This document shows, piece by piece, positions 1 through 64,000 of a DNA stretch of 64,000 nucleotides (within the stretch, counting starts at the first letter, position 1; the number at the start of each line of letters is the position of its first letter). A model generated the notes under the pieces. It was not told the DNA's origin and did no database searches. It saw nothing but the letters and a program-made list of their open reading frames with translations. Origin of the DNA: Perkinsus chesapeaki (taxonomy: Eukaryota; Perkinsozoa; Perkinsida; Perkinsidae); contig JAAPAO010000011.1 in the NCBI GenBank assembly GCA_013115145.1, forward strand, positions 79,705 through 143,704, given 5' to 3'. The position numbers and the translations under genes were made by a program.

Positions 1-3000
1 GGTTGAGTGTTGGTAGGGTTGAGTGTGTATTGACAGGTTCGGTTTTATGACGAAGGCAAGATCTACCGTGACACCAGGCTCGTTAACTGGTGCCCTTATC
101 TTCGCACTGCCCTTAGTGATCTAGAGGTCGATCATATTGATATCGAGAAGAGGACTCTTCTTTCGGTAATAAAGGCTTCGACTGTAGTGTAGCATATCAC
201 CAATAGGTTCCTGGTCTTCCCGATGCCAAGGTCGAGGTAGGCGTTTTGGTTGAATTTAAGTACCCCTTGAAGGAGGACCCTACCAAGTAGTCTCTGTTGG
301 TCTGTTGTATTTAATGCCTGTGTAGGTTTGTCCATATTGCCACTACACGTCTTGAGACCATGCTTGGTGATGTAGCAGTAGCAGTGAACCCCAAGGATAC
401 CCGTTTTACCTACCTTGTCGGCAAGGAGCTTGTCCATCCCTTCATTCCCGATAGGAAGATGGTCGTTATCGAGGATGATTATGTTTCTATGGACTTTGGT
501 ACCGGATGTGTCAAGATCACACCCGCTCATGATCCTAATGATTTTGCCATTGGTCGCCGCCACAACCTTCCCGAGATTAACATCCTTAATGATGATGGTA
601 AGGCTTCGGACGGGTGGGCTTGGACTTATTTTCGGACGAAATTTGGTATAATATCTGCACGTTAGCAACATTTTCGGTAGTCCGCGAACGGCCTTCCGTG
701 AGGGGGGCAGAGGAATCCCTGTTACTAAGGTGACGGTCTGGTGTAAAGGTCTGCTTCAGGCACCATGAACGAGAACTGCGGTGAGTTTGCCGGCCAGCAC
801 CGCTTCGTTGCCAGAAGGACCGTAGAGGAGCGACTGAAGGAGCTCGGACTGTTCGTCGGCAAGACCGATAACGCTATGAAGGTATCTAAGGGAATCTTAG
901 GTTGAAGGAAGCATTATGTGTAGGTGCCACTGTGCTCGAAGTCTAAGGATATCGTCGAGCCTGTTTTGAAGCCTCAATGGTGGATGGACTGCAGCAAGGA
1001 GGCCGCTCGTGGTGTAGGCCGCCCCAGCACTTGAAGGATCGAGGGATGTGGGGCTGCCGTGATAGGTCCAAGCTGTGAAGGAGGGCAAGTTGAAGATCGA
1101 GCCCAGCTACTACGAGAGCACCTGGTTCAACTGGCTTGAGAACATCCGCGATTGGTGCATTTCCCGTCAGCTTTGGTGGGGCCATCGTATCCCTGCCTAT
1201 AAGGTGGTGAAGCCATGCCAGACGGAGGATCAATGGTGAGCGGTGAATTCGGAGTTCTTGTAGATTGCCAATGTAGGGTTGTTGGTCGTGATGAGGAGGA
1301 GGCATTGTTGAGGGCTGCGGAGAAGCTTGGCATTCCCGAGAGCGAAATCGAACTCGCTCAGGATCCTGATGTCCTCGATACCTGGTAGGCGTTCCATCGA
1401 CCTTGCCGTCTGGGATTTTCTTCCAGGTTCTCGAGTGGCCTGTTGCCCATGTCCGCTCTCGGCTGGCCTAACATGGACACCGATGACATGAAGGCGTTCT
1501 TCCCCACCTCCGTTCTCGAGACCGGTCATGATATCCTGTTCTTCTGGGTGGCCCGTATGGTCATGATGTCCTTGGCCCTCACTGATGAGTTGCCCTTCCA
1601 CACCATCTGTTTGCATGCTATGGTGATACCACTCTTCCCCCAACTCGTGCGCTCATGACCCCTCAGGTTCGCGATGCCCACGGCCGTAAGATGTCCAAGT
1701 CCCTCGGCAACGTTATCGATCCTCTGGAGGTCATGTCCGGCATTAGCCTCCCTGAGCTACAGGAGAAGCTCAAGCACGGTGCGTCATCTTTTACACCTTT
1801 CTACCACCATGCACATGGCATTCAGGTAACCTCCCTGAGAGGGAGATCAAGAAGGCCATGAAGGGCCAAGAGAAGGACTTCCCCGACGGAATTCCCGAGT
1901 GCGGTTCTGATGCCTTGAGGTAGGATGCGGTGGTCTGTGGCTGTTTAGTATTGTTCCTTTGGTCAGGTTCGGTCTGCTGGCCTATACCGGCCAGGCCCGT
2001 AGTGTCAATCTTGACATTAACAGAGTTGTGTCCTACAGATACTTCTGCAATAAGTAGCAGCATGATAGAGCAGCAGAGGGAGGTTTATCGTTTGGTGGCA
2101 GGTTGTGGAATGTAATGAAGTTCGCTCTGCCAAACTTCGGTGACAACTTCAAGTCTACGGGCCTTCCTTTGGACGCCAAGCTCGAGTGGGAGGACAAGTG
2201 GATCCTTTCCAGGCAAGAAGACACGTTGCTTCCTTTCGCCCGGCTGATCACCTGCTTAGGCTCTCCGACGCCGCGGGCGCTGCGAACAGGGGCATCAAGG
2301 ACTTCAGCTTCAGCGATGCTACTACGGCCACCTACAACTTCTGGCTCTACGATTTCTGTGACTACTACCTAGAGCTTGTAAAGAAGCGTTTCCGTGCTCT
2401 TGAGGGCACCGACTCTGAGGAACTTCGAGTTGCCAGGGAGGTAGGTTGACGACAAGGACGACGACCGTGAGGGGGCTGTGCAACGACTGAAGCGGCGGCA
2501 CTCAGGTCCTCTACATCTGCCTTGATCGTGGTTTGAGGCTGCTTCATCCCCTGTTGCCTTTCGTCACTGAGGAGCTTTACCAGCGAATCCCTGACAGTGT
2601 CACCAAGGCCGAGTCCATCGTTGTTGCCGAGTAAGCAGACTCAAGCCTTTTTATTTCCCCTATGGTTGGCCTCAGTTACCCTCAACCGGTGATGTCCTGG
2701 AGGAACCTCGATGTAGAGGAGGAGATGGCGATCCTTCAAACCACCACTTCCTCCTTGAGGTAGTAGCCCTTCGATGGTTTTTATAAATAATGGCTGCCTG
2801 CTCAGGTCCCAAGCAGCCTCCCTCGGCCTGCCCCCGAAGGCCAGGCCGCATGCCTACATCCGTGCTGTGGACCCCGAGGCTCGTCGGGTGCTGCCCAAGA
2901 TAGCCGATCACGTGGCCACTATGGCTAAACTGTCGTCGTTAAAGGTCATCGAGGATGCCAGCGAGGTTCCAGCAGGGTGAGTGGAATAGCTGTTGTCATC

Positions 3001-3350
3001 GGTCCGGCATTCCAATCGTGCAGAACAATCGCCAATGTGGTGTCGGAGCACGTGACCACCTTCATGGAGGTAGCCGGCTTAGTCGACCTCAGCGCCGAAC
3101 TTAAGAAGATCGAGAAGAAGATGGGCATCACACAGCACAACTTGCAGACTTATGTCTCCAAGAGAGAGGTGATGTCATTATCACTACTGCTACAGTACAG
3201 GGGTTGTGGTAGGTACCGGACTATGAGGAGAAGGTGCCTCCACAAGTAAGGCACGCCAACGCTGCCAAGGAGGAGTCCTATAGGGCAGAGCTTGCCGAGC
3301 AAGAGAAGGTTATTGCTCAGATCAAGGCAGCTATGGAGAGCACTGCATAG
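1..3350 (+). CDS. VARS: Valyl-tRNA synthetase, 5'-truncated, multi-exon
   Basis: Class I aminoacyl-tRNA synthetase that charges tRNA-Val. The window opens in an intron; coding resumes near 37. The editing (CP1) domain is recognisable in exons from about 60 to 760 ([39 protein letters not shown]). WWGHRIPAY-type catalytic-core sequence lies near 1170-1200, and the KMSKS loop is intact at 1688-1702 ([14 protein letters not shown]). The anticodon-binding domain follows (about 2100-2640, ending in [18 protein letters not shown]). A lysine- and glutamate-rich C-terminal coiled coil ends in KAAMESTA at the stop at 3350. The HIGH motif must lie upstream of the window. At least ten introns of roughly 40-60 nt interrupt the gene, so apparent stops are intronic. 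Family assignment is very secure; exact exon borders are inferred. Confidence 0.93.
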
Positions 3351-3723
3351 ATGCCGAAGCAACTGACGTTGATGCTGTTGTTACTGTAAAGTGCTGATCG
3401 TTTACCGTTTCCTTTGTGTACTCATCATCATCCTCCTCTTCCCCGCCGTTCAATAACGGTAGAGGAACTGTTCCTATTGTTGTATTCATTAAAGAGGTGA
3501 CCGTGGTTTGTATTATCTTGAGCAGTAGCACTAACCATACGCCTTCGCACGATAAAGGATAAACGATCGAGTTCAGTGGTCAATCTGGCGGAGCTATCCC
3601 TCCTTCCCTCGCAGTTACTATTGTTTCTGCTGTGCCCCTTGGTGAAATCGTAGCTAGATCCTCGGGGTATTCTATCTGCAATACGTGCCAATACGTGTGG
3701 GATGTAGGATTGGTTTTATAGTC
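3351..3723. other. Intergenic gap between ValRS and the TPR gene
   Basis: About 370 bp of 3' and 5' non-coding sequence between two plus-strand genes. I see no RNA gene, repeat or recognisable promoter motif. Confidence 0.5.
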
Positions 3724-6648
3724 ATGGCTCCCATCGACTACAGCCGTTGGGATAACATCGACTCGGAGTCTGAAGGAGAGGTTGTGGCGGAGTCGACAAG
3801 GGTACTAGTGGGAGAAGGTGGCCGTGCTATGGTGTGGGGATAGATCCAGTCGAGGGCTCGCCCTAAGGAGACTGTTATAAAGCAACCTCCACGGCCAACT
3901 AAGCTTGAAGTTGAACCAATGACCGTTGAGAAAGCGCCGCCTGTGAAAGCTTCTGCGGTAGTTGCTAAGGGAGAGACAGAGTGAGCTGCTCCACGGGGGT
4001 AGTGTGGTCTACTGGTGCTCCTGTAGAACGCTGGAGCGCCTAATAGCCGACCTTCTGCGAGAGGGAAGGGAGGCTGGTATGAGAAGGAGGGGAGAGAATA
4101 TAGATGATAATGCTAATTGGACTCAATGGACTCTCGAGTCTGCTGTGGAGGCGGCTCACGATCTCCGACTGGTGAGGTTCCCTCCACCAACGCCTCCAAT
4201 TAGGTCTAGGTAAGAGTACTTGCTCGGGTACTAGAAATGAAATTCTGGCATTAGTTTCGATCCTAAAGAGCGCACATCGACGAGCTCTGGTCTTCCGCTG
4301 TTCGACTACGTTTTGGAGTATGACTTTGACCGACTGGGAAGGGGTAGGAAAACGGCGAAGGGCCGGCAGAGCTGTTGGTGGCTGTAGGGAGGCGGCTAGA
4401 GGATATACCGGAGATACAATTGTTGCCTCGATCACCGGAGAGAGAGGCGGCTTTTGCACCCGAAAGAGTGGTACATAAGTGCAGGAAGCAGCATAGAGTG
4501 TGTGGGAGGAAGAAGGAGCCAAAGCAGGCTGACGAAGTGAAGACGCCAGCGGAACGTGAAGAAGCTGTGGAGGAGTCTAGCGAGGTGGAGGCCAAGGAGG
4601 ATAAGGAGACGCTGACGGAGGAACCTTTGAAGGTTGAGGTTGAGGGACGAGTGACTTTTGATGACATAAAGTGAAATCTATCACAAGTGAGTACGATGTG
4701 ACTATGGTTGTTAGGGATAAAGACTTCTCCCCGTCTGGTTTGGTCACGGAGGCAGAAAGCGTTTTGAAGCAGTATGAAAACGAGCAGCAGGTAGGATGAT
4801 CAACCTCCGATGATGAGGTGTTATGGTTCTTCAGCTGGAGGAGCTGTACTATATGCTAAAGGCCGAGAAGGGTCTTCAGCACCCTATGACTTTAGCGAGC
4901 TTCTTCAAACTCTTTGATGTTTGGATTGGCCTTTACAGGTTGGTCTGACCTCTGCTGGTCGGTGGGTATGTAGGAGGTAGGTTGAGGAAGTGCCAACAGG
5001 AGCTGGAGGAAGTCTTACCAGTCTGCCGGAAGCTCGGGGATCCTTTCAAGCTCAAAGCTGTCCAGGTACCCTGGCTATGCTAGATGGTCCTGAGGGGCAG
5101 CTTCTCATCAGGCAACGGCCTTTACTAAATGGAAGCAAGGGAAGCTGAAGGAGGCACTGGTGCTATTCCAGGAGATGGAGCAAATAGTCGGCAAGTCGGC
5201 CGCACTGTGCGAGAACATCGGCCACACCTACAAGTGAACACTGGGCTGGCAAAATGAGACTTATTCCCGTTTCAGTTCCCTTGGGGAATTGGCCAAGGCC
5301 GAGCAGTACTTCAAGGAGTCATTAGCTCTGATAGAGAAGCAGGCGGGTGATGGGCACGATACTGATGGCAACGAGAGGTAGTACGGTAGTTGTGGCTCGC
5401 AAGGTTGTTTCGGTAATGGACTTAGCAATCTGGGCGGAGTGTTGCTGGGGCTTGGTATAGTGCTGGAGCGCCGAGGTCGAGTGAAGGAGGCTTTGCAGTT
5501 CTGCAAAAAGGCGCATAGGTTTTACACGGTGCGCCGGCCGGAGCCTAACTGCCTGATTCATTGCCCCTCAGGACAAGTTCAACGTAGTAGGGGGCTCCTC
5601 GCTTGTCGCGAAGGCCGGCATGAGCGTGGCTAAGTGCTACGAAAAGCTGGATAACCTAGCTAAGGCACAGAAGTATGCAGAGGAAGCTATAGCGATATTT
5701 GAGGTAAGGCGTGCTGCTGGCACGTTGATGGGAAATTCGGTCAGCGAACTTGCGGGGAGGAGTCGCCTTTGGTGGCCAGTGCATGCCATACGTTGGGCAG
5801 GATAATGTGGGCTAAGGGAAAGAGAATGGCCGCTAGGGAGAATTTGGAGAGAGCGTAAGGGAGGAGACATGGAGAGAGGAGGCTGGAGGCAGTTACTACC
5901 TGGAGGCAATTAAGGACGCTGTGGACATTCGGTGCTTGATGGAGATCCACAACGAACTGATAGAAACTCACACTGGAGGTGGGGCCACAGTAGTGTGGAG
6001 GGTGGCGGAGCGGGCATGCAGGTATTGAAAGGGTGAATAGGATGGACTTTAGAAAGTACACTCGTATAGTCGAGGCAGCCACGGATAACATTCAGCAGAA
6101 TCTGCCACAGGACGGCAATGCTGCTGTGTACTACAAGTTGGCGGCGGAAATGTAAGCTACGGCGGTGGTGGCGGCATGTAGAGGGGCGGAGGAAGGTACC
6201 TGTGGGGCGGCCTGTACGGAGAATGTGTAAGGATGGTCGAAATGGCCATACCACTGTTTAGGGCGGAGAAGTCGATGGATTGCTCTTGCTTTGTGGAGGT
6301 AGTAATCTTGATACGCGATGAGTGTGGTCAGTGAGTCACTGATTTTTGTAGACCTGTGAGAGGCTGAGGGCATATGCTGTCGGTAATGTAGCTATTGGGT
6401 GTGAGGTGGACGAGTTCGGTCTGGCACAGGGTACGGGTGATAAGACCAAGCCCACGGAAGTAGGCAATTTGCCGTACGGGTTTTCTGAGAGATTGTTGTT
6501 ATAGGAGACGGAGACCGAGAAGCTGGAGGATTCTCAGGGCTGTACTGTTGGTGAAGAAATTGTGATGGAGGAACCAGTGACGCATGAACGATTGCCCTCC
6601 AGTCGAGGAAGTGAGGAGTTCTTCGACTGTGAGGAGGACGATATATAA
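3724..6648 (+). CDS. TPR-repeat protein, multi-exon
   Basis: I do not recognise an orthologue. The start at 3724 gives MAPIDYSRWDNIDSESEGE, an acidic opening resembling the start of Hsp90 co-chaperones such as Cdc37; that likeness is only suggestive. A charged, low-complexity segment (about 4370-4674, rich in E and K) precedes helical repeats with TPR spacing from about 4830 to 5705: LEELYYMLKAEKGLQHP, ENIGHTY...LGELAKAEQYFKESL, LGIVLERRGRVKEALQFCKKA and SVAKCYEKLDNLAKAQKYAEEAI. These suggest a protein-interaction scaffold. The C-terminal part (about 5880-6648) is acidic and ends EEFFDCEEDDI before TAA at 6648. Short introns occur throughout, for example 4791-4833. Continuity of all exons into one transcript is inferred from one frame-compatible reading and the absence of a better start. 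Confidence 0.6.
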
Positions 6649-6756
6649 ATACACGCAGAGTGTTGTGCTCTTAATTCGATTATCGATAGCATGAGAGCCT
6701 TGTGTCGTGGGAACAGAGGCGATGTTGAGTGGCAGACTTTTTGCTGCTTCGGAGGG

Positions 6757-9700
6757 ATGGCCAGCCCGTCCTCGGCGCCCCGACATGGGGGGAAATCTGT
6801 GGAACAGATATATAAGAAGATGACGCAAATAGAGCACATTCTTGCTAGGTAAGATGGTAGTAGTTGGGCTGCTAGCACCGATGGTCGCACTGTAGACCCG
6901 ATACCTACGTTGGCAGCTTGGAACACCAGACGGAGAGAATGTGGGTGTGGGACTCTGAGGCCGGCAATATAGTTCAGAAACAGATCACTGTGAGGGGAAG
7001 GGACGGGTGGCTTTGTGCTGGAGGGGTGCGGTTAGTTCTGTCCTGGACTATACAAGATATTCGATGAGATTCTGGTCAATGCAGCGGACAACCTTCAGAG
7101 AGACCCGAAGCATATGAACACCATTAAGGTAGTCTAACTCACTCAAGAAGGCGTCACTGCCTGAGCTCAGGTTGACATCGATGCTGAGAACGGCTTTATC
7201 AAAGTATATAACAACGGCAAGGGCCTGCCCGTTCAGGTAGGAGCAGCGATTCGCCTTTGTGTGGCTGAGTGGTATCGTCTTTGTCTGTGATTGTTAGATT
7301 CACAAAGAGCATCGCGTGTATGTCCCAGAGCTTGTGTTCGGTCATTTATTGACAAGTGATAATTATGATGATAATGAAAAGAAGGTGGGCTAATAGCTGA
7401 ACGCATTTGAGTGATCGAGTCTCGACACTGAATCTCGAAGTTAGAGACTAAAAGTTTAATAGCGCAAACGATTCGACCGTACTTAATTTGTGGTGACCTT
7501 TTATCTCCAACGATGCATTTCTATGTCTATTTCCGTACAGTGATTGTAGTACTATTAAGTACCTACTTGAAGTACTTTCTTGAAGTGGTCACGGTACCGT
7601 ATTGGTCCCCGGGTGGGTAGTTAATGTTTATGGATATTGCTGTTGATGCAAAGGGTAATGATCAGTGGTCCTTCAACAGGTCACTGGTGGCCGAAATGGT
7701 TATGGTGCAAAGCTGACGAATATATTCTCGAAGAAGTTTGTCGTGACGACTGCTGACCATGTCCGTAAAAAGCTGTACAAGCAGCAGTTTGAGAAGTCGA
7801 TGCAAAAGAAGAAGGATCCTGTCATTACCGATCATGACAAGGAGGATTTTACCTGCGTGCAGTTCTGGCCGGATCTTGAGAAGTAGCCAACCTGCTTTCT
7901 TCATCGGACCTCTCCTACGTCGTTTTTTTCAGGTTCGGCATGACCCATTTGGATGCCGACATTGTAGGGCTCGATGCTTGGTTCCGGTGTATCCCACTGC
8001 TGCTGTTAGGTGTCGTTGATGTCGAAGCGTGTTATCGATGTTGCCGGGACTTCCGCTTCTAAGAAATGCAAGGTTTATCTTAATGGTAGCTCCTTTTAGT
8101 GCTGCCTTATAATACGGTCTCATTGTGGCCAGGGAAACGTGTTCCTATCTCAAGTTTCAAGGACTATGCTGAGCTGTATCTTACCGGGGAGTGGGCGGAG
8201 GCTCCTAAGATCTATGAGAAGGTACTTCAAGCGATCTAGCAGGGCGCTTGGATACGCCCAGCCAGGTGTCTGACCGGTGGGAGGTTCTGGTGACGCTAAG
8301 CGACCCGGCCGGGGGCGGTGGGCAGTTCCAGCAAGTGTCCTTTGCCAATTCGATTAATACTGTTAAGGGTGGTACCCATGTCAACCATGTCGCTGAACAA
8401 ATTGTAAATGCTGTATTGAAGAAGGCTCAGACGAAGAATAAAGGTGGGAGAGGGAGGTGCTGAAGGGGTGGTGCTTGCAAGTCGACTGGTGTTGGGATAT
8501 ACACAGGTGCTATCCTCGATAAGTCGGGGGGATTGGGGATGTTTCGGTAGAGTTTTACACTTCCCAAAATGAACGAATGTATTCTTCATGCCGATTTTGG
8601 TTCAACTTATTAGGAAGGTTGATAGATATCCCCATGCTTGGTTTGGCAGGTGGGATGGAATTGAAGCCTTTCCAAGTTAAGAATCACATGTGGCTGTTTG
8701 TAAACGCTTTAATAGAGAATCCGACTTTCGATTCTCAAACCAAGGAGACGCTCACCCTCAAGGTAGTTTTCATGTCGTGTTGTTGGTATTAATATTTCTC
8801 TGAAGGTGGCGAAGTTTGGGTCGAAGTGCGCATTGAGTGATGCGACGATGAAGAAGGTGCTCAATTCTGGTATAGTCGATCAGGTGGGCGGCGGGTGGGG
8901 CTGGCTAGTGGTATGTGTGGGGTAGGTTGTTAACTGGGCCAAGTTCAAGCAGACTGCGACTTTGCAGAGCAAGATGAAAGTGAGTAGTAGTGCTTTTAAG
9001 TAGAAGAGAGTGCTGCGTGTGGTAGGGCGGCACTGGAGGCCATACGAGGATCTTGGGAATACCTAAGCTGGAGGATGCCAACGATGCTGGTAGGGAGGGA
9101 TAAGACCGGCATGCCTACTTTGGAATGGTCGTTTTAGGTGGCCGGCATTCGGATAGATGCACGCTTATTCTTACAGAGGGAGATTCAGCCAAGGCACTTG
9201 CCGTGGCTGGGCTTGGTGTTATCGGCCGTGATAAGTACGGAGACTGGGGCGTCCTTTGTGTGGTTTCTAAGGTGTGGGCAGGTACGGTGTGTTTCCGTTG
9301 AGGGGTAAGGTTCTGAATGTGCGAGAGGCATCTTATAAGCAGACGGTTGATAATAAGGAAATCCAGGCGATCCTCAAGATTATCGGTTTGGAGCCGAGGA
9401 AAGCGTGCGTGCTCACCGGCTCCAGTTGGCCGTATGCCAGTTGATGCAGATACGATGGCGTCAGGGGCCTCCGCTATGGGTCAATTATGGTCATGACAGA
9501 TCAGGATCTGGATGGGTCGCATATCAAAGGGCTCCTAATCAATCTAGTGTAAGTGAGGGGTGGTGACACGATGGTGACGCGTCCTTGCTACGTCACCACC
9601 GCGCGCGATATCTACCTGTTCTGAGGTGGATGTCAGGCACCACTGGTGGCCAGGTCTGTTGCAGACCAGGGGGTTCATGAGGGAATTCGTCACACCAATT

Positions 9701-12700
9701 GTAAAGTGTGTTAAAGGCCGACGGGAGCTTAGTTTTTTTACACTAACCGAATACGAAGAATGGAAGAGGAATAACAACGAAGGGAAAGGTAGCTGCGAGT
9801 CCAGCGGGCGTTGCTGAGGTTGATTGATTAGGTTGGAAAATAAAATACTACAAAGGTCTGGGTACCAGTACTAGTAAGGAGGCTAAGGAGTACTTCTCTC
9901 AAATAGCCAAGTAGGGTAGCCTGCCGCTGCTGCTGGGTTGGAGGGGTGTGCTGCAGGCACAGTCTGTCGTTTGAGTACAGGGATGGTGATGATGGGGAGG
10001 CTATCGATATGGCGTTTAATAAGAAGAGGGCTGATGATAGGAAAGAGTGGATTAATGGGTATGGTGCTAGCTGCGAGCTTGGTTGTGACTGAGGTGTATA
10101 GATATGTTGATGGAGACTGTGTGGACCACTCTAAGGATTCCCTGAGGTAAGCGTGGATGGTATAGGATGGATTAGTCTATTCGGGGCAGTGGAGAGTCTG
10201 GTGCATATGTGTGATCATTGGTACTGTGAGGTAGTTCACGGCCACTACTAGGGGCGCTACTTGCATCTGACCTTATGAGGATAGAACTGAAGTTGTATAA
10301 AGCTAAGTAGGGAAAGCTAGATCGTGAGAAATCGGTTGGAATACAAAAAAAGAGATTATTATTGGAACAAGCATCGGTGACGACAAACTTGATCGAACCC
10401 GAAAGCGAACTCACTGGGTTGTACAACCATAACACGTGTTCCACTCCGCTGGCTGCAAGACCATCGGGGACCATGCAGTTGCCCGCATCTTACCATAGCA
10501 AGCCTGCACTGTCTCAGATATCTCGACTTTATCAACAAGGAGCTGGTTCAGTTTTCGAAGTATGATGTTATGAGAAGCATTCCTAGCATGGTCGATGGAT
10601 TCAAACCCTCCCAAGTACAAAGTCTCCCCTCGAGTCGAGGTATTATACTTCCTCTATCAGCGTAAAGTGCTGTTCTGCGCGCTGAAGAGGAACCTCAAAT
10701 CTGATACCAAAGTGGCCCAGTTCGTTGGCTATGTCTCAGAGCATGTGAGCCATCTTGTCGCCTCTTCACTCTGCTCTATCGCCAACCTCTGTTCAGTCTG
10801 CTTATCATCACGGAGAACAGAGTTTGGAGTCCTGTATTGTCGGCATGGCCCAAGACTTCATAGGTAAGCATCACGGCAGTCACTTACGAGCAGCGATACT
10901 TAGCTTCGAACAATCTCAATTTGCTCGTGCCATCGGGTCAGTTCGGTACCAGGCTACAGGGTGGCAAGGATGCAGCCAGCGGACGGTGAGCTAGTGGGGC
11001 TTTCGGCAGGGCAGGGTGGGTCAGATATATCTATACGAGGATGTGTAAATACACTCGCAACATCTTCCATCCTGATGATGATGATGTCTTGGAGTACCTT
11101 AACGAGGTGGGCTCTCCAACGAACGTCGGCATCTGCAATTTGTGGCCTTCAGGAAGGGCAAAATATCGAGCCCAAGTGGTACTGCCCGATTATCCCTATG
11201 GTGCTGGTTAACGGTGCGGAGGGTATCGGGACAGGGTGGTCAACTAATGTGCTGAGCTATGACCCTAGGGAGATAATAGACCTCCTTCGAGCCCTCATAA
11301 GAGGTGGTCCCGCTACTAGTGTGGAGTGACTTTGTCACTGCTGTGTAGGCGTCGATCTGCATGACATTCATCCGTGGTATCGTGGCTTCACGGGCACTGT
11401 GGAGCGCAACGATAAGGGCGGGTATGACTTTATTGGGAAGGTTAAGATGGCCAGTGACGACAGAACGATTGATATAACCGAGCTGCCGGTGAAGACCTGG
11501 ACGCAGAACTACAAGGAGTTCCTGCAGGTGATTAGCCTGCTTGAAGTGACTATATATTGGGAATGATGTCAGGAGATGATGCAAGCTGGTCAAGAGGCGA
11601 TAACTCAGGAGAAGAAGGCGAAGGCGAAGGCTAAGAAGAGGGCGGCGGCTGCTGCAGCAGCAGCTAGTAGCGATGCCGGCAGCGAGCCAAGTACTCCACT
11701 GCCACCTGGGTCTGAAAAGGAGAAGGAAAAGAAGAAGGGACCTTTGGTGAAGCTAGGCGACCTTAAAGAGTGGGTTCAGTGACTCAGAGTGGAGAGGCTA
11801 TTCTTGGTTATGGTTAGGTACCACACAGAGCACAGTGTTCACTTCAAGGCGACTTTGCAGAATGAGGCGGCTAAGAGCGTTGTCGATTCCCTGGGGCTCG
11901 AGAAGGCCTTCAAATTGCGATCGGCTTTCTCTACTACAAACATGGTGCGCCTTGTGCGAGCCTATCCCGCCCAGTATCGCCTGGTGGTCAGGTCCTGTTT
12001 GACCGTGACGGCAAGATACGCCGATATGACACTGTACTGGACATCATCAAGGACTTTGCAGACTTGAGGCTCGATATCTACGCCAAAAGGAAGGAGAGCC
12101 TCATCGCCAAACTGACGAAGGAAATACTTGTAGGCCAGCCGATAATGGAGGCAGGGGGATGGTCGGCACAGATACTCTCCAATAAAGCCCGCTTTGTGAC
12201 GATGGTCGTGAACGGCGAGATTGTGTTCCAGAAGAAAAAGATAGCGCAGTTGATGGAAGAGCTGAAGCGGAAGAACTTCATGACCATGATGGAGATAGAT
12301 GCTCAGACGAGGGCAGCTAAGACCGGTTCACTCAAAGGGAAGGCGGGCTCGTCGGCAGCAGGTGGGAGAGGTGGGGAGGATGACGGATCGGACGGCTCTG
12401 GTAGGCGATGAAGTGAAATCGGAGGGAGAGTCGAGTGACGAGGAAGCCGATGATGAAGCAAAGGTGAGCGGAGTCTGGTAGGGGATGATATCCTACAACC
12501 ACCGCAGGCTGAGAAGCAACAGAAGAGGTCCGGATACGACTACTTGTTGGCGATGTCCATGTGGAGCCTTACACTGGAGAGAGTGGAGGCCATGGAGAGG
12601 CTACTGCGAGATAAGGAGGCCGAGCTCAAGGTAGCTGAATACCGCTGTGAGAGCTATCAGCTGGTGCACAGATACTCCGGGGGCGTTCAATTGAGGAGAT

Positions 12701-14506
12701 GTGGGACAGGGATTTGGTGCAGCTGTTGGCGGCTTTGGATGAAGATGACGAGCGGCGCGCTAGAGAGATCCAGGCGGAGGCTCGGTATAGGAAGAACAAA
12801 CCGAGAATGGGGAAAGTGGCATCGAAGGGCAAGAAGGCTGCGAGCCCATCAAGTGAGGATTAGAAGGCTTCCTTGGTTACTAATGAAATGAGTACATCTG
12901 GCCACGTATGAAGAAAGGATCTCAGGGAACTCGATGGGCCACACAGTAGCCAATGTGGTCCAGAGCAGCTTTTGCAGTCTCCAGCTTTGCAGAGAGTATT
13001 CTCTACTGTGGGGAATTCTATGCTGGGCTGAAGAAGGTCGAGACTGATTCAGGAATCAGCGGTTTCAGGTAGCGAGAATGACTATGGCAGCGAAGATGAG
13101 GACGAGATCATGAGCGATGCAAGTGATGTCAAGCCGTCTAAGAAGAAGGGCGCCAAGAAGGTCGCAGCTGGGAAGCCGGAGGATTTGATAGAATCTTTGC
13201 TGAATAAGTAGGAGTGCTGTCTGGCAGTGGGCCGGCGAATTCGGAGCTGTAAAGGTACAAGGCGGAAGGTGAGTTGTGTACAGTTGATAGAGCAACGTTG
13301 GAAGTGAAGCCGATGGAGGCTGATGCTTGGAGGAAGGTTAAAAAGGAGGAGGGCGACAAGACCAGGTCGAAGGCGTCCTATCGTGAAGGTTAGAAGTGAA
13401 AGAACTCCTGATGGTTGGATAGGTCAGTGTCTTTAGCCACTTCAACGGCCAACCCATCTCCGTCGGGAAGCCCATCAGCGTCATCAGGGGATGATATTAT
13501 GAAGAAAGCCGAGATAGGTAAGGGGACGAGTTTTATCGGCACAGGCTGGACTTACTTCAGCTCACAAACAGTCGTCGAGCATCTTGGAGAAGTTGAGGAT
13601 GAAGAAGGAAGGGAAGACAACAACTTCGCAGGTTACCAAATCTTCTAGCTCATCAAGTGAGGAATCTTCGGGTTACGCGTGCATCTCATGCTGATCGTTC
13701 AGGCGGGAACCAACCGACTATAAGCTCGTTCTTCAAGCCTAAGGCCGAGGCCAAGACTGACACGACAGAGTCGAACTGGCTCGACAGCCTCGTCGCCGCC
13801 GGGAAGAGCAACTCCGCCTTGGACACTGATTCTGATGAGGTCAGCAGCGCAGTTTCATTTTTAACGACATGCTCAGCGTAGTCTCGGCCAGCTACCAAGC
13901 CTCCTACACCGAAGAGCAAAGCCAAGGCGAAAGCTAAGGCGAAGAGGAAAAGTCCAGCGAAGGGACGGAAAGCAGCCAAAGCAACGTCGAGCAGCGAAGT
14001 TAGCTTCGCAAGCTCCGCCGAGGAAATCAGCAGCGAGGAAGCCCCAGACTCACCCGCCCCAAGAAGCCGGAGGTAGCTTCTGGACATTCAGCCTGGTTGA
14101 TCCGACGTGTCTCAGACCGGCTCGGGCAGCAGCGGCGCGAGCAGCCAGTAGGAAGCTAATCGCTTCCAGTGACTCCTCCGACTACGGTGGCGAGTCGGAC
14201 TCGGAATCAGCCTCTGACCAGGAAAGTCCTCTCAGCGATTTCAGTAGGCCTCGGCTTTTCAATAGAACATATATTCTAAACTAGGTGACGTCTCCGATGC
14301 ACGCCCTCGGAAGAAGACCATCAAGCGCAAGGTCTCGTCGCCAACTCCGGCGAAATCAACAAAGAAGTCACCTGCTGGCGGGGGGCGTAAGAGGCGCAAA
14401 GTGGTAGGAGATTCCATCCGTAGGCCGGTGAGAAGATCTGAAGCAGGTCCAGCTTGATAGCGATGACGAGAGCGCTGATGACTCCGACGATAGTGACTAT
14501 GCATAA
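6757..14506 (+). CDS. TOP2: DNA topoisomerase II, multi-exon
   Basis: Type IIA topoisomerase that passes duplex DNA through a double-strand break using ATP. The start at 6757 gives MASPSSAPRHGGKSVEQIYKK; an in-frame ATG at 6691 is an alternative. The GHKL ATPase domain has EILVNAADN (about 7070), YNNGKGLPVQ and TGGRNGYGAKL (7680 on). The TOPRIM domain has the catalytic Glu in TEGDSAKALAVAG (codon 9176) and the metal-binding DQDLDGSH (9499-9522). The breakage-rejoining domain has SAYHHGEQSLESCIVGMAQDF (about 10800-10860), and the catalytic tyrosine falls in SGRYIYT at 11026-11028. IIPMVLVNGAEGIGTGWS lies near 11190. The long C-terminal tail (about 12300-14506) is charged and S/D/K-rich, as usual for eukaryotic Top2. 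One intron, 7385-7679, is far longer than the rest. Confidence 0.93.
7385..7679 (+). other. Unusually long intron inside TOP2 (295 nt)
   Basis: The donor AAG|GTGGGC at 7385 and acceptor ACAG|GTCACT at 7679 join YDDNEKK to VTGGRNGYGAKL, as family conservation demands. Neighbouring introns are about 40-60 nt. The intron is AT-richer than its exons and holds a small inverted and direct repeat array near 7557-7574 (AAGTA, TACTT, AAGTA). I see no ORF worth calling or recognisable snoRNA boxes. Confidence 0.8.
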
Positions 14507-14640
14507 TTCATTCCCAATATTAACGGGTTTCTCAATTCGTGCTTCTGATGCCTCCGTTGCTTCTGTTGTGTTTGGCGGCTTCCTACCCAGGGACAACTTT
14601 CCTGACAGCATTACCGTGTGATGCCCGATCGTGTCGGCTA

Positions 14641-17600
14641 ATGCTACATCAACTCATACGGTATGCACTAGAAGAAATTGCCTACTCAGGGCCACCGGGC
14701 TCGAAGTAGTGTACAGCGGAAAGATGGTTCTGATGGAGTGGGCGGCTTAGGTTCAGCGATATCGTTAACAATTTGAATAACAGAAGGGCAGAGGGAGCAG
14801 ATTGTCCACAGCTTCTGGAGGCACTCAAACATAACCTCATTCATCCTGAGGAACTGCAGCTTCCATGTAAGCGCAGTCTCCACTAGCCCCGGCGAAATGC
14901 TGCTGATCAGGCTTCATAGCTGAAGGAACGGGCGAGGAGGAGGACCCAGTGATAGACGTTCTAGAGGAGTAAGCCATTCGCCGTCCTGCGCCGCTGGTCT
15001 TCACTGACTTCAGTTATCGTAACAATCTCCTGGGTATAGCTCTCCATCCGGACATCTGCGAGCATGTGGTCCATAAGAGTATTATCTATCTGGTATCGAA
15101 CGCAAGATACCAAGGCCTTTGGGGCTACCAGCTCTGCCCTCTGCTTAATATCGACCATAAACAACTGCATCATCTCACCTCTAAATTGGTAGGTTGCCTA
15201 GAAGCGGGGAAAGAGTGGAAGTGGAGGTCAGATACAGGAGAAAATCATCGTAAGATTCAACCTTATGATTCCCAAGGTCATAAGGCGGCAGCACAAGGGA
15301 TCGGTGTCCCCGATCAGCTGCGTACTTTTCCTAAGTAATACCACCGCCGAGATGCGGCTCGGATGAGGTGCTTTGGTCAGACCAATTTTATGATCTTCAA
15401 CGGATGGATCCTCTATTGGCATCATCTATCCTATCCGAGCACATTGAGCCCATCAGCGACCGTGTAGTTCAACTACTTAGAGACTCTCCGCATCAACTGC
15501 TATTGGAAGTAGACGTCCGTAATGTGGTCCATAGCATGTAGGTGGCGTTGCTTGCCGCCCAAGGTGGCAGAGGGCAGTCGTCAGGTTCAAAGGGAATCTT
15601 AAACGAGGGCAGACGCAGTTCCGACGATGTCGAGATAAGCTGGAACGGGAAAAGAAGATCGAGGTTGTTAAAGTGTGGAGCGCGGAACTGAAAGTGTAGG
15701 CATTCACCATAGCTGGAGTGCTGCCTTTGACGGAAATGTCAGGTTCCGGAAGGCTATGTGCATATATGGAACTCACGTTGATACCAACGATATCTCCCTC
15801 ACACCGCAGTTTGCCGACTTGGATGCACAAGAGGAAGAGGATGCCATCTCGTCCACCCCGCGAAGAGGTAACGCCCAGATTCGAATCGCTCGGGGAGCTC
15901 CACCTTCAGAGAGTGTGCCTACATCCCTGCGAGGGCTCGACTCACCAAAGACTCCCGAAGGAGATGACGACTACGCGAGCAGTGAAGGCATGAAGTCGCC
16001 AAGGAAGAAGAACAACTGGGTAGGTTTGCAGGCTTGCTGTCCTTCACTCTGGCTCCAGGTTGGTGTCGGCACATTCTTTCGTGGGCACGTTTCCCCAGAT
16101 ATCATCGCAGATCTCATCCGTGCTTCGGGGCCGAAGGGCTTCACTAACGCTGAGATGTAAGTGATAAGGTCTCTGGAGTCTACCCGCGATATGTAAAACG
16201 GCGGCGAGATAGTTCACATTTCATATTGCGAATTTTCCGTATCTCCAAAGCGCCTTTCGCGGGTGGTCCGATGGAAGATGTGTGTCAGATCCAAGAGGCT
16301 GCCTGTTGACAAGAAATTCACAGAGAGAGCTCTTGATTGGACTCTTAAGGAGTATCCAGAGATCCGCAAGGAGAAGGATAGCAGAGGGAAGGTTTCCTTT
16401 TGGGTGTAAGGCGTAATTCCACTGTCCTCGTCTGCAAGGTCCTCTTCTACAGGTACCGCTTCGCCCAACCAGAGGACGAGAAGCCCCGTGCTATGCTGGA
16501 GGACCAGCTAGCGCCGATTCTTGGAGATGATGACGAGATTCCCCAGGTTCTTAATCTCGAAGGTAAACGCTGATCTGCTGCTTTGATTTCCGATGTTCTG
16601 GCAGGCCTTTCCGCGCTTGGCAGGGAACGCGCGGCCCGTACATTACGATTAGTGAAAGAACACGGTGTCTTGTCGGTAGTGGATCTTGGGAGAGCAATCG
16701 ATGCCGAGGAGGTAAGGCTATAGGGGACCTGCTCATCGCTGTATTACTTCGTAGGGACGTGGTATGAAAATCGATAGGAAGACTCTCACTAAGATCGCCG
16801 ATAAGGTGGCAGAATACGAGCCGAGGATAAAGAAAACTTCAACCATGTACCACCTAGACGGTGGCCACGGTTTCAGTGGGCGCGAGTCAGGTATCGCTCC
16901 CAGGAGGTCTCAGTGGTATACTGGGGCGAGGCGTGCAGTGAAGAGGAGGCGCAACAGAGGGTGACGGCAGCATTACAGTTAAAGCATACTGAGTTGACCA
17001 GCAGCAATGCAGTGAAAAAGAGGAAGAGGGACTCCTTAGCTTCGGAGCTAATTGTGAGGAGCCTCGGCTCGCTGACTTTGGAGCCTTATTCTTGCAGTCG
17101 GAGAATGGTGACAGTGCAGCTGCAGCTGCTGCAGCGCTGGCGATGCTTGGAGGTGAAACCAGCAGCCCAGAGTTTTCACAGGAGAGTAAGGCGATAAGCC
17201 GGAGAAAGGCTGTTATTGGCGGTTTCGTAGATGCACTGGTGCCCCAATCGTTGTTCCCCATAGCGACCAGTAGTGTGGATGTGGCTCATACTGGCCCTCG
17301 AAGGAGAACCGTTAATGACCTCAATGCTGCTGCAGTGTAGTTCAGAGAAGATAGTGCCGTTCAGAAGGCCCCCTGTACAGGTATCGACCGCCCACTATAG
17401 GCAAGACAGCAAGTCGCTGCGGAGGTACCTTCAGCCAGAACGTTTGCGTTCATTATGGCTATGTAGGCGCTATTATGCTCCGGTGCAAGTAAGCGATAGT
17501 GCCACTTCTACTCGCCTCTACCTCACATTCACGTGAATCTTTCCGATTAGTATTCTTCCGCTGCAGATACCTCCATCAATTCCTGTTGAGAAATCTCACG

Positions 17601-20600
17601 AGCAAATGGTTCAACGCAGAAGAGCTAACAATGTCACTCGACGTCCAGCTGTTCTTGCAGGTGTGTCCTCATTAAAGCCTAGAGGGATATCTATGTCGGC
17701 TCAGATAGTCGGTTGTGGCATACCCCACCCGTACCTTGACGAGTACCTGGTGTCGGGCTCCCGGTCCAACCTCAAGGTCGGCGACTTGCCTCAGGATGTG
17801 AAGGACCATCTCACAAATCCGTTTACATTAAGCGATGCTCGCAACAGACGAGCTAAGAGCTTCGCTCAGATCAAGTAAGAGCAGCCAGAGAAATTGGGGT
17901 CTTCCATGACTGGTTCCTGTGCAGACAGCTCTTGTCCCTCCTCGCTCGCCTGAGCCTAGTGAAGCTCGGGAAAGCATCTGAGGTTGACCCAGACCACCAC
18001 CCGGGAGAGGACGGCATTGTGTAGGCAATAAATGGTCTATAGGGGCGAATCGACTGTGCAGATACACCGCCTGCGATAAGGTCATTCTCAAACCCTTCCT
18101 GCCGGCAGCAGATGCGCCGGAATCGCTGCTACAGGAGATCAGCGACTCAGAGCAGGTAAGACTGTAGACCTGCGGACGGGCGGAATTCGGCGACAGGATC
18201 CTGATGGTGAGGAGTATGTCTTCTTCGATCCAAACGAGACGCCCCCATCCTCACCGGGATCTGAAAACAGGGACACGATGGACGCCTGTAATGATGACGC
18301 ATTCCTGTGATACCAGGGGAGCGCGTTTATGATTGTAGGCGAGGATTATTGGAGCACACTGCAGCGTAACTCCCTACGTTGGCGTAGGAAGGTTATGAAT
18401 GCTGTGGAGAAGGTGAATGAGCAGCAGGGCATTGAGAAGAAGCCGAGAGCCAAACACTCATCCGAGGTATTCTCGAAGGGACGAGGCCAGCTGGTAAGCG
18501 CCGCAGTGTGGTGGTGAACTCAAGTGTGCCTTTTAGCCGCTCGATTGCGATGTCTCCGAGCTCTTTTTCCGCAAGAATTGGACTGGTACCTTGTACGTAT
18601 CGGCCACTCAAAGGAATGCCCTGGAGCAGCTGCTGAAGCAGCTATCCGAGGAACCCATCGACGAGTCGTATCTGGTCAATGGAGTGCGTGTGGTGGACGC
18701 CTCGAACCCGCTCGTCAAGGCAACTTGCCTCGAGCACAATATAGACCTCCACGTTGCTCTTAAGTACCTTCGACGCAGAGTCCTTCTTAGTGGAGAAAAA
18801 GGAGACACGTTCAAGCAGACTGTGGACTTCGTACCGGTACATGCTGTCCGCTACAAGTGCCACATATGTCATTTCCTTACCAGCCACAGGGTGGCTATCC
18901 TCAGCCACTACCGTGCCAGGCATGGTTATCAGGAGCTCCCTGATGATCCGACGCTTTACACGGCAAAGCACTTCATCCAAACGGTTCTGAATAGTGCTGG
19001 TGCGAGCTCCCGCCACAACTACAAGGAGCTCATCAACTCCCAAGCACTTCCAGATCAACCTCGCCCACATAAGCGCAGGAGACGGAACAGGTCTCAAGCT
19101 ATGCAACAGCTGGATGAGCTCCCTGCTGATGAATCTTCAGCGGAGCCGAGCGGAGGAGGAGCCCCCGAGCCTCGAATGTCATCCTTCGAGGTTGCCCTTT
19201 TCAAGTTCTACTTGGCCACGGCCAAGCGCCTTGTGGACTATCGCGAACCTGCCATTGTGACCAGCGAGGTTCCAGAGCCACATCATAGGATCTGGAGCAT
19301 CATTGCAGCTATCGTTGGTAAAACTCCACAGGAGTCCTACCATCTGGCACTCCGGTCAGCCCGCGGGAGGACTACTAATAAATCTGGTATGAGCCATGGC
19401 GTGTACAACTACCTTCCATTGGGATACGAGAGCTCTACTGCTCCAATCAATGTGGTCCCGTCTTACCTCAACTCCACCAACGACCTCCTCAGCGACTCTG
19501 TTCTGTCGGCTCTAACTCGAATGATTCTCCTTACACCGAACACCTCCTACAGCAGCCATGCCACGAGGCACTCCCTCTTCCGTATGGGATACAAAGAGGA
19601 GGACATCCGAGTTAGCTTCCAGCTCTGGCACGCTCGAGGCATGGTGGGAAGAGCTCGACGGGCTGACTTTGCTGGAAGGAAGTTCATGCTATCAAATGTG
19701 GCTCGCATGGCCGTATACGGCAAAGCAGCGGACGTAGGAGAATCGCCTAAAGTAGCCCGGTGCTTAACGTGTTCATTCAGATCTCCCTTCTGAGAGACGG
19801 ACTGGCCTGTTTGGAGGGAGATGCCGACTCTGCTGGAGTTGTACACGCCGAGCCCAGCGGCAGTTGGATGCAGGTATCGAATTTTTAACAATTGCGACAA
19901 GATATCATTTTTGGTTGTAGGTGCTTGCAAACTGTGTCGCCCAAGGCCGAGTCACTCTGGACTGCATTTGGTTCCATGAAGGGAACAAGCCTTTTCCTGG
20001 CAGCCAAGGCGATGCGCCGATACCGAACGTAGAGGAAGAAGAGCATCAAAGTGACGCTGAAGATGATGAACTAATGGAAGATAATGAAGACAATGACGAG
20101 GGAGGTAGCGCCGTCACGGGTGGGTTTAGTGGCATTCGTATATTAGCAGGTGGCCAGCAGATCTTCGTTGGTATCAGAAAGCATTTGGAGCTCACGCAGA
20201 GACCTGGTGGACCAGATGCCAACATCTCAAAACCGCCTCAAGTCATGGAGGCTGTCTCATGGGAAATCAACGAGGATGAAGAGGACCGCGCGTCTGATGA
20301 AGGTAGCGGCAGTACGGGTTGCTGCTCCCCGTCTGAAGGCGTGCTCGTTAGGCGATCATGGAACCTCGGCTTCGGAGTTCCAACGTGTTATCATGGAAGT
20401 GGCTCAGCATGCTTCGGAATTCAATCCTGCCGGTTACGGTGTCGTAGCTAAGGGTGATGTTGTCATGAGCACTCCGGAGATGGCAGAGGAGCAGGTCACT
20501 CAGGAAAACTACAAGGTGAGGAGATGATGGTATCTCTGGAATGAGGGAGATGTTTCGGCAGGAGAAGGAATACGAGAGAGCCTCCGAGTGGTCACCAGCC

Positions 20601-21521
20601 TGGACGAAATTCATGAAGGAGGAGTATCCAACACTGGACGCGAAAAAGACTCTCGATGCTGCAAGCTGGCTGCTTCACAGGGTCGACGCTGATGTCAAAA
20701 GGACCGCCCCTCTATTGATCGAGCATTCGGAGGTAGCAGACAAGCGATTACGTTGTTTGTGCAGCGTATCACAGGTTGATCTTAAGGAGAAGTACGGCAA
20801 GGCAATGAAGCAAAAAAGGCGTCGTTGGCCTGATTTCGACAAGGTGGTTGAAATACTAGAGAAGCTCCGTCTCACTACCAGAATCGCATCAAACACCACT
20901 GACAATACTGGATGGATGATCTTGTCGGCGGAGCATGCTATGAAGTCTTCCTTCGGTCGTTATGGTCGCAAGGAAGAATATCATCCCAGTGCACCTGCCG
21001 AGGTATCTTTGCTGGCAGATATGATCAGCAAAGCTTCTCCTCTATTCAAGCGACTTTGGATGCCCGATGAAGCCTCGACTCGGACTGTTCAAGCAGCGTG
21101 CAATGTTCTCCAGGCGGCCAAGTTGGAAATCACTAAAAGTGCCAAGACCGGATTCCCAACGAGATTCCTTCCCGACGATTTTGTCCCGCTGTCGTCCTGG
21201 GTATGTGCTGGAAGCTCCACAGGACCCGGCTCTGTTAACTTTGGTGCTATTGCACAACTACTTCAGACAACCATGCTAAATCTAGAACAATCACCTGGCC
21301 TGAATTGTGTCATGATACAGGATCGCCTATCTGTGATCCCGTTATGTGAAATGCAAGTTATCCTAGAGATGCTGACCAACGGAGGCGCGGTGTATACAGC
21401 GTGCGAAGATCTGGCCCCTCCAATCGGAGCGTGTAACGAGGGGCGCTTGTTCAGCGGAGAGGATGAGGAATCTAACATTGATGACCCCGTCTATTATCTC
21501 AATTTGCCAACGTATTCTTAA
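14641..21521 (+). CDS. Probable TFIIIC largest subunit (B-block-binding, GTF3C1/Tfc3-like), multi-exon
   Basis: TFIIIC recruits RNA polymerase III to tRNA genes by binding the internal B block. The start MLHQLIRYALEEIAYSGPPG at 14641 matches the family's N-terminal winged-helix opening. SNARYQGLWGYQLCPLL...LHHLTSKL (about 15095-15190) matches its extended winged helix, where a 'rYQGi...L...i..kkL' pattern is typical. ADLIRASGPKGFTNAEM (about 16105-16160) parallels the 'rgtkGisqaEir' helix. RTLRLVKEHGVLSVVDLGRAI plus MKIDRKTLTKI (about 16635-16800) is another winged helix. Exon 18591-19793 holds a lone C2H2-like CHICHF...HYRARHG. The last long exon (20541-21521) ends in another winged-helix-like segment, SPGLNCVMIQDRL...LCEMQVILEMLTNGGAVY. 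TFIIIC1 is poorly conserved, so this rests on domain order and patterns. At over 1,500 residues the size suits the family. Confidence 0.7.
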
Positions 21522-22507
21522 ACTTATCAAGCCTTACTTGCTTTGTTGTGTGCAATGTGGATTCTTGCGGAGTGCAGATGTCTTTGGGAATGTGATACTG
21601 ACAATTATGCCGCCGTAGTGTAATCATCAATCGTGTTGCTATAATACAAGAGCAATACGTCGCACACGCAGCAACAAAGTCCAAGTTAGTGGTATCGAAG
21701 TACCCAGAAGGTACTACCTACCATGACATAGTACACAAGACATAACGAACCGAAACACTACCAAAATAAGAAGTCACTATGAATTCAGCCAAGGAGCATG
21801 GCTTGTTCGATAGTGGTGCCCGATGTTACTCAATGAGCAATATCCATCCTCTATAGCTTATAAGGTGGGGGCTCCAACAGGAACACAAAAGCAAACAGAG
21901 TATTAACCAGATTATTATAATCACCACGGTTATTGTCACTGGCAACCATGCAGTAGTGGCCTCCCGTGCACAGACGGTGAGCAAGTCTCGACCAACTATC
22001 GAACTTAATACTACGGTTCATCTTTATGCAGCGATTATTCGAATCCTGCGAGCCGACTCAGTGAGATGGGAGTGACCGAATCTTCTCTACTCATTGTCTC
22101 TACTTATTATACGATGTCGTATTTTCTACCTATCTCGATGTAGAGCTCAAACCAGTGTCCAGAAAACACAAGGCATGCCAACATTGCGGAAGGAGAACTA
22201 ACTCGATCAAGTATGTTGGGTGGGGTCGGAGGGCAAAGTCCTATAATAAGTCATAACAGAGATACTCCGCAATCGCTTATCACCCAACTCTCAATGGGAA
22301 TATCTTCCTCTGAGGTATGGTGCACTCAGCGCATTGGTGCAAAGAAGTGAGCAGGAAATATTACATTGTGTAGCAAGACCAGCGGAGAGTACAACCGCAC
22401 AATCTAGAAAGATAGTTAGTAGAGAACAGTTAATGCAGTAGAAATAACTATTACGCAGACTTGGAAGCATGTTAGACTTCGGTTTACAGCGGTTCGTAAC
22501 ACCGTAG
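21522..22507. other. Gap holding the left end of duplicated unit 1
   Basis: Non-coding. From about 21766 the sequence is homologous to the stretch starting at about 23869; 22163-22507 is nearly identical to 24267-24610. It is the 3' flank of the minus-strand gene 22508-23386. No RNA gene seen. Confidence 0.6.
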
Positions 22508-23612
22508 TCACCCTCCCGGCTTCGTCAGTTTGTCATTAGCCCACTTGTTGGTCACCGACTTAAGTGGCAGTTGCAATGCGGGGTCAAATTCAAACTCCTC
22601 AGTAGCTGTTATTGTCCCATAAGGTGGCGTCGTATACCGGGCAAGATGTTTAGAACACCCTCTCTCAAATCTCTCACCGAGGTTTGGTGCAATGCCGTCC
22701 CGCCTCTGCAAACGGTGAGTAACCGATGTCTTTAATCCGTAATTTCTACTGTGATAGCCAAGGATAGAAAACCTGACACCGAGTGTTACATCAAGAGCGA
22801 TACTCTGGTTTCTGTTGCTGGCATCGACTAGGCACATATACGCAGCCTCGTTCACACTAGACCACGGTACACGGTCATGAAATCGCACTATCCCGTTATT
22901 GTTTATCGGCGTGCTGTGTGGATAAACCAGAATACCCAGACGCCCGACACGTATTTCAGCCATAAAAATGTCATTCACCAGCCACCAAGGGTTGTTTGCA
23001 ACTGATAATAACATGGAGATGTCGGCAGACTTGCCTGGCATTGGAGGGATGTTCCGGAAATCAAGTAGCGGGTCACCCACCCGTAGAGGGGGAGGACCGA
23101 GGTCGAAGTCAAGAACTTTGACTTCCCATCTTGCAATACATGCTTCTATTACGTACGGCATTGATGCTATCAGAAAGATACTGAGTAAAGTGCATATTCC
23201 AATAAATACCATGATAAGGGACATCCACAGGCGGAAGAAATCAGGTTTCTCACAGTATTTCGCTTCAGGTTCTCGGTCGGGAAACGAACTGACCGATATT
23301 TCATCACACCAACGATCTCTCATGGTAGACCGTGCGACAAGAGGATTTGTAAAGCTCGAGGTGCAGCGTTCCGCTTGGATGGGCATGTATAAGACTCTTG
23401 TGAAGCCTAAATACTAAGCAAACAAACCGCACATCTTGCAGACAATCCCTACTAGGTCGGATGGTCTGTTCAGGTCACGTCACCCTCCGTGACCGCAGTC
23501 TTGGTCTATCTCGTTGCCAACCTACCGCGCTACTAGTTTCGTCGGCATGGGTTGTGTGAGGCTGAGAATAGAGGTTTGAGGGAAGCTCCAGCGTAACCTC
23601 ACTGACCCTCGA
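21766..23612. repeat. Tandem duplication, unit 1
   Basis: First unit of an approximately 2.1-kb direct tandem duplication containing one minus-strand gene, its 5' flank (23387-23612) and its 3' flank. The offset to unit 2 is about 2103 bp on the left and 2112-2115 bp at the right, the difference being small indels including 12 bp in the ORF. Left of 22150 the units are clearly related but diverged. Homology stops near 23612/25730. Confidence 0.9.
22508..23386 (-). CDS. Single-pass membrane protein with β-rich ectodomain, paralogue 1 (292 aa)
   Basis: I do not recognise the family. The protein has a hydrophilic N-terminal segment of about 50 residues, one strong membrane segment at about residues 52-75 (SLIMVFIGICTLLSIFLIASM), then about 215 residues beginning EACIARWEVKVLDFDLGPPP. 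The aromatic, β-strand-like pattern after the membrane segment (NNPWWLVND, VRFSILGYHSR) recalls the layout of LEA2/NDR1-type proteins, but that is only a topology resemblance. There is no signal peptide, so a type II orientation with the C-terminal domain outside or lumenal is inferred. The gene is a single exon among intron-rich neighbours. The paralogue at 24611-25501 shares nearly identical N-terminal residues but a diverged C-terminal domain. Confidence 0.75.
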   Translation of the reverse strand: MPIQAERCTSSFTNPLVARSTMRDRWCDEISVSSFPDREPEAKYCEKPDFFRLWMSLIMVFIGICTLLSIFLIASMPYVIEACIARWEVKVLDFDLGPPPLRVGDPLLDFRNIPPMPGKSADISMLLSVANNPWWLVNDIFMAEIRVGRLGILVYPHSTPINNNGIVRFHDRVPWSSVNEAAYMCLVDASNRNQSIALDVTLGVRFSILGYHSRNYGLKTSVTHRLQRRDGIAPNLGERFERGCSKHLARYTTPPYGTITATEEFEFDPALQLPLKSVTNKWANDKLTKPGG

Positions 23613-24610
23613 CCGACGGAAAGTGCGGACTATGACAATCTTGCCCCTGCCCGCACTATTATCCCAATTCGTCAGGATATATGGTGACTGGTTCTTTCTA
23701 TGTGCGTTTGCACGCGTACTGAATCCTGCGGTCTACAGGCTTCAACCCCCCATTCCCGAAAATATATTATTCAGGTCCTTCCGGCCTGGTGAGTCCGCAG
23801 CTCCGCAAAACATGCACATGCCAAAAAGCTATCAGAAACTCTGATAGTTTTTCATTCCGATTCAGAATAAGAGTACAAGTCGCTATGAATTCAGCGAAGG
23901 AGCATGGCTTGTTCGGCAGTGGAGCCCGATGTTACCCAATGAGCAACATCCATCCTCTATAGCTTACGAGGTTGAGGCTCCAGCAGGGTGACGAAAAGGA
24001 TTACTTAGGGTTGGTACTTTGAGGTAGCTGTTCAACTTGTCCACGAAACACATTCTTAAAATCACCACGGTGATTGCGACTGACAACCTAGCAGAAGTGG
24101 CAGGTCGTGCGCAGATGGTGAGCAAGTCTTGTTGGTACTATCATCCACATTGACGCGAATGCCACAACTCGGCTTAGTGAGATTAACTGATCAAGTCTTG
24201 GTGTCGTATTCTCTACTTATCTCGCTCATCGAGACTTGGTGTAGAGCTCAAACCAGTGTCCAGTAACAACACAAGGCATGCCAACATTGCGGAAGGAGAA
24301 CTAACTCGATCAAGTATGTTGGGTGGGGTCGGAGGCCAAAGTCCTATAATAAGTCATAACAGAGATACTCCGCAATCGCTTATCACCCAACTCTCAATGG
24401 GAATATCTTCCTCTGAGGTATGGTGCACTCAGCGCATTGGTGCAAAGAAGTGAGCAGGAAATATTACATTGTGTAGCAAGACCAGCGGAGAGTACAACCG
24501 CACAATCTAGAAAGATAGTTAGTAGAGAACAGTTAATGCAGTAGAAATAACTATTACGCAGACTTGGAAGCATGTTAGACTTCGGTTTATAGCGGTTCGT
24601 AACACCGTAG
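23387..24610. other. Inter-unit DNA between the duplicated genes
   Basis: Holds the 5' flank of paralogue 1 (23387-23612, nearly identical to 25502-25730), a unique segment about 23613-23868, and the 3' flank of paralogue 2. The conserved 5' flank includes an inverted repeat GTCACG-n8-CGTGAC at 23475-23494, repeated in the second copy, a possible protein-binding site. Confidence 0.55.
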
Positions 24611-25730
24611 TCACCCTCCCGGCTTCGTCAGTTTTTCACTCTTGCACCTGTTCGTCACCCAGCAAAGAAGCACTGGCAGTGGTGATTCGGGGTGAAATTC
24701 AAACTCCTCAATAGCTCTTATTCCCCCATAAGGTGGCGTTGAATACCGCGCCAGACTTTTTGAACACCCTCTCCCAAAGCCCTCACCGAGGTTTGGTGCA
24801 ATCCCGTCCCGTCCCTGCAAACGGTGAGTAACCGATGTCTGTAATCTGTAATCTCTACTGTGATAGCCGAGGATAGAAAACCTGACACCGAGGTTCAAAT
24901 CCAGAACGATGATCTGGTTTCTGTTGCTGGCATCGACTAGGCACACATACGCAGCCTCGTTCACACTAGACCACGGGACACGCTGATGAAATCGCACTGT
25001 CTCGTTATTGTACAGCGGTGTGCTGCTGTGTGGATATAGAACAAGACTACCCAGGGGCCCAACATATATTTCAGTCACAAAAAAATCATTCACCAGCCAC
25101 CAAGGGTTGTTTCCAATTGACAATAATAAAGAGATGTCGGCAGACTTGCCTGATATCGAAGGGATGTTCCGGAAATCAAGTGGCGGGTCACCCACCCAGA
25201 GAGGGGGAGGACCGAGGTCAAAGTCAAGAACTTTGACTTCCCATCTTGCAATACATGCTTCTATTACGTACGGCATTGATGCTAGCAGAAAGATACTGAG
25301 TAGAGTGCATATTCCAATAAATACCATGATAAGGGACATCCACAGGCGGAAGAAATCAGGTTTCTCACAGTATTTCGCTTCAGGTTCTCGGTCGGGAAAC
25401 GAACTGACCGATATTTCATCACACCAACGATCTCTCATGGTAGACCGTGCGACAAGAGGATTTGTAAAACTCGAGGTGCAGCGTTCCGCTTGGATGGGCA
25501 TGTATAAGACTCTTGTGAAGCCTAAATACTAAGCAGACAAACCGCACATCTTGCAGACAATCCCTACTAGGTCGGATGGTCTGTTCAGGTCACGTCACCC
25601 TCCGTGACCGCAGTCTTGGTCTATCTCGTTGCCAATCTACCGCCCAACTAGTCTCGTCGGCATGGGTTGTGTGAGTCTGAGAATAGAGGTTTTAGGGAAG
25701 CTCCAGCGTAACCTCACTGACCCTCGACCG
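23869..25730. repeat. Tandem duplication, unit 2
   Basis: Second unit of the 2.1-kb duplication. Its 3' flank (24267-24610) differs from unit 1 by only about two substitutions over about 340 bp, and the 5' flank is also almost unchanged, while the 3' half of the enclosed ORF is strongly diverged. Confidence 0.9.
24611..25501 (-). CDS. Single-pass membrane protein with β-rich ectodomain, paralogue 2 (296 aa)
   Basis: Paralogue of the gene at 22508-23386. About the first 85 residues, including the membrane segment, are almost identical (one clear change, IFLIASM to IFLLASM). From roughly residue 88 the two proteins diverge, with many substitutions and small insertions (for example SVANNPWW versus SIGNNPWW, and YPHS-TPINNN versus YPHSSTPLYNN), then converge on the same last residues KLTKPGG. 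Conserved islands such as VPWSSVNEAAY, LVDASNRNQ, VRFSILGYHSR and DGIAPNLGE suggest one fold kept under constraint with variable surface positions. Function unknown; a surface or secretory-pathway membrane protein is inferred from topology. Confidence 0.75.
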   Translation of the reverse strand: MPIQAERCTSSFTNPLVARSTMRDRWCDEISVSSFPDREPEAKYCEKPDFFRLWMSLIMVFIGICTLLSIFLLASMPYVIEACIARWEVKVLDFDLGPPPLWVGDPPLDFRNIPSISGKSADISLLLSIGNNPWWLVNDFFVTEIYVGPLGSLVLYPHSSTPLYNNETVRFHQRVPWSSVNEAAYVCLVDASNRNQIIVLDLNLGVRFSILGYHSRDYRLQTSVTHRLQGRDGIAPNLGEGFGRGCSKSLARYSTPPYGGIRAIEEFEFHPESPLPVLLCWVTNRCKSEKLTKPGG

Positions 25731-25880
25731 ACGGAAAACGCGGACCTCAGGAGTCTTGGGAAATCCCCCCCCCAGTTGACAGGAGGGATGCGTACAGGAG
25801 CACTCGCTCTGTCACGGCGCTAGGAGTATGCTTGCAGGCTGTTAATTGAATCATCTTGATCCGTACAACACGGAGCAGCA
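25502..25880. other. 5' flank of paralogue 2 and upstream of the secreted-protein ORF
   Basis: The first about 230 bp duplicate 23387-23612; the remainder is unique and includes a run of nine C at about 25767-25775. It lies between divergently oriented genes and could serve both as promoter region. Confidence 0.4.
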
Positions 25881-26252
25881 GTGATGAATACCCCACCTTT
25901 CCTAACACAAATGGGGAGCCTCCTTGTCATCTTGGGCGTCAATCTGATGTTGTCAGCACCCGATGGCACCGGCCCGGCCGGCAAGGGCTACTGTTTTATC
26001 GGAAAAGTCATTGATTTGATTCAAGACTTCCCAAGGACTGGTGAATTCCGCTTATCGTTTGACAATGCTACTCACATGTCTGTCATGGTGAGCAGGCAAA
26101 GTCGTCGTAAGGGGCGCAAAGTTCTATTGTCGTCGGGAAACAATACCTTTTTCTACAACGGTACTTCTGGCATTATCAACGCTGAGGTTGAGGAGAAAGT
26201 ATCTAAATATCCGTGGTACTTCTCACAGAAGAATTTCCGCTCAATGACATAA
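25881..26252 (+). CDS. Small putative secreted protein (123 aa)
   Basis: Not recognised. MMNTPPFLTQMGSLLVILG opens a hydrophobic N-terminus of about 25 residues with a plausible signal-peptide cleavage near LSAPDG. The mature part is about 100 residues, basic, with one cysteine near its start (GKGYCF), then EFRLSFDNATHMSVMV and potential N-glycosylation sites (NAT, NGT). It reads as a single exon. The layout (signal peptide, G-x-Y-C, aromatic patch, F-x-L-x-F) weakly resembles the ORF at 60835-61152. It could be a spurious ORF, but the signal peptide and even composition favour a real gene. Confidence 0.5.
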   Translation: MMNTPPFLTQMGSLLVILGVNLMLSAPDGTGPAGKGYCFIGKVIDLIQDFPRTGEFRLSFDNATHMSVMVSRQSRRKGRKVLLSSGNNTFFYNGTSGIINAEVEEKVSKYPWYFSQKNFRSMT

Positions 26253-26399
26253 AATGAGACGGCGGATGAGGTTAAGTTGAAAGTTAGAAAACTACTGACG
26301 TTAGTTGCACCATGGTTCCTACCGAAGAAAACCAGGACTTTTGTGAGATGCTAGTACTGTGCCTGAGAGCTGGCATTCAAGGAAGAACTTCTCAGAGAT

Positions 26400-26419
26400 T
26401 ACTGTTACAGTAATACTGT
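26400..26419. repeat. Hexamer flip-flop element (perfect S-n-S'-n-S)
   Basis: TACTGT-t-ACAGTA-a-TACTGT: the hexamer, its reverse complement and the hexamer again, with one-base spacers. Palindrome arms around base 26406 extend to 8 bp. Confidence 0.9.
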
Positions 26420-27137
26420 ATTTCCACCGTAGAGAAAAGATCTTTGGCTTCTCGGTCTTTCTAGGGCGACTTTTCTAGGCCGACCTGAATTGAGTTGTTG
26501 AGTAACTAACCGTGGTAAGATGGAAGTAGTATCTGTCCGGGAATGGGTTGCGGCCGCGTCCCAGTACGCGGCGTACCATCGCGAGCAAAGAGGAGTAGAC
26601 GGGAGAGCTCCCTTACGAACATGTAGTCTAGTGTATCCCCGGTATTCAACTCATCATCTTTGATCAGGGATTAGCAGTTTAAGATAAGGGGACTTAAGTG
26701 GCATTTGATCCCAAGTTCGAAGAGCCCAAGAACAAAAATATCATTCGTTTCCATGTCCCGAAATTCGTTTTTCTCCGAGAGTAGTTAACGCTGGAATTTT
26801 TGACCAGCTCGGTTGCAGGGTAAGCTAATTAGCCAGATATCCACTAGTCGCACCGTGTGCAAACACACGTATATCACTGCCGAGCATCCGTCCCACCGCC
26901 GAGACTGGAACGATTATCCCGCGATAACAGCCCGTAAGAACCCTTGCCCTGGGCCCGATTGCAAGTAGGGACCTCAAAACGGGAACACAGTGTTAGGACT
27001 GATGATGTCCAGGATAGAGAACTTGAACAAAACTGGTCATTAACCACTTCATCGGAGTTGCATTGTGTTACCGGATGAACCATAAGACTCGCGGCAAGTC
27101 ACTCACCAAAATGAAACTAATTGACTACATAACAGAC

Positions 27138-27157
27138 CTGGAACTTCCAGGCTGGAA
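27138..27157. repeat. Hexamer flip-flop element (perfect S-n-S'-n-S)
   Basis: CTGGAA-c-TTCCAG-g-CTGGAA, same architecture as at 26400 but an unrelated hexamer. Confidence 0.9.
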
Positions 27158-27400
27158 GTATGACAAGCGTCATAGCCATGATTCGTGGGGGTACCACAAC
27201 CATTCCGTTGTCTCCGGACTTAACAAGTTCCAGCCAATGAAACGATAAGGACGGGAGAGAGGCTCCTGGACGAGCAGTTCTGATCAAAGGATGTTTAGTC
27301 TCGGAGAAGTGAGATGCGATGATCCTTGGAGAACTAGACACAACTATGAGAAGCTTCGTGAGATAGCATACGCGCTCCTTTGCAACGCCTTGGAGAGCAA

Positions 27401-27571
27401 GGACTTCAATTTGGACAGAAGAACGAAATTGAAGTTAAGGAACCAATCCTCGTCTAGGAGCTTCAATTTGGATGGATGAGAGGATGAGGAACCTCAATGT
27501 AGATACAGTGCTTTTGGAACTTCAATTTGCAAAATTGGTAAAATAATTTCGAGGTGAGAAGCTTCAATGAG
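27401..27571. repeat. Cluster of CTTCAATTTG-like motifs
   Basis: Five plus-strand copies of a GGA(A/G)CTTCAATTTG-like motif, from exact to partial, start near 27401, 27457, 27488, 27516 and 27557. One inverted copy (AAATTGAAG) lies at 27426-27434 and can pair with the first over 9 bp. Spacing is irregular, so this is not a simple tandem repeat. Confidence 0.6.
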
Positions 27572-27573
27572 AA

Positions 27574-27640
27574 TAAGTCATTATAACTCCAGTCTAGGAG
27601 CATGGTTTGTTCGATAGTTGTGCCGGATGCTTCTCGTTAG
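27574..27640. repeat. Relic of the duplication-unit left end
   Basis: About 67 bp alignable with about 21769-21836 and 23872-23939 (shared blocks include GGAGCATGG and TTGTTCG, and TAGT-TGTGCC-GATG with gaps). It indicates an element older or wider than the tandem pair. Confidence 0.55.
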
Positions 27641-28008
27641 TTGGAATCTAAGTTAGGAATAGGCGTTGTTGACATTCAAGGCAGTATGAACTGTAGCGTC
27701 CATGCGAAGGGGAAGATTCACTCAACCACTTCACATAATTCACACACGAGCGGGCACCGCGACGAAGGCGCTGCTTGCTTCACGCAACCAACATCTGATA
27801 ACAACTTTTCTTTCCATGCTTGCTTTAGGGATGTATTCGAGTTTCGCTGACCCTCGTTTTCAATGCCCCTTACTGAAATAAGATGCCTAATGCTTTTCCG
27901 ATAAGCCAACTTGACAAGTAACTCAACAATGCGATCTACAGTGAAAAGGTAATAAAAACGATACGAAGTCAGCACTGATGGTAAACGAATCGTGTGTACG
28001 TTAATCCC

Positions 28009-30162
28009 TCACGCACCGGCGTCACATCCATCATGTAGGATGCTCGCCACTCCCTCCTGATCAATCTTATTCAAGATCTCATCTTTAATCATTGCAATAA
28101 CCTCCTTAATGAGACATTCACGCTCACCAGTCATAGACTCAATTGACTTGAAGAACTGTACGTCACCTCCGAGTACATTGATGAAATTCCGCCAAGTCAT
28201 TTAACTCAAATCAGGTTGGAGAAACTTGTATGTCTTCAACAAATTCCCAAGATATTCATCGCTCGTAATACTATCATCCGCCACCCCCGAGTTCGCCTCC
28301 TCGCCGAAACCAAGTCGCTCCAACAACCAAGTCAACGGTTCTTCCTTCACCGTATTCTTAATGATGCTATGGACCTTGTGCACCACCATGCTACATCGTG
28401 AGTCTAGATCAGTTTCGTCACACTGGTTCGACGCCACAGCGAGTTCCAATTGGCGGAAGGATTTGGATTGAAAACTAATATACGACAACAGCCTGTCAAC
28501 CTCTGACTCATAGAGGGGCAGCAGTTTTTCGAGCCTCGCGAGCTCCATCCGCGAAATGCTCTCAGCCATCTGTGTACTTGAGGTCGCCCCGGTGGATGGG
28601 GAGACGAATTCTTTGACGCTCCTTAGTGGACTGGCGGGACGTGACGGCTGACTAGAGGAAGCTGTCGGTGGTGGAACAACAACTGCATCCCTCAATAACG
28701 ATATCACGTCTGAGTCACGAGAATAGCTGCTCCCAGTTCGATTGTCACCTTCATGATCAGATTCTGCCTTGCACTTAACACTAGTGACATTGATAGTTCT
28801 TTGGGAACGCCCCCAGTCTATACGATCTAGTTGTTCGCAAACGAATAGCTTGCCACGGCTCGGTGTTGGTATATCGCCGATGTGATCTGAGGACGTATAG
28901 AATACATGGCAGGTTATGAAGGTGCTCTCGCCGCCGGTCAGCAAAATGCTCAAGCCCGTACGAGCATTCCCGCGGGGTGAGGTTCCCTTGCAAAACGCCA
29001 AACAAGACGTTGTACCACAGTGACCAGTTTGAGATTGCTTTCGGAGGACTCTTAGCCGCGCCGGTGCAGAGAAGCTGAGAAGTACCAGGCAATCGCCAGC
29101 TCCACTGGCAACTATCCGGTTGTCGCTCAGCCATAGAGTCGATTCCAGTTCGCTCTGCTCTTCATGACCAATAACCTTCACCAAACCCTTCTCGGCATGC
29201 TCCCCGACAGTCCCTTCACGGTCGCTCTTCGTGAAGACCTGGGACCACACCAGAAGTTCCCCGCCATCCGACACTCCTGCTAGATGAGCCCTGTCGGGTG
29301 ACCACGACAGACATGCGATTGGATAGGTGGTATTTATCGTGGTCAGTTGCGAACTAGAGAACTCCCTGCCATCCCTGGTAACCTTGAACAACTCGTATAT
29401 TCCAAGAATACAACAACTCGCCCGGAGCGCTACAGCGACCTTGACCCGGTCACCGCGTAATATCTCTCGCGATGTCGATCGGTCGTCTTCTGCCCCGTCG
29501 TAGGGTACCCCGGCCAGGGCATAAGCGCAACCGAACAAGTCTAGGGAATAGGCTTCTTGGCAGCCTTCCTTGTTGCTCCTGTTTCGCTTAGTAGACCGCC
29601 GGTACAGAGTAACGCGACCGTTTGTTGCAGCAGAATTGACCTCCGGGCGGCTCCACTCAGACGTGATTGCCACGACAATGACGGATAAGTTGGGTCCTGG
29701 TTCCCATAGCTGAGCGTCTTTAACATCAGTAAGTGGCCGTTCCGCATGGTAATGGATGATGATATCCTTAATTTGGGGGCGCTTAGATGGCTGTCTGGCA
29801 TCCACTAGATGCAGCCCAAGGCCCTCATAACCAATAAACAGTAATTGTGGACCACATGGTAAGACAACCGTTGCCTGGAGAGCACCCAAGCTACGAATGG
29901 TGTCAGGAAAAGCGTCCTCCAAGTGCGGGTTCAACTGTAGGCTGGGACCGGTGGCGAATCTACCACTGCCACGCTCCTGTCCTTCTACCACCACTAGGTC
30001 GAATTGTTCGACGATACCCGAGTAGTAGCCCACAACAACCCTGAACTTCGGCTCGGCCACGTGATCACTGGCGGTCACCCGCTGGTCAATGCAACTGACG
30101 TGTATGCAAGTGGGGATTTCGGTATCGACTGGCACCACCGTATGAGGCATGATGGTGGGCAT
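28009..30162 (-). CDS. WD40-like β-propeller protein with helical C-terminus, two exons
   Basis: Orthology unknown. The start at 30162 gives MPTIMPHTVVPVDTEIP. The first about 430 residues contain repeat-like β-propeller segments (FRVVVGYYSGIVEQFDLVVV, PIACLSWSPDRAHLAGVSDG...LLVWS, SDNRIVASGAGDCLVLLSF). A Ser/Pro-rich linker follows, then a helical region (LARLEKLLPLYESEVDRLLSYI). The first exon reads through about 650 codons to TAA at 28201. A 39-nt GT-AG intron (28167-28205 on the minus strand) removes this stop and joins QPDL to SDVQFFKSIES in frame, adding about 52 helical residues that end at 28009. The added segment is amphipathic (LIKEVIAMIKDEILNKI). The propeller assignment is by pattern only. 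It may be a scaffold for a complex. Confidence 0.65.
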
Positions 30163-30924
30163 GATGAGGAATATTTAACGCTTAACTAACCATCGATCAT
30201 GCTACGGTCGATATGTAAGTCACGGTGGTATATTGATAAACAACCCGAAAGTGAAGATACAGTATCTTAGATTGTGCAACGAGAATATTGCAATAAGTAA
30301 AAAGTGCAAGGGTAAAAAGCTACACTTCGAGTACGGCGAAAGTCCTACCAATTAAGAGTATCACTAACGCAATTGCGAGGATTCGTCACAGAAACTTGGC
30401 AAGCATATACCATCGTTCATGATGCTGCTCTCAATCTTCATCGATACACTTCTTTATCCCCTGTACTGTCCGCATTCCCTTACCAGTGCAGAGCTTGAAC
30501 GCTACTGGCATAATAATGTCAGTGCATGGCACCCAGCCTCTGCGCTTGCTAAGGATACTTCTTCGGTATTGAGGAAAACGAAAGACCGAAGTCTTGTGCA
30601 AGCCAGCTTCACGCTGAAGCCGTATATTGTCCTCCTGAATATCATTAGTCACACAACGGACAACACAGTACAAGCCCCTACCGATTGAGCTTGTCTCAGC
30701 ATTTTGTTCTGGAAGGCAGCCCGAGCGACTAGAGCCGTAGTGGTAATCCTTGGGGCATCTGACGCTGCCAACTTGGCAGATAATGCCGATTTGGATGCGA
30801 AAAGGCGACTTGTTATGTTCGGTGCCATTACAAGGCCAATAGGTCACCTCAATGATCCTTGATGAACGCAAGACGACAACACTTGGAGAGTGAAAATGTT
30901 AAACATTGTATTCCAGGAAATGAT
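30163..30924. other. Gap between ATR and the WD40-like gene
   Basis: About 760 bp. A 146-codon minus-strand frame (30431-30871) is open but shows no signal peptide, domain or convincing composition, so I do not call it. No RNA gene or clear repeat seen. Confidence 0.5.
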
Positions 30925-33900
30925 TCAGAGAAGCGGCATCCAGCCGATGTACATGCGTATTAAATATTTCGGGCTCGTAGCAATTCTAATTAGTTCATCA
31001 ACTTGCCCTTCAACGCTTATGCCAGTTCCTCGGTAGTCTCCCTGCATATCGTTGGCCGACAGCAGCAAAGCATCTTGAGTGCCGCTATCCAGACCACCGC
31101 CTGATACGTCCGACTGGGTCAGGAACACTACACCGGAGAGCTTCTGCTCAACCTCTTTAACCGTTCTGTCTGCGTTGTCGCTCGCTCGAGCCACGACCAG
31201 ATTAATCTCGGCTTTGCCACCTCGAAGAGAGTACTGTTTTGTCCTGGCGGCTGATGCCCACTGAGTAACAGGATCCGCCACGAACGAGAACAACACAGAG
31301 AGAAGCGTTTTCTTATGAGCTCGTAGAGCAGACATCGCCTGCACGCATGCGGCACGGAATGGGCCTTCAACGCCGTTGGCTCCCATCGCGCTGACACAAT
31401 TACTTGTCAATCTAAATGGCACGAGTTCTGGAATCTTGAGCTTGTGGCCAGCATCGAAGATACAATCAAAGTCAACATGGGTAAGCTCGCCATCTATTTC
31501 ACTCAGCATTATATTCTCACAATGTCTATCACCAAGGCCTATTATATAACCAACCATGCACCAGAGAGCTTGAGTGGCGATGAACTTGTTGCGCATAGCC
31601 AGCCAGTGGTCGGCATCCCGAGCGAGAGAGAAATGCCAATGCTGCAAGAGTGGAGGGGTCTCTCGTATGAGACGGGCAAAGGCTGCCTCCCCATTAGGAG
31701 CACAGATGACATCTCTAACCTTCGTGTTGAGCAGTTTTTCAAAAGGATTCTCGCCTTTCCCGTATAGTCTACTGTGGGCATTGTTTATGCAATCACGCAT
31801 AGTTAAGAAGCCTGTCATCCACTCTATGAGAGCCGCAGTGCTCGAGAGGCATACTACCGCATACGTCCTCAGTTTAACCTATCGCAACACTGGCTTAAAC
31901 CATCATTGCCGATATCAGTACTTACCCCTTTCAACAGACTGCCTTTCTGATGCTCATAATCCACCCCATTCCGATTGTCATCACAATGACTTTCGAGATT
32001 GTGGTTGATCATCGTGAAGAGGTCCATCATTCTGGCATCTTTTCGCATGTCTCCATTCGCCTCTTGTTTGGCTAGGAATGGATACCTTATCAAAACATGG
32101 ATCCCTGTGTCACCAAGAAGCAGCAAGTCTACTGTCTTCCATCAGTGCCACACATGACGATTCTCTTTGGCTTCGCTTTGCTGGCCATGACCTTTACCTT
32201 CGGCCCCCAACTGGCCACACCCACCACACTGTTGCCTTCATCAGAGTCCAATCGCGCTCCGTACCTGAACAGAAAACCTCTACACTGCGGCGACGAGCGC
32301 AGCCACGCACCCAATGTACTGCTGCAGTGGCACAACTATCTTCGCCGACCCCCGTCCGCCTCGGATGAGCCTTTGCAACTTCGGAAAAGATGCCAAGGTG
32401 GAGAAGTTGCCCTCGCCGGTTCTGCAGTTAGTGTCGACGCAAAGGCTGCCAAGCTCCCTTATAAGTGATTTATGCTGTTCAACGCCTGTGGCGTGTCAGT
32501 AAAGTGTGCACCTATATTCAGCTAAACTTACCTTCGGAGTCTGCCTGAACCGCTGCTGGCAACACCTTGTCCTGAAGGACCTTCATAGTATCAACATAAA
32601 AGCGTGGGGCATCTCGATGCTGTCTGCTAGCGTCCCCGCCGGTATGGTTGACAACAAATGGCAGCACATGCCACCGGCTCTGGGAAATACATAGATAACT
32701 TCAATCGTTCGAGAGATGCTTCACTCACCTGCCTTGGGTATTGAACAAGGAGGGCGCTGATGATAGAGCACACAAAGGAGACGGTGATATTGTGAGCCTC
32801 TTCTCCAGCGACTTTGAGCTTCTCAAGATACATAAGCCTAGGACCACTGGCCCCCTCTTTCTCATATCGGGCGCGCTTCATCAAACCGTAAAGTACCCTA
32901 AAGGTCTTGAGGTCGTCGGGTACGTGGAGCCGCGACAAGAGCTGTGGTAAAGCAGCAAACCATACTCTTAAGGGGATCTCCAAATCCGTGCTGCACCGTT
33001 CGGCCAAGTTGCGGATGATCGAACCAGCTCTATCAGATACCCGCTGTTGCCACCGAGTGAACAAGACTCGACAGAGATCTCGAGTATGGCCCTCCAAAAG
33101 TGCCCATGTCTCAGGAACTATCAGGGGCCTATTGTCCGACCCGCCATCGACCATTTGAGTTGCAGATACCGACGTCCCTTTCTGAAAAATACTACTTTGC
33201 CCGCTAGCAGCGATACAATTTGCTTACCTGTTTTGAGAGATTGCCAATGCAGTGCTCATAATGGGGTAAACTTTCTCTTGGTATGAGATTTACCAAAGCA
33301 CCGGAACCTTGATCCCATACAATACGCAATATCCTATTCAACGCCATGAGCTCGTGCTTGGTTCCAAACTGAATAGCCAACATATACTGCACTGTGATCT
33401 CCTGTAGCGTCTTCGATATGGACATAATCCGGGTTGTGCCTGGCGGCAGTCCGGCCTCTTCCTCAAGAAGCCCATCAAGATACTGTGCAAATGCGAAGTG
33501 CCCCCTAGCTCGACGCTTTGGAGACAAATCCGCCGCCTCTGCCAGCACCTGTCTGAATGCTGGCAGGGATTCTCGTGGCTGTATTAGGTTCTTGCTGCAG
33601 CTGTACCGCAGTCGATCAAGTTTCACACACCACGCCGTCTCCTTATCGGCAGCCTGCTGGCCACGTCTACCACCCAGAAGGGATGCTACATCCTCTAGAG
33701 CGTCTCGAGACTTGCTGATATCACCGAGATCACGATAGACCTTAGACATCTCAATCATAAAGTTGACGCTCTTTTCTTTATATATTTCAGGCTGGGCTCG
33801 GCATGCCACACCAACTTCTTGTGCTAAGTCATAGCGGCCGGCTCGTCTGAGAGCTCGAAGGTGTTCCCAGAGCAGCTGGCTCAACTGCTGTGGATTGCCA

Positions 33901-36900
33901 CCAACAGCTCGGATGGCTGCCATCGCCACAACCGGCCTGCCTGAGGCTTCATCGGCCTCTTCGAGAATTGCACGCGTGCGCAGCGTCTGTGGCAAACAAA
34001 GGCTTGTCTTGTTAGACAGGCACCACTCCAAGTCGAACAGAGTCCGAGCTTTTGAACGGCACTCATTCTCCAGAACAGTGGAATATCCTTTACGAAGGCC
34101 CAGCTGACCAGCCATCCTCTTATAAGCAGCGGCGACGTCATAAGAAGCACCCTCGTTGAGGCTAACTAATGCGGGAACCACTGTTGACGACTCCTCGACC
34201 TGTGGGCCAGGATCCGACCACTTCCCCAGAAGAGCAGCCTTCCTTATCCATTGCTCTTCCTTCTCCCGCAAGGTAGACGAATCTTCCATCAAATCGTCGA
34301 CACTAGTCCCACTGAAAATCTTGCTGGTATCAAGCTTCTTTGCCATCGCTAAAGCCCCAGCCTCACCGGCAGCATCCCAAGCGGTATCAACGCCCATCTT
34401 TGCGAATATGCTTGCCATATGGACGTGATCAGGGAGTGTCATAGGCGTACCGTGAGGCGGAGCGTAGGCCTTCTCCATGAACAGGAGAGCGTGGGGCCAC
34501 ATTTCACACCTTTCCGCGGCTCTCGAGAGAGACAGATAAGTGGCTTGATGATCCCGTAAAAGCAGGGCTAGTCGGGGAGCGAGCCACTCACTGCGTTGAT
34601 TTTTACCGAGCTTGCCCGACCATGCCTCGATGATGTCGTAGATCTCTATAATGGCAGAGAGGATAGCCCGCTCAGCCGACTCCGAGGCGAGTATCTTCTG
34701 TAGGTGGAGGAAAAGCTTGTCTAGCATCTTGCTGGGATCCTTATCCGAATAGAGAAGAGCGGCCACGAGAGTTGGTAAGACTTCCGAGGCCACCGTGCTG
34801 GACTGCTTCATGAGCAAATCCACAGCCAGCATCAGTCTTCGAACCTTCACTGTGTTGTTCTGCACACCCGGGAGCTCACGGACCATCCATCTGGCCAGAG
34901 TCTGAATCGTCCAAGTAGAGGCGTCCCTCCCCCAGCCACCCTCATCACTGGGGTTGGCGACCTTGTATGAGGTGGCGAGATAGGGCCAGAGGGTTTCAGC
35001 TGCAACACGACTCAATAGGCTGCTGGAGACCGCTGATTCCAGGAAGTTTTGGCCTCCCATGGCAGTGAGGATCGATTGTGCCAGGTACGAGTATTTAGCG
35101 CTACCTATCTTGGGTATGACGTGCGTCAGCAACAGGTGCACCGCGAGCTCCATCGCCACAGCTTCCCCTTGGTTCTCCCGCCAGGCATTGTCGGGATTGT
35201 CTATGCCAATCCTCGCCCCGCGTCTGGAATCTCCCGGACAGTGGCGGCCTTCAGCATGACTGTATTTCCATCTTCCCAGAGCCCCTAGTGCTCTGGTCAC
35301 AGCCACACTCAAGGTACCTCCAGCCGCCGCGTCTCGTTGCAATAGAATGTCAGATAAGCGACTATTAAGTTGGTTGGCGAGGGCCTCCAGATCTCCATAC
35401 GGATCATTCCAGGCCTCGGCGTAGTGCACGAGCAGGAGGTCCGCCAGCAGCACCAGTGCGCTCTCGATACAGCAATCAGGCCTTGGAGGGGATGCAGTTA
35501 TCTCTTTGAGAACATACGATAAAACCGCCTTCACCTGACCTTCCTCCAGCCTTCTGTTGTCCCCACCAAAAATAATCCTCAAATGAGGATCAGTCACCAC
35601 TTGTCTGGGAAGACTTCGAGCAAACGAGCGCGCAGGATCATAGCCAACTCTCATCAAGTCTACCATATACGTGGGCAACATGGCGAGTTCTTCGTCCTTA
35701 GGCACTCGATCATACAGGCTCTTCCAAGGCCGCAGTAATGCTTCTCCCTCAGACGCTTGCCAAGGGGTGCTCTTAAGGGTCAGCTTCCGGACGGCATCTA
35801 GATTCTGAGACCAATACAGTTGTAGGACCTGCTGGTCAACTACTTCAAGTAGCAAGGCTAACGCTGTGCAGTAGCATGCAGCTTGCTCACTCCCTTTCAT
35901 TGAGGCATCGACTAGTAGCTTGAGTACATACAGATAGTAGCACTTCAGCACGTATGCCTTGTCGGCTGCTCCTGTCGAGCTTCCGCGTGCTCGCTTAGCT
36001 GGCGGCTCAGCTCCTTCGCCGATGCCTATGGAAGACCTTCTTGCCTTGGGACAAAGGACCTTTGCACTGTGGTTGAGGATGGCAAACACATTCTGTTTCG
36101 TTACAGCCAGGACAGTCTCGAAGGTGTCAGTACCATAGAGAAATCTCCTGGCGAAGCGCAAGAACACCAGGAAGAGCAGGCCACCACAGTCCGCTTCCAC
36201 AATGGTTTCTATTGAGTGTCGTCCGCCGTATATGTCCAGAACAGCCCTGATAACAGTAACATCAACTGACTGGCCGGACGTGTCCTCGACAAGAGGTGCA
36301 GCGAAGACTCCATGGGCTAAGACCTCAGCTAGACACTCGGTAATCAGGTTATCCATGGCACCACTGTTGGTGACCTCTGGGGACTCGTCTAGACTTAGAA
36401 ATCTTACAAGCTCCAATACATGGTGCTTTAGGTTGGCATCCTCCACACCGGACAGTATACCATTGATGAGGAGCTGCACCACAGCCTCACCAGCAAGAGG
36501 CATCAGCACATCCCTGTCTGACCGCAGTCTGATAACCGTCGATGGTAGATCCAGAAGGAGACAGACACTGTGTCTGCCTCCTTGGCCTAGGGATGACAGA
36601 GCCGGTATCAGGGAGGACCGCAGGAAGGCCTGGCCTATGCCTGGGCACTCGAACAGTGAGCGCACTCGGCATCTCTTAAGGTGGGCAACATAAAGAGGAG
36701 GAAGGGTAAACGGCTTGCATATTTCCGGCAGGGGCGGTGGGAACTGTTGTTCCTTCGGTGGCCTGTCGAGAATTATTCGAGGATTAGCCGCCACCATAGC
36801 TCTGTAGGGCTCATTCTCCCCCGTGAGATTACCCGCCAGCTGGAGTACTTGGCCCATGGCGAACTGGCACATTGGACAGTTAGCTCCACATTTAGAGGCG

Positions 36901-38657
36901 GTTGTGATGTCACGCGCGGTGGCCAGTGCCGAGGAAGATAGTTTTGCCCCTATACCGGGTGCTTTGCTGCCCTTCCCACCTATCCTGCAGATAAGGTTTG
37001 TGGCTTCGCCGGCCATCCAGGGGAGAGTCACTCGGAAGTGGCCCGGGTCCGGCACAGCGACCTCATGGACCTTTTCTGTGAGAGTACGCCCAAACAACGG
37101 TGGAAATCGACTCCACGTAGACTCGGTCGCACCTCGGTTGAACAGGTCGAAAGATGTATCCTCCAAATACGCAAGTATCACCACAGTAGAGAAGACTAGA
37201 TGACTTTTGCAGGCTGAACCACTCCTATCAGACGAGTTGAGCATTTGCAGCAGCTGCCGGGCAACGGTCTCTTTGCTGGCACCGTCCCCAAGACCCAGGT
37301 AACCTTGCTGAAGGAGGCCGGCAGCGATGCATCGCCAAGCAGGCTCCTCCCCTTGGAGAGCTGCCGATCTAACATGCTGAAGCACCTCTCCGAACTCTCT
37401 ACTGTCTCCTTTGCCACCAAAGGTCAGCTCCTTCTCACTCAACTGGGTGCCACTTTCAAGCAGGATCTGTGTCCACCAGAGCGACGGAGTTGTTCCTGCT
37501 GGCGCTATGGACTCGCAAAGTCGGCAGCACCGTGCATGACCGGCCTCCCCATGGAGTCTCGCGAACACTATGAGATCACATAGGGAGTGCTGGAGCTCTG
37601 AGGTGTTGGGGACGCTACTTATCTGCTCGATGAGAATCTCCGCCACATCTTCATTGAGCCCACCAGTAGCCCTGGATAACTCTGCGACAGCCTTGAGCCG
37701 CTTCGGATCGGTCCACCATTCCTCTTGTGCTGCGAGGGCCCATATGTCGTCCACTACAGTGGCTAGGGCACCAGAGGGGAGGGACCGAACTAAGAGCTCG
37801 CTAACATCCGCAGCACACTCTACTGGAGGTGGACCACTCGATTCTGCGAGATCTAGTACGTCCAGGGCCCTGTCAGGCGGCAGCCACGGCAGAGCTGCGA
37901 TGCAGTCCCAGCAAGTGAACAGGATATCGTCAGAAGGAGCGAGCTCCGGAGTTAGGGAAAGAACACAACTGAGGAGCTTTGTGAGCACGTCACCACTAGC
38001 GGCGCCATCCCCTCCCAGATAGGCCCTTCGACGCCTCAGAAGGCAGGACACTGTTGATAGTACACCGGTGATGGCCGCCGACGATGCACTGGCAGAATCG
38101 AAGGTCCACTGTATGGAGACCGGCCCAGAGGCAGTAGAGCCTGGTGAAGAGCTTGGCTGAGGCATTATGAAATCATACGCAGCCGAAACGAAATTGGGAT
38201 AGACGTGGCGGGACTGACTAGCCGCCGCTGTGTCCTGATCGCAGTCCCTCAGGAGGAGATGCACGCCCTTGAGAGCGTAGATTATATCGGCTGTCTCGGC
38301 AAGGAAAATATCCAGCAGCTCACAGTTGTACTGATCTACGTGGAGCGCTACGGTCACGACAGCCTCGACCATGAGGTCCAGTGATGGCATCGTGTCACCG
38401 TCACCGTAGGGGTAGAGGGATAGAATGTTAATAAGGAACAGAAGAGAGCGACGAACGTGACAGTTAAGGACGCATGCGTTGGGATTGGTTGAGTCGAAAA
38501 ATGAGATTGTGAAGTTAAGAGCCTCTTCCACACAAACCTTCGTAGAGTCATCCCGTGGCGAGCTGGCTGCCTGCATCAGTTGCCTACCTGACAAAAACCG
38601 CTGCTCTGGCCGCCTCGATCCCCCCACTACCAACGGCCTGACACTTCTTCTCTCCAT
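30925..38657 (-). CDS. ATR: ATR/Mec1-type checkpoint kinase (PIKK), multi-exon
   Basis: PI3K-related protein kinase that senses single-stranded DNA at stalled forks. The first exon (38657 to about 33220) is one 1,800-codon HEAT-repeat-type segment. The FAT/PRD region contains PLRVWFAALPQLLSRLHVPDD (about 32980-32920). The N-lobe is rebuilt over introns: KVKVMASKAKPKRIVMCGTDGR, then YPFLAKQEANGDMRKDARMMD. The C-lobe has the catalytic loop GLGDRHCENIML (about 31540-31505), the metal-binding VDFDCIFDAG (DFD in place of the usual DFG or DFN) and ELVPFRLTSN. The FATC domain ends the protein: SVEGQVDELIRIATSP...MYIGWMPLL, with stop at 30925-30927. The 'VPFRLT' and 'GVEGPFR' elements favour ATR over ATM or TOR. 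The length of about 2,500 residues fits. Introns cluster in the 3' third. Confidence 0.9.
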
Positions 38658-38886
38658 CAGCGCGCTTCACAAAGTGAGAGGTGTTCCTCAATGCAAAGGC
38701 AGAGCAACACGGCGATGCAGCCCGTCCGTTGCAATCGTCTTCAACTTCGACCTCAGCAGCGCCGAAGTAGCCTCCAGGCGCCCAATGCAGCATTTCCAAA
38801 ACGCCAACTGACAGCCCTGTGCCTCCCAACATGTAGCAACCCAAATCTCACTGCTGCTAGAAACGAAGATCCGAAACAAATTTGCA

Positions 38887-40398
38887 TTAGTCGGCTTCAG
38901 CATGCTCCACTGTAGGGTCTAATTCTGGCAGCTCCAGTCGCTTGACCGCATCCTCCATAAGACATCGTATTTTCCTTGCTACCTGAAAGCAAGCTCCATT
39001 ACCTACATTGTAACCCGTAGTACTCTTTCCAGACTGAAGCCCATGAGAGCGCTGGTGGCCACTACAGCGTCTTTAAAACCGTCCTTAGTGAGCTCCTTAT
39101 CAATGATATCAGCAGCTGCCAGTGCGGCGTCAATGCCTGCCAAACACGTTCCCAATCCAAAACGGAAGAAAACCCTTACCAGCGCCATCGCACTTATTCA
39201 CTAATACGAGGAAAGGCCTCTGGGACATCTCCATACAGTAGAGTTGAACTTCGAGCTGAAGTGCTCTGAGGGTGCCCAGGGCCTCGTCTGGTCCTGTGGA
39301 CCCATCGACCTACAGCGCTGTTTCATTGAGCCCAACTGCCTGGGACAGGATGCTTACGACATAAATCAGGGCCGTGGTCCTTTGAATGTGGCGTAGGAAC
39401 TGGTGACCGAGACCAACATTGTCATGGGCACCCTCGACCAGACCAGGGAGGTCGGCTATAACGTAGCCTCCTATTGAAAGACGTTATCAACCACATCGCC
39501 AACAGAGACTCACCATCCTGGTCGTCAGTGAATCTTAGCGTTCCAAGATGCGGGGATAGTGTAGTGAAAGGGTAGGAGGCTACTTTGGGCCGAGCCTTGG
39601 TAAGGGCCCGCAGCAAGCTCGATTTACCTCAAGTGGACTTGGCGAATAACGCCAATGTTGCTGCTACTACCAGCATTGGGGAATCCCACCAGCCCTACGT
39701 CCGCTATGGATTTGAGCTCCAATATAAGCTGCTTAACTTCACCAGGATCCCCCACGGTGAAGTCATGGGGATGATCCAAGGCCACATTGCCATTCCCACC
39801 AGCTCCGCCAAAGGCAGCGATCTGACAGCTCATTGGTATATTCTTGGCAGAGCCGCTGAAGTTCCTACGAAGGTTTGGCCAGGTTTATTCAGGTCAGCAA
39901 GCACGACAGATTTCTCGTTCCCATCATCTGGCTCATTCGAGATGACAACACCAAGCGGGACCTTCACCACTAGCGGGCTCGCATTTTTCCCGGAAATCCT
40001 GAGCTTCTTGATACACAAAGCTCGCCCATCCCGTATATAACTTTTTATTCCTGCCTTTCCCTCCATCCATAGCCTTGGCCACGCGAGGCACGTTGGTCAG
40101 CGAGATGACGTTCGGATCTGCCTTGAAGATAACATCCCCGCCTCGCCCGCCGTTGCCACCGCTGAAGGATGGCAAATGGTACTGGTACAACACGATCTCA
40201 TTACGCAGGAACACCGGGCCCGAACAGCTTTGGGCTAACGTGTTTGATATAGGAAACGTGGCCTGCGCCGCCCTGGCCACTACGGACTTCAACACGTCTC
40301 CGGTCCACCAATCCAGCACTTAAAGCAGCGCCCGAGAAGGCCCTGTGGAGGGTAAGGGGGGACGCCCTAGTGCTGAGCCGGTATAAAATGAGGGCCAT
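38887..40398 (-). CDS. Obg-family GTPase, probably mitochondrial, multi-exon
   Basis: Obg GTPases assist large ribosomal subunit assembly. The start at 40398 gives [21 protein letters not shown], a basic amphipathic presequence typical of mitochondrial import; an in-frame ATG at 40464 is possible. The glycine-rich Obg fold follows ([40 protein letters not shown]). The G domain has G1 formed across an intron (FPNAG | [19 protein letters not shown], junction near 39605-39649), G3 [20 protein letters not shown] (about 39460-39390) and G4 VNKCDG (about 39215-39190), followed by an intron. The last exons give [18 protein letters not shown] and [20 protein letters not shown], matching the Obg G5 'SAL.G.gl..l' end. 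Stop at 38887-38889. The small ORF 39003-39188 is part of this gene, not a separate one. Confidence 0.88.
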
Positions 40399-40735
40399 CC
40401 GCAATGGGACGGGAGACCATCGAGCACCAACTGGCCGCGGTATTAACTCATACTTTGAACACAAGGCACTCGATATGATATAGTGCTACTAGCAGTGACG
40501 AGAGACCTCTTTATAGAAGCCTCGAAAAAACAGCATAGTCTTTGGTGGGTATCATAGATACACGACAAGAGCAGCAGCAGTAAGCGGGAGACCAGCAGCA
40601 GATATCAACAATGTTACCGACGACGCTCCATAAGATTGTCGTCATCCAATGGTTGTTAACAGCAGCACTGCGTTGCTACTTTCCTCTTAGCAACAGCCAC
40701 CTGTACAAGCCTCCTCCTGCTCTGCACTGGCTCTC

Positions 40736-41025
40736 TTAGGAACCCATGATAATGTTGTTGATGGGGATGAACACGAGCTTGATGGTATACCCGATGAAGC
40801 CCATGATGCAGAAACCGATGAAGCAGGCAGACGCCATCTTCTTGAACTCTGAAAGATACAAGTACAGCCCCGATGGTAGTAGCCTACAACAGAACACCTA
40901 CCCTTCGCATCAGGCTTCTCGCACTTCTGGATAAGCCTTCTGGAGTCAATAGCGAATTCGCGGAGACCGGTGTTGACATATCCGATAGGGTTGGACTTGT
41001 CGTTGATGAGTTCGTTGAATCCCAT
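40736..41025 (-). CDS. SEC61G: Sec61 gamma subunit (SecE homologue), two exons
   Basis: Tail-anchored subunit of the ER protein-conducting channel. Exon 1 from 41025 gives [20 protein letters not shown], then [21 protein letters not shown], the amphipathic helix and 'KPD' box of the family. After an intron of about 45 nt, exon 2 gives [20 protein letters not shown] then [16 protein letters not shown], with the single membrane helix and the hallmark 'IPINNII.G' end. Stop at 40736-40738. The length of about 80 residues is normal. Confidence 0.92.
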
Positions 41026-41292
41026 GTGTAGATGAAAAATTCAGGAGACACTGCCAAACGGAGGATGATCGAAACCCTCGAGCCCGAAGCAACGCAAGCC
41101 TGCTAAAGTGACCAGGGTGAAGTGTATGGTATAAAAGATGTACACAACTGCAGCAGCGTCATGATGAGTGATAGGTGGAGAGCACCTTCATACCACCGCC
41201 GAATTCAAAGCATATTAATCAAATCGGTGTCCTTGTACAAAAAACGTTTCAATAGTATAAACAATTACTTCCAAGATATCGTACATGGCCAA

Positions 41293-43052
41293 TTATCGAT
41301 CTCCCCATTCGAGGTAGTCAGTACCACCGAGCCTGCTCTTCCGGCGTAGGAAGGTGATGGTAAAGACTATGGCAAATACGCCACATACAGCACCAACTGC
41401 TATATAGGCATAACCCAGTATACCGTTCTTGCCACCAGCCCAAGTGGTAGTGGCGATGACAATACTTTTAGTGCCTTGGTACTGATCTGATGGGAAGTTG
41501 TCCGACACAGTGAAACGGACGACATCGCCAGTCTGAACATGAAGCTAAATTAATAATACCACATTCCCTCCAAATCACCTTTAGATCATCATCTATTCGA
41601 GCATACATCTTTCTAAATGTGGGCAGCCCAGCCGGTCTCATCCAACCGATGAAACGGCCATTAAGCAATCCCCAGCCAGCTGGGTTGAGCTTACGCTCAT
41701 AGCCCTCAGCAGCACTACACGGGAACTCAGGATCAACACCATCAACTCCCCCAGGAACCTAAACACACCAATATGCCGCCTCAACACCATGGTCGTACTG
41801 CTTACCAAAGTGAACTTGCATGAAGCACTGTCGGTCATGTAATTGGTGCAGGCCGTGTGGTTAATAGCAGGATCAGCCGTAGCGCTCATAACATATATTT
41901 TCTTGTACTCAGAGGCATTCTGCTGAGCTTCTATCGGAACCTAATAAATAACCGCCGTCCAGTAGCAGCGACTGTTGGGTGGGGGCCTACGCAAATTTGA
42001 GGAGGCGCGTAGAAGTTGAGCCACATGTTGAGAGACACTTGGTTCTGGACGCCATCGTCGATGAACCCTTCAGGATCCAAATTGTCGTACTTGTACGTCA
42101 CATCATCCTCCCAGGCCACCACCGTATTGGTCTGAAATGAAGCCAATGAATGGGCCAACTAACGTTGAGAGCTCACCTCGGTGATGTTGTTGCTTTGCCA
42201 GACCTGAGATCCCGAGCGCTTGGTATCGATGATGTAGGAATCATTAAAAGTCGAGCGCGCGATGATTCCACACGGGTAGTTACTGAAAGCAACAAGTGCG
42301 GGGAGGAGCAGCTGTGTGGTAGACATATCACTTTCTCTCAAATGGGTCTCTCTCCCACGGGCTGCAGTCACCGTTAGCTCCTCGCTTAGTAGACACATCA
42401 CTCGGCCCTGAAAAAAGAATATAACAGAAAGAGCCCGAGATGCACCAGTCTTACGGGCTAGCTGATAGTAGTCTCGTGAAGCGATATAGCGTCTGTGATT
42501 CTGGTAGAAATTGGTGAGCTCGTAGTATCTGAAACGGTTACATTCCCACTATACAGCAACAGCAGCACTTACACATATATAGGAGCATCCATATCTTGGT
42601 CAATCTCTATCTCAACAGGAAACAGTCCTGTGGTGGAGAGATCGGTGTAGTCTCGACGGAGCTCATTGGTGCTCTTGTCAGCCTGGAGCAAGGCCACCCT
42701 CCAGCGACTTTATCCCATTCTTCTCAGAACCTACCTCGACTAGGCCTATACCAATAGCAATGAATGCCGCAGCAAATCCAACAAAGGTGGCAATGACCCA
42801 TCTGAAGGGAAGGATTGCTCAAGTAGTAGACAAATTGACAACTTACTTAGGGCTGAGCAATGGCTGCCATGCCCGCACTCTCTGCTGAATGATATCATTA
42901 TCATACTGCTTCCTAGAGTGATGCTGCTGCTGACGTTGCCTTGTCTCTGGTGGCCTTGATGAACTCTGAGGAGAAGTCGAAGCTTCGGGCGGTGCAGGAG
43001 GTGGAGGAGGAGCCATAAAATGAACTGATACGGGCATGAAGAGAGATATCAA
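41293..43052 (-). CDS. CDC50: CDC50/LEM3 family P4-ATPase (flippase) β-subunit, multi-exon
   Basis: Accessory subunit needed for ER exit and activity of phospholipid flippases. The N-terminus is cytosolic and Pro/Gln-rich (MAPPPPPAPPEASTS); starts at 43052 or 43016 are both possible. The first membrane segment is WVIATFVGFAAAFIAIGIGL. The large ectodomain has the family signatures NFYQNHRRYIASRDYYQL (about 42520-42470), NYPCGIIARSTFNDSY (about 42290-42240) and GRFIGWMRPAGLPTFRKMY (about 41660-41605), plus cysteines in PEFPCSAAEGY and YMTDSASCKF. The second membrane segment is GILGYAYIAVGAVCGVFAIV, and the protein ends RRKSRLGGTDYLEWGDR. Introns are short; one near 42177 begins GTGAGCTCTC, like introns in ASF1. 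Confidence 0.9.
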
Positions 43053-43611
43053 CTCAGAGCCCTGAAGCTTTGTAGTGGCAATTTATTCACCATAAAGGGT
43101 AAAACAGCGCAATCATTATTATTATCATCGGCCTCCTCATCACCTTGTCGTTGTTGTTGTAGTAGTAGACTGTTGTACCACAAGCCCAATCTCACGATCT
43201 GCAAGGATAGACTATCCTACACAGTAACATAATAACAATCAACCAACAGCAGCAGCAGCAGCAGCAGTGATAGCAATGCGCCTTAAGGATCTCAATATGA
43301 AGAGGAAGAGCAAGTGTAATGGCAATGTGGCAGCGGCAGCAGCAGTCGTAGAAAAGGAAGGACAATGTCATATATCAGCAGCCTTAATCGATAAAAATGA
43401 CCAGACTTGATAGTAATGACAAACGGAGAATGAAAAGCTGTTATTCATGCGAGCGCCGGCGGCGGCAAATGGTTACCCAATGTGTAGCCGTTGAAGATAG
43501 TACACTGTAATGCCGTCATCAGAAGGCAAGGTATGGCAAGTGTTAATAGGATTCGAGCTCTCACCACATCACAAGTCGATCACTATAAGACTTGTTGTCG
43601 GCGTTACAAGC
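43053..43611. other. Gap between eIF4E and CDC50, with a CAG microsatellite
   Basis: About 560 bp of non-coding sequence with triplet-rich stretches, notably (CAG)6 at 43250-43267 and a shorter GCAGCGGCAGCAGCAG run near 43330-43346. No gene seen. Confidence 0.55.
43250..43267. repeat. (CAG)6 microsatellite
   Basis: Six perfect CAG triplets in non-coding DNA. Confidence 0.95.
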
Positions 43612-44696
43612 CTATGCGTTCTGACCGGCGGCGGTGGCATCGCCACCAATATCGTCGTCGTCACCATCATCGGTCTTGCTCTTGAGGGAGAGCTCCAATG
43701 GAACATGAGATGGGTCCTTGGTGAAGTACTCAAACGACATGCTTGTGGGATGCCGCCGATTCAAAGCTTGCTCTCGCTGTTGCTGATTCTCATCCGAGTT
43801 CTCCTCACCAGACGAGGTCAACGGCGCAAAGAGGGGCCTGACATTAATAACGACGCCATAACACAACTAGCGCGGTTTTCACTTTAGGCTGCTTACGCAA
43901 TAGCCCCTTTAAACAAATGCCCCAACCGAAGGACCTCATCCTTATTGGATGTCCCTATCCACAACGCTAATCGTATGTTATACTTTCGCACTGAGCATAC
44001 TGCGCCACATACTGCATCAACACCAGTTCCCCGATTGGGAAAAGTGCCTCCAATCAGTGATAATAACATATTTAACCACGACTCATCGATACTCTGAAAA
44101 CGGCCAACAATCATATAGACAACAACGCGTAGCTGAAGCATACCTCCTTTTGTTGCCCTGAGCCCGCGCCACGTTTAACTGGTCGATCAACAGATACCAT
44201 CCATCTGCCTCCCTTTGCACATGTCTCATCCTCCCACATCGGGGCAATGCCTTGCCGGAATACACTATAATCAGCATAGGTCAGTCGACTTGGCGGAGAT
44301 ACGTTATTAAAGACCCGCCAAAAGTCCTCTACAGTGCTAAAATCGAGTACTCGCTTTTGTGTGCCCTTCCAGTTGTCCTTCTTATCCTACAATGAAGGCA
44401 CTGAGACCGTACGACTACACAATTGCCGGTACCTTGGTCTGAGCCTGATACATAAGCCAGAAGCTCCACGTATGCTCTAACGGATGAGGCTTATTAGAGG
44501 GGGGAGGGGCTGTCCCACTGCTACTCGAACATGCCTCGAAATCAGCAGCGTCATCATCAGCAGCAGCCTCGGAATTATTGCTAATTGATGCACCGGACTC
44601 TTCCGGTAGCCTATGTAAAGATGAGTGTTCCATCCCCACATTCGATGGGGTAATGGTACCAGTACCAGACATTGCCTCGGAAACTTCTCTATTCAT
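43612..44696 (-). CDS. EIF4E: eIF4E-family cap-binding protein, multi-exon
   Basis: Binds the mRNA 5' cap to start translation. The N-terminus from 44696 is Ser/Ala/Asp-rich and disordered (MNREVSEAMSGTG). The eIF4E core follows: KPHPLEHTWSFWLMYQAQ, intron, DKKDNWKGTQKRVLDFSTVE, DFWRVFNNVSPPSRL, YSVFRQGIAPMWEDETCAKG and GRWM. The conserved tryptophans, including WED, are present. After another intron come DESWLNMLLSLIGGTFP, GAVCSVRKYNIRLALWI and SNKDEVLRLGHLFK. The last exon (about 43870-43612) reads GVVINVRPLFAPLTSS then a tail ending DDDDIGGDATAAGQNA. The junction into this exon lacks an obvious GT donor in the required frame, so a GC donor or a different last exon is possible. Confidence 0.88.
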
Positions 44697-45635
44697 ACTG
44701 CATAAGATACATCATCAACGCGCGTCCCAAAAAGGTTCCAAAGGTAGCCACGATCGCTGCATGGCGCACGCCCATGGGATCTATTCCCCTTTTTCAGGCG
44801 AGCGCAAGTTGCCAAGGCGGAGCGATACTGTTACATGTTTGCGAAAAATGCCTTTGACGAATCGGTCGCATTGAAAGGCAGTGAAATTGGCATTTTATTG
44901 TCGCTGGATGTGTTTGGTTGCGTCAAACTGTTTCAAGGTACTATGCTTCTGGTTAAAGAATTAACCTCTGAAGTACTTCTGTCGAAAATCGCATAACGGC
45001 ATCTTTCACTTCAAATTTTTTCCACTTGTTTTGTTTTTGGAACTACAGAACCCTTCAAAATGGTTTTTCTTACATATCCCAATAGCAAACCTCATCGAAG
45101 CCTCTCAATCGATAGGAGATCCTTTAACTACTGTAGTGCGGACGTGTACGGTGGGTTATCCAGTAATTTTGGCAAGTAAACAGAAGTTTTGGTATGATTT
45201 TCTAGACTGCGCAGGATCTTTTGGGCCAATAAAATCCCTTAATGTACATTAATCAGCCCCTTGTTGATTTTTCCTCAGTGTCATTGCTCACCTCCTATCC
45301 CCATATGCCCTCATACCACACAGTTGCACCTAGTTCAGAGACTTCTCCTGAAAGCATTACGGTATAGATAGTGTTTGGACATGGCAGGTGATGTAGTAAT
45401 AAAAGGATAGGCTTCGGATTAGCGTATATTTACATCGCTTGAACACCTCTTTGTATTTCCATATTCCTACAGCTGGCTTCTGGCCACTCTTGACCGTTTA
45501 AAAAATGGCATTTTCCCAAGATTCACCGCGTTCTCTAATTTGACTATTGCTGGACTTTATGTGATCATGATAAGTAACCACAGTTTGAGTTGCTGAAACA
45601 GTGTGGAGTTGACTAGAGGGTAAAATACCGGTTTT
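44697..45635. promoter_or_regulatory. Divergent intergenic region between eIF4E and the Q-rich gene
   Basis: About 940 bp between two divergently transcribed genes, AT-richer than its surroundings. It presumably carries both promoters, but I cannot point to specific elements. Confidence 0.4.
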
Positions 45636-48600
45636 ATGTATCATCGTCAGCCTTTCTTCGGCCGCCTCTCAATAGTGTCTATGGCACAATCGACGGCAAC
45701 GGCGGCCAGCCATCACAGGCGGAAACGTCCTCGGCAGAGCTCGGGGGCTGGTGGCAGTACCACAATTAGAACGGTGAAGGATATGCCTACAGTGGAGATG
45801 AGAGAGGCTTTGAATCGAGATACGGAGATGGGCAGAGTACTGCTGGAACGTGGTTATTTGGGCTCCAAGTTGTACAACGGTCCTGATATCACTACAGGGC
45901 TATTGCCTGGACGACATGACCAGATCCTAGCTGAGATGAAGTGGGTACAAGCAGATGTAGCAGGTTTGAGGGATCTTAAGCAAGCTCAATGTCGACGGGT
46001 GGCATCAGCGGTAAAGGAGTATTGGCGTGTACGTACAAAACAGCAGGAGCATGGCGGTGGCAAACATGTGAGGTTGGATAGGAAAGGTGGTGAAGTGAAG
46101 GAACAATTGCAGAGAGCAGCAGGCAGCATAGCTGCAAATAGCAGCAGTGCCCCTACGTCATCGCCAAACGTCGACACTGTTATGGAGGAACCTGATGAGA
46201 TTACGGTATCTTCAGATGAGGCGGAGTCGCAGTTCTCGAATGCTGCTGAGGCGAGGGCTAGTATTGATCCATTGCGTGATATAATAGACCGTCTTAATGA
46301 TTCTTCAGCGGTATGGATGTCGGACAAAGGCCCTCCTATAAAGTCGACTGGTGGCAGTAGTAGCAGCAGCAGTGCAGTTGGCCCTAACGGCATCGGCAGC
46401 AGTCCGCCAGGTGGGGTACCTATTGGCGATGAGGTTGTCTGCAGCACGGTCTTCGTGCCTGGTGTGGTCGACTATCCTAAGCCCGGTGCTGAACCACGGT
46501 TGCGTATGAGTGAGCTTCTCAGCAACCAACGTACTCTCTTGCATGAGATGCAGTTTTCCGAGGCGGCACGGGCGCGGCTACCAGCATTGTTCACTGCAAT
46601 GGTGAGGGAGATGTCAACTCATCCTGTTGGTGGTGATCAGGACTCAGTGGTAAGGACACCGAGGAGTACTACATCTGCAGTTGCCAAGGCGAAGGCTCGT
46701 GGACGCAAGGGGGCAGCTGGTCAGCAACCACAGTATGCTGTGATGACGGTTACACAGGCCTGGGAGGAGAAGGAAAACCTGTTCCTTCTGGCTGCTCTCG
46801 CACGGTCATTACCTCGGTGCTTCAACCACAAGAGCTCATCGACTTATTTTATGGTCGAGCGGCGTAGAGAGGCTCTTCGTGGCAGTGTTGCTGCCAACCT
46901 CCAGGATGAGTCCTTGGATCTGGCTAGCGGCCTACTGCATGGTGTGAACTGGCGGTCGGTGGAAATTGGTATGAGGTGCGCTTCGGAGGGCATGGCGGCC
47001 CAGGACAAGCTACGGTCGCATCTGGCATGTGCTAGAAGGGCCAATGAGATGCTGACGGAGCGGCCCATGCTGCCTCCTCCCGGCACAAGATGGCGAGGCT
47101 CACTGCCTGGCATGGTTGGTGATAGATCCAGGCAAATTGGGGCGCCATGTGAAGTGGCTCCTGTCGAGGAGGACGATGAGGCAGAGGCGCAAAGAGCTGG
47201 TGTGGAGGAGGCTATACGAGAGATAGAGGACGGAGTTTTTGAAAAGTCAATACAATCTCAAGAAGATGCTTTACTTTTATTTCATTATCGTCGCGGACTT
47301 ACTACCCCTACGTTCGCCGCATACTGCCCTCGGAAACTGGGTATCACCAAGGGTACCGCCGGCCCGCAGCAGCATCGGGGTAGGTCGGTGAAGCTGCCAC
47401 TGGCCTCGCAATGGAGGCTTCCACGTGCGCGGAAATGTATAAGAAAAGCCTCCTGCAGCGGGGCACCGCCGCCGTCGGACAGGAAGAGGCGGAGATTGCC
47501 TAGCGCTGTTGCGAGATCCTCTATGGCTACCTCTCGTTTGGCCTCCCCAGTGAGCTTCTCAGAATCTTTGAAGTCCTGGGATGAGTACATAGCAACAGTG
47601 AGCCACCAAAGCTCCTGCCGCTGGTTGACTAATGCGGTGACGTCACTTGGTACAGCCCATCGGCGTCGTGCGACAGAGTGTCAAGAAGGCCGAGTTTTCC
47701 AATGGGAATCTCCTCCACCTGGTGCGGCAGCATCACCGTTGGCTCTGAGGAATGCGCACGCCAATGCGCTTGTTGCACTCCAGCGCTACTCCGCGTCCTA
47801 CAACAACGGTGTCCCTGCGGCCCAACCGACATCCTGCATCGGCCCGGAGGCGCTGAAGCTGCTGACTCATGCCACACACAAGCTGAAGGAGCAAATGCCT
47901 GATAATGGTGCTGGAGTGGAGGTACGGTTAGAATGGAGAAGAGACCTCGGTTTGAGGCCATCGTTATCTTTTCAGGTGGCCCCAGCAAAGCAAGTGATCC
48001 CTGAGAACTGCCGTCGAACGAAGATAGTGCCGAACAGCATGGCAGGTGGTCGACCGGGAACTGCAACTGCCGGCCCGACTATGATGGGAGCGAAGGCAGC
48101 AGCAGCACCACAGCATATGGTGCCTACAGCAATGTCCAAACAAGGCGGCATGGTCATGCCAACACCGAAGGCCCTTCATCCAGGAGGTGGATATCAGAAT
48201 TTAGCCCAAGGGGGGACAGCAACGCAAAGCCAGCAGCAGCAGCAGCCTCAACATCTGGCCCAGTTGCTGCAGATTAGGAATGCAGCAGCAGCGGCTGCCG
48301 CGGCCGCTGCAGCGGCCAATCAGCATGGTAACCCTTCATCACAGCAAGCTCAGCAACAACAACAACAACAAATGCAGCAGTACCTCATGGCCAAGCGAGG
48401 ACAGATGCAACAACCGCCTGCCGGAGTCTATCAAAAACCGCAACAACAAGCAGTCTTCGGGAAGGCACCAAATGCTCAGAGAGTTTCCCCGGGCGGTGGT
48501 GCGGGAATGGGGTCAACTGCAGCGATGCCGAAGGTGTCTCCGGCAACGATGCAAAGTTTGTTGCAATCAATGCTTACCCAACAGGTCGCCCAACGTGCAA

Positions 48601-49187
48601 CACCGCCGCTCACCTCGACATCCTCACCATCCCCTCAAGGCCATCAACCCCCACCGATGCCTGCGAGCAATTCGGCAGTAGCTATGAACAGAGCCAACCT
48701 TGGCAATATACAGCAGCTCTATCAGAGCTTGCTGGCGCAGTTCACTCATGGTTCCGTTGGAATGCGACGTCCAGGGGTGGGAGCGCCGCCGCCACAGTCA
48801 GGCGGTGGGGCTGGTGGGTCGAATGTTGGTATGGGTCCTGGAAGCAATGCGATGCCGGCTATTCAGAACATGCTCCAGAGTATAATAGCCAACGCTCATC
48901 AACCACAATACGGTGTTGCTACCCCTAAGGGGGCTCAAGCGGGGATGCGCCCAACGTCTGCCTCGACAGCAGCACCGCCCTCTCTACAGCAGCAACAACA
49001 ACGGTCGCCTTATCAGCAGCTCTACTTCGCCAATGCAGCAGCAGCAGCTGGTGGTGGTGCTTCTGTATTACCTAAAGCAGCATCACCCACCCCAAAGGCA
49101 CCGACACCAGCGACAACGACTCCTACCGCTGCAGCCGGTCCTGCCTCTGGCAGTCGTCCCGGTGGACACACTGGAAGTGGTGGATAA
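45636..49187 (+). CDS. Large Q/A-rich protein with a possible HSA domain (1,183 aa), single exon
   Basis: The N-terminus is basic (HHRRKRPRQSS). Residues about 85-140 read GRHDQILAEMKWVQADVAGL then RDLKQAQCRRVASAVKEYWR, a Trp-anchored basic helix resembling the HSA domain that recruits actin-related proteins in EAF1/p400/SWR1-type chromatin remodellers. Around residue 375, WEEKENLFLLAALARSLPRC could be a degenerate SANT-type helix set, and HGVNWRSVEIGM near 430 is compatible. The rest is low complexity: Ser tracts near 240, Gln runs and a 12-Ala run at about residues 865-915 (48230-48380), and a long Pro/Gln/Ala tail to the end. I infer a nuclear NuA4/EAF1-like or Q-rich coactivator protein. 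It has no intron, unlike most neighbours. Start alternatives exist downstream (MAQSTATAA). Confidence 0.55.
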   Translation: MYHRQPFFGRLSIVSMAQSTATAASHHRRKRPRQSSGAGGSTTIRTVKDMPTVEMREALNRDTEMGRVLLERGYLGSKLYNGPDITTGLLPGRHDQILAEMKWVQADVAGLRDLKQAQCRRVASAVKEYWRVRTKQQEHGGGKHVRLDRKGGEVKEQLQRAAGSIAANSSSAPTSSPNVDTVMEEPDEITVSSDEAESQFSNAAEARASIDPLRDIIDRLNDSSAVWMSDKGPPIKSTGGSSSSSSAVGPNGIGSSPPGGVPIGDEVVCSTVFVPGVVDYPKPGAEPRLRMSELLSNQRTLLHEMQFSEAARARLPALFTAMVREMSTHPVGGDQDSVVRTPRSTTSAVAKAKARGRKGAAGQQPQYAVMTVTQAWEEKENLFLLAALARSLPRCFNHKSSSTYFMVERRREALRGSVAANLQDESLDLASGLLHGVNWRSVEIGMRCASEGMAAQDKLRSHLACARRANEMLTERPMLPPPGTRWRGSLPGMVGDRSRQIGAPCEVAPVEEDDEAEAQRAGVEEAIREIEDGVFEKSIQSQEDALLLFHYRRGLTTPTFAAYCPRKLGITKGTAGPQQHRGRSVKLPLASQWRLPRARKCIRKASCSGAPPPSDRKRRRLPSAVARSSMATSRLASPVSFSESLKSWDEYIATVSHQSSCRWLTNAVTSLGTAHRRRATECQEGRVFQWESPPPGAAASPLALRNAHANALVALQRYSASYNNGVPAAQPTSCIGPEALKLLTHATHKLKEQMPDNGAGVEVRLEWRRDLGLRPSLSFQVAPAKQVIPENCRRTKIVPNSMAGGRPGTATAGPTMMGAKAAAAPQHMVPTAMSKQGGMVMPTPKALHPGGGYQNLAQGGTATQSQQQQQPQHLAQLLQIRNAAAAAAAAAAAANQHGNPSSQQAQQQQQQQMQQYLMAKRGQMQQPPAGVYQKPQQQAVFGKAPNAQRVSPGGGAGMGSTAAMPKVSPATMQSLLQSMLTQQVAQRATPPLTSTSSPSPQGHQPPPMPASNSAVAMNRANLGNIQQLYQSLLAQFTHGSVGMRRPGVGAPPPQSGGGAGGSNVGMGPGSNAMPAIQNMLQSIIANAHQPQYGVATPKGAQAGMRPTSASTAAPPSLQQQQQRSPYQQLYFANAAAAAGGGASVLPKAASPTPKAPTPATTTPTAAAGPASGSRPGGHTGSGG

Positions 49188-49724
49188 TGGTGTACCATAT
49201 ATCTTCGTGCTTAGCGTTTGCATGTTTGTTGAATATTAATAATGTGGTCCTCTCGAACGATTGCTTGCTGATCGCCTCCTCCTCCTCCTCGTCATCATTA
49301 TCGTCGTCGTCGCAGTACTCTCTGTTACCTCCACCATTGCTGCCTTCGTCCTGTGCTGAGCCTCCTCTCTTTGCCATATTGTAACATTGCAGTACTCTAT
49401 TAATAATATCTTTAGCTAACCTATATCATAGAGCAGAAAAACAGTAATACTTGTTGCGTTACAACAACCATCATCGCCCTTCAGCAGCAGGACTCTCGCC
49501 GCGCCCAAGTGTGTTGACATTCTTGTGCACGCGTGCAAGTTGTGCTCACTCCGAAGAATTTAGCCTACTCGTAGCTCTTAACGTATTAAGTCGCGCTTTA
49601 TCAGGGCATGAACTCTGTGCATAGTATATAGTTCATAACGCTGTCGTTCGGCTTTGGTACTCTGTAGTCCATAACTGCTCCTTGCTGGGGTACTTCAAGG
49701 CAAGGTATTCAACAGACCACCATC
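49188..49724. other. Gap downstream of the Q-rich gene
   Basis: Includes a (TCC)n/(TCG)n-rich stretch at about 49275-49315. The reverse strand is open for 84 codons with an Asp/Glu run (49123-49377), best explained by that low-complexity sequence. The right part is the presumed fumarate reductase promoter. Confidence 0.45.
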
Positions 49725-51326
49725 GTGTCACACATCTTCGCGACAGCCATTGTCTCCACTTCCCTTTGCAGTTGGGCATCCTCTTCTTGTTCTTCGTCTA
49801 ACACCATGGAACACGTTATCGTCGTTGGTGGAGGCCTCGCTGGCCTCTCGGCCGCTCACACCGTCCTTGAGCGTGGTGGTCGCGTTATTCTCCTCGACAA
49901 AATGTCTTTTTGTGGTGGTAACTCTACCAAAGCTACCTCCGGCATTAATGGAGCTCTAACGGCCACTCAGAGGAAGCAGGGAATTCCTGACAGTCCGGAG
50001 CTGTTTGAGAAGGACTCCCTCAGAGGCGGTGCTGAGAGGCCTGATCTCATCAAGGTCTTGACCCACGAGAGCGCCGATGGTGTTGACTGGCTCATTGACA
50101 GATTCGGCCTCGATCTGTCCCTTCTGTCCAGGTTAGGTGGCCACTCTATGCAGAGAACTCACCGTGGTAAGGCACGCTTCCCGGGCATGACAATCACTTA
50201 TGCTTTAATGGAGAAGCTGGAGGAGATCTGCGAGAAGGAGCCCGATCGCGCTAAGATGCTCTTGAAGGCCAGAGTGGATAAGTTGCTCACTGACGCATCT
50301 GGCGAGGTCGTCGGTTGCGAGTACGTTAAAGACGGTAAGACTCATCAGCTCTTCGGTGCAGTCGTGTTGGCCACTGGTGGTTTTGGTGCTGACTTCACTG
50401 AAGGGTCCTTGCTGAAGCAGCATAGGCCAGACCTTGCCCATCTCCCTACCACTAACGGCGAGCACACTACTGGTGATGGTATTAAGATGGCCCAAGCTAT
50501 CGGCGGTGAGACTGTCGATTTGGAGTGGGTTCAGGTAAGCAATGCTAGCTGTCCTCGTTTAATTTGACCAATTTGATCTTAGGTTCATCCAACTGGTTTA
50601 GTCCATCCTGATGAGCCCGACAACAAGGTTAAGTTCTTGGCCGCTGAGGCCCTTCGTGGAGTTGGTGGTCTTCTTATCGATGCTGATGGAAGGCGCTTCT
50701 GTAACGAGCTTGGGCGCAGAGACTACGTCACCGGTGAAATGTGGAAGAACAAGGGACCTTTCCGTCTGCTGCTCAACTCGAAGGCATCCAAGGAGATCGA
50801 GTGGCATTGCAAGCATTACAAGGGCAGAGGCCTCATGAAGTTCTACAAGTCCGGCCGTGATCTCTGCGCCGATGTTGGCATCGATCCTAAGGTGCTAGAG
50901 GACAGCTTCAGAGTCAACAACGAATGTGCCACGAAGATGGCCCAGGACCCGGAGGGCGGCAGCTACCCAGCTTACCCAAGTGGCAAGAGCTACGATAAAT
51001 GGGGGAAGAAGTTCTATCACAACACTCCCACCGATATCAACGATTCCTTCCATGTTGCCATTGTCACTCCAGTGATCCATTACTGCATGGGAGGCTTGAA
51101 GGTCGATACCGAGGCTCGTGTCGTCAGACAAGGCAAGCCTATTGAAGGTCTTTTCGGTGCTGGTGAGGTTAACGGTGGTATCCACGGCAAGAACCGTCTT
51201 GGTGGCAGCTCTCTGTTGGACTGTGTTGTATTCGGTCGTGTTGCGGGTAGATCAGCTAGTCGCCACATGCAGGACACCAATGTGAAGATTGTCGCTGGGC
51301 GTGGCTTGGCCAGATCGAGACTCTAG
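49725..51326 (+). CDS. Soluble FAD-dependent fumarate reductase, two exons
   Basis: Flavoprotein of the soluble fumarate reductase family (Osm1/FRDS-like), which reduces fumarate to succinate and can reoxidise reduced cofactors under low oxygen. Exon 1 is 49725-50534 and exon 2 50583-51326, split by a 48-nt intron that joins EWVQ to VHPTGLVHP. The FAD-binding fold opens with HVIVVGGGLAGLSAAHTVLE; STKATSGINGALT, VVLATGGFG and HTTGDGIKMA follow. The catalytic region has HPTGLV, RGVGGLLID, GRRFCNELGRRDYVTGEMW and GEVNGGIHGKNRLGGSSLLD. The N-terminal 27 residues before MEHVIVV are Ser/Cys-rich and may be a targeting sequence, or translation may start at that second Met (49806). No C-terminal haem or cytochrome b5 domain is seen. 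Confidence 0.92.
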
Positions 51327-51714
51327 ACCGTATCGTGGTGCACTCTAATGATTTGTTTTAAATGATAATAGCGTTTAGGCACTCTAGACGTTTGTTGGTA
51401 GTATCAGTATTATGTCATTGAGGAAGTGTTATTTATGAAGGCGTAGGTAGTTGAATGTTATTCTCGTGACCATTGGAAAGGAGGACAAATCTTTTTTTCA
51501 TATTAGTGGTGGTGTAAACCAGCCTCCTGTACAACACTGTTGTTGTGTTATGCAGTGCGGGGCTAGAACACGGGCAGTTTTTCTCATGGCTCTAGCTTGC
51601 GCGAGCAGAGCCTTCGGGGTGCACCGCAAAGGTACCCCTTCCAGTGGCGCTGTAGTGTAGACGTGTAATTCAGTTTTTTTACCTCAACTTAACTCCTGGA
51701 CAAGGTTTAGGCAA
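51327..51714. other. Gap between fumarate reductase and the HIT gene
   Basis: About 390 bp. No domain-bearing frame or RNA gene seen; the 69-codon frame at 51451-51660 is not supported. Confidence 0.45.
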
Positions 51715-52208
<494 letters not shown>

Positions 52209-52835
52209 TAATCTATTCCTCTCGAATATGTCATTTCTACACTTGTTCGATACTCTTGAGTTAGTAAAAGATACGCAAAACCATCGTTGACATTACAATC
52301 GTAAATGATACAGCGTGCAACTCGTAAAAAGATTCGTCCTAGCCGCAGTAGTTCTTCAGTGGCCTGAGGTGTAGTAAGAGAGTTATCTAGTAATGTCTGT
52401 AAGTCCGAAGGTGCGACTCCGTGATCGTGACAGGTCGGTCACATATCACTTCATGTCACAACATCTTTCGATGAAGTCACTCTTTCTGTCCCGGGTAACA
52501 TCGACGTCTATTAGCACCCCCTCAACTGAATGCCGCAGTGTGGTAGCCACACTTTTCTATGTTATTTTTACACTGCCATTCCGGTTACACGGAGCTCGGG
52601 CATTCGCGTGTTACCTATTTCAGTCGTTGGTACAGTTACAACTCAACAACATCAGGCTTAGATTGCAGTAATAATTATTTGAATGTGAAGATATTAGACA
52701 TCCTCCCTGCTCGTGTATCCTAACCTCCAGCCACGTCAACATCCATCGAGACGCCCTCAGTTAACGTCGCCTCAGCCGCCTTGGACGCTGGTGCTTCAAC
52801 GGGCTCGGCCTGCGAGCCGTACACCATACGGCTCC
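52209..52835. other. Convergent gap between the HIT gene and ASF1
   Basis: About 630 bp between converging genes. Just beyond the ASF1 stop, another minus-strand frame stays open to 52720 with coding-like composition (QAEPVEAPASKAAEATLTEG); it may be an alternative ASF1 tail or chance. No other feature. Confidence 0.4.
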
Positions 52836-53836
52836 TCAATCTAGCCGAGGCTTCTTGTCAACTACTTCCATGTCCTGAGGCTCCTCCTCTCCCTCCTCTT
52901 CTGGAGCTTCATCAGCTTCATCGCAATCCACATCTCCACTATCAGGCTCTACCATATATCATGTAAAGCTCACATTCCCTGCGCACGGCCTACCATCCTC
53001 ATCATCCGTCACTTCAACTTCTGCGTCCTTGTCCAGCGGTTCGGCAGTATCGAACGCTATTCCCTCGTCGGCCACCTCATTGTCATCTCCCTACCGAATA
53101 AGTAGTCGGACAGCTAATAGGCGGCGGTACCGTCTCAGCCGATGCATCAGGCAAGTAGGGCTGTTGGAGCTCCTCGTTCTCTTCATCCCAGTTGATGACG
53201 TACTTGGTTATCCTGGGGTTTTCCACATCGATCTTACGCAAGAGACGCGTGAAGTCTATCTCCTCTGGGGGCTCGTTATTCATCTCCTCACTGTCATACT
53301 GACACAGCAAGCATTACCAAAGCCAGAAGAGTAATGGTGAGAGCTCACCTCGTGCTTCAAATAGAATCCTATCCTGCAAAACTCACGTGACTGATATGAG
53401 GCCGAGATGAAGAGCCCAGTAACATCCAGGACATCATCCTTAGGGACTTTGGTCAGGTCAGGGGCGGGAGCCTAAGTTAAAGATTCAAAGGAGCTCAGAA
53501 TCGCCACCATACCTCGAACGTGAATTTCATAGTGGCAACCTCTACAGGGCCCAGCTCGACTGAGTCCAACTCTTGGTCTTTGCTAAATTATAGGGAGCAT
53601 AGTTGCTCTATCCTTCACAGAGGGAGCTCACCTCGAGTCATTGGCATCGCCAACGTAAACCATGGACCACTCTAGATCCTCTTTAAGCGCCTGAAAGACA
53701 GGGTAATGGTGAGCTGCTAACAGAAGAGATAACGTGCCTTCAAGGCCTCGAACTGTATTTCAAACGATAGCTTATCTGAAGCCTTGCATGGGTTAGCTCC
53801 AACCAAAGATACCTCAGTCACAGACACCACAGACAT
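52836..53836 (-). CDS. ASF1: Histone H3-H4 chaperone ASF1, multi-exon
   Basis: Nucleosome assembly chaperone. The start MSVVSVTEVSLVGANP at 53836 matches the family's 'v.nv.vl.NPa' opening. Exons then give LSFEIQFEALK, LKEDLEWSMVYVGDA, KDQELDSVELGPVEVATMKF, DLTKVPKDDVLDVTGLFISA, SYQSREFCRIGFYLKHE, YDSEEMNNEPPEEIDFTRLL and RKIDVENPRITKYVINWDEE. These cover the complete immunoglobulin-like core, including the residues around 'DDVLGVT'. The acidic C-terminal tail (DEADEAPEEEGEEEP) ends in KKPRLD at 52836. The junction FEALK|ALKEDLEW requires a GC-AG intron (donor AAG|GCACGT at about 53737). Two introns begin GTGAGCTC. The tail is longer than in vertebrates, more like yeast. Confidence 0.9.
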
Positions 53837-54004
53837 GGAGGTGGACAAAGCCTCCGAGGCGGAGGGGTGAGATTGAATGACTAACTCGAACAGGGAGGCA
53901 TTCTCGTTGAAATACTCAATGACACTGTGCCAAAAACGAATCAAATATGCATGAAAAGTTCGTAAATCTTTTATCAAGAATAACCGTCTACTGTACTAAG
54001 GAAC

Positions 54005-55833
54005 TCATATGGCTTCGTCCTTCTCTGCCATTTCAATACCTTGCTCGTTGGCTGTATCAGAAAGGTCGGTGTCGCGCCGAGAACGACCGCTCCAATAGGC
54101 AGTCTCGGCGGCTTCGAATTCGCCTACTGTTTCACAAATAGGTTGACCGAGGGTTTCTCTTATTCCCCATAATGAGGCGAGTCCACCAAGGAGTGCAGCG
54201 CTACCGAACACTGTGATGGGTAGGGCCGGAGACACTGGGCTAAGGGCCTCCACCGTGCCTGGAGCTATGGCTGCGGCCAACCGAGCGCACAGGGATGATA
54301 TACCAGTCGCGGTGTTGCGGACGCTGGTTGGGAAGAGCTCAGCCGACAGAAGGTAAACTGCAGCGAAACACCCGCAGGAAGCGATCTTGCCAATCATGAC
54401 CACAACGGTTTGAATGGCCGACTCGGAGGGCGTGAAAATGCAGGCATAGCCAGCGATGGCCAACAGAAAGAAGAAAGCAGCCGACCCCTTTGGCCGGCCG
54501 GCACCGAGCACGTACACGGACGACACGAAACCGGGGATCTCTGCGATAGCTGATATAGTAGCAGTAACATAGACAGAGCTACCGATGTGCTCAGATGCCA
54601 TATTAATACCATAATAGGCGTAACCAGTTGCGAACCACATGAACATAAGTAATAAAGTGGTGCGTCTGAGATGACGATGTGAGCACAGATGTGCTAACTG
54701 GGTCGAGCAACCTCGCTCCAAGGATGCGGTTGCGGTATCAGCCGGCCGAAGTCTTATAGCCTTCTTAGAGGCAGAGTTAATTCGTGAGATATAGTTCATG
54801 ACGTGCTCAGCTTCTGTTTTCCTACCATTAGCCAGAAGCCATCTGAAAGAACGATAGCCAGTCCCATCATAGGAAGCCATTGATCACCTCGGTGACTCCT
54901 GGCACACTGAGAGGGTAGCGAAGCATGTTGGCAGCGAGAGCACAGCTACAGAGATACATACGTATCGCCAATTAAGTAGTAAGTATGCGGAGGCGATGCT
55001 GACTAGCATGCCTAAAGTAAAGCACCTGAATGGGCAGTAAAACAACCAGACTTGAAGGGTTGATACATATGGAAAGCGTTGCCTGTGGTGGTTCTAGCAC
55101 GCTGACCCCAGACCTCGCTGGCTAGAATAAAAGATACCAGTCCAAGGCCACTGGCGAAGAGACCAGAGAAGAATGTACATATCCAAAACGAGGCGGGACT
55201 AAAGCTCATAGCTGAACCTGAATAAAGACATAAAAGATTCCCATCGATGTCGCTTACCAGCCATGAAGATCCCACACAGGGCCGAGGCAGCGATAACTGC
55301 AGGTCTCCGCCCAAAACGGTCAGCAACGACACCCCACGAGGGAGTGCCCACCATTGAGCCTACGAAAGGCGCTGATCTTAGAGTACTATGCCAATCGGTA
55401 GGGAACTGAATAGGGTAAATATAGAGGCCAAGTTGCTATGGGAAGGCCGTTTCTACATCGTTGAGGAATGAGGTGAAGCTCGGATCTGCGTCAGGGTTCA
55501 TAGTGGTAAAGATTGTACTTATCATAACGGCGCCGAAGACAACCCAGGCGAGGCCCATGGAAAGAGTTACTCGCTTTTGATACCTACAAGAAGCTGAAGC
55601 GAAAGGGACAGCATAAATCGACGCTACCTGCCGAAACCGTCAGAGCCTTCAATGGCTTCATCTATGGTTATTATCTCGGTGGTATCATCAACTGCCTTAT
55701 CCTCATCAGCTATGTTGGATACAGCACCGAACAGGTATCGTAAAACCATGCTTAAGCGCTGACAGTCTGGCCCGTTAAAACCGTGCGCAGTAGCATCGCG
55801 CCCGCCCACACTCGGCGCAAATTGGAAGGTCAA
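54005..55833 (-). CDS. MFS transporter of the SV2/organic-ion type, multi-exon
   Basis: Major facilitator protein for an unknown small organic solute. The N-terminal segment has TIDEAIEGSDGFGR|YQKRVTL, the 'eAle.iGfGrfQ' signature of SV2/OCT-like transporters, leading into SMGLAWVVFGAVMIS. An exon near 55320 gives GTPSWGVVADRFGRRPAVIA, the MFS loop 2-3 motif. SGLGLVSFILASEVWGQRART follows near 55140-55080. The last exon (54880-54005) carries six hydrophobic segments, including TLLLMFMWFATGYAYYGINM and YLLSAELFPTSVRNTATGIS (the 'E.fPt..R..a.g' motif), and an acidic tail ending EMAEKDEAI. The start (55833 or a downstream Met) is uncertain. Confidence 0.82.
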
Positions 55834-56087
55834 TTAGCCAGCTGAACCGCTCCAAAGCTTAACTTGACCTTACATAGCCCAAGGAATATATGTCACTCGA
55901 TCCAGATATTATTCTAGGATGTTAGGCGGAAGTCGATGGATATGACATAGGGAGACGGGAAGCTTCACTTACTTGACCTTTTTAGTTTTTATCGTATGTG
56001 TTTTCGCCACTGCTGGCATATCCCCATCTTACCGTAGTATCCAATATAGATATAATATACACGCTTTAACCTCATCAACGTATCGCC

Positions 56088-58682
56088 ATGAGCACCCACA
56101 TGGCCGCCAGCTTATTCCTTCTATTGCTCCTAGTGGAAGGCTTTGACGCAAACCGAGCGTTGCTAACGAAAATAACCGAGAATGAAGTGGAGGACTCTTT
56201 GGCACTAAACACACTGAAGGCTGTTGGCTGGGCGGCGCTATCGGCTATATCCCTCCCAATAGGCTCCACCATAGCGATATTCCTCCCACCCAGTCAGCGG
56301 GTATCGAGCATGCTACTTGCCTTTGGATCAGGGTCGCTGCTGGAGGCCCTCAGCATAGAGCTGTTTGGCCATGTTATCCATGCTACTGATGATAAAAGAG
56401 TGATATACTCCCTCATCGCTGGGGCCCTCATCGGTTGCCTTATCTTTGTAATGCTTAATAAAGTAATATCAGTGTACTGTAGGCGTTTCAAGCATGCTTC
56501 GACCTTAGATGCTAAATGATAGAGGGGGCTTCTATCGTCATGCCAATATGGTCAGCCAGTACGTCATGCGTGTTAAGATGAAGCTGATGGAGAGTCTGTT
56601 GAGAAGGCTAAAGCAAGTCCCAATGCTCAGTGGTCTGAGGGACATTGAACTCTATGAGCTGGCTAAGGTAGTAGCTACACCCGGGACGGTAGTACCGATA
56701 CTCCCCCGCAGTCGCTCGAGAGCACCCGATACCGCGCTGGGGAGCTAGTAGTCTGTGATGTCTCCACGAGTGCTTCGGCCCAGTCACCCTTGTTCTTTGT
56801 CGTCAGTGGGGAAGTATTGGTAACAACTCGGTTCAACGATGGAGTCGAGAGTAAGTCCGTGGAAGTGGACCAACGGGTAGTCCTCCTCTAGGTACCTGTG
56901 TGGCGGGCCCTAACGCTATATTCGGGCAGATGACTCTATGCACTGGCGTTCCTGTGGTCACTACAGCCCTAACACAGACCCCTGTTAAGCTGCTCCGTCT
57001 GCCAGCTGCCGACGTGAGGCATCATTGGTAGCATTCGGCTATCCAATGCCTGGCATGACAGGTTCAGCGCCTCCTACTTGAGAAGGAGAGTGTCAGAGAG
57101 TTCATTTCCAACTGTGCAGTGTCTAGATTGGCTCAACCGGGTACTGTGTTTGCTGATTGCTCAGAGGACACTATGGTAATAGTATGATGTTATTGTTGCG
57201 TCTAAGGGGATTTTAGGCGAGGCTGGTATCAGCTATGACACAATGCCAGCTGCAAATAGGAGATGTCTTGTTTTTTGAAGTTGACAGTGCATGCCCGATA
57301 TACCTTATTATTCTCGGACAAGTAATACTAAGGGGGGTGGGGTGGGGAATATCGATGGTTTTAGATCGAAGTGTGGTATGAAGACGATCCCGATTTACTG
57401 CTCCCCCATGGGCCTGGAGGTCTCGACCTTGACCGCACTAGTGACCATGCTCCTAGTCGTTCTGTTGGTGAAAGAAGACTCTTTGCCGTTAGTGAGCTGA
57501 TAGGGACTGAGCATCTGGTGTATGGTCATTCGGTGGCAGCAGTAGCGACTGCTATGAAGCCTACTGTGGTCTTTAAGGTAGTACAAGAATACGTGACGAG
57601 TGTGAGCTTGCTGCAGTTGCAACGTAATGATCTGGATGAGCTCATGGGAAGAGATAAGGACCTAAGGCTAGCTATGAGCAGGTATTCCATAAGACGACTG
57701 GAAGGTCGTGCTGATCCTAAAAGTAGCGCGCCACGTTCATGTTGTTGGTAGTATCGTACGAGTAGGTCCAAGCCCGCGTCCGACACCACGCCGATCGTCG
57801 TCAGTTGTGTTCCCTGATCTGGTCGATATGCGATTACCTGGTCCGCCGGCAGAGGTCCCTGTTCTTAGACCATCTATGACCACAGCGTTTGATAATACAG
57901 TACCACATGACCCGCCTAGGCTGCGATCCTACACTCAAACGTTCGTCGATAACGTTATACCATTACCCGCCGAAACGAACGAGCGTCGTGGGTCTCTGAT
58001 GGGGGAGGACAGCTTCACTATATCGGAGATTGCTAGGCACATGGATCTCGTGGCTGCCGTAGCGCATCTCGACGTCCATGATCTGGTGTCCGATTGCGAT
58101 GATGAGAGTAGCACTGATGAGTCCACTAAAAATTCTGTAAAGGACTTAGACGATAAGTGTTGTGACGGAATTGAGAATGATGTTGTTAGCGTCTGCTCGG
58201 ATGGTAAATCGAGAAGGCATGCTGCAACAGTGGTATGGCTGGGCATACTAATTGATGGCATACCAGAGTCCTTAGTTATCGGAATACTGGTATCGACCAG
58301 CCCCTTGAGTAGCGTAATCACATTCGTCTTTGGTGTGTTCATGGCCAATCTACCCGAGGCAATGAGCTCATCGGCTACCATGCTCCAATACGGCGTTTCT
58401 CGTACAAGAGTGCTAGTAATGTGGTCATCTATTGTGGTCCTCACTGCTATCGGTGCAGCAATCGGTAGCATAATATTTCCGCCTGTATCGGAAGAGGAAA
58501 CTACTTTGGCACGAGAGATTATGATAGCTATGATAGAAGGGTGTGGTGGGGGTGCCATGTTAGCTATGATCGCCGAGACTGCTCTGCCTGAGGCGAGCCA
58601 TGGCAGTAGTGTAACCGGTTTGGTTGGTACCAGTGCTGTTGCTGGTTTCCTCAGTACTCTACTCGTCAAATCACTAGCCTAA
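56088..58682 (+). CDS. ZIP-like metal transporter with internal cyclic-nucleotide-binding domains, multi-exon
   Basis: The N-terminal exon has a signal-like start (MSTHMAASLFLLLLLVEG) and three hydrophobic segments typical of ZIP TM1-3 (GWAALSAISLPIGSTIAIFL, MLLAFGSGSLLEALSIELFG, SLIAGALIGCLIFVMLNKVI). A 37-nt intron (about 56471-56507) removes the apparent stop after DAK. The middle has at least two cNMP-binding-type modules: LKQVPMLSGLRDIELYELAK, FFVVSGEVLVTTRF and GGPNAIFGQMTLCTG; then GERRLFAVSELIGTEHLVYG, LQRNDLDELMGRDKDLRLAM and RYSIRRL. The C-terminal exon (about 57708-58682) has ZIP-like membrane segments with LGILIDGIPESLVIGI and VFMANLPEAMSSSATM, where metal-site residues of TM4-5 usually lie. 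The cassettes look degenerate (no clear Arg), so nucleotide binding is uncertain. Confidence 0.72.
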
Positions 58683-58930
58683 CGTATTCTATTATTTAAC
58701 CTACTGTCATCGAGTGTTGTGATGAATACATCGTATTTGTTTAGTTTACAGTATATGATACAGTCTGATGCGCTGATTAAATGCATTATTCGGAGAAACG
58801 ATCAAGCTCGCAAGTGTCTGTCAAGTCGGGAGGGATAGCAAGGACGGGAATGAAACTCAGAGAAGTTCATGTTCGGGTGCCGGGGTTGAATTACAACTTG
58901 TAGTTCACACTGTGTAACACCCAGCCGACT

Positions 58931-58950
58931 TTTGAAGTTCAAAATTTGAA
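58931..58950. repeat. Hexamer flip-flop element (perfect S-n-S'-n-S)
   Basis: TTTGAA-g-TTCAAA-a-TTTGAA. Confidence 0.9.
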
Positions 58951-59044
58951 CCTAATCTCCGCGGATGCCTCTCTGCCTGCCAAATGACTCATTGGGAGAC
59001 AAAGAGGCAATGAGCTTCTACTCTTGTGTACAATGATTTGAAGA

Positions 59045-59064
59045 AGCAGAGTCTGCTCAGCAGG
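59045..59064. repeat. Hexamer flip-flop element (one mismatch)
   Basis: AGCAGA-g-TCTGCT-c-AGCAGG: the third unit differs from the first at its last base. Confidence 0.75.
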
Positions 59065-59077
59065 CTCAGTTCACACG

Positions 59078-59100
59078 GGATAATCCAGGCTGGATTATCC
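59078..59100. repeat. Perfect palindrome, 11-bp arms, one-base centre
   Basis: Left arm GGATAATCCAG, centre base 59089, right arm its exact reverse complement. Confidence 0.95.
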
Positions 59101-59117
59101 AGCCCATGGGAGCTTGG

Positions 59118-59137
59118 ATGCAGACTGCATCATGCAG
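59118..59137. repeat. Hexamer flip-flop element (perfect S-n-S'-n-S)
   Basis: ATGCAG-a-CTGCAT-c-ATGCAG. In related segment B (about 60382) only a single ATGCAG is present at the equivalent place. Confidence 0.92.
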
Positions 59138-59282
59138 TGCAAGGCATACATCCTCTGTTCCGGGAGGCGACAGTTGTGTTCGCATTCTGTTCGAGATCGA
59201 CATGGAAAGCGCAATTGTTCACCTGGTGAATAATCGCACTCACCATATGTTGACGCCTTGGGATTCCCGATGCATCATCTCT

Positions 59283-59302
59283 TCCGAACTTCGGAATCCG
59301 AA
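59283..59302. repeat. Hexamer flip-flop element (perfect S-n-S'-n-S)
   Basis: TCCGAA-c-TTCGGA-a-TCCGAA, nested in a larger imperfect inverted repeat (GCATC...AGAGAGATGC). Confidence 0.9.
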
Positions 59303-59633
59303 GAGAGATGCACGATGTGATGACTCCGCCCCCAAGCTACTCGCAGAGCTTCTTCGATGTGTTCAAAAGGAGAGTGATGTAAGCAGGTGATAGGATGAGG
59401 ACTTCAGAGTCGAGACGGGGATAGTATTAAGGTGCGACTGGAAACATAAAATGGTCGGCGACCATTGGTCGCTTGATGCGATGGTAGTTGAGTATGTCAT
59501 GCGCCGTGTGCGCAGTGAGGAGTCAATCAATAACTAGCTCCTTATAATGACCTTATAATTGGCTGCGGGAGAATACGAAAATGGACGTTTGAGAGGATTG
59601 TTACTGTTAGAAAGCAGCGATTATAACTACTAA

Positions 59634-59678
59634 ACAGTAGTCACTAGTGTTGTGCGGCACAACACTAGTGACTACTGT
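59634..59678. repeat. Perfect palindrome, 22-bp arms, one-base centre
   Basis: Longest perfect palindrome seen; centre base is 59656. Reading outward in 7-bp steps gives hexamers AGTAGT, ACTAGT, TTGTGC and then their complements, consistent with stacked 6+1 units. It overlaps the next element (GTGCT-a-AGCAC-a-GTGCT, 59677-59693). Confidence 0.95.
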
Positions 59679-59693
59679 GCTAAGCACAGTGCT
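59677..59693. repeat. Pentamer flip-flop element
   Basis: GTGCT-a-AGCAC-a-GTGCT: same architecture as the hexamer elements with a 5-base unit. Confidence 0.8.
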
Positions 59694-59904
59694 GATATGT
59701 ACGCAGTGCGCAGTGACTGCGTATACCAAGATATGAGAGAACAGCGTATAGGATACTCGAATAGGGAGGTTCACTCGAATAGGAAGTTGGTCAGACAGTC
59801 TGACAGATACGCTATTCGCTGTCACAGACACCATCAGAAAGTATATAAGATTTCAGTGCGAGACTTCGTAAAACGAGGGAGTGGATTAAGAAAGACGCAC
59901 TGGA

Positions 59905-59924
59905 CAGGAACTCCCTGCCAGGGA
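59905..59924. repeat. Hexamer flip-flop element (one mismatch)
   Basis: CAGGAA-c-TCCCTG-c-CAGGGA: the first unit differs from the third at one base. Confidence 0.75.
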
Positions 59925-60153
59925 GGATATTCAGGGAAAGGAATGCCCCCTTTCCCAGCGTCTCTGGTTTCCTCACGCAGATCGAGAGGAAATCGGGACT
60001 CGTGTTGGAGTGTAGTTGAGTAAATAATTTATTTATTTAAAACAAAAGTCCTGGGGAGGTGTTGTTCACGAGGGCTAGACATAGTTAACACAACAAAGGG
60101 GATAAAACCAGTGTTAACTCTTATAGTGTCTACTCATACATGCACTGCATGTC

Positions 60154-60182
60154 ACAATCACTGCATGTCATGCAGTGATTGT
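60154..60182. repeat. Perfect palindrome, 14-bp arms, one-base centre
   Basis: Centre base 60168. An overlapping palindrome with 7-bp arms (ACATGCA-c-TGCATGT) lies immediately left, at 60138-60152. Confidence 0.95.
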
Positions 60183-60334
60183 CACGAAACGGTGGGCGAG
60201 CGATATACAGTATGAATCTTGGGGTGCGCGTAGCGCATTCGCACATGCATAAGCGATGCGAACAGGTGTCATCATCTAGGAGGGGACATTCTTGTGACTG
60301 ACTCTCGTAAGGTGTATTACCGCTGTTTCTCAGC

Positions 60335-60465
60335 GGGATAATATTCACAAGGGAGGATCCACAGTGGGAGCCGGAATGCAGTATAAAGCATACATACTGT
60401 GAAGAAAGGCGACAGTTGTATTCGCATAATGCGAATCGCATTCTGTCCCCGATTGACATCATGTC
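60335..60465. repeat. Related segment B (paired with 59070-59215)
   Basis: See segment A. Removing 14 bp (palindrome insertion) at 60428-60441 restores the order ...TTGTATTCGCATTCTGT found in A as ...TTGTGTTCGCATTCTGT. Confidence 0.7.
60422..60441. repeat. Hexamer flip-flop element (perfect S-n-S'-n-S)
   Basis: TCGCAT-a-ATGCGA-a-TCGCAT. The related segment A (about 59180) has one TCGCAT only. Confidence 0.92.
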
Positions 60466-60499
60466 AATGAGATGAGGAGTCATCATTGAGGACTCCTCA
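60454..60499. repeat. Run of flip-flop hexamers at 7-bp steps
   Basis: TGACAT-c-ATGTCA-a-TGAGAT at 60454-60473 (one mismatch), then TGAGGA-g-TCATCA-t-TGAGGA-c-TCCTCA at 60473-60499 (one mismatch): a four-unit alternation of a hexamer and its complement. Confidence 0.8.
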
Positions 60500-60538
60500 T
60501 CGATTACTAACATTCCTGATTGTCTGATACAATGAGCA

Positions 60539-60559
60539 ATACTGACAAATTGTCAGTAT
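60539..60559. repeat. Perfect palindrome, 10-bp arms, one-base centre
   Basis: ATACTGACAA, centre A at 60549, then the exact reverse complement. Confidence 0.95.
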
Positions 60560-60834
60560 ACCGCCATCCTTTGAGACGCTTCAAAACTCCACTCTACATA
60601 ACACAAGCATAGGTCCTATGTCATCCTGATGAGACTTGGGTGAAGACTGATGACCAGGGCTAGTTGAACTGTTACAAGCTACCAATACTATACCGCTAGA
60701 CAATAACGCACGAAGCATTCGCTTCACATCAATGTGACGGTCCTTGGACCACCAGAGTTGACAAAGGACAGGTTGGTGACCGCCAAATTGGCGACCTATA
60801 GCAGTTTCATTCTTGTCCTCAAAGGCTGCGTTGA

Positions 60835-61152
60835 TCATTTGCATTTGCGTTTCGTCAAAGTTAAATTACCATATTTGTCTGGGTAGAGGATCTCATCGTT
60901 CTCATAGTAGAGATAATGCTTCCCCTTATCGATAGTATACTCGATAGTGGTCGGACTCGGCATAGTATAGGGCCATGTAGAAGAGTTCTCAATACCAAGG
61001 AGTCGACCAGACATGTCGATGGTGTTACAATGAAAGGTTAGGTTCAGTTCAAAGAACCAGCTATTTTTATCACAGTATTTACCACGTGGAGCAGGATAAG
61101 CCATAATGCCGAGAGCCAGCAGGTGAAAGATCATAACGACGAGGTTGCACAT
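60835..61152 (-). CDS. Small putative secreted protein (105 aa)
   Basis: Not recognised. The start at 61152 gives a hydrophobic signal peptide (MCNLVVMIFHLLALGIMAYP) with a likely cleavage after MAYPAPRG. The mature chain of about 80 residues has three cysteines (KYCDKN, FHCNTID, KRKCK), a Tyr-rich centre (KGKHYLYYENDEILYPDKYG) and N-glycosylation sequons (NLT, NSS). Single exon. It is the only gene I can support in the last 5 kb. The layout weakly resembles the ORF at 25881-26252 (signal peptide, then K/G-Y-C, then F-x-L-x-F). Host of the palindrome-rich region; function unknown. Confidence 0.5.
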   Translation of the reverse strand: MCNLVVMIFHLLALGIMAYPAPRGKYCDKNSWFFELNLTFHCNTIDMSGRLLGIENSSTWPYTMPSPTTIEYTIDKGKHYLYYENDEILYPDKYGNLTLTKRKCK

Positions 61153-61884
61153 AGAGAGTGTGACTGAGGGCGGTTGCGATTAGGGATTTTGTATTTTGTT
61201 TCTGGTACGCGTACTCAAACCATCCCGTCGTAACTGCGCCATGTTTGTTCCACAGGGCCCTTTTACTTACGAAGTCCAGGAATGAATAAATGAAAGACGT
61301 CTGGACCTCAAGCGAGTGTACTTCGCTCGACCTCCACACTAGTCGTGAACGACTTCCTTATGCAACCGGCATTTCTCGTTCCCTTTGGGTTGAGGCAATT
61401 CATCCGTAAGAGTCAATTTGGTTGGAAGGTGAATCTCTCCCTCCTTCAGAGTAGAGGAGAAAACCCGAAACCCGAATACGAGGGAGTATCGTGGCGATAC
61501 CCTTGGAACGTTGAAAACAGAACGAATAGTAAATGGCTAGGGTTATAGAGTAAGGCTTACTCAGTGAGCCTCATTCTCATTGGAGAGAACAGTAACCTCT
61601 GCAATAGAAAACCAGTATAATGGAGCGGACGCCGCCAGGGGGGAGGTGACAGTGCTCCACAATAAACCGTCCACGAAGCCTCGAGTTGCCTGAGCAGACG
61701 CGGTGTTAGATGCCGTCGAATCGATGGACTTGGCCGTAATTCACATCTTCCCGTAGCGCATTTTGAAAGATTCCCGGGGAGGTATAACGGGACATCCCGC
61801 GAGTGTCTGAACGAGGATGGAGGCTCGCTCCAAACCGCTGAGCCACGATAAGAAAAGGTCACTCGGTAAGGATACTATTTTTAG

Positions 61885-61915
61885 ATAGTTTGCTATCTTC
61901 AAGATGGCAAACTAT
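61885..61915. repeat. Inverted repeat, 15-bp arms with one T/G pair
   Basis: Centre base 61900; 14 of 15 pairs are Watson-Crick, and the remaining pair would be G-U in RNA. Confidence 0.9.
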
Positions 61916-62028
61916 GCGCTTGTGATGCCTCGAGTTAGCAAAACTGCCATCAGTCCCTCAATGTAATGGGTCATTCTAGGTGGCAAAGCAGATACTACGG
62001 GGTGTATGATATACACTGCGCAATATAC

Positions 62029-62077
62029 GGGTGGGCGCTTATTTTATATACACTGTATATAAAATAAGAGCCCATCC
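62029..62077. repeat. Long hairpin, 24-bp arms
   Basis: Inner 15 bp are perfect (AT-rich) around centre base 62053; the outer part continues with one mismatch and one G/T pair. Confidence 0.9.
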
Positions 62078-62335
62078 CTCGTAACTTTTGATACTCGATT
62101 CTCGCGAGGACGCGAAGACAGGACGATCCTTTGAACAGAGAAAACACGCGAAAATCAGCTGGCACAATTCTTTACATGTTCCCCGCGCCTTTAAGCGATC
62201 ATCAACGCTTTTCTAACGTCTCGTTGAGCAAAGATAAGCCCGACTGGGACCTTAGCTCGACGCGGTTCATGTTTCCGGTTTATTTCGATGAAATCTAGAA
62301 CTGACGTGAAGAGTATTGGCCACCTGAAGCAAGTC

Positions 62336-62355
62336 CTCAGGGCCCGAGGCTCGGG
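62336..62355. repeat. Hexamer flip-flop element (one mismatch)
   Basis: CTCAGG-g-CCCGAG-g-CTCGGG: units one and three differ at one base. Confidence 0.75.
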
Positions 62356-62356
62356 C

Positions 62357-62376
62357 CTCTTACTAAGAGTCTCTTA
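62357..62376. repeat. Hexamer flip-flop element (perfect S-n-S'-n-S)
   Basis: CTCTTA-c-TAAGAG-t-CTCTTA, starting one base after the preceding element. Confidence 0.9.
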
Positions 62377-63214
62377 GGGATGACAAGTCTGTTCAAATGC
62401 TAATAAAAGCATGCAAGAGATGGAAGAGAGGGCTTCGCTTCGTCGAGGAAGCGGATGGGTGCCACTTCGGACACCTCTTTTACCTCTGCCAACGGTTCTC
62501 TAAGCTTTTCAGTTGTTGAGTTGCCTAGTGTGATTAGCTAGTGGAGAGCGAGCCAATCCCAAGGATACCGGTTCATAGAATCCAGCACGTCATTTCGATT
62601 AGTATGCATTACATCATCAAACTCGATGGCTAGGAAAAGTTACGAGGAGTGGGCCCTTGTTTTTTATACACGCTGTACTACAGAGGCCATCAACCGTCGT
62701 ACTAACGTGGCTAACCGGGCGCGCACGGGGAGCGTGAAAAAAACTCAACAAAAGTAAGAACTTTCTTCTTCATTTTCTTCGTTATTTCGAGCAACTGAAT
62801 GAACCGTGGCGAAATAATCATGCATATATTGTATACATATGCACACAAACAGTATTTGGGTTGGATGTATGCATGCTCAAGAGTCGACGTGACAAGCTTG
62901 CCTGTGGAAACGAGAATATGAGCGGACAACGGTAGGCCCGACTACAAACACGAGGATCGGAAGTGGGATCTTGAACATATCTGAGCCCCAGTACATGTCC
63001 GTGCCAGGGCCAACAGTTGAGTACTGGTGTGGCATGATGCCGCTGGCATCAAGGCATAAGGCGCACAGATAAATGACAGTTTCCGTTGCACGCGCGCGAA
63101 ATTCGATAATACAGTGCAAACTTGTAAGGAGCGATGGACTGTGGGAGGATCATAATCTCCTTTGTAATCCTGGGATGACATAGTAATTCAGAACTACTAT
63201 GAAACACCGGACAC

Positions 63215-63265
63215 CCAAAACTACCGGTACAATCACAGAATCTGTTATTGTACCGATAGTTTTGG
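63215..63265. repeat. Long hairpin, 25-bp arms, two mismatches
   Basis: Centre base 63240; 23 of 25 positions pair. An 11-bp-arm palindrome with one mismatch (63179-63201) sits just to the left. Confidence 0.9.
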
Positions 63266-64000
63266 AAATGATCACTAAATTAGTTGAGTATAATCGCGCC
63301 ACCAGGGATTTCTCATCGCTCACAAATTACGATCCTTATGTTGTTTGACCAACATTCTCCAACTTGACCGGATTGGTATTATCTTTTGGGGTTTGCTCAC
63401 TTACTGGAGGAACAACTACGGGTTCCTAGCGGGGACCACGAACGTGGATGGCAAGCGTACAGAGGTACTAAGCTGGGCATGTTCAATCATCATGACTCAG
63501 TCACTGAATCGCATATAATTCCAGGCTGAATCGGGTTTCCCGAATTGACTGTATTTTGATGTTCTCCAAGCGGCATCAACAGCAACAGCATCATCATCAC
63601 CTCACCGCAAGCACATCGAGAGAATGATGTGATGACCAAATCAGATAAATACTATTAATCAGATGGTTTCCCACGCGCGCGCAGTTGGCATGCACGCGTG
63701 CACAACTGCCCGGGGTCAAACCCCGGCAGGAGGAATTCTCCAGGAGTTTATTTCAGGATTGCGTGGTATGCGCACTAAGGCAGGCCTTCGGCACTTCTGC
63801 TCATAACACCTATTGATTCCCTCCGTTGGGACCCTCCCATGTCCTGTCGCTCAGCAACGAGTATTTAGCGCCCGCCATTATAATCGGCTGACTGAGCACA
63901 ACCGCGTCAGTAATCCCCACTGTTAACTGTAGATGCATGACGTTTGTATATCTGTGATACTTCGCTTCGCTCATGCGAGCGCGGTTTCATTTCCGTTTCG

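Follow-up and report, generated by a model that had tools for sequence, protein, structure and literature searches.

Palindromic additions derived from opened hairpins are familiar as the P nucleotides of V(D)J coding joints in the RAG-Transib system, and Transib/RAG target duplications are 5 bp long. Among hAT transposons, the insect element Hermes prefers targets of the form 5'-nTnnnnAn-3' and makes 8-bp duplications (PMC10368747, PMC2803484), and Kat1, a hAT transposase, makes most of its cuts 1 nt away from the TIR and leaves the flanks as hairpins (PMC4763223). Palindromes left by Ac/Ds are reported to have the complement of the element-adjacent base as their centre, with arms of up to 20 nt in S. 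cerevisiae; putative microhomology is described for 88-89% of the footprints in that yeast and for between 85 and almost 100% in Arabidopsis (PMC5873905). The same source gives 28 footprint types among 128 C. albicans revertants, where P nucleotides did not exceed 3 nt and microhomology was seen in only 51% of footprints; palindromes of full length are therefore not a general outcome. In the microalga Tisochrysis lutea, two element-free reads at sites of the element hAT/Ace are reported to carry a footprint of the duplication (PMC10138859).

The window analysed here is a 64-kb stretch of a 143,704-bp Perkinsus chesapeaki contig. In protein searches, an ATR-type kinase had its best match at 81%, and its first species-labelled match was the dinoflagellate Effrenium at 39%; a fumarate reductase-like protein matched Perkinsus and Symbiodinium at 63-66%, in keeping with an alveolate. 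A preliminary description of it had reported seven perfect copies of a hexamer, its reverse complement and the hexamer again, with one-base spacers (26400, 27138, 58931, 59118, 59283, 60422, 62357), and five imperfect ones (59045, 59905, 60454, 60473, 62336). All seven are exact, and in each of the five a single column across the hexamers is off, but as a total seven is an undercount, as 59083 and 59452 are also perfect and our pattern scan gives nine S6-1-S'6-1-S6 sites. In the window, none of the remaining 35 combinations of spacers (0-5 by 0-5) gave a match at |S| = 6, and five order-1 Markov sequences contained no S6-1-S'6-1-S6. The 6+1 peak is sharp and real, but the unit is not three hexamers. 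The bases flanking the 20-bp cores are also non-random, giving a 22-bp form built on an 8-mer T: T minus its last base, the reverse complement of T, and T minus its first base. Peaks at |S| = 4 and 5 in the spacer table are nearly all re-readings of the same sites; exceptions among the |S| = 4 peaks are (4; 1,0), with 6 against 0.4, and 5 of the 16 matches at (4; 5,1).

Perfect 22-bp units lie in the window at 26399..26420 (T=TTACTGTA), 27137..27158 (CCTGGAAG), 58930..58951 (TTTTGAAC), 59082..59103 (AATCCAGC), 59117..59138 (GATGCAGT), 59282..59303 (TTCCGAAG), 59451..59472 (ATGGTCGC) and 60421..60442 (TTCGCATT), those at 59082 and 59451 being the two overlooked before. One-mismatch units occur at 60453..60474 (TTGACATG), 61548..61569 (GAGTAAGC) and 62335..62356 (CCTCGGGC), and the unit at 62356..62377 has a perfect 20-bp core with one flank mismatch; no strand is assigned to any of these features. 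The complete contig holds 16 perfect 20-bp cores and, in the 22-bp form, 13 perfect, 6 one-mismatch and 14 two-mismatch copies, compared with 0, 0 and 0.3 in random sequence and none in any of the three classes in 50 kb of E. coli K-12 as a real-DNA control. Only the combination of length 8 and a loss of one base at each junction has perfect copies in strong excess (13 against 0.0 expected). No tandem repeat array was found, matches to the 10/3 form are the 8/1 sites read again, and other lengths and losses gave small perfect counts (|T| 7, loss 3, 6 against 1.7; 6, 2, 5 against 3.0); form (7, 1) had 3 one-mismatch and 19 two-mismatch matches against 0.3 and 4.7 expected.

Related copies indicate what was added. 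Locus L026 has a pair of perfect units separated by 7 bp, and its paralogues L015, L023, L024, L025 and L027 have single sites at these places, again with 7 bp between them. The first T of L026 is exact in four of the five paralogues, with one change in L027; the second differs by one change in each, except for two in L027. Within the window, the unit at 60421 is 14 bp longer than a single copy of its T (TTCGCATT) at 59179..59186, which lies in a short local repeat diverged from 60405-60446, with clean similarity over only about 25 bases around the two sites. The adjacent units at 62335 and 62356 are both missing in the diverged paralogue L032, relative to which the window is 29 bp longer; L034, L035 and L036 align too poorly at 62335-62377 to be counted. 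Conversely, paralogue L033 has 14 extra bases at 63003..63010 (GCCAGGGC), a loose fit to the unit form, since 4 of 14 comparisons differ and two other places of the L033 locus fit as well. Given that related copies have one uninterrupted site where a unit stands, each unit represents 14 bp inserted at a site of 8 bp. The earlier view that a process acts on local sequence is right, and the enzyme-made insertion proposed with it is probably correct.

The units are not peculiar to one contig. They are present on other contigs, with two of four arbitrary 10-kb contig starts lacking them, and two paralogues that are 97% identical and sit on separate contigs (L015:1928, L022:376) share one inherited unit, evidence against an assembly artefact. 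DNA queries with 58931-59330 and 60300-60600 of the window and with L014 found no match on another contig; a longer query (58700-63990) did. Among one-deviation cores in the contig (n=13, some overlapping or possibly chance), the odd copy is the left one in 4, the middle one in 6 and the right one in 3. Units have thus been mutated after they formed.

The preliminary description held that architecture is conserved and sequence is not. Both statements are right but incomplete, as the target does have a consensus. In 29 distinct perfect T, one of which is a near poly-T run (L020:2803), nTnnnnAn is matched at 32 of 58 positions (P = 1.5e-6), and a second set of 17 one-mismatch units, some overlapping one another (L014), matches at 19 of 34 (P = 1.6e-4); local control 8-mers match at 121 of 460, and the binomial test takes the two positions of each T as independent. 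Position 3 is also T-biased, at 45% in the perfect and 35% in the one-mismatch set. Both the preference and the 8-bp length are as reported for Hermes (PMC10368747, PMC2803484), although Hermes sites carry inserted elements and here scars alone are seen.

This consensus bears on the double template switching that had been suggested, in which a polymerase in replication or repair jumps to the opposite strand and back and inserts a local inverted copy. Events of this kind do yield inverted local copies, and very short templated inverted duplications, most about 5-34 bp, are reported at yeast breaks through a foldback mechanism (PMC11724301). Foldback insertions in that report vary in length, whereas the form found here has a constant length of 8 and a loss of one base, and the mechanism predicts neither this unit, nor this loss, nor nTnnnnAn at the sites. 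We regard template switching as highly improbable.

A target of 8 bp, an offset of 1 nt and nTnnnnAn are instead properties of hAT elements, which implicates a cut-and-paste transposon by way of its excision scar. In pooled palindromes with arms of at least 7, 119 have a 1-nt centre and at most 25 have any other centre from 0 to 12 nt; the palindromes in the units have at their centre the complement of the base that would border an element, and one base is lost at each junction. The units resemble V(D)J coding joints in their palindromic additions, but the flush hairpins of RAG-Transib would give even palindromes, T+rc(T)+T, and this zero-loss form has no perfect copy at |T| 6-12. At |T| = 6 it has 16 two-mismatch matches against 1.7. 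The 1-nt centre fits the reported hAT hairpin offset (PMC5873905, PMC4763223). The pattern had been taken to point away from a copied transposon, and no named element of this form was known to the earlier description. The latter may hold for the exact form, but a cut-and-paste element is implicated, by its scar and not as a copy, and hAT footprints with odd-centred palindromes are described (PMC5873905).

These data allow us to propose that each 22-bp unit is probably the excision scar of a hAT-superfamily transposon, with hairpins resolved by annealing through the target duplication. The element would insert at an 8-bp T of preferred form nTnnnnAn and duplicate it, giving T-element-T. Excision would nick the flank one base outside each element end, and the 3'-OH of the flank would attack the opposite strand at the element end to leave hairpin-capped flanks (left t1..t7^t8'..t1'; right t8'..t2'^t1..t8). 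Opening away from the apex would produce 3' tails ending in rc(T) and T, and these complementary tails could anneal, be filled in and be sealed as (T minus last) + rc(T) + (T minus first), which would leave the site 14 bp longer than when empty. Three points here are inferences: that the agent was a hAT element, that hairpins formed as intermediates in this organism, and that annealing accounts for the single uniform product.

Ac/Ds footprints of yeasts and plants share the 8-bp target duplication, the centre on the complement of the element-adjacent base and joint microhomology (PMC5873905). In contrast to that mixture of forms, one complete 14-bp form dominates here. The full product was found 30 times against 0 expected and form (3,0) six times against 1.3, while the short Ac-type footprint, form (1,1), shows no excess (2 against 3.7 expected). 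Neither a simple tandem duplication nor a short Ac-type footprint is indicated by direct repeats at distance 8 (21 against 23.3). Heterogeneous footprints with deletions and short P nucleotides were not found by our scan, which is blind to deletions; such heterogeneity describes the known cases and is not treated as defining for hAT scars.

We also considered an aborted hAT integration, in which an 8-bp staggered cut retains no element and the 5'-overhangs are filled, hairpin-closed and rejoined. Such an origin would account for the target consensus and the 8-bp length as well as for the absence of resident elements, but the product contains two T copies and both 1-nt-offset hairpin joins, the chemistry expected at element ends, and hairpin closure at element-free target sites is not known to us. 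This origin seems very unlikely.

A search for the element behind the proposed excision scars gave domains and no resident copy. PF05699, the hAT dimerisation domain, lies above cut-off at four places in the genome, one of them adjoined by DUF4371; no intact hAT gene was seen. One hAT protein used as query matched only itself, profile searches with PF14372 and PF04937 gave no match while their controls were equally silent, and a PDB search with one hAT fragment and NCBIfam with three also gave none. By the criteria used, the contig yielded no resident element between two T copies. Across 214 kb of the 35.4-Mb genome no element with TIRs between T copies was convincing: 30,512 repeat pairs yielded five weak T-element-T candidates, judged to be chance, and three further resident-element candidates were at chance level by an estimate made without a control. 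The single footprint type and the lack of a resident element in the sampled DNA are the unusual points. Tisochrysis lutea is a unicellular alga whose mobile hAT likewise makes 8-bp duplications, but many Ace elements are still resident there, and the cited parts of that report describe no palindromic 14-bp footprint for Ace (PMC10138859).

A single dominant product and no resident element in 214 kb would also be expected if a domesticated hAT-like recombinase, run by the host in the manner of Kat1 or for DNA elimination in nuclear development, always removed the intervening DNA and left scars as by-products of the programme; Kat1 is a precedent for a domesticated, hairpin-making hAT transposase (PMC4763223). 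The units, however, change like inherited DNA, with the odd copy left, middle or right, and one is common to diverged paralogues. A middle copy altered alone argues against a programme that rebuilds scars each generation, and we judge host-run removal unlikely.

With excision of a transposon as the preferred reading, host repair genes may bear on the uniform product. Ku gave a weak match with three in-frame stops, which does not establish a repair bias, and its absence is no more than a possible cause of the single repair product. A DRMBL domain, which we take to be of SNM1/Pso2 type, has a clear match in the genome. More speculatively, and we hold this doubtful, the lineage may resolve hAT-type hairpin breaks by one deterministic route, full target-length palindromic insertion, leaving thousands of countable scars; because no resident element was seen, a hAT recombinase tamed by the host may carry out the removal.

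Footprints of hAT excision are known in kind, and the single fixed 14-bp form is what is unusual. None of the 19 units of the contig lies inside an open frame of at least 150 aa, although such frames make up 34.9% of it, and together the units make up a sizeable natural collection of 14-bp insertions, found in this material solely outside long open frames. With scars of one fixed 14-base form, the genome may hold a readable record of past jumps; a fixed, element-free and recognisable footprint would let transposon jumps be counted from an assembly alone and ordered by decay. It also suggests that this host repairs hairpin-capped breaks mainly by one route, so that which pathways open the hairpins and join the ends would become a testable question.

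The preliminary description of the window reported seven perfect and five imperfect sites at which a hexamer, its reverse complement and the hexamer again are separated by single bases (S-n-S'-n-S); all were found as described there. A full scan of the window gave nine perfect 6-1-6-1-6 sites. When spacers were varied with six-base units, perfect sites occurred at 1,1 only, the 35 remaining combinations giving none, and five order-1 Markov sequences yielded no perfect 6-1-6-1-6 site. The peaks for shorter units are mostly the nine perfect sites read again: 45 of 59 hits from five shorter-unit combinations lie inside them, 8 in one-deviation sites and 6 elsewhere. A four-base S-S'-S form with spacers of 1 and 0 was also seen six times in the window against 0.4 expected, never within the units.

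The whole contig C13 (143,704 bp, with the window at its right end) holds 16 perfect cores. By row tally, the second spacer is complementary to the base just 5' of the first hexamer in 14 of them, and the first spacer to the base just 3' of the third hexamer in 15. The unit is therefore 22 bp: the reported pattern is real, but its extent was underestimated, as the unit is built on an 8-mer, T, as (T minus its last base) + rc(T) + (T minus its first base). Over a grid of |T| from 6 to 12 and junction losses of 0-3 bases on C13, the 8/1 cell gave 13 perfect units, 6 with one mismatch and 14 with two, against 0, 0 and 0.3. The 10/3 cell (1, 9 and 13) was rejected as a separate form, being the same sites read again. 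In the rest of the grid the perfect excess was small at most (6 against 1.7 at 7/3), and some cells carried a two-mismatch excess (16 against 1.7 at 6/0). No unit was detected in a 50-kb E. coli K-12 control with up to two mismatches allowed.

Comparison with single-site copies indicates that the unit is an insertion. The clearest case is locus L026 (contig C562), with two perfect units 7 bases apart; five paralogues (L015, L023, L024, L025, L027) have a single uninterrupted site at both places, with the same 7-base interval. T is matched exactly at the first place in four of the five, L027 being one base off; at the second none equals T, four carrying one change and L027 two. Within the window, GTGTTCGCATTCTG at 59179 is found again at 60421 with 14 additional bases that form a unit, the stretch of clean similarity being short. 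The units at 62335 and 62356 sit within one copy of a dispersed element, and L032, a 74%-identical relative, is without both and 29 bp shorter there, a comparison limited by T not being conserved in L032; L034-L036 were left out because they aligned too poorly. At the position of window 63003, L033 is longer by 14 bases, which resemble the unit form only roughly, with 4 mismatches in 14 comparisons. One unit is common to L015 and L022, which lie on different contigs and are 97% identical, so units are inherited. Units also change once formed: of 13 one-deviation C13 cores, the odd copy is the left in 4, the middle in 6 and the right in 3, though among the tallied rows are some that overlap or could have arisen by chance.

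Two further features were recorded. A dispersed element at 62040-62690 (~650 bp, with roughly 40-bp inverted terminal repeats and relatives on C258, C510, C601 and C756) is, by eye, possibly Tc1/mariner-like. A short hairpin repeat at L015:1964-2020, near a rearrangement junction, also has an inverted match to the paralogue L022.

The 29 pieces of DNA that were pooled (214,313 non-N bases in total, biased to hAT loci and purposely fetched paralogues) contained 30 perfect units and 17 with one mismatch. Among 29 distinct perfect T, position 2 was T or position 7 was A in 32 of 58 cases (P = 1.5e-6), and among the one-mismatch units, a few of which overlap, in 19 of 34 (P = 1.6e-4); local control 8-mers gave 121/460 at these positions. 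The consensus, nTnnnnAn, is the same as the target preference of Hermes, a hAT transposon which makes 8-bp duplications (PMC10368747; PMC2803484). hAT dimerisation domains were found at four places in the genome. Across these loci, 12,252 bases in all, there are 8 perfect units, compared with 7 in the first 138 kb of C13 and 6 in its last 5.7 kb; this may mirror tolerant, transposon-rich DNA instead of a direct link.

Footprint forms in the pooled data were scored by their rc(T) prefix a and suffix b. Among them the full form is conspicuous (30 against 0), and for the classic Ac form, (1,1), there is no excess (2 against 3.7); unlike in Ac/Ds, the full form prevails here. Form (0,0) reached 246 against 51.7, which we read as short tandem repeats, form (3,0) gave 6 against 1.3, and a few further cells had one hit each against 0. 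In Ac/Ds, footprint palindromes have as their centre the complement of the base next to the element, and their arms are up to 20 nt long in S. cerevisiae but no longer than 3 nt in C. albicans; putative microhomology marks 85 to almost 100% of footprints in Arabidopsis, 88-89% in S. cerevisiae and 51% in C. albicans (PMC5873905). Among the open-licence papers listed, judged by title and abstract opening, none described a single-form 14-bp palindromic footprint, from which absence from print may not follow.

No convincing resident element was found between T copies in C13 or the pooled 214-kb data, and the L012 hAT protein had no match other than itself, which makes a host-run hAT recombinase a possible maker of the scars. 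A low-copy element could, however, leave many scars in a unicell, so the missing resident element is not fatal to a reading as hAT excision.

Palindromes with a 1-nt centre are abundant: 36 in the window with arms of at least 7, against about 5 expected, other centres being much closer to expectation (the largest, centre 9, 9 against 2.6; centre 2, 7 against 1.8). With arms of at least 9, the pooled DNA has 20 palindromes whose centre is 1 nt, and no other centre from 0 to 12 nt has more than 4. Long perfect examples lie at 59634-59678, 60154-60182, 60539-60559 and 62038-62068 (arms 22, 14, 10 and 15, all with a 1-nt centre); by eye, the first has no adjoining T copies. These may derive from hairpins that were opened at a distance from the apex.

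None of 19 units on C13 lies in an open frame of at least 150 aa, although such frames make up 34.9% of the contig; this is partly circular because the unit itself interrupts a frame. C13 and four arbitrary 10-kb contig starts (L017-L020) together gave 16 perfect units in 183.7 kb, one nearly poly-T, and two of the starts had none. If these few contigs are typical, extrapolation gives roughly 3,000 units in 35.4 Mb. Elsewhere in the window, two adjoining minus-strand frames at 22508-25528 (301 and 305 aa, 90% identical in DNA) are a tandem gene duplication. The final 60-odd bases of the contig (63923-63990) recur at 90-100% on at least 20 other contigs, and among the matches listed nine fall within the first 250 bases of a contig and one (C147) is interior; a common repeat at which the assembly broke is the probable cause.

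The site, the target consensus and the net product are supported by the data of this analysis; from known hAT systems we infer an element, hairpins and an annealing step. With the hAT transposase Kat1, cleavage falls mostly 1 nt away from the terminal repeat, and the flank ends up capped by a hairpin (PMC4763223). An element flanked by two copies of T would, by such chemistry, give a left flank t1..t7^t8'..t1' and a right flank t8'..t2'^t1..t8. Opening these hairpins away from the apex would leave 3' tails of rc(T) and T, complementary over up to 8 nt, whose annealing and fill-in would produce exactly the 22 bp seen. A nick at the edge of T or beyond would give the same 22 bp, provided that the overlap sufficed and flaps were trimmed, which would explain the fixed unit length. 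Yu et al. (2004), cited in PMC5873905, reportedly described how Ac/Ds hairpins are repaired through microhomology in yeast. Together these data reveal a real and sharply defined mutational signature, most likely the scars of hAT excision resolved mainly by one route.
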